From assembly GCA_023136245.1 (NCBI GenBank), contig JAGLRO010000046.1:1-45554 (forward strand): DNA of 45,554 bases, read 5' to 3'. Positions within the stretch are counted from its first letter, which is position 1. The number at the start of each line of letters is the position of its first letter. Below are positions 1 through 45,554 of this stretch, piece after piece. Under the pieces are notes generated by a model, which had not been told where the DNA came from, did not search any database, and worked only from the letters and a program-made list of their open reading frames with translations. This DNA is from Candidatus Heimdallarchaeota archaeon (GTDB taxonomy: Archaea; Asgardarchaeota; Heimdallarchaeia; Heimdallarchaeales; Heimdallarchaeaceae). Position numbers and translations under genes: made by a program.

Positions 1-622
1 GATCAGATTCTATGAAACTATCTTTTTCTCTTGTAGCTCTTTCAACAATATCTTTTGCAAGTTCTTCTAAATAATCACGAGTAAGAATGGCTTCTTCTTG
101 AAGAGCTGTTAATTCAAAATTCCCAGGTGTTCCTTTTTTCGCTAGAGGATAATTTTCTTCTCTTAGATGAATAGACATTGTTTGCTCATCAAAGTAATCT
201 TCAATCTTCTTTCCTAAGCTACGTGTTGTTTCTCTAATGAATACAACTGCTAAACCTTCAGTTTTTCCGATTTCAGCCATAACTCTATCAGAAGTTATTA
301 AAATTGCTTGGTTTTCTTGTACAATTTCTCTTATTTGTGCATCTAGTTCCCCAAAAGGTGCACCACGAATTTGTTGAAATGTAGGTCGATAACCATCGAT
401 AATAATGTTTATACCTTTCTTAGCACAGAAGTCTCGCATTGATTGTAATTCTTCTAAAGCTGCCATCCCAGTTGTTTTAGCTTGATTCGCCATATTTTCA
501 ATTTCTGCAATCACTACACGTGACAAAATTATAGATTCTATATCCTTTTGCTCAGAGAGGTACTTTAAGAATTGACCATTAATAATTGTTGAAGTATCTG
601 GAACATATTTAATTTTAATCAC
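1..622 (-). CDS. PIN-domain (PINc/VapC family) ATPase, N-terminal part, cut by window edge
   Basis: About 207 codons are visible, reading from a GTG at 622 and running off the window at position 1. The product begins MIKIKYVPDTSTIINGQF, with the first PIN acidic residue in PDTS, a second acidic cluster in VVIAEIENMA and a third in GELDAQI. It continues into the linker typical of archaeal PIN-KH-ATPase proteins (roughly 600 residues), whose ATPase and KH parts would lie outside the window. The GTG overlaps the end of the splicing endonuclease gene by 8 bases, so the two are probably co-transcribed. The natural substrate of this family is unsettled; RNA binding or cleavage is inferred from the PIN domain. 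Confidence 0.8.
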   Translation of the reverse strand, partial: MIKIKYVPDTSTIINGQFLKYLSEQKDIESIILSRVVIAEIENMANQAKTTGMAALEELQSMRDFCAKKGINIIIDGYRPTFQQIRGAPFGELDAQIREIVQENQAILITSDRVMAEIGKTEGLAVVFIRETTRSLGKKIEDYFDEQTMSIHLREENYPLAKKGTPGNFELTALQEEAILTRDYLEELAKDIVERATREKDSFIESD

Positions 623-1163
623 CTAGCATATCATTTATTTTTCCAAATTCCAATTCACTCACACTGTAGTATGAGACATCCCCTAGACTATCAATTACTG
701 CGAATATTAAGATTTTACTGATTTCTTTAGCTTCTGAAACGATTTGATCAATATCATCAATATTGAACAAAACTCCTTCAACCATTGGAACAACAAGTGC
801 AAGATGTTTAGCTTTTTTTGGTGTGGTTCCTCTCTCGTATAATTCGAAATACTTTCCGTCCATAGAATGTTTTTTCACAACATATCCCCTGCTTCTTAAA
901 TCCTTATACAACAAATAGTTGATAAGAAAATCAGATATGCTATTTGAGAAATGAGCTACAACTTCTGACAGTGAGTTTGACTTGTTATTTTCATCGCTAA
1001 CATTGATTTTCTTTCTTTCTAACAACAGAACTGTTTCATAAGGATCTAGCTTCAGATGACCAGTTTTGGTGTATTTACCAAACCAACCTTGACTATAGAC
1101 AGTATTACCTTCTTTATCTTCTATAATCGAGAATTCGTTTTGTAATTTTGCAATAGGAACCAT
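615..1163 (-). CDS. endA: tRNA-splicing endonuclease (archaeal EndA)
   Basis: A 182-residue protein of the short archaeal EndA class, which acts as a homotetramer and cuts bulge-helix-bulge motifs in pre-tRNA. The C-terminal catalytic half is clear: YLLYKDLRSRGYVVKKHS is followed by Tyr109 (FELY), His120 (KAKHLALVV) and Lys150 (EISKILIFAVIDSLGDVSYY). The spacing matches the Tyr-His-Lys triad known for the Methanocaldococcus enzyme. The N-terminal half is the less conserved structural domain. The gene overlaps the downstream PIN-ATPase start by 8 bases. Four of the six tRNA genes in this window carry introns that would be its substrates, including one with an intron outside the anticodon loop. 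Confidence 0.88.
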   Translation of the reverse strand: MVPIAKLQNEFSIIEDKEGNTVYSQGWFGKYTKTGHLKLDPYETVLLLERKKINVSDENNKSNSLSEVVAHFSNSISDFLINYLLYKDLRSRGYVVKKHSMDGKYFELYERGTTPKKAKHLALVVPMVEGVLFNIDDIDQIVSEAKEISKILIFAVIDSLGDVSYYSVSELEFGKINDMLGD

Positions 1164-1228
1164 TTCTTTCTAAATACTGAATTTGTGGATAATATTAAAA
1201 ATTGGTGTTGGAAGATTCATTTATTCAT

Positions 1229-2062
1229 ATGAAAATAAAAAAGCAATTACAGCTATTACTGAAAAATAAAATTGACAATTCTCTACTCAACAAAATTCCT
1301 TCAGGATATTCAAGGATTGGAGATATAGCAATTTTTCACCAAATAGAGAGAGATTTGTATAATTATAGAAAATTAATTGGTGATGCAATTATCGATTTGG
1401 ATCCACAAATAAATGTGGTTATTGAACAGGTGGGAACAAGAACTTCATTTAGAATCCCAAAAATAAAGCATTTGGCAGGTGAAGAAAGGTACACTACAAT
1501 CCATAATGAATATAGAACTTCTTTTGAAATAGATGTATCGAAAATCACTTTTTCACCAGGTAACAAGGGAGAAAGAAACCATCTTATAAATTTAGTTGAT
1601 AACAATGAAGTCATTTGTGATATGTTTGCTTGTATAGGTAATTTATCATTACCAATTGTAGTAAATAATCCTTCAGTACAAGTATATGGAATTGAATGGA
1701 ATGAGGTGGCATTTAGTCTACTCGAAAAAAATATTCGATTAAATAAGATTGAAGATAGATACTTTCCAATTTATGGAGATAACAGAGAGAAAACACCATC
1801 TAATATTGCCTCTAGAATATTAATGGGTTACTTTGAAATAGATGAAAAGCATTTTAATTGTGCTTTAAAAGCAATCAAAACCAAAGGATGGATTCACTAT
1901 CACAGTACAACTACAAGAGATAATCTGAATGAACCAGAAGAATTCATTTATCAGCTAGTTGAAGATACGAACTATAATTTGGTGATTAAAGAAATAAGAA
2001 AAATCAAAAAAATTTCTCCTAGACTTTATCATTTGTGTACTGATATCTATGTTGAAAAATAG
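1229..2062 (+). CDS. taw2: Taw2-like tRNA wybutosine-pathway aminocarboxypropyltransferase
   Basis: A 277-residue class I Rossmann SAM-binding enzyme of the Trm5/TYW2 family. Family members move the aminocarboxypropyl group of SAM to the modified G37 of tRNA-Phe. Visible motifs are ITFSPGNKGER, the SAM loop DMFACIGNLSLPI, an acidic strand end YGIEWNE, GDNREKTP, and ILMGYF in place of the NPP motif of Trm5 methylases. GWIHYHSTT and a C-terminal YHLCTDIYV follow, as in archaeal Taw2. I chose the ATG at 1229, which leaves MKIKKQLQLLL matching the family N terminus; an in-frame TTG lies 27 bases upstream. The assignment to Taw2 rather than Trm5 rests on the missing NPP. Confidence 0.83.
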   Translation: MKIKKQLQLLLKNKIDNSLLNKIPSGYSRIGDIAIFHQIERDLYNYRKLIGDAIIDLDPQINVVIEQVGTRTSFRIPKIKHLAGEERYTTIHNEYRTSFEIDVSKITFSPGNKGERNHLINLVDNNEVICDMFACIGNLSLPIVVNNPSVQVYGIEWNEVAFSLLEKNIRLNKIEDRYFPIYGDNREKTPSNIASRILMGYFEIDEKHFNCALKAIKTKGWIHYHSTTTRDNLNEPEEFIYQLVEDTNYNLVIKEIRKIKKISPRLYHLCTDIYVEK

Positions 2063-2134
2063 ATAAATAGACTAGCAATCTCATCAGATGCTTTCAAATA
2101 AAAACTCTTATTATTCCATTTTATTCAACAAAGT

Positions 2135-2620
2135 ATGCTTAAAATGGAGAAACCTAGCAAGTTTGCTTTACGTCAAATAAGAACAATAGCTGATTTTCAA
2201 TATGGAAAAGGAGCTGGAAATGCTCTGTTTTCTGAGGATGTTACCATAGAAAGGTCTAGAGGTACCAATAGAATCAGATTCATCTATATGAATAATGAGC
2301 GGATATGTTCTTTTCGTGTTCGTGACGGATACTTGGTACTATCTCTATTAGGAGGTAAGATTCTTCATAAAAATGGTTTAGGCTACAATGTAGTTGTGAA
2401 CCTAGATGCTGAACCTTTTGTAAGAAAAGGAAAAACAGTTTTTGCAAAACATGTTATAGAAGCGGACGAGAAAATAGCTTCAAAAGACGAGGTTATTATT
2501 GTTAATCAGAAAGGAGATTTTTTAGGAATAGGAACTGCTAAACTCTCAGCTCCACTAATCTTGGAAATGAATAATGGAGTAGCAGTTGACACAAGAAAAG
2601 GAGTAGAAGAGGAAAAGTAA
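2135..2620 (+). CDS. PUA-domain RNA-binding protein related to the C terminus of archaeosine TGT/ArcS
   Basis: A 161-residue protein that looks like the detached C-terminal region of archaeosine tRNA-guanine transglycosylase or archaeosine synthase. The segment LRQIRTIADFQYGKGAGNALF followed by RIRFIYMNNERICSFRVRDG is the pre-PUA C2 region. The PUA fold runs from about residue 85 (AEPFVRKGKTVFAKHV) to residue 150 (GDFLGIGTAKLS). No catalytic domain is present. It probably guides tRNA to a partner encoded elsewhere, or acts as a stand-alone RNA binder; that is inference. Starts at 2135 and 2144 are both possible. It lies convergent with the NAC gene, 3 bases from its stop. Confidence 0.75.
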   Translation: MLKMEKPSKFALRQIRTIADFQYGKGAGNALFSEDVTIERSRGTNRIRFIYMNNERICSFRVRDGYLVLSLLGGKILHKNGLGYNVVVNLDAEPFVRKGKTVFAKHVIEADEKIASKDEVIIVNQKGDFLGIGTAKLSAPLILEMNNGVAVDTRKGVEEEK

Positions 2621-2623
2621 ATT

Positions 2624-3001
2624 CTATTTCTTAGTTTTTAATCGAACAATAGCACCAGCTAGGTCACCATCTTCTTCTTCAAGAGCTTTTCTTGCTTCAT
2701 CTTCAGTAGCATCAGTTTGGGAAACAATCAATTCTACATCTGAATCAGTATATTGTACTCCAGCAATTGCCGCTGAATCACTGCCTTTTGGACGGTCTGT
2801 ACCTGCTCCCATCACTTGGTAAGTATCTGATTCCATCATACCTGGAATGAATGCTTTCACCACAGTAGGGTTGTAAATTACTGTTTCTTTATCTGCAAAT
2901 CGTATAATTACTTCCTCTACACCATCTAATTCAATTTGCTTCATCCTTGCTTGTAGACGTTTCGCTTCTCGCGGAGATAATGGTCTTTTTCCACCCATCA
3001 T
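2624..3001 (-). CDS. nac: Nascent polypeptide-associated complex protein (archaeal alpha-NAC)
   Basis: Archaeal NAC is a homodimeric ribosome-associated chaperone. The protein begins MMGGKRPLSPREAKRLQARM, the basic ribosome-contact region. It has the beta-barrel NAC domain from about residue 25 to 85 (EEVIIRFADKETVIYNPTVV, TYQVMG) and a C-terminal UBA-like domain beginning at DVELIVSQTDATEDEARKAL. I chose the ATG at 3001, about 12 bases after an AGGA; a GTG at 3010 is too close to that AGGA. Two small genes and A-ATPase subunits F and H lie upstream on the same strand with short gaps, so a shared transcript is possible. Confidence 0.92.
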   Translation of the reverse strand: MMGGKRPLSPREAKRLQARMKQIELDGVEEVIIRFADKETVIYNPTVVKAFIPGMMESDTYQVMGAGTDRPKGSDSAAIAGVQYTDSDVELIVSQTDATEDEARKALEEEDGDLAGAIVRLKTKK

Positions 3002-3021
3002 TATTATCACATTCCTTTTTT

Positions 3022-3288
3022 TTATTCTTGGTTAATTTCACTTTCTTCGTTTTTTTCTTCTAGTACATCTTCTTTAGGAGCTCTTGTTCTTAAGAAATTC
3101 CAACCGATCCATGTTGTTAATAACATAAATGCAAGAATTGCTATGAAAACAACAATTGCTAAAGCTAGATATGCTTTTAGTGTTACTTCGCCTTCTATTA
3201 TGGGGAGCAAAATAGTCCATACAAATATAAATCCAATAACTCCTAATGATCCAAAAATCATTACTAGACCGATCATTTTATCATTCAT
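3022..3288 (-). CDS. Small two-helix membrane protein, unknown function
   Basis: An 88-residue protein with two hydrophobic helices (about residues 5-30 and 38-65) and a charged, glutamate-rich C-terminal tail ending EEKNEESEINQE. I do not recognise a family. It sits between the gene for A-ATPase subunit F, 54 bases upstream, and NAC, about 20 bases downstream, on the same strand. The position suggests a role near the ATPase or the ribosome-membrane interface, but nothing in the sequence shows this. Codon use resembles the neighbours, so it is probably a real gene. Confidence 0.6.
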   Translation of the reverse strand: MNDKMIGLVMIFGSLGVIGFIFVWTILLPIIEGEVTLKAYLALAIVVFIAILAFMLLTTWIGWNFLRTRAPKEDVLEEKNEESEINQE

Positions 3289-3342
3289 TCTTAAGACCTT
3301 ATCGTAAAAGAAAGTAGTTTATCTCTATATAGATTTTTCTTT

Positions 3343-3672
3343 TTACATTTCAATGTCTATACCTAATGCCATTTTTATTAAAGCTCTCACTTTATCTTCT
3401 GCACTTTCATACTTAGCTTTTTTACCTGGTACTTCAATTATTACAGGATAAGGTTCTGCTCTCATTCTTCTAATCAAATCTTTATTAGCTTTTGCTACTT
3501 CCTCTGTAACAATTAATATGGCAAGCTCAGGATCTTCAGAAAGAGTACGTAAAAGAGGAGCGGATTTATCAGGCTCTTCTGTAAAAACCTCAGAAATTCC
3601 AGCCAACTTGAATCCCAGAGAAGTTTCTTCATCTCCTATACTAACAATTTTACTACGTTGCTGAGTGCTCAT
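3343..3672 (-). CDS. atpF: A-type ATPase subunit F
   Basis: A roughly 109-residue protein with the CheY-like fold of V/A-ATPase subunit F, part of the central stalk of the ion-translocating ATPase. Typical segments are KIVSIGDEETSLGFKLAGI at the N terminus, ELAILIVTEEVAKANKDLI in the middle and YPVIIEVPGKK before the C-terminal helix. The ATG at 3672 gives MSTQQRSKIVSIG, a usual start for the family; a GTG nine bases upstream is the alternative. The subunit H gene ends 18 bases upstream on the same strand. Subunits I, K, E, C, A, B and D are not next to it, so the usual ATPase operon is split in this genome. Confidence 0.9.
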   Translation of the reverse strand: MSTQQRSKIVSIGDEETSLGFKLAGISEVFTEEPDKSAPLLRTLSEDPELAILIVTEEVAKANKDLIRRMRAEPYPVIIEVPGKKAKYESAEDKVRALIKMALGIDIEM

Positions 3673-3690
3673 ATTTACCACGTTTGGTTA

Positions 3691-3999
3691 TCAGAAGATA
3701 GTTGACTGTATCAAATCAATTGCTTTTTTGTCTATATTCTTTGATTTAGCTTTTAGTTGGTTTTGCTCTTCTTCAAATACATTAAGCATCTTGACATATT
3801 CTTTTTCTACACGATTCTTGACACCTGATAGAATCTTACTTGCTTCTTCTTTAGCTTGAATTTCAGAATCTCTAATTCGTAACACTGCATGCTTTTCTGC
3901 TTCCATTAATGCGATTTCCTTTTCAGATTCAGTATTCTTTATCTTTTGTTCACAATCTCGCTCAGTTTCTCTAATTGATTTTAGAAATTCAATGCTCAT
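3691..3999 (-). CDS. ahaH: A-type ATPase subunit H (AhaH, peripheral stalk)
   Basis: A 102-residue, almost wholly helical and charged protein with heptad patterning over most of its length (ETERDCEQKIKNTESEKEIA, EIQAKEEASKIL). This is as expected for the coiled-coil peripheral stalk subunit that pairs with subunit E in archaeal ATPases. It is first in a run with subunit F on the same strand. The identification rests on size, coiled-coil character and its neighbour, because the family is weakly conserved in sequence. The divergent gene for a phosphohexomutase starts 153 bases upstream. Confidence 0.78.
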   Translation of the reverse strand: MSIEFLKSIRETERDCEQKIKNTESEKEIALMEAEKHAVLRIRDSEIQAKEEASKILSGVKNRVEKEYVKMLNVFEEEQNQLKAKSKNIDKKAIDLIQSTIF

Positions 4000-4151
4000 A
4001 ATATCATCTATTGTATTTTACTTATGATTAATCTATACCCGGAACGAAGTTTTTAAAATATTTTGCCACGAGGGAGAAATTGTATAAGTAAATGAAGTTT
4101 AACAATTTTAAGTAGAAAGAGATATAATCCTATTTTTACTAGTACGAGGTA

Positions 4152-5519
4152 ATGAAGAGGAAATATTTTGGTACCAATGGAATACGTGGTGAGTTTGGAA
4201 AATTAATAAACCCAAAATTTCTCTCAAGAATGAGTCTTGCAATAGCATCATCCCTAAACAATAAGGGAACAATTGTTTTGGGATCAGATTCACGTCTTAG
4301 CAGTCCATTCATCAAACATATTATAACAGCAAACCTCATAGCAAGTGGAATCGAAATAATCGATCTTGGAATTGTACCTACTCCCCTTGTTCAATTTGCT
4401 GTTACTCATTTAAAAGCACACTTAGGTACAGTAATTACTGCTAGTCATAATCCTCCTGAATTCAATGGCATCAAAGTTATAGACTCAGATGGAATTGAAA
4501 TCAGTATTAAAAAACAACTTAAATTAGAAGAAAATTTTGAAAAGAATATCTCAAATTTCACTAAATGGGATAAAGTCGCAGATGTTTCAACAATGAATCT
4601 TATCCCAGATTATGTTGAGCAGATTGTCAGTGTGGTTGATGAAGAGAAAATAAGAAAAAGGAAACTGACTGCTGTTGTTGATGGAGGGAATTCAGTTGGT
4701 GGGTTAGTTACGCCTCTTGTACTAAAACGATTAGGAATAAAAGTTATTTCAATTAATTGTCAACTTGATGGTAGGTTTCCAGGAAGAGGTGTAGAACCAT
4801 CACCTGAAGAACTCGGAAAAATGAGTAATGTAGCATCTTATTCAAAAGCTGATTTTGCAATTGCTCATGATGGAGATGCAGATAGAGCGATATTCGGAGA
4901 TGAGAAAGGTAGTGTATTTTACGGAGATAGATCAATTGCTATTTTTGAGAAATGGGTATTTGGCAATATTCAAAATAAGAAATTTGTTACTCCTGTAAGT
5001 TCTTCTAATGTTGTAATAGATATAGCTGAAGAGCTCGGAGTGGAAATTATCTGGACCCCTGTTGGTTGTATTTATGTTAGTAGAACAATGATTGAAAGCA
5101 AGAGTATGTTAGGAGGAGAAGAAAATGGTGGTCTTTTTTATGCTCCTCATCAATGCGTGAGAGATGGAGCAATGGCTGCAGCACTAATGGCTAATATTAT
5201 CGCTGAGACGAATAGAAAATTAAGTGAATTAGAGAAAGAATTACCTAAATATCATCAAAAAAAAGAGAAAATTAAATGCTCTGATTTTCTGAAAGAGAAA
5301 GTTATGAGTTACATAGAAAACAATGTGCCAAAAGAAGTTGAAGTAAATACAATTGATGGACTGAAACTAATCTATCCTGCTGGATGGATTCTAATTAGAC
5401 CATCTGGAACTGAACCAATTTTTAGAATTTTTGTGGAATCTAATACAGAAAAAGATACAAATGAGAAGATGAAGAAAGGAATAACTCTTGTTAATAATGC
5501 AGTAGAAAAATACAGCTGA
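4152..5519 (+). CDS. glmM: Phosphoglucosamine mutase / phosphohexomutase (GlmM-type)
   Basis: A 455-residue alpha-D-phosphohexomutase that likely converts glucosamine-6-phosphate to glucosamine-1-phosphate. All four active-site loops are present: the phosphoserine loop ITASHNPPEFNGIK, the metal-binding DGDADRAIF, the sugar loop GGEENGGLFY, and the phosphate-binding RPSGTEPIFRIF near the C terminus. The N terminus KYFGTNGIRGEFG is typical of archaeal GlmM. It would supply the step missing from the GlmS/GlmU-like cluster at 20.1-24.4 kb. The exact sugar (glucosamine, mannose or glucose) cannot be read from the sequence with certainty. A second, diverged mutase is encoded at 36015. Confidence 0.88.
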   Translation: MKRKYFGTNGIRGEFGKLINPKFLSRMSLAIASSLNNKGTIVLGSDSRLSSPFIKHIITANLIASGIEIIDLGIVPTPLVQFAVTHLKAHLGTVITASHNPPEFNGIKVIDSDGIEISIKKQLKLEENFEKNISNFTKWDKVADVSTMNLIPDYVEQIVSVVDEEKIRKRKLTAVVDGGNSVGGLVTPLVLKRLGIKVISINCQLDGRFPGRGVEPSPEELGKMSNVASYSKADFAIAHDGDADRAIFGDEKGSVFYGDRSIAIFEKWVFGNIQNKKFVTPVSSSNVVIDIAEELGVEIIWTPVGCIYVSRTMIESKSMLGGEENGGLFYAPHQCVRDGAMAAALMANIIAETNRKLSELEKELPKYHQKKEKIKCSDFLKEKVMSYIENNVPKEVEVNTIDGLKLIYPAGWILIRPSGTEPIFRIFVESNTEKDTNEKMKKGITLVNNAVEKYS

Positions 5520-5662
5520 ATTATTTCATTTCTAAAATCGATTTTCAAAATAATACTAAAGATAATATTAGAAGGTCAGAAATCTAAAACATTTAGATGA
5601 GATTTAACAAAACTTAAAAAATTAAACCTAAAAGTTGAGTAACAAACTGAGAGTAAAAAAAG

Positions 5663-5997
5663 ATGACAACTGCTGATTCTGAACAAATAGGTGAGATAGA
5701 AAGAATAGCAGGTCCGGTAGTGCAGGCTTCTAATATGCGTGGATCTAAGCTTTATGATGTTACTAGAGTTGGAGATGAGAAACTTGTTGGTGAAATAATT
5801 CGATTAACCGAAGATTCATTAATCAAGACTATCATGAGGATAGATCTATATTTGAATCATTGGATATAGGTTGGGATCTGCTTTCAACATTTGATAATCC
5901 CTATAGAGTTCTCAAGAGAATTCCATCAGAAGTTATTGACAAATTCCATCCTGAAAAGAGAGACAAGAATTCAAAATTCGATTCTGTAGAAGTATAA
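5663..5997 (+). pseudogene. Remnant joining the start of A-ATPase subunit A to the end of subunit B
   Basis: The first ~52 codons encode an intact start of the catalytic subunit [21 protein letters not shown], then [13 protein letters not shown]. At about 5815 the match stops, and a +2 frame takes over with the C terminus of subunit [21 protein letters not shown], then [20 protein letters not shown], ending in TAA at 5995-5997. The first frame ends at TAG 5867-5869. So about 2.5-3 kb of an atpA-atpB pair seems to be missing, leaving an out-of-frame scar. An AT-rich promoter-like stretch remains upstream (about 5610-5622). It is either a genuine deletion in a duplicate copy or an assembly collapse. 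Neither ATP-binding domain remains, so no function is expected. Confidence 0.82.
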
Positions 5998-6012
5998 TTT
6001 CTACATTTTTTC

Positions 6013-6774
6013 TTATTCTAATACTACACAATCTGTATTATTTATTTTTAACCATTTATTCACTTTCAAAATATTATCAAGTAAGTTAATCTTAATAGCA
6101 AAGTTAACATCTTCCATAAAGCCTAGTTTCTTTAACTCCAACGCATTAGGAGCATTCTTAAGAAGTTTTTTAATATTAGCTGATTGTGCAAGTATTTTTT
6201 GTGTTTTTTCGAGAAATACACTTTTACTTTCTATTGTACTTTTTTGTCTCTTAGAGATTTCGTCTGCAATTAAAACACTGGTAACCCAGTCCTCTAAGAT
6301 ATATGTTGTCTCATCAGAATAATAACCAGCTGGAATTATACTAATGTCTTTCTGCTCTTTTACTGCAATTTCAGAGATTTCAACTGCAATTTTAGCTAAA
6401 TTCACTAAAGCACCAACATAAACTTGCTCATTTGGAGGAGGAATTCTAATCGCTTTTGCACCACTGGTTGAAGTGAAAATTATTTCCATATCACTAAAAT
6501 CAAGATTAAAAAATTCTGATGGTGTGTTTCCATAATCAAATCCAGTTATTTTCAATCCTCCTTTTTCCCCAATCAAAAGACATTCTTCGGAAAGTTCATT
6601 CTGAATACTTCTAGCATCATCTTCATTTTGAACAACATATATTCTCTTAGCTCCAGCATATTTTAGAGTAAGTAATGAAGTAGTTGCTCTAAAAGTATCT
6701 ACAATTATATGAATCATCTTATCAAAAATATTTCTAGTTCTCACAGCTGATGGATTATTTATATGAATTATCAT
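6013..6774 (-). CDS. comB: 2-phosphosulfolactate phosphatase-like protein (ComB family)
   Basis: A protein of about 253 residues of the ComB family, Mg-dependent phosphatases that dephosphorylate 2-phosphosulfolactate on the route to sulfolactate and coenzyme M. Family motifs are IIVDTFRATTSLLTL, CLLIGEKGGLKITGFDYGN, EIIFTSTSGAKAI and YVGALVNLAKIA. I chose the ATG at 6774 (MIIHINNPSAV) because a TATA-like box is centred about 29 bases upstream, which fits a leaderless transcript. An open frame extends 32 codons further but reads as intergenic DNA. No other coenzyme M genes are seen here, so the substrate could differ. Confidence 0.8.
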   Translation of the reverse strand: MIIHINNPSAVRTRNIFDKMIHIIVDTFRATTSLLTLKYAGAKRIYVVQNEDDARSIQNELSEECLLIGEKGGLKITGFDYGNTPSEFFNLDFSDMEIIFTSTSGAKAIRIPPPNEQVYVGALVNLAKIAVEISEIAVKEQKDISIIPAGYYSDETTYILEDWVTSVLIADEISKRQKSTIESKSVFLEKTQKILAQSANIKKLLKNAPNALELKKLGFMEDVNFAIKINLLDNILKVNKWLKINNTDCVVLE

Positions 6775-6798
6775 AAACATACGATTATTCACAATGGG

Positions 6799-6807
6799 TA
6801 TAAATAT
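6799..6807 (-). promoter_or_regulatory. TATA box of the comB-like gene
   Basis: On the minus strand the bases read ATATTTATA, centred about 29 bases before the ATG at 6774. This spacing predicts transcription starting at or next to the start codon and supports the shorter gene start. Confidence 0.5.
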
Positions 6808-6913
6808 TATTTTGGTTAGAAATAGTAAATCAATATTTGTTGTCACAATTCTTTTAACTGAAATCAACATTGATACTAAAAGTTAAAAAAATCATAAGCA
6901 CAAAAGAAAATAA

Positions 6914-6990
6914 GGCAGGATGGTCTAGTTTGGAATGATACTTGCTTCGGGGGCAAGAGAACAAGGGTTCAATTCCCTTTCCTGCCACCA
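6914..6990 (+). tRNA. tRNA-Pro(CGG), no intron, CCA encoded
   Basis: The cloverleaf is complete. The acceptor GGCAGGA pairs with TCCTGCC, the anticodon stem is CTTGC/GCAAG around loop TTCGGGG (anticodon CGG), and the T stem AAGGG/CCCTT encloses TTCAATT. The discriminator is A at 6987, and CCA at 6988-6990 is genomic. No intron is present, unlike four of the other five tRNAs here. Confidence 0.95.
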
Positions 6991-7000
6991 AATTGAGATT

Positions 7001-7513
7001 CTATTCAAGTTTTGTACACTTCTGGTAAATACCTTTGGCATATGTCAGCATATTAGGATAATCCTTCGCTTTCCATTCTTCATCAATATGTAAGGCTACT
7101 ACTTCTCCTAAAAACAAATCATGTGAGCCAAGTTCAATAATCTGGTTAATTTTACATTCCATACTAACTGGGCATTCTTGTATGTGAGGTGTTTTTATTT
7201 GACTACTAGTACCTTTAGTAAAATTACATTCTTTCCACTTATCAAAGTCCCTACCTGATTCTGTTCCGCAAAATTCGACAACCTTGAGCATTTCTGTTGT
7301 TGGAATATTTATCACAAATTCTCCTGATTTTTCTATTAGCTCATGAGAGTATCTTGATTTTCTAATTCCAACTGCAACTATAGGGGGACTTGAACAACAA
7401 GTACCACCCCAAGCAAGAGTAATTATAGATTCTTTTCTTTTGTGCTTAGCAGAAACTAGCATAACAGGATTTGGATATAATGCTGAATAGGGGATTTCTT
7501 GTAATTTTTTCAT
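7001..7513 (-). CDS. Flavin reductase-like FMN-binding protein
   Basis: A 170-residue split-barrel protein of the flavin reductase-like family, which binds FMN and often serves as NAD(P)H:flavin reductase or ferric reductase. The start PYSALYPNPVMLVSAK, the segment ITLAWGGTCCSSPPIVAVG with the flavin-phosphate contact region, SHELIEKSGEFVINIPT and the C-terminal LFLGEVVALHID are all typical. The adjacent cysteines in GGTCCSSPP are common in archaeal members. The gene ends 11 bases after the tRNA-Pro CCA on the opposite strand. The electron acceptor cannot be told from sequence. Confidence 0.85.
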   Translation of the reverse strand: MKKLQEIPYSALYPNPVMLVSAKHKRKESIITLAWGGTCCSSPPIVAVGIRKSRYSHELIEKSGEFVINIPTTEMLKVVEFCGTESGRDFDKWKECNFTKGTSSQIKTPHIQECPVSMECKINQIIELGSHDLFLGEVVALHIDEEWKAKDYPNMLTYAKGIYQKCTKLE

Positions 7514-7736
7514 TTTCTTCGATTCATATACAAAAATGATTTTGATAAGTTTTTCCTAGTTCATGCATCCCCTATTTTTTTATTTGTTCATGGATTTCAG
7601 ATGTTTCAGTCAGCATTCCTACTTCTACACCTAACTAGAATTATATCTTATTGACATTTTAAATTTTATAAAAAACAACATATTGTACCTAGAAAATAGT
7701 TTTTATTATGAAATCTATACAAAAAACGAATATAGT

Positions 7737-8423
7737 ATGAATGTCGAGGATATTTTGGCTGAATTTGAACAATATAGCAATCCAAAAAACATCGAGGGTA
7801 TGCAAAGATTTGGGATTGATCCAGAAAAAGTATATGGGATTAAAATTCCTATTCTTCGTAAAATGGCAAAAAAAATCAAAAAAAATCATGAATTAGCACA
7901 AGAGCTTTGGGAATTAGGTTATAGAGAATCAATGATTCTTGCATCAATGATTGACGATCCTTCTCAAGTTTCTTCAAACCAAATGAATGAATGGATATTA
8001 TCACCTTATTTTTCGTATTGGGAAATTGTTGACCAGACTTGTATGAATTTGTTTTATCTAACTGATTTTGCTTTTGAAAAACCAGTCGAGTGGAGTAAGA
8101 GAGATGAGGAATTTGTGAAAAGAGCAGCCTTTTCCCTAATAGCAGTCTTAGCATGGAAAGACAAGAATGCTGTTGATAAGGAATTTATAGAATTTTTACA
8201 AATTATCAAAAGAGAATCAACAGATGAAAGAAATGATGTGAAAAAAGCAGTAAATTGGGCATTAAGACAAATTGGTAAACGAAACTTATTACTAAATTCT
8301 AAAGCTCTTGAAATTGCGAGAGAAATTCAAAACATAAATTCTAAAAGTGCTAAATGGATTTCAAGAAATGCTATTAACGAACTGGAAAGTGAAGCTGTAC
8401 TTAATAGATTAAACGATAAGTAG
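7737..8423 (+). CDS. DNA alkylation repair protein (AlkD-like HEAT-repeat)
   Basis: A protein of about 228 residues, all helical, of the AlkD/AlkC family of HEAT-repeat DNA glycosylases. YGIKIPILRKMAKKIKKNH, ELWELGYRESMILASMIDD, WEIVDQTCMNLF and VKKAVNWALRQIGKRN match the family helices. VDQTC is the usual site of the catalytic Asp, and WALRQIGKRN is a hallmark of the C-terminal repeats. It probably excises N3/N7-alkyl purines without flipping the base, as known for AlkD. I chose the ATG at 7737; a TTG 54 bases upstream would add an unconserved leader. Confidence 0.85.
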   Translation: MNVEDILAEFEQYSNPKNIEGMQRFGIDPEKVYGIKIPILRKMAKKIKKNHELAQELWELGYRESMILASMIDDPSQVSSNQMNEWILSPYFSYWEIVDQTCMNLFYLTDFAFEKPVEWSKRDEEFVKRAAFSLIAVLAWKDKNAVDKEFIEFLQIIKRESTDERNDVKKAVNWALRQIGKRNLLLNSKALEIAREIQNINSKSAKWISRNAINELESEAVLNRLNDK

Positions 8424-8448
8424 AAAGTCAGAAAAGAAATATGAAGGT

Positions 8449-9063
8449 TTATTTTTCTCCTTTCATTATTTTTTTAGTTGTCTCTTTTATATCATTAAGT
8501 TCCATAATCTTTTCTTCTAGAACATTAATTAGTTGTTCATTATCAAATGCTTCTAATCTTCCTCCACAGTGTTCGCATTCAAAATTATTATCCATTGCTT
8601 CTTGGAAAGTTACTCTTGGACATTCAGGATTATTACAGGTAAAGAACATATTAGATTTTTCATATTCTAATCTATTTTGTAATTTATCCAGAACTTCTTC
8701 TTGTTTCTTTTCTACAAATACATCAATTCTCTCTGGATGTAATGTCCAAAAGTATACAAACCAACCTGTAGATTTATCTCTTATTCTTCTAAATGTAGCA
8801 AGTTGTAAATCATATAATTTGTATAATGATTTTCTGACTTGATTCAAACGCATATCCAGTTTTTCAGATATTTCTTCATCTGTTGTTTCTTCATCTGCAT
8901 TTAGTAAAACCAGAGTTACTTGCTTTACCTCTTCTCCTGCAATGTCATCCACAACTTCTATAAGCGTTTGTCTTTGTCTTTCAGAAATGTCAATTTTTGA
9001 TGCAATTTTCGAAGAACTGACATCATCATTTTTTTCTTTGCCATTAACTCCTTCTTTAGACAT
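8449..9063 (-). CDS. tfe: Transcription initiation factor E alpha subunit (TFE)
   Basis: A 204-residue archaeal TFE-alpha, which helps open the promoter with TBP, TFB and RNA polymerase. A low-complexity N-terminal extension of about 25 residues precedes the winged helix (about 28-110, with TDEEISEKLDMRLNQVRKSL and GWFVYFWTLHPERID). A coiled linker comes next, and then a zinc ribbon with Cys143, Cys148, Cys163 and Cys166 (TCNNPECPR and FECEHCGG). A further C-terminal helix ends KKIMKGEK. It is convergent with the AlkD-like gene. No TFE-beta gene is seen in the window. Confidence 0.92.
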   Translation of the reverse strand: MSKEGVNGKEKNDDVSSSKIASKIDISERQRQTLIEVVDDIAGEEVKQVTLVLLNADEETTDEEISEKLDMRLNQVRKSLYKLYDLQLATFRRIRDKSTGWFVYFWTLHPERIDVFVEKKQEEVLDKLQNRLEYEKSNMFFTCNNPECPRVTFQEAMDNNFECEHCGGRLEAFDNEQLINVLEEKIMELNDIKETTKKIMKGEK

Positions 9064-9201
9064 GTATGACTTCCCACAAAAGCGATAATTTTTAACAAAA
9101 TATTATGTATTTAAACCTTCTTTAACTTTCTCTTTTGGTTGAAAACACAATTTAACTAAAAAAAGATAAAATAAATATAGTATTAAACAAATCTCTGCTT
9201 A

Positions 9202-10383
9202 ATGAGTTTGATAAAGCAAAAAACTGATCAAGCAATTGACGTTTTAAACGAATTAGATATTGATGTATGGTTGACCTATGTCCGAAAAACTTCCGAAATT
9301 CATGATCCTAGTTTATATTTTCTTTTAGAAGATTCATGGCTTACTTGGCAATCAGCTTTAATTATAAGTAAGGATGGTCAAAAAATAGCAATATGTGGAA
9401 GATATGACGTTCAAAACGTAGAATCTTCTGGAATTTATGATCAGGTTGTAGGTTATGATGAAAGTATAAAGCAAAGCTTAGTAGAGATTCTAAATGAACT
9501 TAAACCAAGAACCATTGCAATAAATTACTCTATGGATAATGTCGCAGCTGATGGCTTAACCCATGGAATGTGGTTGAGACTCAATAAAATTCTTGAGGAA
9601 ACTCAATACATTAACAAACTAATCTCATCAGAAAAGATTCTTGCAGCATTACGAGGAAGAAAGACTGATACTGAAATAGAGAGAATTAAAAAAGCAATAG
9701 CAATTAGCGAAGAAGGTCATAAGAAGGTTGGAAAAAATGCTAAACTAAGAATGTCTGAACGAGAGATAGAGAAAATACTACTAGATTTCACGAAGGAAAG
9801 TGGTGTTGAAGTGTCTTATCCTCCGTTAATACACGTAGGTCCTACCACAATAATCGGTCATGGTAGGGGATCTCCTGATATTAAAATCAGAAGAGGAGAT
9901 TTAATTAATGTTGATTATGGTGTTTTTTATAATGGTTATGCTTCCGATATACAAAGGTTAAATTATATTTTGCGAGAAGACGAGGATATCCCACCAAAAG
10001 AGGTTCTAAGAGCGTTTGAAACTGTTATTAACGCTATTTCTGCAGGAGCAGAGAAATTAAAACCAGGAATACAAGGCTTCGAGGTTGATTATGTAGCTAG
10101 AAAGAGAGTAACAGATGCTGGATATCCAGAGTTTATGCATGCTCTAGGGCATCAGATGGGTAGAAATGTTCATGATGGTGGTTGTTTGTTAGGACCAAAA
10201 TGGGAGAAATATGGAGAATCTCCATTATATCTAGTGGAAAAAAATCAGGTATTCACATTAGAACTTCATGTTTATGTTGAAAACCACGGATATTGTAGTG
10301 TTGAAGAAAATGTTATAGTTACGAAAACTGGATGTAAATTTCTCTCTGAAAGACAACTCGAGCTATCTCTAATAAAACTATGA
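9202..10383 (+). CDS. M24 family metallopeptidase (Xaa-Pro aminopeptidase/dipeptidase-like)
   Basis: A 393-residue protein with an N-terminal creatinase-like domain (about residues 1-140) and a C-terminal pita-bread peptidase domain. Metal ligands are visible as Asp238 and Asp249 (NVDYGVFYNGYASDIQR), a histidine in HALGHQMGRNVHDGG, a glutamate in FTLELHVYV and a final glutamate in SVEENVIVTKTG. It likely cleaves peptides at proline, as known for the family, and is cytosolic because there is no signal peptide. It starts with ATG 139 bases from the divergent TFE gene. Members with altered specificity exist, so the substrate is uncertain. Confidence 0.88.
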   Translation: MSLIKQKTDQAIDVLNELDIDVWLTYVRKTSEIHDPSLYFLLEDSWLTWQSALIISKDGQKIAICGRYDVQNVESSGIYDQVVGYDESIKQSLVEILNELKPRTIAINYSMDNVAADGLTHGMWLRLNKILEETQYINKLISSEKILAALRGRKTDTEIERIKKAIAISEEGHKKVGKNAKLRMSEREIEKILLDFTKESGVEVSYPPLIHVGPTTIIGHGRGSPDIKIRRGDLINVDYGVFYNGYASDIQRLNYILREDEDIPPKEVLRAFETVINAISAGAEKLKPGIQGFEVDYVARKRVTDAGYPEFMHALGHQMGRNVHDGGCLLGPKWEKYGESPLYLVEKNQVFTLELHVYVENHGYCSVEENVIVTKTGCKFLSERQLELSLIKL

Positions 10384-10421
10384 TTCAACATAGATATAAG
10401 TGTATGATTGTTTAAGGGCCA

Positions 10422-10706
10422 ATGAAAAGGAATTCTGTAGGTCTAATGATACTCATAGTAATTTTCTTAGTTGCTTTTTCTTAAGATTCAAAAACAAATA
10501 TAACTCTTATTCATGCAGATGACAATCCAGTGGAGACTTATGCACTACTTTTTGACCAGTTTCCTGTCATAGTTGACAATGAAACAATGTGTTCTGCTCT
10601 AGATATAAAAGCGAGTCTTCTAGATTTAGGATGGCAAGAAGAAAATATCAGTTTGTTTTTAGGCGATGAAAATCTTACTATTTTCGATGGAATGAGCTTT
10701 TCTTGA
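10422..10706 (+). pseudogene. Broken secreted-protein gene, possibly caspase/gingipain-like
   Basis: From ATG 10422 the frame encodes a signal-peptide-like MKRNSVGLMILIVIFLVAFS, then an in-frame TAA at 10482-10484. The frame continues with DSKTNITLIHADDNPVETYA, a hydrophobic strand, then LLDLGWQEENISLFLGDENL, and stops at TGA 10704-10706. The pattern of a leader, then YALLF, then LGWQEENISLFLGDE resembles the start of secreted caspase-like (C14/C25 type) proteins of archaea. The catalytic region is absent. The last 48 bases run into the opposite-strand membrane protease gene. I read it as a decayed fragment. The caspase link is a weak inference from a short stretch. Confidence 0.55.
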
Positions 10707-11402
10707 GGAATAAGGAATCCAAATGAATATTGTGAATAGTACTACAACCATTGTAATAAAAAGAAATGCAAGTTCTAGAGACCAATAATACAGTATAATG
10801 TTTGAAACCAACAATTCACTAAAGAATACATTCTCCCAAAGCGGTATAAGGAAATCTATCGTAAAATGAAGAACTATTGCAAGGTATAATCCTAATTTCC
10901 AAGGCCACTTCTCATAAATAGATGAGAATACGATGAATGACATAGCTATATGGAAAAAAGAAACAATCAGTCTCTCAACTAGAAAAAGAGAAGCCAAAGT
11001 CCAAGGAATAAAATCTTCAGTAAGTCCAGGCAAGACAATAAAGAAGAATAAATATGCAATTTCAGCCGATGTCCAGCCAAGACCTAGTATTAAAGGTCCT
11101 TGTTTTTTATCCTTCTGAATAGGTTTATACAAAATTATTATTGTAAATCGTATAATTTCTTCAAATATACCAGCAAAAAGTGCAAAAAAGAAACCTTGTA
11201 GAAGAACATTTTGAATATTTCCAGCTACCAGATTTATTGGTAGCATTCTCAGTAATAATGCAATAATCCAACCAGCAGCTCCTAAAACAAAGATCCAAAA
11301 CAAATCATTCTTTTCAGTTGATTTACGGAATATTAGAAACAGAACAAATATTATTGTTATTAGAAGAATGCTTCCTAGAGTAGCTGATTGAATAATATTC
11401 AT
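10659..11402 (-). CDS. YhfC/CPBP-like glutamic intramembrane protease
   Basis: A 247-residue integral membrane protein with about seven or eight hydrophobic segments. Putative catalytic residues lie within membrane helices: GIFEEIIRF carries the EExxR pattern, ERLIVSFFHIAMS a histidine, and VLHFTIDFLIP a further His and Asp. These match the YhfC family of predicted membrane metallo- or glutamic proteases related to CPBP/Rce1. The substrate is unknown. The gene faces the broken secreted-protein gene and overlaps its end by 48 bases. Rce1-type enzymes cut prenylated proteins, but no CAAX motif is seen on the small GTPase encoded in this window. Confidence 0.7.
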   Translation of the reverse strand: MNIIQSATLGSILLITIIFVLFLIFRKSTEKNDLFWIFVLGAAGWIIALLLRMLPINLVAGNIQNVLLQGFFFALFAGIFEEIIRFTIIILYKPIQKDKKQGPLILGLGWTSAEIAYLFFFIVLPGLTEDFIPWTLASLFLVERLIVSFFHIAMSFIVFSSIYEKWPWKLGLYLAIVLHFTIDFLIPLWENVFFSELLVSNIILYYWSLELAFLFITMVVVLFTIFIWIPYSSRKAHSIENSKIFIA

Positions 11403-11529
11403 TGCGGATAGAAAATATAATATGGTAAAAAAGCTTGTGTATTTTCAATTATCTTTTATCAAATGAAAAGAAAAGATTAAAAAAGAAAGTGATGATAGCT
11501 CAAATGCTAGCTGTTAGCTTTCAATTTGT

Positions 11530-11653
11530 GCGGGGATAGCCAAGTGGCCAACGGCGTCCGGCTCAAGATTGGGATAATTTTCCTTGATAAAGGGGCTAGA
11601 TGAGCAACCGGATCCTTAGTGGTTCGGGAGTTCGAATCTCCCTCCCCGCACCA
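11530..11653 (+). tRNA. tRNA-Leu(CAA) with 39-base intron, CCA encoded
   Basis: The acceptor GCGGGGA pairs with TCCCCGC and the T arm is GGGAG TTCGAAT CTCCC. The anticodon stem TCCGG/CCGGA is interrupted by an intron after position 37. The anticodon CAA is at 11564-11566 and the intron runs from 11568 to 11606. Loop bases CTCA pair with intron TGAG, as in a bulge-helix-bulge, which is the EndA recognition motif. The variable arm is long (type II tRNA). The discriminator A is at 11650, and CCA is genomic at 11651-11653. Confidence 0.93.
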
Positions 11654-11731
11654 GTTTTTTATTTTCGCAGCAAATAATTGACTTTTCCCTTTTATCAAAA
11701 AACATTTAAATTCCCTCTTTTTGCTTCAATC

Positions 11732-11917
11732 ATGTCAAAAGTACCATTTCCAACAACTAAATTTCTGAGGGTTAAGTGCTCTGGTTGTAATAATGAGCAA
11801 ATTGTTTTTGATTCATCAAAGATTGTAGTTAAATGTAATGTATGTGGTTCAGATCTAGCTGAACCTAAAGGAGGAAAAGCTAAAATCTTGGGAGAAATCC
11901 TTGAAGTACTCTCATAA
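11732..11917 (+). CDS. rps27e: Ribosomal protein eS27
   Basis: A 61-residue small-subunit ribosomal protein with one zinc ribbon, CSGCNNEQ and later CNVCGSDL (two CxxC pairs), on the short archaeal scaffold KFLRVKC to GKAKILGEILEVL. The ATG at 11732 gives MSKVPFPTTKFLRVKC; the longer open frame back to 11678 starts in the AT-rich region after tRNA-Leu and is not coding. It is convergent with the GINS gene, separated by two bases. Confidence 0.93.
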   Translation: MSKVPFPTTKFLRVKCSGCNNEQIVFDSSKIVVKCNVCGSDLAEPKGGKAKILGEILEVLS

Positions 11918-11919
11918 TT

Positions 11920-12522
11920 TTAATCTTTATTAATTATTAATTCTATATTCTGTGCAATCTCTCTTCGTACTAAGCCTATTGCATTTTCTTTTGGTAATAA
12001 ACAAACATCTTCTGGTTCAAAAGGACCATAAGTTTGACCATCTAGACCATGAATTTTCTCTTTTGTGCTTTTGATGAATTTTACAGCTACGTATTCAATA
12101 TCCTCGTCCTCAGCATCATCTATATCCTCACCTATAATTGTTGCAACATCTGTATACGCTACATCCTTTGGTGAAAAAACTTCTTTTCGGTAAATATCAT
12201 GTATCTTGTTTATTCTTTCATAAAATGCATGTTCTTCTCTAGCTAAATTTATATTTATTTCCTCCCTATTCAAAACTACCTTAATTATCTTAGCAGTTCT
12301 TATTTTCAATAAGTCATTGATAACATATCTAATCCTTTTTACTCTTGTTTCAAGCATTTTCTTAATTAGAGGATTTATCTCTTCTTTTGATCTTACTGTT
12401 CTTCTTTTCAAGAAATCTCTCATAGCTCCATAAAATGCTTCATCCATTGGAGTTAATTCTTCCTTTTCCCTTTCCTCTTTCCATTTATCCTCTATTTTGT
12501 CAAACAATATTTTTCCCCACAT
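11920..12522 (-). CDS. GINS complex subunit (Gins15/Gins51-type)
   Basis: A 200-residue GINS protein, part of the archaeal CMG helicase. The A domain is helical (MDEAFYGAMRDFLKRRTV, LETRVKRIRYVINDLLKIRT). The small beta B domain is at the C terminus (YVAVKFIKSTKE, YGPFEPEDVCLLPKENAIGL). That A-then-B order is the Gins15/51 (Sld5/Psf1-like) type. An acidic stretch DDAEDEDIE lies between them. It sits 44 bases downstream of the PCNA gene on the same strand, so clamp and helicase factor are probably co-expressed. Confidence 0.88.
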   Translation of the reverse strand: MWGKILFDKIEDKWKEEREKEELTPMDEAFYGAMRDFLKRRTVRSKEEINPLIKKMLETRVKRIRYVINDLLKIRTAKIIKVVLNREEININLAREEHAFYERINKIHDIYRKEVFSPKDVAYTDVATIIGEDIDDAEDEDIEYVAVKFIKSTKEKIHGLDGQTYGPFEPEDVCLLPKENAIGLVRREIAQNIELIINKD

Positions 12523-12566
12523 TAACTATAACAATAAATGGCTTCTCCCCCTTGTACCACTTAAGA

Positions 12567-13358
12567 TTAGTCGATTTCTTCGGATTCTTCTATTCTTGGA
12601 GCTACGAAGTATATAAGATGGCCTTTATCTTCCAATTCGTAAATGATCCTTATGGGTTGTTCTTGATTGAATGAAAGTTTGACATAGTCTGAAGATCTTA
12701 TTCCCTTAAGAAAATTCATAAGAAAATCTAGAGAATAGACAGCTTCTGATTCTTCAGCTACTTGAAAAGCTTCTGTTTCCATTTCTTCACTTTGAGGTTC
12801 AATAAAGGTTTCCATTGCTTTTGTATCACTTTCTGCACTGAAAAATATACCATCCTCTTTTGCTCTTATTCTTAAATAGTCACTAACCATTTCTGCATCT
12901 TTGAGTACTTGTTGAATGAAAGACGCTTTTACCTCAAAATTTGTGTCAAAATCAATATGAATTGAATCTGGAATATTACCTTCTTCAGGTATATCTATCA
13001 AGGATAATGAAAACTTTCTAATCTGATTCTTCCCTGCAAATTCGATAACAAATCTCTTGGTTTCATTATCTAAAGCCATCTTAAGACTTTCATCTGCTTT
13101 AGCTGTTTTTAGAATGGTATTTAGTGTTTCCAAACTTAAACCCACAATAGCAGTATCATCAACTTTGTATTTCTTCACATCGAATGCTTCTTTTTTCAAG
13201 AAGAAATCTATCATAGAAATTCGTGTAGCATCAAACGCTTTTATTCTGATACCATCTTCTGCAACATTTATACTGCTTTCTGCAACAATAGAACTTATAA
13301 TTGAACTAATATTTGCCATCAATTTGGCATCTTCTAATACCATTTCAAAAGTCATCAT
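12567..13358 (-). CDS. pcn: DNA polymerase sliding clamp (PCNA)
   Basis: A 263-residue PCNA with two repeated clamp domains. Recognisable parts are FEMVLEDAKLMANISSIISS at the N terminus, DGIRIKAFDATRISMIDFFL, the interdomain linker near LSLIDIPEEGN, and the C-terminal GHLIYFVAPRIEESEEID carrying the hydrophobic partner-docking segment. Its partners bind through PIP motifs. Two proteins in this window end in an identical PIP motif (the DUF2797 protein at 27445 and the uracil-DNA glycosylase at 35287). A GGGGA lies just before the ATG. The C terminus is slightly longer and more acidic than usual. Confidence 0.95.
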   Translation of the reverse strand: MMTFEMVLEDAKLMANISSIISSIVAESSINVAEDGIRIKAFDATRISMIDFFLKKEAFDVKKYKVDDTAIVGLSLETLNTILKTAKADESLKMALDNETKRFVIEFAGKNQIRKFSLSLIDIPEEGNIPDSIHIDFDTNFEVKASFIQQVLKDAEMVSDYLRIRAKEDGIFFSAESDTKAMETFIEPQSEEMETEAFQVAEESEAVYSLDFLMNFLKGIRSSDYVKLSFNQEQPIRIIYELEDKGHLIYFVAPRIEESEEID

Positions 13359-13470
13359 AATTCCCCTTTTTTTTCCATACTTACTAGAATTTTAATTGCT
13401 TTTTTTAATGTATTGTTCTTTTTTACTTTTTTAATATTTCAATATATAAGGAAATCGTATATAGAATAAT

Positions 13471-13854
13471 TTATTCATCATCTTTTCGTAATGAAAACTC
13501 TAAATCTCTTATTTGGCGATAAGTTTCAAGATTGATATTTGTTAAGTTTTGGATAATAGCAGCTTTTAGTAGTTTTTCTGGCTCAAATTCAAGATAACCT
13601 AGTACTCTAACTTGATCACCTTCTTCTGGTTTTTCAAAAATAACATCAGTGAAAGATACAGACAATTGTTCGGTTCCATCTTCAATAATAAATGAATCTT
13701 TAGATGAATTCACTACTGTTCCTACAATCTTATATCTACCAGGAGTTGCGATATCAGCGATATTTGTTTCGATGAATGGTTGAGTACGAGAAAATTTTTG
13801 TTTTTCAGAATTATTATCATCTGATTTATTGTCACTCATGATTCTTTCTTCCAT
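13471..13854 (-). CDS. Small OB-fold nucleic-acid-binding protein (RPA-like)
   Basis: A 127-residue protein with a low-complexity N terminus (DNKSDDNNSEKQ) and a single OB-fold from about residue 38: GRYKIVGTVVNSSKDSFIIE, LSVSFTDVIF, GDQVRVLGYLEFEP. The C-terminal tail is helical. It resembles small RPA- or tRNA-anticodon-type OB proteins, but I cannot name a family. The ATG directly follows the TFS stop codon, and PCNA and GINS lie downstream on the same strand. The setting suggests a single-stranded DNA-binding role in replication or transcription; that is inference. A start at 13839 is also possible. Confidence 0.65.
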   Translation of the reverse strand: MEERIMSDNKSDDNNSEKQKFSRTQPFIETNIADIATPGRYKIVGTVVNSSKDSFIIEDGTEQLSVSFTDVIFEKPEEGDQVRVLGYLEFEPEKLLKAAIIQNLTNINLETYRQIRDLEFSLRKDDE

Positions 13855-14208
13855 TTAGTCATATTCTCTCCAAGTATCACTACAAACTGTACATCTAAAG
13901 AATCTTGTTGGAGATTCATCTGCACTTCTTGTTTGTACCATCCAAAAGCTTACTTTTTGATTTTTCTCGCATTTTGTGCAGTATAAATCTTTTGTTGGTT
14001 TAGTAGTATCAACATCACTACCATCCATTACAATAGTTAGCTCTTTTGTTAAATCATGGCTAATTTCTTCTGTAAATGTTACGTTTTCATTTTCTTCTAA
14101 GTCTCTCTTGTAACCACATTTCAAGCAAATCAAAATCTGATTACCTGATTTGTTTTTGTCAGTTTGTAATAATTTTCCACAATCAGGACAGAAATCCACA
14201 GTATTCAC
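13855..14208 (-). CDS. tfs: Transcription factor S (TFS/TFIIS-like)
   Basis: A 117-residue RNA-cleavage factor that rescues backtracked RNA polymerase. It has an N-terminal zinc ribbon (CPDCGKLL and CLKCGY) and a C-terminal TFIIS ribbon (CTKCEKNQKVSFWMVQTRSA, FFRCTVCSDTWREY). The RSADESP loop holds the acidic pair (Asp-Glu) that completes the polymerase active site, so the protein should be active rather than an inhibitory paralogue. It heads a close-packed run with the OB-fold protein, followed by PCNA and GINS. Confidence 0.93.
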   Translation of the reverse strand: MNTVDFCPDCGKLLQTDKNKSGNQILICLKCGYKRDLEENENVTFTEEISHDLTKELTIVMDGSDVDTTKPTKDLYCTKCEKNQKVSFWMVQTRSADESPTRFFRCTVCSDTWREYD

Positions 14209-14332
14209 CTTTTCTTTTTTAAGAGAACATTAAATTATTGATTATTATCAGTTCTTTTACTCTCATAGAAAAATGTTTTTGAATTTGTCTATATTTGTTA
14301 CGCAAAATCAATAACTAAAATGGTGAATAGTT

Positions 14333-14848
14333 TTGGCAACATGTGAAATGTGCGGTCGAGAAATCTATTCAAGACCAATTACAATAGAAATTGAGGGAGC
14401 AGAACTCTCGGTATGTCCTTCTTGTTCCAAGCATGGTAAAAAGGTTATTCAACCAAAATCAAGGAAACCTAGAACAAGTGTAGGATCGTATCCTCAACAA
14501 AGAGATTCCTCTTCTAGGTCTACATCAACCAGAGCACCTAGACAAGTTGAAAGAGTTGGTGAATTGGTTACTAATTATTTTGAGAAAATCAGATTAGCAA
14601 GACAAAAGATGAAAATATCACAAAAGGAAGTAGCAATTCAAACTAAAATCTCAACTTCTGAACTTCAAAGTATAGAAACAGGTAAGATACGACCATCAGA
14701 TAAGATTATAGGGATTCTTGAGAAATTCTATAACATCAAGTTAACCGAAGAAATACAATCATATAGACCTAAGGATCAGAAAAAAGGATCTTCTTTTCAG
14801 ACTCTTGGGGACATAGTTGTAATAAAAAAGAAGGATGAAGAAGAATAA
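14333..14848 (+). CDS. mbf1: Multiprotein bridging factor 1 (MBF1)
   Basis: A 171-residue archaeal MBF1. The N-terminal zinc ribbon has CEMCGREI and CPSCSKHG. A basic, serine-rich linker runs over residues 45-75, and a Cro-type helix-turn-helix covers about residues 80-140 (RLARQKMKISQKEVAIQTKI, LQSIETGKIRPSDKIIGILE). MBF1 is conserved across archaea and eukaryotes and associates with the ribosome and transcription machinery. The start appears to be TTG at 14333; the nearest upstream ATG is out of frame. It is convergent with the eL38 gene, 8 bases apart. Confidence 0.92.
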   Translation: MATCEMCGREIYSRPITIEIEGAELSVCPSCSKHGKKVIQPKSRKPRTSVGSYPQQRDSSSRSTSTRAPRQVERVGELVTNYFEKIRLARQKMKISQKEVAIQTKISTSELQSIETGKIRPSDKIIGILEKFYNIKLTEEIQSYRPKDQKKGSSFQTLGDIVVIKKKDEEE

Positions 14849-14856
14849 TTATTCAC

Positions 14857-15069
14857 TTATGAAAATGAAACAACATTTAAACGTGAAGAGAGTTCACTAA
14901 TCAAAGATTCCGCCTCTTTCAATGGTAATTTTATTGTATAAAGTTGCTTCTTAGTTCTAAATTTCAGCTTAATTACATCTTTGCTTCTTTTTGCTCTTAG
15001 CTCTCCCCCTTGGTCTATTGTCAATTGAATTATTTCATCCAATTGATCTTTAGTTATTTCACTAGGCAT
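14857..15069 (-). CDS. rpl38e: Ribosomal protein eL38
   Basis: A 70-residue basic protein beginning MPSEITKDQLDEIIQLTIDQ and containing KDVIKLKFRTKKQLYTIKLP before a C-terminal helix. This matches the eL38 pattern of an N-terminal helix, KIKFK(V/T)R, YLYTL and a final helix. eL38 is shared by eukaryotes, Asgard archaea and parts of the TACK group and is missing from most Euryarchaeota, so it helps place the organism. The family is short and the match is by pattern, not alignment. Confidence 0.8.
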   Translation of the reverse strand: MPSEITKDQLDEIIQLTIDQGGELRAKRSKDVIKLKFRTKKQLYTIKLPLKEAESLISELSSRLNVVSFS

Positions 15070-15179
15070 TTGCAGTCACTAATTCTCTCAAAATTTTAAT
15101 TAAAAAAGTTTTGATTAGTGGTTTTTCGTATTTAACAATAAACTGAAAAAGTAGATATCACCTAAAATGTCATAAGAGA

Positions 15180-15701
15180 ATGGTTTCCTTGAATATTCCT
15201 ACGAAAGAAGAATGTATCATTATTTTAAACAGATACAAAACTTCTCCTATAGTGATTAAACATTGTATAATAGTAACACAAATTGCTGAAGATTTTTGTA
15301 ACCAAATCCCAAGTGTCGATAAAAATCTCGTTGTTGCAGGAGCTATGTTACACGATATTGGTCGTTCTGTGACTCATTCGATTCTTCATGCAGTTGAAGG
15401 AGTTCAGATTCTAGAAAAAGAAAATATTAATCAAAGAGTCTTAGAAATTGTGAAAAAACATATTGGTACTGGAATAACAAAAGAAGAAGCTAATAACCTC
15501 GGATTACCAGCTGATGATTACTTCCCACGCACTGCTGAAGAAATACTAGTATCTTATTCAGATAATTTGACGTGTGGAAAACATCAATGTTCCTTTGAAG
15601 AAACTTTGAAAAACTTCACCAATGAATTTGGTGCTGATTCGCACGTTGTAAAAGGATTCTATAATCAAAGAGAGTTTGTAGAACAAAAAATTGGAAAATA
15701 A
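15180..15701 (+). CDS. HD-domain phosphohydrolase (TIGR00295-like)
   Basis: A 173-residue HDIG-type protein. Metal-binding residues are visible as HCIIVTQIAEDFC, AMLHDIGRSVTHS (the HD pair), HAVEGVQIL and KKHIGTG, with a later Asp in SYSDNLTCG. It belongs to the small archaeal HD proteins annotated as uncharacterised, TIGR00295-like. A nucleotide or phosphate ester substrate is likely from the fold, but which one is unknown. It is convergent with PAN, 34 bases apart. Confidence 0.78.
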   Translation: MVSLNIPTKEECIIILNRYKTSPIVIKHCIIVTQIAEDFCNQIPSVDKNLVVAGAMLHDIGRSVTHSILHAVEGVQILEKENINQRVLEIVKKHIGTGITKEEANNLGLPADDYFPRTAEEILVSYSDNLTCGKHQCSFEETLKNFTNEFGADSHVVKGFYNQREFVEQKIGK

Positions 15702-15735
15702 TGATAGAGTATAAAACCTGAGAGTATTGGACAAA

Positions 15736-16938
15736 TCAAATAAAACCAGTGGTTATTCTTGCAGTAGTTTCTTTTTCACCAGTTGTTTTTTTGATCGCAT
15801 CCGAGAAATCATCATTTAGAACATGATCTCTGTTTGATCTTATCGCAAACATACCTGCTTCAGTGCATACATTTTTGATATCTGCTCCAGTTGCTCCTTC
15901 AGTCATTTGAATCAAATAATCAAAATCTACTTCTCCTTTTATGTTCATACCAGAAGAATGTATTTTGAATATTTCATGACGGCTTTCAGTATTTGGCATT
16001 GGAATTTCTATGATTCTATCGAATCTTCCAGGTCGCAACATCGCAGGATCCAATATATCTATCCTATTAGTTGCAGCAACTACCTTAACATCTCCTCTTG
16101 GATTAAAACCATCCAATTCTGAGAGTAATTGCATTAAAGTACGTTGAACTTCACGATCTCCACTTGTTGCTAAATCAAGTCTTCGACTCCCAATTGCATC
16201 AAGCTCATCAATAAATAATATACTTGGAGCATTTTCTCTAGCAAATTCAAATATTTCTCTAACTAATCTTGCTCCTTCTCCGATGAATTTCTGTACAAGC
16301 TCACTTCCTATTAATCGAATAAAAGCAGCTTGTGTTTCATGCGCTACAGCTTTGGCTAAAAGTGTTTTACCTGTACCAGGAGGACCATGGAGTAATACTC
16401 CTTTTGGAGGATCTATTCCAATCTTCTCAAATAACTCGGGTTTTAATAGAGGTAATTCTACTGTTTCTTTTAATTCTTGTATTTGTGCTTCGAGTCCACC
16501 AACATCTGCATATTTTTCCCCTGGTCTTTCAATCAATTCCATTTTTTGAACCATCGGATCTTGAGTGGGTGGTAAAACAGTCACAATTGAGAAAGTTCTT
16601 TGGTTTAATGCTACTCTTGCATCAGGTTTTAATTCATTAATATCAACCTGTCGAGAAACAGTGACGACTAGATTAGGACCTGTAGTACTTCGGACTACAG
16701 CTGTTTTATTATCGAGTACTTCTACAATATAACCCATGAATAGTGGGGGAGATCTTAGTCTTTCAAGTTCGACTTTGAGATTATTAACCTCCCTTTGAAG
16801 GCGCAGTCTTTCACTTTCCACCATTTGTTTTTCTGTCTCTAGTTGTCTTGCTTGTCTTTCAAGATGATGAGCATAGGAGATTAAATATGCTGGGTCGTTT
16901 TGGTCAGGTTCAGACCTTTCTTTTGACAGTTTAAGCAC
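15736..16938 (-). CDS. pan: Proteasome-activating nucleotidase (PAN)
   Basis: A 400-residue hexameric AAA+ unfoldase that feeds proteins to the 20S proteasome. It has an N-terminal coiled coil (about 22-62), an OB domain (about 65-125), Walker A GPPGTGKT at 185-192, pore loop [12 protein letters not shown], Walker B LFIDELDA at 241-248 and arginine fingers in LRPGRFDR at 301-308. The start is a GTG with a TATA box about 37 bases upstream. The C terminus ends ARITTGFI and lacks a clear HbYX motif (hydrophobic-Tyr-any), the tail that normally docks into and opens the proteasome gate. The sequence runs cleanly to its stop, so it does not look truncated. Confidence 0.95.
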
Positions 16939-16970
16939 CCTTGTTATTTCTCAATAATCTCTAATCCTAA

Positions 16971-16980
16971 TAAATATAAA
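16971..16980 (-). promoter_or_regulatory. TATA box of the PAN gene
   Basis: The minus strand reads TTTATATTTA, centred about 37 bases before the GTG start at 16938. This predicts a leader of about 10 bases. Confidence 0.45.
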
Positions 16981-17119
16981 AGAGTTTATATGGTATACTT
17001 TACTTATATTTTCTTTTAATAGATAATATCGTTGCTTAAATAAAAAACTCAACATATATTATAAAAAAGAATGACAAACAAATCACCAAATTTAAGTGTG
17101 AATTCTATAATGAAAACAT

Positions 17120-17653
17120 ATGACACTAGCTGTTCTTCGTTTATCTCATCGCATAATTAGGGATAAAAGAATAACCACACATTTAGCACTTACAGCTAGA
17201 GCTTTTGGTGCATCAGAATTCTTCTACTCAGGAGATCATGATTCAAAAATAGAAGAAAGCATTGAAGATGTATGTAAACAATGGGGAGGAAAATTTCTGA
17301 TTACGCACATAGGTAAACCTCTGAAGTTCATCAAAGAATGGAAGAAAAACAATGGTGTTGTTATTCATCTTACAATGTATGGTGTTGAACTATCGGATAA
17401 TTTGCAGAAAATAATAGAGATTTTAGAAAAAGAGACTCTTGTAGTTGTTGGTGGTGCTAAAGTTCCTGGAACAATCTTTGAGCTAGCTGATTACAATGTA
17501 GCAATTGGTCATCAACCTCACAGTGAAGTTGCAGCACTCGCAGTCTTATTTGATAATGTTTTTGAAGAAGAGGTAAGAAAAAAGAGATTCTCTGATGCTA
17601 AGTTAGAAATTATTCCTTCAGAAAGGGGTAAACAAACTAAGAAAATCAAATAA
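17120..17653 (+). CDS. trm56: tRNA (cytidine-56-2'-O)-methyltransferase
   Basis: A 177-residue SPOUT methyltransferase specific to archaea that methylates the ribose of C56 in the tRNA T loop. The N terminus VLRLSHRIIRDKRITTHLAL, then TARAFGASEF, is the family signature. The trefoil-knot SAM site is visible in VIHLTMYGVEL, LVVVGGAKVPGTIFELADYN and VAIGHQPHSEVAALAVLFD. It is first in a tight run of three genes on this strand, with a 1-base gap to the next and a 4-base overlap after that. A TATA-like stretch lies near 17053-17066. Confidence 0.93.
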   Translation: MTLAVLRLSHRIIRDKRITTHLALTARAFGASEFFYSGDHDSKIEESIEDVCKQWGGKFLITHIGKPLKFIKEWKKNNGVVIHLTMYGVELSDNLQKIIEILEKETLVVVGGAKVPGTIFELADYNVAIGHQPHSEVAALAVLFDNVFEEEVRKKRFSDAKLEIIPSERGKQTKKIK

Positions 17654-17654
17654 A

Positions 17655-18440
17655 ATGGTTAGATTAATGGAGAAAATTACTATTCTAGAAAAATCATATA
17701 TTGTTCATAAACATAGTTCTGCTAAATCATTAAAATATATATTAGATAAAGAATTTCAGGATTTAGATGTAGAAATCACTGACATTTCGTTTAGTAAAAA
17801 AAGACATGCAGAGATCACTTTGGAAGGAGATGATAAAGTCATAGCTAAAAATTTTCTCATAGCTAACTTTGGAACTATTAGAAGTATAGCTGACATAGAA
17901 ATTGGAGATACAATTTATGGTCGGTTCAGAGATGTAGGGGGAGTAAAATTCGGTATTTTTGTTGATGCAGGTATTCAAAGTTCAACAAGAGACATTGATG
18001 CATTATATCCATTGTTTGAGCTAAGAAATCAATTGTCAAAAGGGAATAAGAATCCTTTAGTTAGTATAATACGAGCTTATGGTATTGTTGAAAACCTACC
18101 AATGCATTTTGAAATCACAAAAAAACAAGCTATTGGTTCCAAAGTATGGGTTAAACTTACAGAAGAATCTCTAAACTGGTTGAATGAACCTTTAATTAAA
18201 AAGAGGGAAGCGCTAATAATTTGCGGAACAACGAGAAGAACAATAAAACAAGCTCTTATAGAATCAAGACATGCTGAAGATATTGAGGAAATTGAAAGAG
18301 TAGGGTTGTTAGAGTATAGGTTAACGTGTAAAAGAGGAACGAGAGCTGATGGCTTAATTCCTGAAATAGGTTATTTCTTTGGTAGGGCTAAAATAGGTGC
18401 TCAAGTTTTAAAAAGAGTAGATGACTTATTAAAACAATGA
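17655..18440 (+). CDS. DUF2110 family archaeal protein
   Basis: A 261-residue protein that looks like the archaeal DUF2110 family. It has an N-terminal alpha/beta region, then IGDTIYGRFRDVGGVKFGIF resembling an S1/OB-like barrel, DALYPLFELRNQL, LPMHFEITKKQ, and a C-terminal RRTIKQALIESRHAEDIEEI followed by EYRLTCKRGTRADGLIPEIG. The barrel, basic character and conserved pairing with Trm56 suggest RNA binding, which is inference. Starts at 17655 and 17667 are both possible. Its TGA overlaps the ATG of the next gene as ATGA, a sign of coupled translation. Confidence 0.7.
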   Translation: MVRLMEKITILEKSYIVHKHSSAKSLKYILDKEFQDLDVEITDISFSKKRHAEITLEGDDKVIAKNFLIANFGTIRSIADIEIGDTIYGRFRDVGGVKFGIFVDAGIQSSTRDIDALYPLFELRNQLSKGNKNPLVSIIRAYGIVENLPMHFEITKKQAIGSKVWVKLTEESLNWLNEPLIKKREALIICGTTRRTIKQALIESRHAEDIEEIERVGLLEYRLTCKRGTRADGLIPEIGYFFGRAKIGAQVLKRVDDLLKQ

Positions 18441-18949
18441 ATTTAGAAGATAGGCAGAAGGAACTATTAAAGGAAAGATTGAAGGAGAAACTTGAGGAAA
18501 GCTTGGAAGAGAATAAAAAGGAAATAATAGAAACTGTTCTAGAATCACAAAAAACTGTAGAACAAGCTCAACTGGAAGATCGTAAGAATATAGAAACTCA
18601 ACCATTCAGAACTACTGTCAATGTAAAGAATGTTGATTTCTTTGGATATTATAATGACAAGGGAAAAATAAGAATTAATGAGGAGGAAGCAAAAACTGTA
18701 AGATTAATTTTCTCTTGGTATTTCAAAAGAAACGAGGATTTAGGGAAGATTTCAGATAGAACACAAAAAAGCATTTCTGATATTAAAGAGATAATATCTA
18801 ACCCATTCTATTTTGGTAAAATCATCGAAGATGGAAAAGTAAAGAAAGGAAAACATAAGCCAATTATAGATAAAAGTTATCGTAGAATTTGTAACATAAA
18901 TGAGAATGAAATCATAGAAAAATACCTTTTATCATTACGCGAAATTTAA
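18437..18949 (+). CDS. Stand-alone serine-recombinase DNA-binding (Recombinase) domain protein
   Basis: A 170-residue protein with a charged coiled-coil N terminus (about 1-50, rich in Lys/Glu) followed by one Recombinase domain (about 65-155). The domain shows FGYYNDKGKIRINEEEAKTV, RLIFSWYFKRNEDLGKI, ISNPFYFGKI and KGKHKPIIDKSYRRI. That is the order seen after the catalytic domain in large serine integrases. The N-terminal resolvase domain with the nucleophilic serine is absent, and no remains of it are seen upstream. The start codon overlaps the DUF2110 stop by four bases, so it is built into a tRNA-modification operon rather than lying in a mobile element. A domesticated DNA- or RNA-binding role is inferred. 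Confidence 0.72.
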   Translation: MNLEDRQKELLKERLKEKLEESLEENKKEIIETVLESQKTVEQAQLEDRKNIETQPFRTTVNVKNVDFFGYYNDKGKIRINEEEAKTVRLIFSWYFKRNEDLGKISDRTQKSISDIKEIISNPFYFGKIIEDGKVKKGKHKPIIDKSYRRICNINENEIIEKYLLSLREI

Positions 18950-18994
18950 GAATATTTTGAAAATTGTTATACACTTTAGAAATTAATTGAAAAT

Positions 18995-19133
18995 TGGTGG
19001 GGCAGAGCGGATTTGAACCGCTGACCTACTCCGTTCTTAACGTCAAAGAGGTTCTTCGACACATGTAAGGGAGTTTTTATGTTCTAAGCTGCTCGAGCTT
19101 ATGAATGTCATAACCGAGCTAGACCACTGCCCC
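18995..19133 (-). tRNA. tRNA-Val(TAC) with two introns, CCA encoded
   Basis: The acceptor GGGGCAG pairs with CTGCCCC, the T arm is AGCGG TTCAAAT CCGCT, and the discriminator is A with genomic CCA at 18995-18997. The anticodon stem ACTCC/GGAGT holds loop CTTACA..C with anticodon TAC at 19065-19067. A 30-base intron (19034-19063) sits at the usual 37/38 site, and loop CTTA pairs with intron TAAG. A second insert of about 31 bases (about 19075-19105) lies between the D stem and the anticodon stem, near position 26. It folds on itself through AAGCT and AGCTT. Removing both gives a normal tRNA of about 75 bases. Confidence 0.9.
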
Positions 19134-19217
19134 ATTGTTGCAATTCTATTCCTATTAGTTTTGATTAAAAATCTTTGGTTAATTTATTTTATTTTTTGTA
19201 TTTTGACTTACGAGCAA

Positions 19218-19227
19218 TTTATATATC
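19218..19227 (+). promoter_or_regulatory. TATA box of the trmB-like gene
   Basis: TTTATATATC lies 33 bases before the ATG at 19261, the usual archaeal spacing plus a short leader. It is the likely promoter for the regulator gene and perhaps for the downstream sugar genes. Confidence 0.55.
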
Positions 19228-19260
19228 TTTCTTCATAGAAAACAAATTGGAGTAATCCAA

Positions 19261-20070
19261 ATGTCTGATCCAGATGAAATTGACCTAAAGCTAAAGTCGT
19301 TAGGGTTAACTCAATATGAAATAAAGACAATTAAAACATTAATTGCTCTTTCAGCTTCAACAGCAGAAGAAATCCATAAACAAACAGATATACCCACACC
19401 TCGTATCTATGACACAATTGATAGTTTAGAAAAAAAGGGTCTGGTTCGTATTATTTCTGGAAGACCAAAAAGATTCGAAGCAATTAATCTAGAAGATGGA
19501 CTGAGAAAATTCTTGGATTTTAAAGAGAATGAATATCAAGAAGAGCTAAAGAAAATGGATTTAATTTCTCAGCAAATATTATCTCTACTAAGTGACCCAG
19601 AATATCAGTCCCAGCTAGTAATAAAACCGGATGAACTTTTGGAAGCATATTCCTCTTTAGGAGATATGCAAGCCAAAACAATAGAGATTATAAAAAAAGC
19701 GAAAAAAGAAATCTGCATTTTTACTAATGTCTTTTATTGGTTTGATAAAGTGAAAGATGCCATTATTAGTTCCATAAATAATGGAGTTAAAGTTCGTGTC
19801 TTAATGAAAATTGAAGATGAAAAGTCAAAGAATTATGCAAAAGAACTTGTGAATCTAGGAGCTCAAGTAAGAAAGTTTGAGGAGAATATTGTTCTAGCAA
19901 GAGGTACACTTGTAGACCAAGAACAGGTAGTGTTTGTCATTTGGGTTTCTCCGATAAAGCAAGAGAAATATGTTTATCGTCCCCATTTCTCTTCTAATCC
20001 TGGAATTATTGAACTTTTTTCCAATAATTTTGAATATTTATGGGATAAAGGAGATGAAATAAAACGATAA
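19261..20070 (+). CDS. TrmB-family sugar-responsive transcription regulator
   Basis: A 269-residue TrmB protein. It has an N-terminal winged helix (about residues 10-75: LKSLGLTQYEIKTIKTLIAL, IPTPRIYDTIDSLEKKGLVR) and a short coiled segment. A PLD-like effector domain follows from about residue 120 (IIKKAKKEICIFTNVFYWFD, GVKVRVLMKIED). Family members bind sugars or sugar phosphates and control sugar genes. It lies directly upstream of a phosphosugar isomerase, GlmS and a GlmU-like enzyme on the same strand, so it likely regulates amino-sugar synthesis in response to a pathway intermediate; the ligand is an inference. Confidence 0.88.
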   Translation: MSDPDEIDLKLKSLGLTQYEIKTIKTLIALSASTAEEIHKQTDIPTPRIYDTIDSLEKKGLVRIISGRPKRFEAINLEDGLRKFLDFKENEYQEELKKMDLISQQILSLLSDPEYQSQLVIKPDELLEAYSSLGDMQAKTIEIIKKAKKEICIFTNVFYWFDKVKDAIISSINNGVKVRVLMKIEDEKSKNYAKELVNLGAQVRKFEENIVLARGTLVDQEQVVFVIWVSPIKQEKYVYRPHFSSNPGIIELFSNNFEYLWDKGDEIKR

Positions 20071-20106
20071 TAGAATTATATCACTTAATTTTTTGGAAGT
20101 AAAAAA

Positions 20107-21234
20107 ATGATAAATTTAGATGATAGAGATCTTATAAGTAAATTTGATAAGTCAAATCAAATAAAAATCATGCTTGAATGGTCTACTCTATTAGGAGAAG
20201 CAAAAGAACAAAAACTGAAATTTAGTATTCCTATGAATATTCAATGGAAAAACAAAAGCATAGAATACAAAAATCCTGATAATGTCATCATTTGTGGTAT
20301 GGGGGGATCTGCGATTGCAGGTGACTATTTAATAAGTTTGCTTGATGAAGAGCTAGATATTCCTGTAATATTAAATCGTAGCTATCAACTACCAAATTTC
20401 GTAAATGAAAAAACCTTGGTTGTTTGTATAAGTTATTCAGGAAACACAGAAGAAACACTTTCTAGATATCATGATGCGATAATAAAGGGAGCCATGGTTG
20501 TAGCTATATCTTCTTCTGGCTTATTGGAGAAGTTTTCAGAGGAAATAGGAACTCCCTACATAAAAATTAAAGAAGGCTTACCCCCGAGATGTAGTCTTCC
20601 ATTAATCTATATTTCTCTCATTAAAATTTTCGAAGAATTCAATCTTTTAACCAATATTGATCATGATATTGAGGAAACTGAAAACATTCTAGAGAAGCTA
20701 GCTAAACAATACTCGCCTACAATCCTTGTAGAAGATAATATTGCGAAAGGAATTGCTTATGGTTTATTCAATACTCTTCCCATATTCATCGGTCATACAA
20801 TTTATTCACCAGTAGCATTTAGAGGAAAATGTGAGTTGAATGAAAATAGTAAGGTTTTGGCAATCTATGAGGAATTGCCTGAACAAAATCATAATGGCAT
20901 TGTTGCATGGGATAACCCAAATAAAGCATACAATGATGTGAGTGTAGTACTATTTAGAGAAAAAAACGAATCTAAACAAATAGAAATAAGGATTGAAGAG
21001 ACAAAGAAAATAGTTTTAGAAAAGACAGAAAAAGTACTTGAAATTTACCCGGAAGGCAAATCAAAATTTGCAAAGCAAATGAGTGCTACTTTTCTAGTAG
21101 ATTTCATCAGTATATATCTAGGAATTTTATATGAATTAGATCCTTCTGCAACTCCTAGCATCGATAGATTGAAGGAAGTATTAAAGAAGAAAACTAATCT
21201 TCAGGAAAAGGTACAAAAACAACTTTTATCTTAA
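20107..21234 (+). CDS. Bifunctional phosphoglucose/phosphomannose isomerase
   Basis: A 375-residue SIS-domain isomerase of the archaeal PGI/PMI family, interconverting fructose-6-phosphate with glucose-6-phosphate and mannose-6-phosphate. The first SIS domain shows VIICGMGGSAIAGDYL and VVCISYSGNTEETLSRYHDA. EGLPPRCSLPL carries the conserved Arg. The catalytic Glu/His region is in FRGKCELNENSKV and EELPEQNHNGIVAWD. It feeds fructose-6-phosphate to GlmS, encoded 103 bases downstream. The start is ATG after GGAAG. Confidence 0.9.
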   Translation: MINLDDRDLISKFDKSNQIKIMLEWSTLLGEAKEQKLKFSIPMNIQWKNKSIEYKNPDNVIICGMGGSAIAGDYLISLLDEELDIPVILNRSYQLPNFVNEKTLVVCISYSGNTEETLSRYHDAIIKGAMVVAISSSGLLEKFSEEIGTPYIKIKEGLPPRCSLPLIYISLIKIFEEFNLLTNIDHDIEETENILEKLAKQYSPTILVEDNIAKGIAYGLFNTLPIFIGHTIYSPVAFRGKCELNENSKVLAIYEELPEQNHNGIVAWDNPNKAYNDVSVVLFREKNESKQIEIRIEETKKIVLEKTEKVLEIYPEGKSKFAKQMSATFLVDFISIYLGILYELDPSATPSIDRLKEVLKKKTNLQEKVQKQLLS

Positions 21235-21337
21235 TGAACAAATACAAAGCTTCAAGTATTTTTATCATAACATTTTAATAGGAAAAAGATTTTTACTGTT
21301 TTAGAGTAAATATCAGTGAAAAACTCGAGTGTTACCC

Positions 21338-23164
21338 ATGTGTGGAATCGTCGGAATTGTACAACAAAAGAAAACAAAGATTGGGAAGGATATTGTTGAT
21401 GCTTTAACTAGACTCGAGTACAGAGGATATGATAGTGTTGGTATCGCTTCGATTTCTAATGGTAAAATACTTATCACTAAAGATGAAGGAAAAATAGCAG
21501 AAGTAGTAGAAAAAGTAAACATTGGAAACATAATTGGCAAGATTGCAATTGGACACACTAGATGGGCAACACATGGTCCTCCAAGTAAAGAAAACGCCCA
21601 CCCACATACAGATTGCTCAGGTGAAATCTCTGTAATTCATAACGGAATAATTGAAAATTTTCAACAGTTGAAGGAAGAATTAGTCAATCAAGGTCATGTC
21701 TTTCAATCTGACACAGATACAGAAATTATACCACATATGATTGAGCATCTGATAAAAAAGAATGGTTTAACTTTAAAAGATGCTATAATTCAAACAGTTA
21801 AAAGAATTGAAGGAACTTTTGCAATCTGTGTAGTTTCCAATCTAGACCCAGATAAGATTTACTGTGCAAAACGAGATAGTCCCCTAGTAATAGGGATAAA
21901 TTCAGATCGAATGTTTTGTGCTTCAGATATCCCAGCATTTCTTACACAAACTAGGAAAGTTGTTCTTCTGCACGATGAAGAATTTGTTACTCTATCTTAT
22001 GATGGTTATGAGATTATCAATTTCAATACTATGAAAGAAGTCATTAGAAAACCACACATTGTATCATGGAAACCTGAAATGGCTCAAAAAGCAGGATTTC
22101 CTCATTTTATGCTAAAGGAAATTCATGAACAACCAAATTCCTTAGCAGATTATATAAGAATCAAACAACCATCACTCAGTAAAATTACAGAAAAACTGTA
22201 CAATGCAAAAAAGATTTTCCTTCTAGCTGCTGGAACAGCTCACTATTCAACTTTAACAGGAGAACAGCTCATTCGAAAGTATGCAGAAAAACCTGCAACT
22301 TCGATTATTTCATCTGAATATGAATCAATCAGCAGTTTAATTGATGAAGATACTGTAATTCTTCCAGTTAGTCAAAGTGGAGAGACGATGGATACTATAA
22401 TGGCTATAAAGCATGCTAAAGACCTTGGAGCAACAATTCTTTCTGCTGTTAATGTTATAGGGAGCACTATAACGCGTTATTCTGATGAAGTACTATATCT
22501 CTATGCTGGACCAGAAATAGGTGTTGCCGCGACTAAAACATACACTGCTCAAACTATTTCCATGTGGGATATTGGATTAGAATTAGGGAAAATCTCTGGT
22601 AAAATCAATAATGCTGAATATACTGAAGCAAGGGAACTCTTCAATAAAATCCCTTCAGTTGTGAAACAAACTATTGTACGTAATGAAGCTCGAACTAATC
22701 ATATTGCTTCATGGTTTGCTAAAAAAAACAGTAGTTTCTATCTTGGTCGCAATCTTAATCTTCAAACTGCAAAAGAAGGAGCTCTAAAAATGAAGGAAAT
22801 AGCTTACATTCATAGTGAAGCATATCCTGCAGGAGAATCAAAACATGGACCTATTGCATTAGTAGAAGAAGACTATCCAATAGTATTTGTTACTCCAAAT
22901 GACCAGTCACATAAAAGAATAATAAGCAATATTATGGAAATGAAAGCAAGAGGAGCAACAGCAATAGCAGTTCTAGAAGAAGGAGATAAAGAGATAGGAG
23001 AACTAGCTAAGTGGAAATTGGAGATACCAAAAGGATGCTCAGAAATGTTTGCAACAATACCATACGTAGTGCCATTACAACTGTTGGCGTATTATACTGC
23101 AACAAGAAAAGGATTAGATTGTGATCGTCCAAGGTCACTTGCTAAAGCTGTGACAGTCTTATAG
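21338..23164 (+). CDS. glmS: Glutamine-fructose-6-phosphate aminotransferase (isomerizing)
   Basis: A 608-residue GlmS making glucosamine-6-phosphate from fructose-6-phosphate and glutamine. The ATG at 21338 gives MCGIVGIV, with Cys2 as the N-terminal nucleophile after Met removal; an in-frame GTG nine bases upstream would bury it. The glutaminase domain has RLEYRGYDSVG, GHTRWATHGPPS and DTDTE. Two SIS domains follow (AAGTAHYS, LPVSQSGETMDT; FYLGRNLNLQTAKEGALKMK). The C terminus CDRPRSLAKAVTV is the conserved tail. It is the committed step of the hexosamine route encoded around it. Confidence 0.96.
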   Translation: MCGIVGIVQQKKTKIGKDIVDALTRLEYRGYDSVGIASISNGKILITKDEGKIAEVVEKVNIGNIIGKIAIGHTRWATHGPPSKENAHPHTDCSGEISVIHNGIIENFQQLKEELVNQGHVFQSDTDTEIIPHMIEHLIKKNGLTLKDAIIQTVKRIEGTFAICVVSNLDPDKIYCAKRDSPLVIGINSDRMFCASDIPAFLTQTRKVVLLHDEEFVTLSYDGYEIINFNTMKEVIRKPHIVSWKPEMAQKAGFPHFMLKEIHEQPNSLADYIRIKQPSLSKITEKLYNAKKIFLLAAGTAHYSTLTGEQLIRKYAEKPATSIISSEYESISSLIDEDTVILPVSQSGETMDTIMAIKHAKDLGATILSAVNVIGSTITRYSDEVLYLYAGPEIGVAATKTYTAQTISMWDIGLELGKISGKINNAEYTEARELFNKIPSVVKQTIVRNEARTNHIASWFAKKNSSFYLGRNLNLQTAKEGALKMKEIAYIHSEAYPAGESKHGPIALVEEDYPIVFVTPNDQSHKRIISNIMEMKARGATAIAVLEEGDKEIGELAKWKLEIPKGCSEMFATIPYVVPLQLLAYYTATRKGLDCDRPRSLAKAVTVL

Positions 23165-23227
23165 ATAAGATAACTAAAAATACTTGAATGTAGAAATTAT
23201 TAATGAAAAAACAAGGAAAGAAGAATA

Positions 23228-24445
23228 ATGAAAGTAGTTATATTAGCTGGAGGAAAGGGAAGTGATCTTTTTCCTTTAACTCAAACCAGACCCAAACCAA
23301 TGATTACATTACTTGGAAAACCTATCTTACAATATTTAATTGAAGAACTAAAAGAAATTGGTTTAACAGATATTTTGATAGTTACAGGTTACTTGGGAGA
23401 ACAGATTAGAAATTATTTCAAGAAGGGAAGTGATCTAGGTGTTTGTATTCAGTATGCGAATCAAGGAGAAGAAGAAAGAATTGAATCAGCACTTTTAGCA
23501 TCTGAAGAATATGTTAGAAATGAATCAGAGTTTTTACTGCTATTTGGGGATATTGTTTCAGAACAAGGACTTATTCAACGTACTTTAAATGCTTTTGAAA
23601 ATACTCAAGCAGATATGACAATGGCTTTGACTCTAAAAGGAGATACTGGTGATTTTGGAATAGTTGAAATTGATTCAATGGGGATGGTTAAAAAAGCTGG
23701 GATTAAGAAAGCTGATTTAACTTCTATGAGCAATTATGTTGATGCTGGTTGTTTTGTTATACGAACTGACATTTTTGACGAAATTAGAAAAGAGAAATCT
23801 CTAAGTTCTGCTATTAACAACAGGATAGAAAAAGGAGCAAAAGTAGCAGCTGCGATATGGGAAAAGGAATGGATCGATATTGGTAAACCTTGGAATATAA
23901 TTGAAGCAAACAGATTATTATTATCCAAAGTAGAAGAATCAAGGATTTCAAAGAATGTAGTAATTGGTCCTAATGTAGAACTGAAAAATGTCGTCATTAT
24001 TGAGGAAAATACAGAAATTGGTTCTGGTACAGTTTTGAATGGACCCTTGTATATTGGTCCTAACACATACATAGGAAACAATGCCCTTATTAGAGATCAT
24101 TGTTCAATTGATAAGAATTCCTTAATTGGTTTTGGGAGTGAAATAAAGAATTCTGTTCTTTTCAAAGGAGTAAAAATCTATCGTCTTTGCTATATAGGTG
24201 ACAGTGTTATAGGCCAAAATACAGTTTTTTCATCAGGTGTTATAACTGTTAACACTGAAACTCCAAATGCAGAAATAGAAATGAACATAAACGGTGAAAT
24301 AATTAAAACTGGATTAAGGAAACTTGGTGCAATAATTGGAGATGATTGTGAATTAGGAGTTAATACCATGATTTTTCCAGGAAGAAAAATAGCTTCAAAA
24401 AGCATAATCACACCAGGAACCACAATCAAAGAAGATTATGAGTGA
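23228..24445 (+). CDS. GlmU-like sugar-1-phosphate nucleotidylyltransferase/acetyltransferase
   Basis: A 405-residue two-domain protein. An N-terminal nucleotidyltransferase (about 1-230) has LAGGKGSDLFPLTQTRPKPM, GDIVSEQG and AAIWEKEWIDIGKPWNI. A C-terminal left-handed beta-helix (about 240-400) is made of hexapeptide repeats and ends GLRKLGAIIGDDCELGVNTM. This matches archaeal enzymes such as Sulfolobus ST0452, which acetylate glucosamine-1-phosphate and then form UDP-GlcNAc. The loop reads GKGSDLFPLT where the family normally has GxGTRLxPLT, so the usual Arg is Asp. It starts 63 bases after GlmS, very likely in the same operon. Confidence 0.85.
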   Translation: MKVVILAGGKGSDLFPLTQTRPKPMITLLGKPILQYLIEELKEIGLTDILIVTGYLGEQIRNYFKKGSDLGVCIQYANQGEEERIESALLASEEYVRNESEFLLLFGDIVSEQGLIQRTLNAFENTQADMTMALTLKGDTGDFGIVEIDSMGMVKKAGIKKADLTSMSNYVDAGCFVIRTDIFDEIRKEKSLSSAINNRIEKGAKVAAAIWEKEWIDIGKPWNIIEANRLLLSKVEESRISKNVVIGPNVELKNVVIIEENTEIGSGTVLNGPLYIGPNTYIGNNALIRDHCSIDKNSLIGFGSEIKNSVLFKGVKIYRLCYIGDSVIGQNTVFSSGVITVNTETPNAEIEMNINGEIIKTGLRKLGAIIGDDCELGVNTMIFPGRKIASKSIITPGTTIKEDYE

Positions 24446-24520
24446 ATCACACCAAAAATAGAAACCAAGAAAAGAAAAAAGAGAGTTAGTTTAAAGTACT
24501 GAAAGATTTTTTTAAGTATA

Positions 24521-24802
24521 TTAATAATCAAAATCTGTTATCTCGAGAAGAGTAATTATCTGTAGTAACATAGTTCGAGCATGAGCTGGACAATTTGGGT
24601 CCTGGGATATTTCATCAAGAATTTCTATCGCATTGTTTGCTCTAACTGCAAGGCTCAATTCAGGGTCAGGGTCAGGGTCTTTGATTATTTCAAGTGAGTT
24701 GGTTGCAGCTCGTCTTATATTACGTGGAACTGTAGTATCCTCACTTATTCTCTCTAATAATTGTATTGCTTCGTTTACTTGTTCGAGGGTCTCATCACTC
24801 AT
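24521..24802 (-). CDS. UPF0147 family protein
   Basis: A helical protein of about 93 residues of the archaeal UPF0147 family, with TTVPRNIRRAATNSLEIIKD, LAVRANNAIEILDEISQDPN and CPAHARTMLLQIITLLE. Its function is unknown. I placed the start at the ATG at 24802, which has an AGAGGTG just upstream and gives the usual family length. An ATG at 24907, overlapping the upstream epimerase by 17 bases, would add 35 residues. A short tandem repeat of GGGTCA units encodes a DPDPDP run. It is convergent with the GlmU-like gene. Confidence 0.83.
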   Translation of the reverse strand: MSDETLEQVNEAIQLLERISEDTTVPRNIRRAATNSLEIIKDPDPDPELSLAVRANNAIEILDEISQDPNCPAHARTMLLQIITLLEITDFDY

Positions 24803-24890
24803 ATTAACACCTCTACCAGAAGTTATATCCAGTATCTTCACTACATCTTCGTTTTTTAATGCTTTCGGTAATATATTAAAATCAAGAGTT

Positions 24891-25841
24891 TTATGGATAT
24901 TTTTCATTTAACCATTCTGAATATATTCTAATACCTTCACGAATTGTTGTTTTTGGTTCCCATCCAATAGAAAGAAGCTTGGAAATATCTACTGAAGTAA
25001 AGACTACATCTCCTTTCCATCCTCTCTTTCCACCAGTAAAAGAATATCTTACATCATCATAACCTAATGCTGTTACAAGTTCATCAGCGATTTCTGTAAC
25101 TGAAATTGTTTCATAAGAACTTACATTATAAACAGTATGACCAGCTCTTATCTTTTTTAAAATATGATTGAATACTTCAATGGTATCTTCAATATAGAGA
25201 TATGTTTTAGTTTGTTTACCATCACCCAAAATCTCTAATTTTGAGGAATCTTTTCTCAATTTATGGAAAAAATCAAACATAACACCATGTGTAGCTCTTG
25301 GACCGAAAATATTTCCCAATCGCAAAGAAACAATTTTCAAATTATAGAGAGATGCATAGCTATAACAATACATTTCCGAAGCAGCTTTTGCTGCTCCATA
25401 ATTACTAATAGGATTCAGTGGATGAGATTCTGGAGTTGGAAAAACATCTGTTTCTCCATAAACGGTACCAACTGAACTAGCAAAAATCATTTCAGGAATA
25501 TCCTTAATTCTCATTAATTCCAAAATATTTAAGGTACCATTTACATTAACATCAAAATCAAAACGGGGTTCACTTACGCTTACCTTAACATCAGGTTGTG
25601 CTGCTAAGTGAAATATTAGATCAAAATCCGAAGAAAGAGAGTTTAATTTCTCAATATCCCGAATATCATATTTAAAGAATCGAGCAGATTCACAATCTAG
25701 ATGTTGTTTAAGATATTCTAAACTTGTATTTGCTGAAAGATCATCAACTACCTCAACATAATGACCTTCTTTAATAAGGGAATCAACCAAATGAGAACCA
25801 ATAAACCCACATCCTCCAGTAACAAGAATTCTCTTTGACAT
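24891..25841 (-). CDS. NAD-dependent sugar-nucleotide epimerase/dehydratase
   Basis: A 316-residue extended short-chain dehydrogenase with NAD-binding VTGGCGFIGSHLVD, the FHLAAQPDV strand, the catalytic Ser/Thr in ASSVGTVYG and YxxxK in YGAAKAASE. The C-terminal substrate domain includes SLRLGNIFGPR and TKTYLYIEDT. It resembles UDP-glucose/UDP-GlcNAc 4-epimerases and related dehydratases, and its place beside the UDP-GlcNAc cluster suggests a role in making sugars for glycosylation. The exact sugar is not readable. Confidence 0.85.
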   Translation of the reverse strand: MSKRILVTGGCGFIGSHLVDSLIKEGHYVEVVDDLSANTSLEYLKQHLDCESARFFKYDIRDIEKLNSLSSDFDLIFHLAAQPDVKVSVSEPRFDFDVNVNGTLNILELMRIKDIPEMIFASSVGTVYGETDVFPTPESHPLNPISNYGAAKAASEMYCYSYASLYNLKIVSLRLGNIFGPRATHGVMFDFFHKLRKDSSKLEILGDGKQTKTYLYIEDTIEVFNHILKKIRAGHTVYNVSSYETISVTEIADELVTALGYDDVRYSFTGGKRGWKGDVVFTSVDISKLLSIGWEPKTTIREGIRIYSEWLNEKYP

Positions 25842-25860
25842 AATTTAATCCTCTCGCATT

Positions 25861-27126
25861 TTAATCAATGACTTTAGCAAAATTCTCTAGTTCACCAAGG
25901 AATATCTCAATTTCTTCCATAGTGTTATAAATGTAAAGAGAAGCTCTCACTACACCTTCTCCTTTTCTTGGATTAATGCCTATTTGATATTGAAAAGGAT
26001 GAACACACATATTACCTCCTCTCATCAAGATTTTGTGTTGAGGAAGCAATTCATTGAAGTATTCTACCACGTCATTATGGTTCACAGAATCTGATTTAGG
26101 TCGAAAAGACACAAGTGCAGTTCTTTGTTTATAATCCATTGGTCCCATTATTTCAAATTTATCTAACTCTAGAACACCCTCCAAAAGCTTTCGTGAAAAT
26201 TTCTGTTCAAGATTGTGAATGTTATCCATTCCTATTTTTTCAAGATAGTCTACTGCTGCACCTGCTCCTAATATACCGCCATAATTCTGTAATCCTGCTT
26301 CAAATTTATGTGGGGGTGGTAAATATTTTGGTGTTATCTTGTTATTTTCATAAACTACATCTTCAATAACATCTCCACCAACAAGGAACATATCTAGTTC
26401 TTCAAGCAGTTCATATTTTCCATAAAGCACTCCAATTCCTGTAGGACCAACTGCCTTGTGAATACTTATAACACTAAAATCGACATCAATAGCTCTGACA
26501 TCTAATTTCTGATGGGGAGCAAATTGAGCATCATCTGAGATAACTAATGCATCATGTTCATGCGATATTCTTACAACTTCTTCTAGTGGAGCAACAGATC
26601 CAGTGAGATTCGAAGCATGAACAAAAGAAACTATTTTTGTCTTATCATCAATTTTTTCTTCAAAATCCGCAGGATCAAAAGTACCATCTTCTTTGGCTTC
26701 CACAAGTCTTAATTCACTACCTGTTTCTGTACATCTTTTATAAAATGGAAGCATTCCACTGTGATGTTCCAATGTTGTTGTTACAACATTTTCGTCCTTA
26801 GTTAAAGGGATTGTTGCCGCAATTATATTAAGACCCTCAGTTGCATTTCTTGTCCATATAATTTCATTTGGGCTTTCAGCATTGATAAAAGATGTTACTT
26901 TTTGCCTCGCTTGTTCTGTTAGTAAACTAGTCTCAGCTCCCAAAGAGTGAGTAGATCTACCAGCACCACCGCATGCTCCAAGATATTTGTAGTAATACTC
27001 CATAGCTTCCCAAACTTGAATTGGTTTTAATGCCATGCAAGCAGAATCAAAATAAATTAAGCTTTTGCCTTCATAAAGTTGATTTAGGACTGGAAAATCC
27101 TTTCTAATTCGCGACCATACAACCAT
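25861..27126 (-). CDS. sufS: Cysteine desulfurase (SufS-type, class V aminotransferase)
   Basis: A 421-residue PLP enzyme that takes sulfur from cysteine for Fe-S clusters or thiolation. The PLP lysine is in ISIHKAVGPTGIG, the pyridine-ring Asp in VISDDAQFAPHQ, and the N-terminal YFDSACMALKPIQVW is family-like. The persulfide cysteine is likely in RGGNMCVHPFQ, which aligns with the short SufS loop RxGHHCAQP. A small Cys-containing gene lies 24 bases upstream on the same strand and the two are probably co-transcribed. The ARTAHSL-like ATG/SAG region (GACGGAGRSTHSLGA) carries an extra cysteine. Confidence 0.9.
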   Translation of the reverse strand: MVVWSRIRKDFPVLNQLYEGKSLIYFDSACMALKPIQVWEAMEYYYKYLGACGGAGRSTHSLGAETSLLTEQARQKVTSFINAESPNEIIWTRNATEGLNIIAATIPLTKDENVVTTTLEHHSGMLPFYKRCTETGSELRLVEAKEDGTFDPADFEEKIDDKTKIVSFVHASNLTGSVAPLEEVVRISHEHDALVISDDAQFAPHQKLDVRAIDVDFSVISIHKAVGPTGIGVLYGKYELLEELDMFLVGGDVIEDVVYENNKITPKYLPPPHKFEAGLQNYGGILGAGAAVDYLEKIGMDNIHNLEQKFSRKLLEGVLELDKFEIMGPMDYKQRTALVSFRPKSDSVNHNDVVEYFNELLPQHKILMRGGNMCVHPFQYQIGINPRKGEGVVRASLYIYNTMEEIEIFLGELENFAKVID

Positions 27127-27150
27127 TCTTTCACCTTCAAATTCTCCATT

Positions 27151-27384
27151 TCAATTTTCAGTAAGTAAGTTCCACACAAAACCTTTGGATGTCCATTCCC
27201 TTTCAAGAACACCTTTATCAACTAATTCTTTTCCTGCCAATATCACATCTCCTCCTGATGAACATCCTACACATAAATCAGGAAATAAATCTGTCATAGC
27301 TAAAATTTCTTTTGTAGTAGCAGGATTCTTCTTTTCTAGAATTGCTAATATGCATTCTGTGCTACGCTTTCTGAAATCGCTCAT
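27151..27384 (-). CDS. Small winged-helix-like protein with CxxC, next to cysteine desulfurase
   Basis: A 77-residue protein with helix-turn-helix-like character (ILAILEKKNPATTKEILAMT, LAGKELVDKGVLEREW) and one CVGCSSGG motif in the middle, plus a cysteine at position 11. I do not recognise a family. It begins the run that continues with the cysteine desulfurase 24 bases later. It could be a thiol- or Fe-S-sensing regulator, or a sulfur-relay partner; both are guesses from position and the CxxC. Confidence 0.6.
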   Translation of the reverse strand: MSDFRKRSTECILAILEKKNPATTKEILAMTDLFPDLCVGCSSGGDVILAGKELVDKGVLEREWTSKGFVWNLLTEN

Positions 27385-27444
27385 AATATCAAGTAATTAG
27401 TTAATACCAGTAATTTAAATTATTCTACTCTTTATCGAATTTTC

Positions 27445-28377
27445 TTATTGTGTCGAAAAAAAGTCAGATAGTGATTTTTGTCCCTTCATCTTTAAAGGTG
27501 TTGAAGAAAAGGAGAGTAGATGACCTATCATTTTTGTGAGATTAGTGACATAATAACTATTGTTTCTTTTTGAAACTAATAATTTCCCTTTGATTCCAAT
27601 TATCTCACCTGTTACTTGTTGAGTTTTTTCAACATCGTTTATTATAGGGTTCACAGTTAATTCAGTAATCTTACCATAATATGAAGAAAGTGCAGTTTCT
27701 TGATGTAAGATTTCTGAATCACTCGATTGATAAGATCTACTATTAATAAATTCTATAACTTTCTGTGTTAAATTACGGAATATTGGTAGTGATTGAGTTA
27801 TATCATAGTTTATTTTTCTAGCTTTCTGTGTTTTTCGAATTGCTTGAGGTATTTGCAATGCTGTGGAAATTTCTTTTTCCAGTTTTCTTGCAGTAAAACC
27901 ATTGTCTGCTCTAAAAACCTCCACTGCTAAGTCAGCTCCTTGGTTTATCCATCTTTTCATAGGATTAAACGAAACACCTACTTTTATATCATTAGCAATT
28001 AGAGCAAGATAAACTGAACAAGGATGTGATTTACAATATTCATAAGCTTCTGTATGTTCTGCACAATTTCCAAAAGGTTTTGACGCATCACAGAATAGAA
28101 AGCACTTTTCAAAATCTTTTTGTTCACATGTAAAACATCTTACATATTGCTCTGATGTAATATTAGTACACAAGTGATATTTTTTCTTATTAATTGAATG
28201 ACCAATACACATTTTTTCATTCAAAATTCGAACATTGAATGAATGTCCTGAATAAAGAGGTTTTCTATATACTTCATCAGGATTTTCATCCAAATTGCGA
28301 AGAAAAAGGAATACATGGGGGGGTGTATCTGGATCCCATTTCACAGCAATCAAATGTTCGTTCAAAATAATCTCCAT
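27445..28377 (-). CDS. DUF2797 family protein with C-terminal PIP box
   Basis: A 310-residue protein. The N-terminal half has a Cys-rich zinc-like region (CIGHS, HLCTN, CFTCEQKDFEKC, CAEHTEAYEYC). The segment HPCSVYLALIANDIKVGVSF, then NPMKRWINQGAD, resembles the core of GIY-YIG nuclease-like folds and marks it as DUF2797. Residues 300-307 read QKSLSDFF, a canonical PCNA-interacting peptide (Q-x-x-hydrophobic-x-x-aromatic-aromatic) three residues from the end. The uracil-DNA glycosylase at 35287 ends with the same eight residues. So this uncharacterised protein likely works on DNA while held by PCNA. FAU-1 lies just upstream, 7 bases away. Confidence 0.8.
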   Translation of the reverse strand: MEIILNEHLIAVKWDPDTPPHVFLFLRNLDENPDEVYRKPLYSGHSFNVRILNEKMCIGHSINKKKYHLCTNITSEQYVRCFTCEQKDFEKCFLFCDASKPFGNCAEHTEAYEYCKSHPCSVYLALIANDIKVGVSFNPMKRWINQGADLAVEVFRADNGFTARKLEKEISTALQIPQAIRKTQKARKINYDITQSLPIFRNLTQKVIEFINSRSYQSSDSEILHQETALSSYYGKITELTVNPIINDVEKTQQVTGEIIGIKGKLLVSKRNNSYYVTNLTKMIGHLLSFSSTPLKMKGQKSLSDFFSTQ

Positions 28378-28384
28378 AAATACA

Positions 28385-29821
28385 TTAATCTGAAAGAAGA
28401 ATGATGTGTTCTTCTCCCTTGTTTAGTTTCTTTTTACATTGTTCATATAGAGAATAAATCTTTTCTTTAAGCTTTGAAGAAATTATCCCTTTGTTTACTA
28501 AATCATCTATTATACCTGCATCCATCGTTTGGATTTCATCATTTTTCTTCAAGAGCATCAATCCTAAATCTATGTATCTCAGTTTTCCACCATTGCAGAG
28601 TTCAATTGGAGTTATAATTTTGATTATTTCACCTATGATTTCTTTTTCTCTTGATAATTTGCTATGAATTGTCCAACTACCTTCTTTTACGACTACAATG
28701 GATGTATCTCCTTGCTTGATTTCTTCATCTAACCCATAATGTACTCCACGAGAAGATCTGAAACTTCTTTTAATTACAAAATTTTCATCCACCCTGTTTA
28801 ATTGTCCAAGTATCCTCTGCTGAGGAGGTGAAGTTAAACGATATTCGTCGAGAGCTATTAGAGAATTTTCTGCAAAATCTTTCTCTAATATTAGTTGTTT
28901 CAGAACTTTTGCTAATTTTTCTCCATCTATTTCAGCAGACATACGTTCTGCGAATGTCGTTGTTAATTCTAACTCAGGAGAATAGGACATAAACCAATGA
29001 TACATTGGAATGGTATTTACTACAGTACTTCGAATAGTTGTCAATTTGTCTTTAGAATCTTTCACAAATAATACATGAGCTACAGTTTGTCCTGGTTGAA
29101 GAATACTTGGTCCATAAGATGATCCTGAAATAAGAAGATCCAATTCTTCTGCTCTTTGAACTAACTGATCAATGTCAGCTTGAATTACTTCTTGTGATGC
29201 CTTAGAGGCACTTGTTCTCATTATTAAACCATGATCACGCGGACGCAACTGTTTTCCTATCGAGAAAAGATTATCTCTATCTGTTTTTGGTAGTTTTCTT
29301 GAAACCCTAACAAAATTAGCATCTCTTTCTAGTATTACTGCTTGACCTGGGAAATGTATTACTGTTGAGCAAACAGGAAGTTGATCTTCAAAAATATTTA
29401 GTTGCTTTATTTGAACAACAATATTTTGACTTTTATGAAACTGGGATCCAAATAATATCGCATTAATATTTTCCCCTATATCTACAACTGAAAGATTTTT
29501 CTCATTATTTACATGCACAATTTTACCATTGTAAACTGCATGTAATTGAACAGGATGTTGAAGAATAATTGAATTTGGTAAATGTTTATGCAGAAGTTCT
29601 GTTATTGAGGATACATACTCTTCGTCCCCTTCTAATGAGATTCCATATCCACCCAAAATATCTTTAATCTCGATATCATAAGGATCGATTTTTTCTTCAA
29701 TTTTAAATAATCTAGATTGTTCTGATAACGTTTGAACAAGTGTATAATGTAAATTTTCTTTAATCAATTTTATAATAGGCACATCATAAATACTTCTAAC
29801 ACGGAAGGTTGGAGAAACCAT
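28385..29821 (-). CDS. fau-1: FAU-1 (RNase E/G-like AU-rich RNA-binding protein, DUF402)
   Basis: A 478-residue archaeal FAU-1. An N-terminal S1-like and RNase E/G-like region covers about residues 90-290 (VVDIGENINAILFG, HGLIMRTSASKAS, the signature of RNase E/G). A C-terminal DUF402 domain follows (FRSSRGVHYGLDEEIKQGDT, EGSWTIHSKLSREKEIIGEI, then YIDLGLML). It is known to bind AU-rich RNA and is implicated in rRNA processing in Pyrococcus relatives. It lies 7 bases upstream of the DUF2797 gene and reads away from tRNA-Ser. Confidence 0.88.
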   Translation of the reverse strand: MVSPTFRVRSIYDVPIIKLIKENLHYTLVQTLSEQSRLFKIEEKIDPYDIEIKDILGGYGISLEGDEEYVSSITELLHKHLPNSIILQHPVQLHAVYNGKIVHVNNEKNLSVVDIGENINAILFGSQFHKSQNIVVQIKQLNIFEDQLPVCSTVIHFPGQAVILERDANFVRVSRKLPKTDRDNLFSIGKQLRPRDHGLIMRTSASKASQEVIQADIDQLVQRAEELDLLISGSSYGPSILQPGQTVAHVLFVKDSKDKLTTIRSTVVNTIPMYHWFMSYSPELELTTTFAERMSAEIDGEKLAKVLKQLILEKDFAENSLIALDEYRLTSPPQQRILGQLNRVDENFVIKRSFRSSRGVHYGLDEEIKQGDTSIVVVKEGSWTIHSKLSREKEIIGEIIKIITPIELCNGGKLRYIDLGLMLLKKNDEIQTMDAGIIDDLVNKGIISSKLKEKIYSLYEQCKKKLNKGEEHIILLSD

Positions 29822-29913
29822 TACATACTCACCTTAAAGCAATTTAGAACAGCAATGAATAAAAAGTTAATGAAACAAAAGCGCAACAAATTACTAAAGG
29901 TTTGATAAAATTA

Positions 29914-29996
29914 TGGAGCCAGGACGGGGATTTGAACCCCGGAGGCGAATGCCAGTGGTTTTCGAGACCACCACCTTACCGCTTGGTTATCCTGGC
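29914..29996 (-). tRNA. tRNA-Ser(CGA), no intron, CCA encoded, U73
   Basis: The acceptor GCCAGGA pairs with TCCTGGC, the anticodon stem GTGGT/ACCAC encloses CTCGAAA (anticodon CGA), the variable arm GGC..GCC is of type II, and the T arm is CGGGG TTCAAAT CCCCG. CCA is genomic at 29914-29916. The discriminator base before it is T, whereas serine tRNAs normally have G73. Confidence 0.93.
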
Positions 29997-30066
29997 ATTA
30001 GAGCACGTTTAAAGAAGAAGAGGAAAGAATAAAAATACTTCGTTTAAAGAAGACAGAAATTAGATA

Positions 30067-30669
30067 TTAAAGTCTAATGAATTTTCTACTACCACAATTG
30101 GGACATCCTTTTGTTAAACATTCTGAACAGTAGAAATTACCACATTTCGAACATTTTGAGGAAGCATGTTTTTCACAACTCATACATTTCTTCAGAGCAA
30201 ATCGTCGTCGTAATTTATTGGCTACATAAATAAGTCCTATTGTCCCTCCTATACCAGCTATTACTTCCAAAGCTATAAGAAAGCCTTTTCCAATTGGTCC
30301 TCTTTGGGGTGTAGAGTCCTTGATTAGTTTGACAATTGTAGTGTTGAAATATTCTATGAAACTGACAGTAGTTTCATTTTCTTGTACATACCAAGATATA
30401 AGTGGTTTAGTTTCACCAATTTTCATCCCGATTAATTCTTCTATGAAGTTTACATTTATGATATTTTCATTTACGGTAACACGAAAAGGAGCATCTGTTG
30501 TATAGCTAAAAGAAAATTCATTATTAATATAACGAACAAATGCTACATCTACAACATCATCGTATTCGATACCATGAATATTGTCATAAGCTCTTGCACT
30601 GAACTGCGAATTCAGTATTAGTAGAGATAGAACATATAGAATGGTGAGATAGCGAAATATCTTGTTCAT
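30067..30669 (-). CDS. Membrane protein: FKBP-like extracytoplasmic domain, one TM helix, cytosolic Cys8 zinc module
   Basis: A 200-residue protein. A signal peptide (about 1-27) leads to an extracytoplasmic domain (about 35-120). There DDVVDVAFVRYINNEFSF, PFRVTVNENIINVNFIEELI and GMKIGETKPL resemble an FKBP/SlyD-type peptidyl-prolyl isomerase core. One transmembrane helix (about 126-151) is followed by RRR, which puts the C terminus inside. The tail has eight cysteines (162, 165, 173, 176, 181, 184, 189, 192) spaced CX2CX7CX2CX4CX2CX4CX2C, fit for two zinc ions. The next gene upstream has the same plan. Function is unknown; the isomerase activity is only inferred. Confidence 0.7.
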   Translation of the reverse strand: MNKIFRYLTILYVLSLLILNSQFSARAYDNIHGIEYDDVVDVAFVRYINNEFSFSYTTDAPFRVTVNENIINVNFIEELIGMKIGETKPLISWYVQENETTVSFIEYFNTTIVKLIKDSTPQRGPIGKGFLIALEVIAGIGGTIGLIYVANKLRRRFALKKCMSCEKHASSKCSKCGNFYCSECLTKGCPNCGSRKFIRL

Positions 30670-30726
30670 CGAAAGAATGAAATTATGGAAACTTAAAAGA
30701 ATTTCGAAGAAGGATAGATACTAATC

Positions 30727-31380
30727 TTATTTGAAACGGATTAAGGTCCGGCTTTTACAGTAAGGACATCCATTTGAGTAGCATCTCTCACAAAAGACTC
30801 TACCGCATTTTTTGCAAGTTCCAATAGCTATGGTTTTACAGACAGCACATTTCTTTCCCAAAATACGAGGATAAAGACGATAACCACCGTAACCAATTAA
30901 ACCAGCTGCTGCAATTGATACAAGAGCTATACTTATTCTGATAAAAATATAACCAAAAGAACCAGGAGGAGGTCCACCTGTAGGGATATCAGTAATATGA
31001 TAACCATTTATCTCATAAATTTTGAGATTATTAAAATAGAGTGTCAATCCTGATAAATAGCCATATGATGGATCAGATGGTTGGAATCCTTGATCTGGGG
31101 TTATTATTGCATTTTTTACAGTGCCGAGTTCCATTCCTAGAAGTTCATAATATAATCCAGGAGGGTTGATATTTTCTGGAGTTACTTGATATTTAGCTAG
31201 ATTAGATTCAGTTTTAACATCTATAACTGTTTCATTGGCAACCAAAGTGTAACCATAACCGACCAAATCTGAATCATAAACAATAGGTAAAGCAGCAGAA
31301 CAATGATTGTTCGGAGTACCAGCTATTATAGTAGATAGTGGGAGGATTATTAGAAGAAACAATAGAATCCGTTTCATCAT
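30727..31380 (-). CDS. Paralogous membrane protein: FKBP-like domain, TM helix, cytosolic Cys8 zinc module
   Basis: A 217-residue protein beginning MMKRILLFLLIILPLSTIIA, a signal peptide. The outer domain shows LVGYGYTLVANETVIDVKTE, YYELLGMELGTVKNAIITPD, QGFQPSDPSYG and LYFNNLKIYEI, a good FKBP-type pattern. A transmembrane helix near IRISIALVSIAAAGLIGYGG is followed by a basic stretch and eight cysteines (CAVC, CKKC, CERC, CPYC) with exactly the spacing of its neighbour at 30067. The two C-terminal modules are clearly paralogous, while the outer domains have diverged. I used the ATG at 31380; a longer frame starts in AT-rich DNA. The gap to the neighbour is 57 bases, so one operon is likely. 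Confidence 0.7.
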   Translation of the reverse strand: MMKRILLFLLIILPLSTIIAGTPNNHCSAALPIVYDSDLVGYGYTLVANETVIDVKTESNLAKYQVTPENINPPGLYYELLGMELGTVKNAIITPDQGFQPSDPSYGYLSGLTLYFNNLKIYEINGYHITDIPTGGPPPGSFGYIFIRISIALVSIAAAGLIGYGGYRLYPRILGKKCAVCKTIAIGTCKKCGRVFCERCYSNGCPYCKSRTLIRFK

Positions 31381-31519
31381 CAGATAAAAAACTACTGATA
31401 ATAAAAATATATCGAAAAAAGTTATGAACATATTTGAAATATAAGATTATTAAAGTTGTATGAAATACCGACATATTTAAAAAAAAATCACACAGAAAGG
31501 AAACGAAAAACAAACTCAT

Positions 31520-31627
31520 GGGGCAGTAGTTTAGCTCGGCCGATGATCGTGGACTGTCAAACGAGTAACTGTCAGTTACGAGTGCTGAACTCCATGGACC
31601 CGGGTTCAAATCCCGGCTGCCTCGCCA
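31520..31627 (+). tRNA. tRNA-Asp(GTC) with 30-base intron, CCA encoded
   Basis: The acceptor GGGGCAG pairs with CTGCCTC (one G-T). The anticodon stem GTGGA/TCCAT holds loop CTGTCA..C with anticodon GTC at 31556-31558. The intron 31560-31589 sits at the 37/38 site and contains a perfect hairpin GTAACTG/CAGTTAC. The T arm is CCGGG TTCAAAT CCCGG. The discriminator G is at 31624 and CCA at 31625-31627. A TATA-like ACATATTTAA lies about 40 bases upstream (31471-31480). Confidence 0.92.
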
Positions 31628-31685
31628 TCTTTCTAAAGAATACTAATTATAAAAAATTAAAAACTATAAAGATTGGTTTTCTTTG

Positions 31686-32255
31686 TTATTCAGAGCCTAC
31701 CGCTACTCTCTTCTTCTCAACTGCTTTCATCAATTCCTTTGAAAAGGTCCTAAATGCTTCTTCAACTTTTTCTCCTGTTTTAGCTGATGTAATAAAGAAT
31801 GAATCTTCTTGAATACCCAATTCCTTAATTATTGCTTTAGTGCTCTCATCAGCGACAGCTACTTGTTCTTTAAGATCAGCTTTATTACCAATTAGGAAAT
31901 AAATGACATCTTCTTCAACACCATCTAGACCTCTTTTCCATTCTTTTATTGATGAGAGTGTATTATTACGTGTCAAATCGAAAACAAGAAAACATCCACG
32001 AGCACCACGATAGAATTTTTCTCTAACTGAAGCGAATCTTTCTTGTCCACCAATATCACTAATTAGAAACAAAACTTCATCTTTATCAACAAAAAGTTGT
32101 TTACTTAAAATGTCAACACCGATTGTCATAAGATATGAGGCTTGGAATCGGTTATGTACAAACCTCGTAATTAATGAACTTTTACCAACACCTGGATCCC
32201 CTAGAAGAACAATTTTGAATATATACTTTTTACCTTGAACCTCTTCTTCTGCCAT
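31686..32255 (-). CDS. Ras/Rab-type small GTPase
   Basis: A small GTPase of about 189 residues with all G motifs: G1 GDPGVGKSS, the switch-I Thr in YLMTIGVD, G3 DIGGQERF (with the catalytic Gln), G4 NKAD and G5 TSAKTG. The order, FRGARG-like YRGARGCFLVFDLTRN and the length are those of the eukaryotic Rab/Ras group, abundant in Asgard archaea. No C-terminal cysteine or CAAX prenylation motif is present (the tail is KKRVAVGSE), so membrane attachment would need another route. I prefer the ATG at 32255, which follows GGGG by about 9 bases; ATGs at 32276 and 32291 are alternatives. Confidence 0.92.
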   Translation of the reverse strand: MAEEEVQGKKYIFKIVLLGDPGVGKSSLITRFVHNRFQASYLMTIGVDILSKQLFVDKDEVLFLISDIGGQERFASVREKFYRGARGCFLVFDLTRNNTLSSIKEWKRGLDGVEEDVIYFLIGNKADLKEQVAVADESTKAIIKELGIQEDSFFITSAKTGEKVEEAFRTFSKELMKAVEKKRVAVGSE

Positions 32256-32327
32256 GCTTTTTCCCCTTTTAGTCATACCTTTCTCTTTCATTATTAATCT
32301 TGTGCTTATTTTTGATTAAAGTTAACC

Positions 32328-32732
32328 TTAATGTTTGAATTTCTCCATTAATTCTCTAGCAATTTCATCCTTAAGTTCAGATTGTGGAGGAAATTTGATA
32401 ATATTGTCTTCCGGAAATCTTGGTATGATATGAAAATGGATGTGGTTAATAATTTGTCCAGCATCTTTTTCATTACTCTGTAGAATATTTATTCCTGTTG
32501 CCCCAGTGACTTCTTTCATCCGTTTCGCTATCATGGGTAACTTATTCAATAGAATCATCTCTGCTTCTGGTACATTATAGATTGTTTCATAATGTTTCTT
32601 TGGAATCAAAAGACAATGTCCTTTTGATACTGGAAATATGTCTAGAAAGACTTTGATTTCCTCATCCTCATATAGAGAATAACTAGGGATTTCTCTTTTG
32701 ACTATTTTGCAAAAAAGACATTCATCATCCAA
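32328..32732 (-). CDS. HIT-family nucleotide hydrolase/transferase
   Basis: A 134-residue histidine-triad protein. It begins CLFCKIVKREIPSYSLYEDE and has the active-site motif HIHFHIIPR near residue 97. HIT proteins of this branch hydrolyse purine nucleoside phosphoramidates or dinucleotides, and the two N-terminal cysteines (CLFC) may bind zinc, as in many family members. It lies just upstream of the small GTPase on the same strand, with a gap of about 70 bases; a functional tie is not shown. Confidence 0.9.
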   Translation of the reverse strand: MDDECLFCKIVKREIPSYSLYEDEEIKVFLDIFPVSKGHCLLIPKKHYETIYNVPEAEMILLNKLPMIAKRMKEVTGATGINILQSNEKDAGQIINHIHFHIIPRFPEDNIIKFPPQSELKDEIARELMEKFKH

Positions 32733-32825
32733 ATTCCATCATACTCTTTTCTTTTCCCTGCTCTTACATTAATACTTTTTCAATCTTTTGTATCCTATAT
32801 CTTGAAACTGCTTTTCAATAGAATG

Positions 32826-33890
32826 TTAAAAACTCAATCCTTTGTCCTTCCTTACTTTATAAGCACCACCACCACCAGCTTGAATTGCTTTTATAACTTC
32901 ATCTTCTCTACCTGGTGCGAAAGCAAGAAATGAACCTCCATTACCACTCCCTAACAATTTACAACCGAGTGCCCCATTCTTTTTCGAAATATCTATTAAT
33001 TCTTGCATCTTTTCAGTCACATTTTCGAAATATTCACTCTGAAACTTGTGATGTTTATTAATTAAATTAGCAATTTTTCTTTTGTTTATGTCTTTGGATT
33101 TAAGAATAGCATATCCTTCTCTAACAACATCTCTTATTCCAAGAATACCAAGTAATCGTTTTACATTAACAGATTTCTTTTTGTTGTATAATTCCTTAAC
33201 TTCATTTAGAGTATAAGTCATTATGTTAAAACTATCGTCATAATTAATCATTTCACTGATTCCAGATTCAATTTCTCTTTTTCTAACAATTAGTGTTTCA
33301 ACAGTCTCTTTTCTTTTCAGTGTGTCACCAATTACAAGTCCTTTTAAGTCTAGATCTAAAATTTCGCATTTGTATGGTTCACTGCATTCAAGATAAATTA
33401 TCCCGCCCATAATACTTGCAAAATGATCCATTATTCCTCCTGGTTCCCCCATATTAACTACTTCTGCTTGATATGCTTTTCTTGCTAATTCATGATTACT
33501 AGAATCTAGTCCAGCAGCTCTGTCGAAAAAAGCTACTAGTGCTGAAACAAATGCCGAGGATGATGAGAGACCTTTACCAATAGGTAAATTTGAACTTACA
33601 TTCATCTTTACACCAAAATTTGATGGAAGTTCTTCGTAGTATAAATTGAATGCTGATGCGATATAATCTCTCTTTGTTTTTATCTTCTGTTTTTGATTAC
33701 TGAATTTTATCTTTTTGTTATAATCTCTCAGATTTATCCTAATTATTCCATCGTTTGTTACTTTACCTTTGATTTCAATTCTTTGATTTATAGCCATAGT
33801 AATGACTTCTAATCGCATGTAATCAACATCTTCTCCAAAAAGACATATTCTTCCCGGTGATGATACAGATAGTTCTTTCATTTCATTCAA
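32826..33890 (-). CDS. GHMP-family sugar kinase (galactokinase-like)
   Basis: A 354-residue GHMP kinase. SSPGRICLFGEDVDYMRLEV is the substrate-binding N terminus, PIGKGLSSSSAFVSALVAF the ATP-binding glycine/serine loop, GEPGGIMDHFASIMGGIIYL a motif of galactokinase-like members, and KLLGSGNGGSFLAFAP the C-terminal GHMP motif. It likely phosphorylates a sugar at C1. The start overlaps the amidohydrolase gene by 8 bases, suggesting co-translation. A mevalonate-kinase role is less likely because of the FGEDVDY and MDHF motifs. Confidence 0.85.
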   Translation of the reverse strand: MNEMKELSVSSPGRICLFGEDVDYMRLEVITMAINQRIEIKGKVTNDGIIRINLRDYNKKIKFSNQKQKIKTKRDYIASAFNLYYEELPSNFGVKMNVSSNLPIGKGLSSSSAFVSALVAFFDRAAGLDSSNHELARKAYQAEVVNMGEPGGIMDHFASIMGGIIYLECSEPYKCEILDLDLKGLVIGDTLKRKETVETLIVRKREIESGISEMINYDDSFNIMTYTLNEVKELYNKKKSVNVKRLLGILGIRDVVREGYAILKSKDINKRKIANLINKHHKFQSEYFENVTEKMQELIDISKKNGALGCKLLGSGNGGSFLAFAPGREDEVIKAIQAGGGGAYKVRKDKGLSF

Positions 33891-35223
33891 TCCAGCTGTT
33901 TTGATATTGAATTACAGCTTTTTTTAATGTCTCATAGTTTAATGTTTTGAATTGACCATCTTGATAAACAATCTTGCCATCTATCATTGTTAAACTAACA
34001 TCTTTCCCTGATGCTGAATAAACAAGATGTGATACTGGATCATATAGAGGTAATGCATTTAGGTTGTTGATATCGACCATAACAAGATCAGCATTCTTTC
34101 CGTTTTCAATTGAACCTATTTCTTGTTCCCAATTAAGAGCAGCTGAACCTTCTATTGTAGCCATCCTTAGTACTTTTCTTGCTGGTAATGCTTTTTCATT
34201 AAGATGTTTAACTTTCTGCAAAAAGGTTGCTAACCTCATATCTGAAAACATATCAAAATTATTGTTACAAGGAGATCCATCTGTACCAATCCCAACAAGC
34301 ACTCCCATTTCTTGATATCTTAGGACATCACATATACCTGACGCAAGTTTGCAATTACTACTTGGATTATGAGCAATTCTTGTATTTGTTTCTTTGATTA
34401 TTTTGTATTCTTCGTCATCTAACCAAATTCCGTGAGCTAAAATTGTTTCGAATCCCAGTACACCCATATTTTTAAGAGCTCTAATATATGACATATTATA
34501 GGTCTTTTCCACTTCGGTACATTCAGCTTTTGATTCTGATGCATGAGAATGTATCATCAAATCTGGATAGATTTTTTGTGTTTCTGCTATTCTTTTCATT
34601 AATTCTGGAGAGCATGAAAGAAGAAAACGAGCATTTAAGGAATATTTAATTCTGTTATCTGCATATCCATGAAATTTCTCAATTTGTCGTGTCGCTGATT
34701 CAATATTAGTTTCAGAATCTTCTTTGATTATATCAGGAGAATCATTATTCGTGTCCATCAGCATTTTTCCAATTCTTGCTCTAATACCGATATCAATTGC
34801 AGCTTGAATTCCTCTTTCAGTATTATGAGTAGTAAGCATATCATTTGCTGTAGTAGTTCCTGTTCTTATCATCTCAGCAAATCCCAAAAGAGAGGATGTA
34901 TATACTTCATCTGGAGTGAAACCTGATTCACCAGGCAGAACTACAGTTCTTAACCAATCTAGAAGTGCTAAATCATCTGCTCTTCCTCTCAATAATGCTT
35001 GAACACTATGGCTGTGTGTGTTAACTAATCCAGGTAACAAAATCTTATCTTTCCCCCCGATTATTTTTGTTGCTGAATAATCCTTCACTATTGCTTTTTT
35101 TGTTCCTACTGCAACAATTTTACTATTAGAAATATATACAGCAGCATCTTTGATTATCTGGTTTTTTTCATTACAACAAACCAGATAATCTGCTTCCATT
35201 ATTATATCTTTCAACATAACCAT
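33883..35223 (-). CDS. Amidohydrolase: MTA/SAH (or 5'-deoxyadenosine) deaminase-like
   Basis: A 446-residue amidohydrolase of the TRZ/ATZ-MtaD branch. Metal ligands are visible as NTHSH, the His in IHSHASESKAE, the His in LAHGIWLDDEE and the Asp in GIGTDGSPCNNN, with LRGRADDLALLDWLRTVVLP as a further family block. Such enzymes deaminate methylthioadenosine, S-adenosylhomocysteine or 5'-deoxyadenosine. The window encodes several SAM-using enzymes (Taw2, Trm56), which would generate such by-products. Its end overlaps the GHMP kinase start. The precise substrate is open. Confidence 0.87.
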   Translation of the reverse strand: MVMLKDIIMEADYLVCCNEKNQIIKDAAVYISNSKIVAVGTKKAIVKDYSATKIIGGKDKILLPGLVNTHSHSVQALLRGRADDLALLDWLRTVVLPGESGFTPDEVYTSSLLGFAEMIRTGTTTANDMLTTHNTERGIQAAIDIGIRARIGKMLMDTNNDSPDIIKEDSETNIESATRQIEKFHGYADNRIKYSLNARFLLSCSPELMKRIAETQKIYPDLMIHSHASESKAECTEVEKTYNMSYIRALKNMGVLGFETILAHGIWLDDEEYKIIKETNTRIAHNPSSNCKLASGICDVLRYQEMGVLVGIGTDGSPCNNNFDMFSDMRLATFLQKVKHLNEKALPARKVLRMATIEGSAALNWEQEIGSIENGKNADLVMVDINNLNALPLYDPVSHLVYSASGKDVSLTMIDGKIVYQDGQFKTLNYETLKKAVIQYQNSWIE

Positions 35224-35286
35224 TGCTTCTATTGGGAATACCTTAATAAACTCTATTTTTCAGTATTTTATGCGAGGAAACTGACA

Positions 35287-35943
35287 ATGTCAGAGGATGC
35301 TCTCGTCCAACTTACCAATGAAATAAAAGCATGCGTAGCTTGTCAACTAAAGGAAAATAGAACGCAAGTAGTACCAGGTGTTTATGGACAGAGTAATGGA
35401 ATTTGTTTTGTCGGAGAAGCTCCAGGATACTATGAGGATCAGAAAGGTTTACCTTTTGTTGGAAGATCTGGAAAATTGTTAGATAATATGCTTGAAGGTA
35501 TTGGACTAGAGAGAGATGATGTGAGTATTTTAAACGTCATCAAATGTCGTCCTACAACAAACGAAAGAGGTAATCGAACACCCACAGAATCTGAACTCCG
35601 TTTTTGTGGTGATAGATGGTTATTCAAACAACTTAAACTGCTTAATCCAAGATTGATTGTTACATTAGGGGGTATTGCTCTCAAATTTTTTATTCCAAAA
35701 GCAAAAGTCACAAAGTACGTTGGAAAACAACACAATACAAATTATGGTTTAGGAATATTTGTTACTTATCACCCAGCATACATTTTAAGAAATTACAATA
35801 TTATGGAAACTTACAATGAGCATTTTGAAGAGATAAAAAAAACACTAAACAGTACCACAAATGAAACTACTCATATCCATAACACTCAGAGTAAGAGCAA
35901 AAGTAAACAAAAATCATTATCAGACTTCTTTAAATCTGACTAA
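35287..35943 (+). CDS. udg: Family 4 uracil-DNA glycosylase (4Fe-4S) with C-terminal PIP box
   Basis: A 218-residue family 4 UDG that removes uracil from DNA. Cluster cysteines are Cys16 and Cys19 (KACVACQL), Cys87 (KCRP) and Cys107 (RFCGDRW). The catalytic region is GEAPGYYEDQKGLPFVGRSG, and the second motif is VTYHPAYILRN. After a basic, disordered tail, residues 208-215 are QKSLSDFF, a PCNA-interacting peptide. Archaeal UDGs are known to bind PCNA this way. The DUF2797 protein at 27445 has the same peptide. It starts with ATG, divergent from the amidohydrolase. Confidence 0.93.
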   Translation: MSEDALVQLTNEIKACVACQLKENRTQVVPGVYGQSNGICFVGEAPGYYEDQKGLPFVGRSGKLLDNMLEGIGLERDDVSILNVIKCRPTTNERGNRTPTESELRFCGDRWLFKQLKLLNPRLIVTLGGIALKFFIPKAKVTKYVGKQHNTNYGLGIFVTYHPAYILRNYNIMETYNEHFEEIKKTLNSTTNETTHIHNTQSKSKSKQKSLSDFFKSD

Positions 35944-36014
35944 GATGATTCATAATTTTTTTTAATTTTTTCAGAGGAAAACAGTTATATTACAAAGAGA
36001 GAGCCTAGAATCAA

Positions 36015-37412
36015 ATGAATGAAAGGCCTAAGCTTTTTGGGACAGCGGGAATAAGAGGACCCTTTGGCTCAAAAGTTACAGCAGATCTTGTTTTTCAAGT
36101 TAGTCAAGCAGTCTCAAAAATATACCCAACAGAAGGAATTGTTGTTGGTCATGACGCAAGAACATCATCTGAAGCTCTAAGTCAGTGTGCAACAGCAGCA
36201 GTTTCTCTAGCAGGGAACAAGGCATATATTGTAGGTTTATGCACATTCCCTGTTATTGCCAATTTAACTCTAGATGAAAAACACACCATAGCCATATATA
36301 TTACAGCATCACATAATCCTCCTGCAGATAATGGGATTAAAGTGTTAAGAGATGGAAGAGAATTTGTTGAAGATGAACAAAATGAAATTGAAAATCTGAT
36401 TGTTGAAAATAGGAAAAAGAGTATTTCAATCCTGCACGAAAAATGGGACACCATTATTCCTCAAGGAGTAATAACTAATGCAAATGATATGTATAAAACT
36501 AGATTGATGAATGAAATAATAATAGATGGAGAAGGAAAAGAGGTTATTCTAGATTGTGCAAATGGACCAATGTCTGAACTCGCACCAACGCTTCTAAGTG
36601 AGCTAGGATTTCAAGTAACAGCCATAAATTCTCATGTCGATGGTTATTTTCCAGGAAGATTAGCTGAACCAAGTCCAGGAAATCTTAGTGTACTAATGAA
36701 CCTTTGCAGAAAAGAAAAGTTATTGGGTTTTGCATTTGATGGGGATGGAGATAGATTAGCGGTCATTGATGAAAATGGAATTTTTATTGAGCTGTCAAGA
36801 ATTAACGCATTGCTAGCAACTCTTGTAATCAAAGAGCATGGACAAGGAGAGATAATTGTTAGTATTGATTCTTCAACAACTATTGATAAAATTGTTGAGA
36901 AATATGGAATCGAAGTAGTCAGAACAAAATTAGGAGAACTTCATACTAAAGGAAAAGAACTAATTGATCAAGGAAAAAGAATTGTCTTTGCTGCAGAGCC
37001 GTGGAAACCCATTTTCCCCAATTGGGGTTTCTGGATAGATGGATTATATGCTCTGCTTAAATTTTTGAAAGTAATTATTTCTCGTAAAACAACTGTTTCT
37101 GAAGTAATGAGGGAAATTCCAATTCACATAGCGGAGAGAAAAGCTTATCTTGTCGAGGAAGGAAAAGTTATAGAAATATTCGAAAAATGTAAAACAAAGC
37201 TGAAAGAATCAATGAGTAGCGAGAAGAAAAAGGAACTAACCATTGACGGACTTAGATATGATTTTGAAGATGGAACTTGGATATTAATACGAAAATCAGG
37301 TACGGAACCGAAAATTCGAATTTACTACGAATCACCGACTCAAGAGAGATTTGATTGGATAGAAAGAACTGTTAGAAACATTGAAGAAATAATTGAGAAC
37401 AGAGGAAATTAA
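36015..37412 (+). CDS. Second phosphohexomutase (phosphomannomutase/phosphoglucomutase-like), variant sugar loop
   Basis: A 465-residue alpha-D-phosphohexomutase with phosphoserine loop ITASHNPPADNGIK, metal loop FDGDGDRLAV and phosphate loop RKSGTEPKIRIYY. The third, substrate-determining loop reads AAEPWKPIFPNWGFWIDG where relatives have GGExSGHWIF; the Ser-Gly pair is replaced by Trp-Lys. Substrate choice therefore probably differs from the GlmM-type enzyme at 4152. It is followed by a small membrane protein one base after its stop. A role in sugar-phosphate supply for glycans is inferred. Confidence 0.85.
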   Translation: MNERPKLFGTAGIRGPFGSKVTADLVFQVSQAVSKIYPTEGIVVGHDARTSSEALSQCATAAVSLAGNKAYIVGLCTFPVIANLTLDEKHTIAIYITASHNPPADNGIKVLRDGREFVEDEQNEIENLIVENRKKSISILHEKWDTIIPQGVITNANDMYKTRLMNEIIIDGEGKEVILDCANGPMSELAPTLLSELGFQVTAINSHVDGYFPGRLAEPSPGNLSVLMNLCRKEKLLGFAFDGDGDRLAVIDENGIFIELSRINALLATLVIKEHGQGEIIVSIDSSTTIDKIVEKYGIEVVRTKLGELHTKGKELIDQGKRIVFAAEPWKPIFPNWGFWIDGLYALLKFLKVIISRKTTVSEVMREIPIHIAERKAYLVEEGKVIEIFEKCKTKLKESMSSEKKKELTIDGLRYDFEDGTWILIRKSGTEPKIRIYYESPTQERFDWIERTVRNIEEIIENRGN

Positions 37413-37413
37413 G

Positions 37414-37791
37414 ATGGTATCTGTAGTTATCAAAGAGGAACTAAGAATCATAAATGAAAGAGTAAGGATGACAATAATAATTCTGATTTTCTGGGTTGTT
37501 GTAACAACCTTGGATTTTTCAGGAGTAATAAGCCTATTTTCAGAAGGAATAAGATTTGTTACATATGCAATAATGGCAGCAACATCAGTAATTCTGTTAG
37601 TACTAGGATTAGGAATTCAAATTGAACCTTTTGTAAAGGAAATGATAAAGAGGAGAAAAGACATTAATTCATTTTGGGAAAGAGATGAAATATTAAAACC
37701 AAATATTGAAAAAAGAGCGAAAATTAGTGAGATTATTCAGTTATTAGCTATACTCTTAATGATGATCTCCTTACTCTTCATAATGGTCTAA
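37414..37791 (+). CDS. Small membrane protein, unknown function
   Basis: A 125-residue protein with three hydrophobic helices (about 20-38, 46-68 and 105-124) separated by a charged loop rich in Lys, Glu and Arg (EMIKRRKDINSFWERDEILK). I chose the ATG at 37414, which sits one base after the mutase stop and has GAGGA about 7 bases upstream. A frame starting at 37393 would overlap the mutase. No family is recognised. Its coupling to the mutase suggests a role in glycan or envelope work, which is a guess. Confidence 0.62.
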   Translation: MVSVVIKEELRIINERVRMTIIILIFWVVVTTLDFSGVISLFSEGIRFVTYAIMAATSVILLVLGLGIQIEPFVKEMIKRRKDINSFWERDEILKPNIEKRAKISEIIQLLAILLMMISLLFIMV

Positions 37792-37796
37792 CAGAT

Positions 37797-38762
37797 TCAT
37801 TCAGATTTTCTTTTCAAATCCTTTTCAAATTCAGCTAGTGATTCAGGTAGACCTTCTTCTTTTGTTACTTTGGAGAACTCTAGAACAATTAAACCTTGCA
37901 ATCGTTCTCTCAATGATTCATTTGTTTTCATGTAAATGAATCTTCCCTGAGGTATTTCTCTTGCCATTTTTGGATACGTTAATTGGTTATGTACTTTATC
38001 TTGTGTTCCATTAAAAACAAATACTTCATCTTTAATGTATGAAAGGTTACCAAAAAGTTCAAAATCTTTTACAGATTCTGCTGCTTTCTTCCACTTCCAA
38101 GCTTCTGCATTATCGATAAATGCTTCTGCTCTTTGTCTTTGTACTTCTTCATTCATCCCTCTTAATTGAATTCTTCTCAAGATTGGTTTAAGCATTTCTG
38201 CGACAAAAACAGGCAGTAAAGGTGCAACAAATCTAAGAAACCATTTAGGAAACCATAATGTATGCATTGGATCATGGGCTACTATTGTAGGAGCTGTTAT
38301 AGTATTTTCAACTAATCCATGTAATATTATTGCTGAGCCCCAGCAAGTTCCATATAAAACGAAATCATCTGTGTCAATTCCTAGATGTTTTATTACATCA
38401 CTTACATCCTTTACTTTTTGGTTCATATCCATTTTTGCTTTCTTTCTATTCAATTTGCTACTGCTTTTTTCTCTTGTTTCAACATAAAAGAATTCAACTT
38501 TATCATGAAGAACCTCAAAAACATCAGTATAACCTTCAAGAATCCCACCCCAACCTGGTACGAAAATAACTGGTCTCTTAGAGATGGGTTTTTTTGGTTT
38601 AACATGAAAAACTCTTATTTCACCATCATCAACTGGAATATAGAGAGTCTTACTAATACCATTTTCCCAGAAATTAGGAGCCTCTCGAATAGTAGCTTTT
38701 AGCATTGCATCTATTTCATTTTCTTGTTTTTTTGTCAATATTAATTCAGGAGGAAGAGACAC
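37797..38762 (-). CDS. Alpha/beta-hydrolase-like protein with GxCxG nucleophile elbow
   Basis: A 321-residue protein with an alpha/beta-hydrolase core: strand PVIFVPGWGGILEGYTDVF with the oxyanion region, nucleophile elbow YGTCWGSAI, and an acid strand VFVFNGTQDKVHNQLTYP. The elbow carries Cys rather than Ser, as in PhaC-type polyester synthases (GxCxG). No histidine follows the Asp strand at the usual place for a catalytic His, so activity is doubtful or the mechanism unusual. The start is GTG. It is convergent with the small membrane protein, 5 bases apart. A polyhydroxyalkanoate role is not supported further. Confidence 0.68.
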   Translation of the reverse strand: MSLPPELILTKKQENEIDAMLKATIREAPNFWENGISKTLYIPVDDGEIRVFHVKPKKPISKRPVIFVPGWGGILEGYTDVFEVLHDKVEFFYVETREKSSSKLNRKKAKMDMNQKVKDVSDVIKHLGIDTDDFVLYGTCWGSAIILHGLVENTITAPTIVAHDPMHTLWFPKWFLRFVAPLLPVFVAEMLKPILRRIQLRGMNEEVQRQRAEAFIDNAEAWKWKKAAESVKDFELFGNLSYIKDEVFVFNGTQDKVHNQLTYPKMAREIPQGRFIYMKTNESLRERLQGLIVLEFSKVTKEEGLPESLAEFEKDLKRKSE

Positions 38763-38873
38763 AAAAACTCCTCAAATCCTCTTATTATTAAGGTTTTCAT
38801 AGGTTCAAACCAGAAACATCAGACTTTACTTTATCAATGAGCTACAAAGTGAATAGATAATAACCTTCTGACA

Positions 38874-38882
38874 ACATATAAG
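38874..38882 (+). promoter_or_regulatory. TATA box of the candidate ncRNA
   Basis: ACATATAAG lies about 25 bases before the first paired part of the structured region that begins near 38900. No protein gene follows within 200 bases. It is separate from the cyclophilin TATA box at 39048. Confidence 0.45.
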
Positions 38883-38899
38883 TAAGTTTCCAGTCGAAC

Positions 38900-39043
38900 A
38901 AGAGGGGTTCTAAATGTTACAGAGGTTACTGAAAGTATTCACTACCTTATTAGAAGGGTAAGTGTTTTGTGAAACAACCTTTTTGTTTAGGTCACTTTCC
39001 AGTGAAGGAACCTTGATGCAAGGTTAAGAGGTTGTTACATCAC
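38900..39043 (+). ncRNA. Candidate structured non-coding RNA, unknown family
   Basis: This stretch between an alpha/beta hydrolase and cyclophilin has several compatible stems. Hairpin 1 (38940-38964) pairs CACT with AGTG and ACCTT with AAGGGT. An outer stem pairs AACAACCT (38973-38980) with AGGTTGTT (39029-39036) and may extend by GTGA/TCAC past an ACA bulge. It closes a three-way junction of TCACT-TTCC-AGTGA (38992-39005) and AACCTTG-ATG-CAAGGTT (39009-39025). It has its own TATA box upstream, and the cyclophilin TATA box starts after its 3' end. No open frame is seen. It does not match tRNA, 5S, SRP or RNase P signatures that I know. Boundaries are approximate. Confidence 0.5.
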
Positions 39044-39047
39044 TATA

Positions 39048-39057
39048 CATATAAAAG
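39048..39057 (+). promoter_or_regulatory. TATA box of the cyclophilin gene
   Basis: CATATAAAAG lies about 35 bases before the ATG at 39088, with GGAGAGGAATAGGA as ribosome-binding sequence between. It implies that the structured stretch just upstream is not the cyclophilin leader. Confidence 0.55.
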
Positions 39058-39087
39058 GAAAGAACTAAAGAATGGAGAGGAATAGGA

Positions 39088-39561
39088 ATGACAAAAGCAA
39101 AAGTTGAAACAAATAAAGGAATATTTACTATCGAGTTTTTCGATGAGCATGCACCAAACACTGTAAAGAATTTTGTTAGTTTAGCAAAATCAGATTATTA
39201 TAATGGAGTTACTTTTCATAGGGTCTTACCAGAATTTGTTGTTCAAGGAGGAGATCCTACTGGATCAGGTAGAGGAGGACCAGGATATCAAGTTGCAGAT
39301 GAAGTAGATAATCCAGTTCAAAAACACACTTTGGGAGCTTTGAGTATGGCTAATTCAGGACCAAATACAAATGGTTCGCAATTCTTTATTGTTCTTAACC
39401 CAGACAATTGTAAGCACTTAAATGATAAGCATACAGTTTTTGGAAAGGTTGTAGAAGGAATGAATGTTGTTAACAAAATCACTCAAGGAGACAACATGAT
39501 AAAAGTTACAGTAGAAGAAGAAACGGACATTATTAAAAATCATCAATTACAGAAATTATAG
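39088..39561 (+). CDS. ppiA: Cyclophilin-type peptidyl-prolyl cis-trans isomerase
   Basis: A 157-residue single-domain cyclophilin without a signal peptide, so cytosolic. Key residues are visible in NFVSLAKSDYYNGVTFHRVL (catalytic Arg in FHRV), PEFVVQGGDPTGSGRGGPGY, GALSMANSGPNTNGSQFFIV and LNDKHTVFGKVVEGMNVV. In place of the usual Trp of the cyclosporin pocket it has His (KHLNDKHTVFG), as many prokaryotic members do. It assists protein folding, and it stands alone with its own promoter. Confidence 0.95.
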   Translation: MTKAKVETNKGIFTIEFFDEHAPNTVKNFVSLAKSDYYNGVTFHRVLPEFVVQGGDPTGSGRGGPGYQVADEVDNPVQKHTLGALSMANSGPNTNGSQFFIVLNPDNCKHLNDKHTVFGKVVEGMNVVNKITQGDNMIKVTVEEETDIIKNHQLQKL

Positions 39562-39580
39562 AAATAAAGTAAAAACAAGA

Positions 39581-39685
39581 TTAAAGAAGAGAGCCACGAT
39601 GTAAAATCATAGAATTTAAGGCTTTAATTCTCTCTTTCTTTATCTGTTCAGCCAGTTTTACTTGATTTTTTATTTTTTTGGTCAT
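39581..39685 (-). CDS. Possible small lysine-rich protein (34 residues)
   Basis: An ATG at 39685 opens a 34-codon frame, starting MTKKIKNQVKLAEQIKKERI and ending HRGSLL, then TAA. It is basic and helical. A TATA-like run (ATTTTTAAAGG on the minus strand) lies about 30-45 bases upstream. No homologue is recognised. It may be a real small protein or chance; the AT-rich setting makes chance possible. Confidence 0.3.
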   Translation of the reverse strand: MTKKIKNQVKLAEQIKKERIKALNSMILHRGSLL

Positions 39686-39788
39686 TTTTTTTCACTAATT
39701 AAAACTAAACAGCCCTTTAAAAATAGGTTGACCACAAGAAGTGAACACAAGTTGTGACTATTAAGAAGAAAAATTTAGAATAAAGAGA

Positions 39789-39915
39789 TGGTGGCTCGAG
39801 CGAGTTTCGATCTCGCGACCTCAAGATTTCTCACCTGAGGCTTTCTAGCTGCTATAATCTAGCCCTTATTTCTAAGATTATGAGTCTTGCGCTCTTCCAG
39901 CTGAGCTACCGAGCC
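39789..39915 (-). tRNA. Elongator tRNA-Met(CAT) with 51-base intron, CCA encoded
   Basis: The acceptor GGCTCGG pairs with TCGAGCC, the D arm is GCTC AGCTGGA AGAGC, the anticodon stem CAAGA/TCTTG holds loop CTCATA..A with anticodon CAT at 39880-39882, and the T arm is GCGAG ATCGAAA CTCGC. The intron 39828-39878 is at the 37/38 site; loop CTCA pairs with intron TGAG. CCA is genomic at 39789-39791. The sequence around the anticodon and variable loop (GAGGTCGCG) is that of elongator Met rather than initiator. The T loop starts with A instead of T at position 54, which is uncommon. Confidence 0.92.
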
Positions 39916-40057
39916 ATGATTTAATCTCAAATTCTCTATTCATTTTTATTTCTTTTGTTTAAATCAAGACATAATATTTCCAGAAATCTTCTCAAGAATA
40001 GTTGAAGATAGATTAAGTAAATAGAAAAATCAAAGAACTTTTACAAAAAATATTGTG

Positions 40058-40603
40058 TTATTTCTGCGTTTTCTTCATGAATTCATCTACTAGTTCTTGA
40101 CCTTGTCCAATTTTGTATGAACAGGGTGTAGGGAATCTGTCAGCTGATCTCTTCAGAGCATCTAGAGCTACAAAATAATTATCAGCGAATGTTCTGACTG
40201 TTACTAGTTCTTGTCCTTCCTTGACTCTTGCTGCCCTATCTGTTGGCTTTCCAAAAGATTTTCTCATTCCATCCTGTATCCTATCTGCGCCTGCAACTGC
40301 CATCATCTTATTTTCTCTTAGGATGTGATGGGGATGAATTCTTATTGTCATTTGGTAGTTATCAATTCCGAGGTTTTTTTGAAGATGTCTATTAGTTGCA
40401 ACTCTTGCTGCCTCTAATGCAGTATGTCTGATTTGACATTTTTCTTTTGAAACAAGATGGATATGAACTGGAAAGATTCCTTTTCTGTTACCTGTATCAT
40501 ATGCTCTAATCCTGGAATCAGGTACTCCTCTAACATATTTACCCACACGTGTATTAGCAGGACCGGAAACTTTTGTATAACATCTCGCTGGTCTTTTACC
40601 CAT
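40058..40603 (-). CDS. rpl10e: Ribosomal protein uL16 (L10e)
   Basis: A 181-residue large-subunit protein that lines the tRNA corridor near the peptidyl-transferase centre. MGKRPARCYTKVSGPANTR, then RGVPDSRIRAYDTGNRKG, YQMTIRIHPHHILRENKMMA, GADRIQDGMRKSFGKPTDRA and the C-terminal KIGQGQELVDEF are typical for archaeal L10e. The gene follows S7 by 14 bases on the same strand. Confidence 0.95.
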   Translation of the reverse strand: MGKRPARCYTKVSGPANTRVGKYVRGVPDSRIRAYDTGNRKGIFPVHIHLVSKEKCQIRHTALEAARVATNRHLQKNLGIDNYQMTIRIHPHHILRENKMMAVAGADRIQDGMRKSFGKPTDRAARVKEGQELVTVRTFADNYFVALDALKRSADRFPTPCSYKIGQGQELVDEFMKKTQK

Positions 40604-40617
40604 ATTTATTCACCTTT

Positions 40618-41187
40618 TTATCTTGCTGATAGAGCAATTCGTTCAATTTCTTGTTTCTTCTTTACAGCTGCACTTGATTGTTCACTTCTTGCAGCAAGTA
40701 CTAGTTCTTCTGCTACAACTTCTTCAGCGCTTTTGATATTGTTAAAGCTTTTTTGATACATTGCTGTAGCAAGGAATCTTAATGCTAAATCAACTCTTCT
40801 TAAAGGGGATACATCGACCGATATATGTTGTGCTACTCCACCATAAGTTAGACGAGTTGTTTCTTCTCTTGGTGCAACTCTACAAATAGCATCCACTAAC
40901 ACTTGAACAGGATTTTGTCCTGTCCTTTCATATATAATTTCAAATGCAACTCTAACGATGTTTATAGCTTTTTGTTTTTTTCCAGCATTCTTTCCCTTTC
41001 TCATTAGCTTGTTAACAAATCTTTCAACGATGTTCATTTCAGCTTTCTTAAATCTTTGATCTTGATTTCTTCCGCCAGAATGAGGGAAATATACCGGTTG
41101 TAAAGAGATGTATCTTTGTAAACCTAAATCATTGACTGCAACTTCATCGAAGTCCCATTTACCGAAGAGTTTGATTTCCTCACTCAT
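40618..41187 (-). CDS. rps7: Ribosomal protein uS7
   Basis: A 189-residue small-subunit head protein. It has KLFGKWDFDEVAVNDLGLQR at the N terminus, FVNKLMRKGKNAGKKQKAIN, then the RNA-binding region with GQNPVQVLVDAICRVAPREE and SVDVSPLRRVDLALRFL, and ends EIERIALSAR, the archaeal and eukaryotic form. It is paired with L10e here rather than with S12 and EF-2, the usual str arrangement. Confidence 0.95.
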   Translation of the reverse strand: MSEEIKLFGKWDFDEVAVNDLGLQRYISLQPVYFPHSGGRNQDQRFKKAEMNIVERFVNKLMRKGKNAGKKQKAINIVRVAFEIIYERTGQNPVQVLVDAICRVAPREETTRLTYGGVAQHISVDVSPLRRVDLALRFLATAMYQKSFNNIKSAEEVVAEELVLAARSEQSSAAVKKKQEIERIALSAR

Positions 41188-41313
41188 TTGAGTATCCTCT
41201 TTTAACTAAATTAGCAAAACCTTAGTTGATTTAAAAATCTAATGTTGAAAGACAGAATGACATAGCATAATGGATTAAGTTGAAAAAAAAGAAAAAGGAA
41301 AATGTTCCCCCTC

Positions 41314-42321
41314 TTATAAATCGAGTTTCTTAATTACCCAAGGTAGTAACAGTATTAGTATTGGTCCCATTAATCCATAAATGACCATATCAAGAGAAAT
41401 TTTCAGAGCATTGAGTGTCATATCATCTGTTAGAATCTCATCATACACATATATTATAGCTATAGGGATTATGACGATTAATAGTCTTAAAAGAACTTTC
41501 CACCATTTGTCTGCTTTACTATTAAAGTCTACAAGTTTACCTTCTACAATGTAAGAAAGAGATGCTGTTGCAAAGAGTACTAGTACTTTGAGGATACTTA
41601 TTTTCAGTTTAAATTCATTTGGTACACTACCTCTGTGTAAGAAGATTATTGGAATTGCAAAAATTATGAATATTGCTAAAATCGTTAGCATCTTCATCGT
41701 TATTGATTTCTTTTCAAAATAATTTGATACTGGTTCATCTAAGAATATGAAAAGACCTAGAACTATCAAACCAAGGCCAAAGCCCATCAATACATCAGTA
41801 AACCAATGAACAACTAAGAAGATTCGAGAGAAACCTATGAGTAAAGGTAATGCAATACCTACTGTGAGCATACCCCATTTTGAAATAATTATTGAAAGAG
41901 ATCCCCAGAATGTTGTGCTTATCTGTGCATGACCACTGGGTAAACCATAAGATGTTTTTTCTACTGCATCATAACCCCAGCTATCATCAGGTCTATCAAG
42001 TCGAAAAGCTCCTTTAGCTACAGCATTTATCTCAATTGAAGAAATCAGAACAAAGATGGTTTTGTAAGCTTTTTTCTTATCCCAAACATAGTAAAGAATC
42101 ATTAGAACTGCAATATAGATTATTGACTCACCTAAGTAAGTAATCACTTCCATTATTGTGGTCAAGGTACCGCTGACATATGCTGAAAAGAAATCTGCAA
42201 TAGCGCTATCAATAGGATTTGCTCTATTTGGGTAAGCAATATACACGATTATTAAGGCAGCTGTTATCAAAGCTGCTCCTAAAATCAGCATTATTGTTGA
42301 AATCAACTCACGTTTTTTCAT
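41314..42321 (-). CDS. PAP2-family membrane phosphatase
   Basis: A 335-residue membrane protein with an N-terminal PAP2 domain (about 1-210) and extra membrane helices after it, about nine to ten in all. The three phosphatase motifs are present: KGAFRLDRP (KX6RP), YGLPSGHAQ (PSGH) and SRIFLVVHWFTD (SRX5HX3D). Such enzymes dephosphorylate lipid or isoprenoid phosphates on the outer face, so a role in polyprenyl-phosphate recycling for glycans is likely but not shown. A C-terminal extension of about 100 residues with four helices is unusual in length. Confidence 0.88.
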   Translation of the reverse strand: MKKRELISTIMLILGAALITAALIIVYIAYPNRANPIDSAIADFFSAYVSGTLTTIMEVITYLGESIIYIAVLMILYYVWDKKKAYKTIFVLISSIEINAVAKGAFRLDRPDDSWGYDAVEKTSYGLPSGHAQISTTFWGSLSIIISKWGMLTVGIALPLLIGFSRIFLVVHWFTDVLMGFGLGLIVLGLFIFLDEPVSNYFEKKSITMKMLTILAIFIIFAIPIIFLHRGSVPNEFKLKISILKVLVLFATASLSYIVEGKLVDFNSKADKWWKVLLRLLIVIIPIAIIYVYDEILTDDMTLNALKISLDMVIYGLMGPILILLLPWVIKKLDL

Positions 42322-42479
42322 AATATTAAACTGAAAATAAGCTTCTTAAAAAATCTTGTGAAAAGATGTTTAAAAACGTATTATTTATGTATTATTCACG
42401 TAACTCTATTTCGGAAATTCTGCATAATTTCTACACCCTGAACTTTGTTCTTTCATTTTTTGTTCATGTAGCATTTTTT

Positions 42480-43595
42480 TCAAAAAGCTGTTTTATAAAC
42501 AACACTTTCATGATATCCAGTTATTACTTTGACGTAACCACTTAATTTTCTATCTAATTCGTTGTCTCCTGAATCAACTAAGAAAGGTTGACCATTTAGT
42601 GAATTTATTTTTTGCCTTGTAGCAACAATAATAATATTATCCACACCAACTTCATTAATCACTTTTGGACTTATTTGTTGATTACCTCTACCTAATAAGA
42701 AACCTTGCCCTCCAATGGGAGTAATAATCAGTTTAGCTTTCTTTCCACTTAAATGTTCAAGTAATTCTTTCTCATTCAGATCCTTATCAATAAGTTTTTT
42801 TTGATAAATTAAATCTACTCCTAGCAATGTATTATCTAGTTTTAATTTTTCCATGATTGATCTAGTAGTTGTACCAGGTCCAATGACATAGAGATAATCT
42901 TCATCCATATCATCTATAATTTCTTGAGCAATCGCTTCTTGAAAATACTTCTCAGAGGGCAAGCTTCCTGTTTTCATTCCTTGGATATGCCTTCTCTCAA
43001 AAGGGATTTTTAAGTAACCGTATAACTTTGCAGATACTACGCCTGATCGGAATGCTTCTTCATCAATATCCATAACCTCAGCTTCTTTTAATTCTGTAAC
43101 CTTTCCTTGAACGAATAACGCAACCAAATCCCCAGCTTTCATTGGATTACAAGCATAAACAGCAGAATGCATTTTAACACCAGTTGGTATCCCTAGTACA
43201 ACAACTTGATCTCCAATTGCTTTGCAGATATCGAGAGCTGTACCATCTCCTCCAGCAAAAAGTAAAAGATCTATGTTAAGTTCACAGAAATCTTTGGATG
43301 CTTGTTTAGTGTCATCAGCTGTAGTTTTTCCTTCTTTTATTGACCCTATTACTTTCGGATTAAAACCAGCCTGTCTAGCTATATTTTCTCCCATATCACT
43401 AGGATAAGTTATTAATTCAATTTCATGTCTAAGGGATACAAAACTTTTCAATGCTTTCATTGAACGTTCTGGTGATACTTGTTCAGCACCTAGGCTTTTT
43501 GCTTTTGCCAAAGTATCTATTCCGTCAGTTCCTTTAAGTCCAACTTTACCTCCCATTCCAGCAATGGGGTTTACAATTAGACCTATTTTTTTCAT
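42480..43595 (-). CDS. NAD-kinase-like ATP-binding protein (COG3199)
   Basis: A 371-residue protein of the ATP-NAD kinase-like family COG3199. It has MKKIGLIVNPIAGMGGKVGL, LLFAGGDGTALDICKAI with the GGDGT motif, GIPTGVKMHSAVYACNP and YVIGPGTTTRSIMEKL. Proteins of this group are annotated as predicted NAD or diacylglycerol-type kinases; the substrate is unproven. It follows gcvPB by 11 bases on the same strand. The pairing with glycine decarboxylase, an NAD-linked system, is suggestive only. Confidence 0.8.
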   Translation of the reverse strand: MKKIGLIVNPIAGMGGKVGLKGTDGIDTLAKAKSLGAEQVSPERSMKALKSFVSLRHEIELITYPSDMGENIARQAGFNPKVIGSIKEGKTTADDTKQASKDFCELNIDLLLFAGGDGTALDICKAIGDQVVVLGIPTGVKMHSAVYACNPMKAGDLVALFVQGKVTELKEAEVMDIDEEAFRSGVVSAKLYGYLKIPFERRHIQGMKTGSLPSEKYFQEAIAQEIIDDMDEDYLYVIGPGTTTRSIMEKLKLDNTLLGVDLIYQKKLIDKDLNEKELLEHLSGKKAKLIITPIGGQGFLLGRGNQQISPKVINEVGVDNIIIVATRQKINSLNGQPFLVDSGDNELDRKLSGYVKVITGYHESVVYKTAF

Positions 43596-43606
43596 TTTAA
43601 ATCATC

Positions 43607-45163
43607 TTATAATGTTTTATTTTTTTTCTTCAAATAAGCTCTCCAAGTAATAGCCCACCTTGCTGGATCGTCTAGTGAATCTGTATTAATTTTATGTACA
43701 ACACTTCTATGAGGAGCGTTCTTTACTAGCTCAGGATTTTCATATGCTTCTTCAACTACTTTTTTCAATCCTGCAATATATTCATCTAGTTCAGCTTTAG
43801 AGTAAGATTCAGTGGGTTCTAGTGTAAATGGTTGAGGGACAATAAATGGATGATGGCTTGACCACATGTGAAAACCAAAATCCACCATTCGACAAGTAAT
43901 GTCTTCTGTTGTTACTCCAGTTTCTTGATAAAGCTCTTCCCAACTGTAACGAACTTGTTCAATTCTATGCTTTCCCTTTGCATATGGGGCACTTGCACCA
44001 CGAATTTCTAACACTTTTTTCAATAGATAATTATTATTTAGTACAGCGATTTGGGATACTTCCTTTAATCCATCACTACCTAAACTCATAATCCATGAAT
44101 ATGCCTTCAAAATAGCAGGGACCACTCCATAAAAGGATCTTACTTTACCTATACTTTTGGGAACATCATAATCGAAATAATATTTTTCTTTATCAAATTC
44201 CACTAAAGGAACAGGAAGATATTTTATGAATTCTTTGGTTACACCAAGAGCCCCAGTAGCAGGACCTCCACAACCATGTGGAGAAGAGAAGGTTTTGTGA
44301 AGATTAAAGAAAGAAAGATCGAAGTCTGCCTCTTTCGCTCTGGTAATCCCTAGAATGCCATTGGCATTAGCTTGATCATAACCACAAATACCACCAACTC
44401 CGTGAATAATCCGTGTAAACTCTCTTATTTTTGGATTAAAGATTCCTGTATCTTCTGGATTAGTAATTAATAATCCAGCTGTACGTTCAGAGACAGCTTT
44501 TTCTAAAGCTTCAATATCAGGCAATCCATCTTCATTTGGATAAATATTAATCACCTTATACCCTTTGACATTAGGAGCAGCAGCATCTGATGGATGGGAA
44601 AACATTGTTGAGATTATTTCATCTCGTTTTTCTGATTCATCGTTACTGTCATGGTAAGCTTGAATAATAGAAGCCATTGCAAATATTGCTTGACTACCAC
44701 CACCCGGCTGAAAGGTAAACTTATCTAATCCTGAAATTTCCCGGAGGAACAAATCAAGTTTATAGATTACTTCTAATATTCCTTGAACAGTGCTTTCATC
44801 TTGTGATGGATGGAGTTCAGATAACTTTGGTGAAGAAGCTAATTTTTCATTTATCTTTGGGCTGTATTTCATTGTACATGTTCCTTGACCAATATCAACG
44901 TTTAAATCAGCCCCTAGAGTTTGTTGAGAGAGACGAAGATAGTGCTTCAGTACTTGCATTTGAGAAAGCTCTGGAAGATTGGGTGGTTGTTTTCTAATCA
45001 TGTTTTCAGGTAGTTTGGAAATTCCATCGCCAACGATTTTCTGAATTTCGCTTTCAATTTCTGGAAATAAGATACCTCTTTCCCCTTCGTTGCTTATTTC
45101 ATAAATAACTGGTTCGTCCCATTTAGCTTGATGAAAATTTCTTACTTTATTTCTTCTATTCAT
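43607..45163 (-). CDS. gcvPB: Glycine dehydrogenase (decarboxylating) subunit 2
   Basis: A 518-residue PLP-binding subunit of the split P-protein of the glycine cleavage system. The PLP lysine is in SFFNLHKTFSSPHGCGGP, with FTFQPGGGSQAIFAMASIIQ, GLLITNPEDTGIFNPKI and the C-terminal RMVDFGFHMWSSHHPFIVPQ. It pairs with GcvPA to decarboxylate glycine and pass the aminomethyl group to lipoyl H-protein. Its ATG overlaps the gcvPA stop as ATGA. H- and T-proteins are not in the window. Confidence 0.95.
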   Translation of the reverse strand: MNRRNKVRNFHQAKWDEPVIYEISNEGERGILFPEIESEIQKIVGDGISKLPENMIRKQPPNLPELSQMQVLKHYLRLSQQTLGADLNVDIGQGTCTMKYSPKINEKLASSPKLSELHPSQDESTVQGILEVIYKLDLFLREISGLDKFTFQPGGGSQAIFAMASIIQAYHDSNDESEKRDEIISTMFSHPSDAAAPNVKGYKVINIYPNEDGLPDIEALEKAVSERTAGLLITNPEDTGIFNPKIREFTRIIHGVGGICGYDQANANGILGITRAKEADFDLSFFNLHKTFSSPHGCGGPATGALGVTKEFIKYLPVPLVEFDKEKYYFDYDVPKSIGKVRSFYGVVPAILKAYSWIMSLGSDGLKEVSQIAVLNNNYLLKKVLEIRGASAPYAKGKHRIEQVRYSWEELYQETGVTTEDITCRMVDFGFHMWSSHHPFIVPQPFTLEPTESYSKAELDEYIAGLKKVVEEAYENPELVKNAPHRSVVHKINTDSLDDPARWAITWRAYLKKKNKTL

Positions 45164-45554
45164 GATGATCCCCCCTTATTCAAATATTCATCCAAAGCCA
45201 TGGCAAGTCTATCAATATCTTCTTTTGTATGAATTTCAGTCACACAATAAACTGCACAATTTCCTAGTTCAGGGAACTCAACAGAAATATCCTTACCACC
45301 AAAGATTCTTTTTTTAAGCAAAATTTTGTTCACATCTCTAACAGATTTACTAGCATCACTGAAATCTACAACAAATTCTTTGAAATGAGAAGATTGATCA
45401 AATGGTATTTTTACTCCTTCAATTTCTGAAAGTTTTTTCATCGCATATTGCGATTTTTGCACAATTAATTGACCTAATTCTTGTATTCCTTGTGGTCCAA
45501 CCAATGCCAAATAAACTCCTGCAGTAATACCCCATAGCGCAGTAGCTGTACCTA
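45160..45554 (-). CDS. gcvPA: Glycine dehydrogenase (decarboxylating) subunit 1, C-terminal part, cut by window edge
   Basis: About 130 codons of the C-terminal part are visible; the frame runs out at position 45554 with GTATALWGITAGVYLALVGP. That matches the family segment GTNQALxALxAxVYLALLGP. The later DVNKILLKKRIFGGKDIS, then YCVTEIHTKEDIDRLAMAL, is typical of the end of GcvPA. The stop overlaps the gcvPB start by four bases, so the subunits are translationally coupled. The N-terminal two thirds lie outside the window. Confidence 0.93.
   Translation of the reverse strand, partial: GTATALWGITAGVYLALVGPQGIQELGQLIVQKSQYAMKKLSEIEGVKIPFDQSSHFKEFVVDFSDASKSVRDVNKILLKKRIFGGKDISVEFPELGNCAVYCVTEIHTKEDIDRLAMALDEYLNKGGSS

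Follow-up and report, generated by a model that had tools for sequence, protein, structure and literature searches.

The inherited ATP synthase of a Heimdallarchaeota archaeon (genome G000) was probably lost recently through at least three deletions, after a second V-type ATPase had made it dispensable. The inherited complex is called type 1 below and the second complex type 2. One of the deletions lies in the window, the whole stretch of 45,554 bp that was analysed (C206:1-45554), which belongs to an assembly of 2,266,433 bases in 264 contigs that is 82.6% complete. At positions 5663-5815 (+) the window holds the start codon and codons 1-51 of type-1 subunit A, recognized from the translation and a match to PF02874 (26.7 bits, above the Pfam cut-off of 20.9). 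The last 60 codons and the stop codon of type-1 subunit B follow at 5815-5997 (+), with a match to PF22919 (27.6 bits, above the cut-off of 24.7). Translation places the B stop codon (5995-5997) in a different frame from the A stub, the frame of which stays open for another 17 codons beyond the join and closes with a stop at 5867-5869. The out-of-frame junction was located at 5811-5818 by alignment with relatives, from each of which the window differs by the absence of 2,898-2,912 bp, or about 2.9 kb. The scar is thus confirmed as present in the assembly. It had been proposed in a sequence-only reading as an out-of-frame join of the start of A to the end of B, with about 52 A codons, 60 B codons from 5815 and a loss of about 2.5-3 kb, all of which agrees with what was found. 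Where a functional pair would consist of single frames of about 595 amino acids for A and about 480-505 for B, the locus holds stubs of 51 and 60 codons, and the nucleotide-binding core (PF00006) has no match in the window.

Nine relatives were used to reconstruct the locus; they are the archaeal members of a set of 80 loci retrieved by means of the gene upstream of A-B, a member of the phosphoglucomutase/phosphomannomutase family (4152-5519, +; PF02878-PF02880 and PF00408). Eight belong to the same genus and one to the same family. In all nine the mutase gene is followed by an A of 595-597 amino acids and, some 3 kb farther along, by the end of B; the B frames at this place are stop-free and 480-504 amino acids long. 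The A stub is 84% identical to the A N-terminus in G003, G009, G011 and G017, and the B stub is 70-80% identical to B of the nine relatives at the same place. Against these sequences the join lies after A residue 51 and ahead of the conserved FINQD motif of B; past this point the A side in relatives reads D-L/V-A-T-I. The place and neighbours of an intact gene are therefore preserved in 9/9 relatives while its internal segment is gone from the window, as in a pseudogene formed by deletion. Across 20 same-genus genomes no A scar like that of G000 was seen: the type-1 A N-terminus lies within an open frame of 596-611 amino acids in 19, and in the twentieth, G008, type-1 A is interrupted by a contig end. 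Since the intact pair follows the same upstream gene in the relatives, the locus in the window was inherited, and this genome is the only one that shows the scar. A full pair at this very place in reads of related strains had been put forward as grounds to doubt the scar; such a pair is indeed present, in assemblies of other species, where it gives the ancestral state of the locus. The locus is that of the head pair of an A/V-type ATP synthase inherited in a Heimdallarchaeota-type lineage.

The genes around the scar are conserved to differing degrees. Type-1 subunit F is intact at 3343-3681 (-; PF01990, 78.0 bits) and occurs at the same place in eight of the nine relatives with 77-81% identity, the ninth stretch being too short. 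Adjoining it at 3691-3999 (-) is an intact H-like coiled-coil protein found at the same place in 9/9 relatives (50-63% identical); it has no family match above cut-off and is tentatively assigned as subunit H. The downstream neighbour, a 2-phosphosulfolactate phosphatase-like gene (6013-6870, -; PF04029, 142.9 bits), has a match after B in eight of the nine relatives, partial in L041 and reduced to a C-terminal piece in L042, with no match in L037. Two tRNA genes, tRNA-Pro (cgg) at 6914-6990 and tRNA-Ser (cga) at 29914-29996, were also noted in the window.

At the A-B join, comparison with the relatives permits at most about 5 bases of possible microhomology, around AGATT, the lost bases themselves being invisible. 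Long homology was rejected on this basis, and the short homology around ATTCATT suggested earlier found no support. With so little homology, end joining or slippage is the likely route, and the deletions as a group may have arisen in this way, with little or no homology.

Two further scars were found in the same complex. The loci of subunits I, C and K were read in six same-genus relatives (G001, G003, G005, G009, G011 and G012), none of which showed scars in these genes. In the six, I (1,065 amino acids in G001) adjoins C (330 amino acids) beside a gene of about 600 amino acids, the product of which looks from its sequence like a transporter solute-binding protein, and which is itself reduced to a stub in G011. 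On contig C124 of G000 (37,556 bp, the scar being internal) what comes immediately after this neighbour gene is the final 119 codons of C, which run from 3628 to a stop codon that ends at 3269. The whole of I and some 211 codons from the start of C are absent, a loss of about 3.9-4.0 kb. A profile search with PF01992 recovered from G000 the subunit C of contig C221, described below, and the C-terminal stub at C124:3296-3592. An inverted segment close to the I-C scar was considered as its cause and rejected, as G003 has the same orientation with whole I and C. Subunit K (~100 amino acids) lies in the six relatives between a 136-amino-acid gene and a gene that we take to be ESCRT-III (Snf7)-like. 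Between the same two neighbours G000 has a stub at C254:3618-3706, joined near 3662, which keeps approximately the first 15 codons (matched by eye) and the last 14, out of frame; it measures 89 bp against 303 bp in G001, so that about 214 bp are missing. As a separate observation, type-1 K stands directly beside two presumed ESCRT-III (Snf7-like) genes in six relatives (L174, 6240-9214; G003, G005, G009, G011 and G012), with a presumed Vps4-like gene next to this cluster in five of them; the G003 stretch ends before that point.

The type-1 subunits that remain whole in G000 are F and the H-like protein in the window, D at C2:2819-3397 and E at C188:57699-58280. Subunit D probably lies just past the left end of the window, since a single gene is divided, part of it at the left end of C206 and part at the left end of C2. 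The lost set thus comprises the head (A, B) together with the membrane motor and coupling subunit (I, K, C), and the genes of the soluble stalk are kept. At least three separate deletions, of about 2.9 kb at A-B, 3.9-4.0 kb at I-C and 214 bp at K, would have taken out the catalytic head as well as the membrane motor, leaving start stubs, end stubs or both in place. The sequence-only reading had judged from the intact F and H that loss of the only A/B copy was improbable, but G000 has also lost subunit I, the greater part of C and almost the whole of K.

A complete second ATPase is encoded on contig C221, with subunits A, B, C, D, E, F, I and K and an H-like gene that scores below curated cut-offs. 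The order is A, B, D, one small additional gene, E, I and a two-hairpin K, then C, which is on the opposite strand, and the H-like gene; F lies upstream of A, also on the opposite strand. Searches of G000 with PF00006, PF01496 and PF00137 found the C221 set alone, and type-1 A, B, I and K were found nowhere else in this 82.6% complete assembly at E <= 0.001. The expectation that another A/B pair exists elsewhere in the genome was therefore borne out, and a genome-wide search does return a full pair, of type 2; it returns no full type-1 pair at that threshold. The accompanying suggestion that the deleted locus was a duplicate was mistaken, for the deleted pair is the one the lineage inherited and the surviving pair is the divergent type. 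Type-1 and type-2 B share about 51% identity. In a tree of 29 sequences type-1 B groups with members of its family, order and class, to which it is 65-85% identical, and type-2 B forms a separate long branch, the attachment of which is weakly supported (0.746). Among solved structures, type-2 B comes closest to beta chains of V-type ATP synthases, for example 3a5c, which we take to be the Thermus V-type ATP synthase.

At E <= 1e-130, type-2 B was found with at least 78% identity in 16 of 20 same-genus genomes and in 0 of 37 other genomes of the class (best match 54%), so that in the 58 genomes of the class it is limited to this genus. Of the genomes without it, G009 and G014 contain other type-2 parts, and G006 has type-2 parts at a contig end. 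No type-2 subunit was found in G003 by searches for A/B, C, D, E, I and K, and its type-1 complex is whole, so that this genome is the mirror image of G000. Type-2 A measures 600 amino acids in G000 and has no intein-like insertion. Open frames of 1,151-1,172 amino acids were seen for type-2 A in G004 (C39), G007 (C40), G008 (C187), G010 (C182) and G018 (C89), with the PF00006 match split near its start in each of the four frames searched; to judge by sequence, these frames look like intein carriers. Long A frames also occur in G022 (1,096) and G029 (1,124). The type-2 complex would have made type 1 dispensable in G000 and would now do its work.

The frequency of comparable scars elsewhere in the genome was estimated by scanning about 430 kb of G001 genes against about 329 kb of G000, on contigs picked in part for holding ATPase genes. 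Seven type-1 loci were counted (A-B, I-C, K, D, E, F and H-like). The background consisted of 153 non-type-1 genes matched at no less than 40% and not cut by contig ends, with nine cut genes left out and three places each matched by two queries. Scars were present in 3/7 type-1 loci and in 2/152 other genes (Fisher p = 0.0005). When stubless losses were counted in the background the enrichment was weaker, at 3/7 against 13/163 (p = 0.019). One of the two other stubs, at about 12228-12330 of C221 (contig coordinates; L003), is the C-terminal ~35 codons of a putative acyl-CoA synthetase-like gene of 536 amino acids, the rest of which is absent between intact neighbours. The other, at window positions 10422-10679 (+), is the N-terminal piece of a putative secreted caspase/legumain-like protein of about 418 amino acids; it has an in-frame stop after 20 codons and is 49% identical over 86 amino acids to the G001 gene. 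Further flagged truncations were set aside: one at 63945 and two on C80 reflect divergence, with room for a whole gene, those at 107554 and 295958 lie at contig ends, and that at 266151 is an AAA paralogue. A control scan over 213 kb of relatives flagged 9 of 245 gene-place pairs, of which two were judged to be real stubs: the neighbour gene of subunit I in G011 (L182, 7488-7811), a place where two queries matched, and, in G019, the phosphatase-like gene (L042, 12812-12925). These two suggest that such scars occur in this genus. The other control flags were taken as paralogues or divergence; the type-1 H-like gene of G003, for instance, was covered to 0.66 by the G001 query but over 102/102 residues by the protein of the window.

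These counts bear on undirected erosion, in which deletions are removing many genes across the genome and the type-1 ATPase merely happens to be among these. The two additional stubs fit such a process, as do 11 non-ATPase genes that are missing between anchors (no match, or for one gene a weak match of 20 residues only) and an assembly of 2.27 Mb compared with 2.3-3.8 Mb in same-genus relatives. Stubs outside the complex nevertheless amount to about 1%, similar to the control, against three of seven loci inside it, and erosion of this kind is considered unlikely. A link to loss of aerobic respiration was also rejected, as COX1 is absent from G000 and also from the 14 same-genus genomes searched.

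The age of the losses was approached through mean distances to outgroup genomes, with G000 compared with G003 and G006. The A stub gave 0.190 (G003 0.168, G006 0.207), the B stub 0.240 (0.199 and 0.223), slightly more diverged than both, and the C stub 0.279 (G003 0.306, no value for G006). For the orphan subunits the distances, with those of G003 and G006 in parentheses, were 0.128 for D (0.119, 0.126), 0.403 for E (0.427, 0.420), 0.211 for F (0.208, 0.187) and 0.419 for the H-like protein (0.400, 0.412); the mutase gene, as control, gave 0.378 (0.370, 0.364). No clear acceleration relative to G003 and G006 was seen in stubs or orphan subunits, and relaxed constraint on the orphan subunits was not seen in this comparison. 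As a rough guide under assumed rates of stops and indels, about 873 undamaged codons are unlikely beyond about 1% neutral change (P = 0.03). Lack of clear decay and undamaged codons together mean that the losses are either recent or artefacts.

Should the joins be chimeric or wrongly bridged, 2.9 kb, about 4 kb and 0.2 kb would have been dropped and the type-1 ATPase would really be whole. The fragmentation and incompleteness of the MAG lend this some weight, as do stubs that show no clear decay. However, the three joins fall on three contigs within a single complex, and only 2/152 other comparable genes have stubs, so that chance assembly collapse, which the sequence-only reading had kept as its alternative, is unlikely. 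The 335-bp scar region has two other matches in the assembly, of 21-24 bases at 90-92% identity (E 0.19 and 0.66), too short and weak for a repeat-driven collapse at the A-B join, which was rejected, and a search for overlap at this join revealed none of assembler length. In addition, none of the missing genes turns up on another contig at the threshold given above, stubs of other genes occur in relatives, and the in-frame stop of the caspase-like stub is a mark of real decay. An artefact is therefore judged quite improbable, and we infer that the deletions are physically real and recent. That they are real in only part of the population, other cells of the species keeping a whole type-1 ATPase, is less probable still: a segregating or very young deletion would be expected to lack decay, but the contigs run straight through all three joins, the bin holds no intact allele, and a major alternative allele would normally break a contig.

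Beyond recent loss of a dispensable type-1 synthase, a bolder and doubtful extension is that selection against a half-machine drove the order of loss, deletion of the first module making the other harmful and hence quickly deleted. Free V1 of Thermus has ATP-hydrolysing activity, and proton conduction by free Vo is absent below 120 mV but present above 130 mV (PMC7367684); losing one module could thus select for losing the other. A free A3B3DF head would burn ATP, a free membrane motor could leak protons at high voltage, and the soluble stalk subunits (D, E, F and H-like), being harmless, would be left behind. Three loci can be drawn from seven in 35 ways, of which the lost triple is 1; as a single pattern in a single genome it gives this reading weak support.

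Replacement of an archaeal ATP synthase is normally inferred from trees afterwards; in the present case the old complex seems to have been caught midway through its loss, in an Asgard lineage near the ancestor of eukaryotes. If this is correct, a cell can rely on the second V-type ATPase of the genus as its sole rotary ATPase, and the sequence of steps by which a motor of many subunits is taken apart becomes open to study. No description of two V-type ATPases in Heimdallarchaeota, or of ATP synthase loss in Asgard archaea, was present among the matches listed from open-licence PubMed Central. Compared with the type-1 synthase of the same genus (JABLTJ010000001.1 and JAUVXV010000001.1), the loci, neighbours and frames are the same up to the joins, and A, B, C, I and K are here truncated or gone. 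The Thermus V/A-ATPase (PMC7367684) shares the subunit plan of type 2, with no loss. The closest parallel set out here is with Thaumarchaeota, in which A-type and V-type-like ATPases are reported to have replaced each other (PMC6863869), hadopelagic members hold both types, and loss of the original type is inferred elsewhere. As in those ammonia-oxidizing Thaumarchaeota, a second divergent ATPase is present here, with some members having both types and others one; in G000 the second ATPase is complete, and A, B, C, I and K of the original are truncated or absent in the assembly. The operon of the Thaumarchaeota was swapped in place between conserved neighbours, whereas type 2 is on C221, away from the type-1 loci. 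The inherited genes are here dispersed over several loci, and their loss is visible as stubs and orphan subunits.
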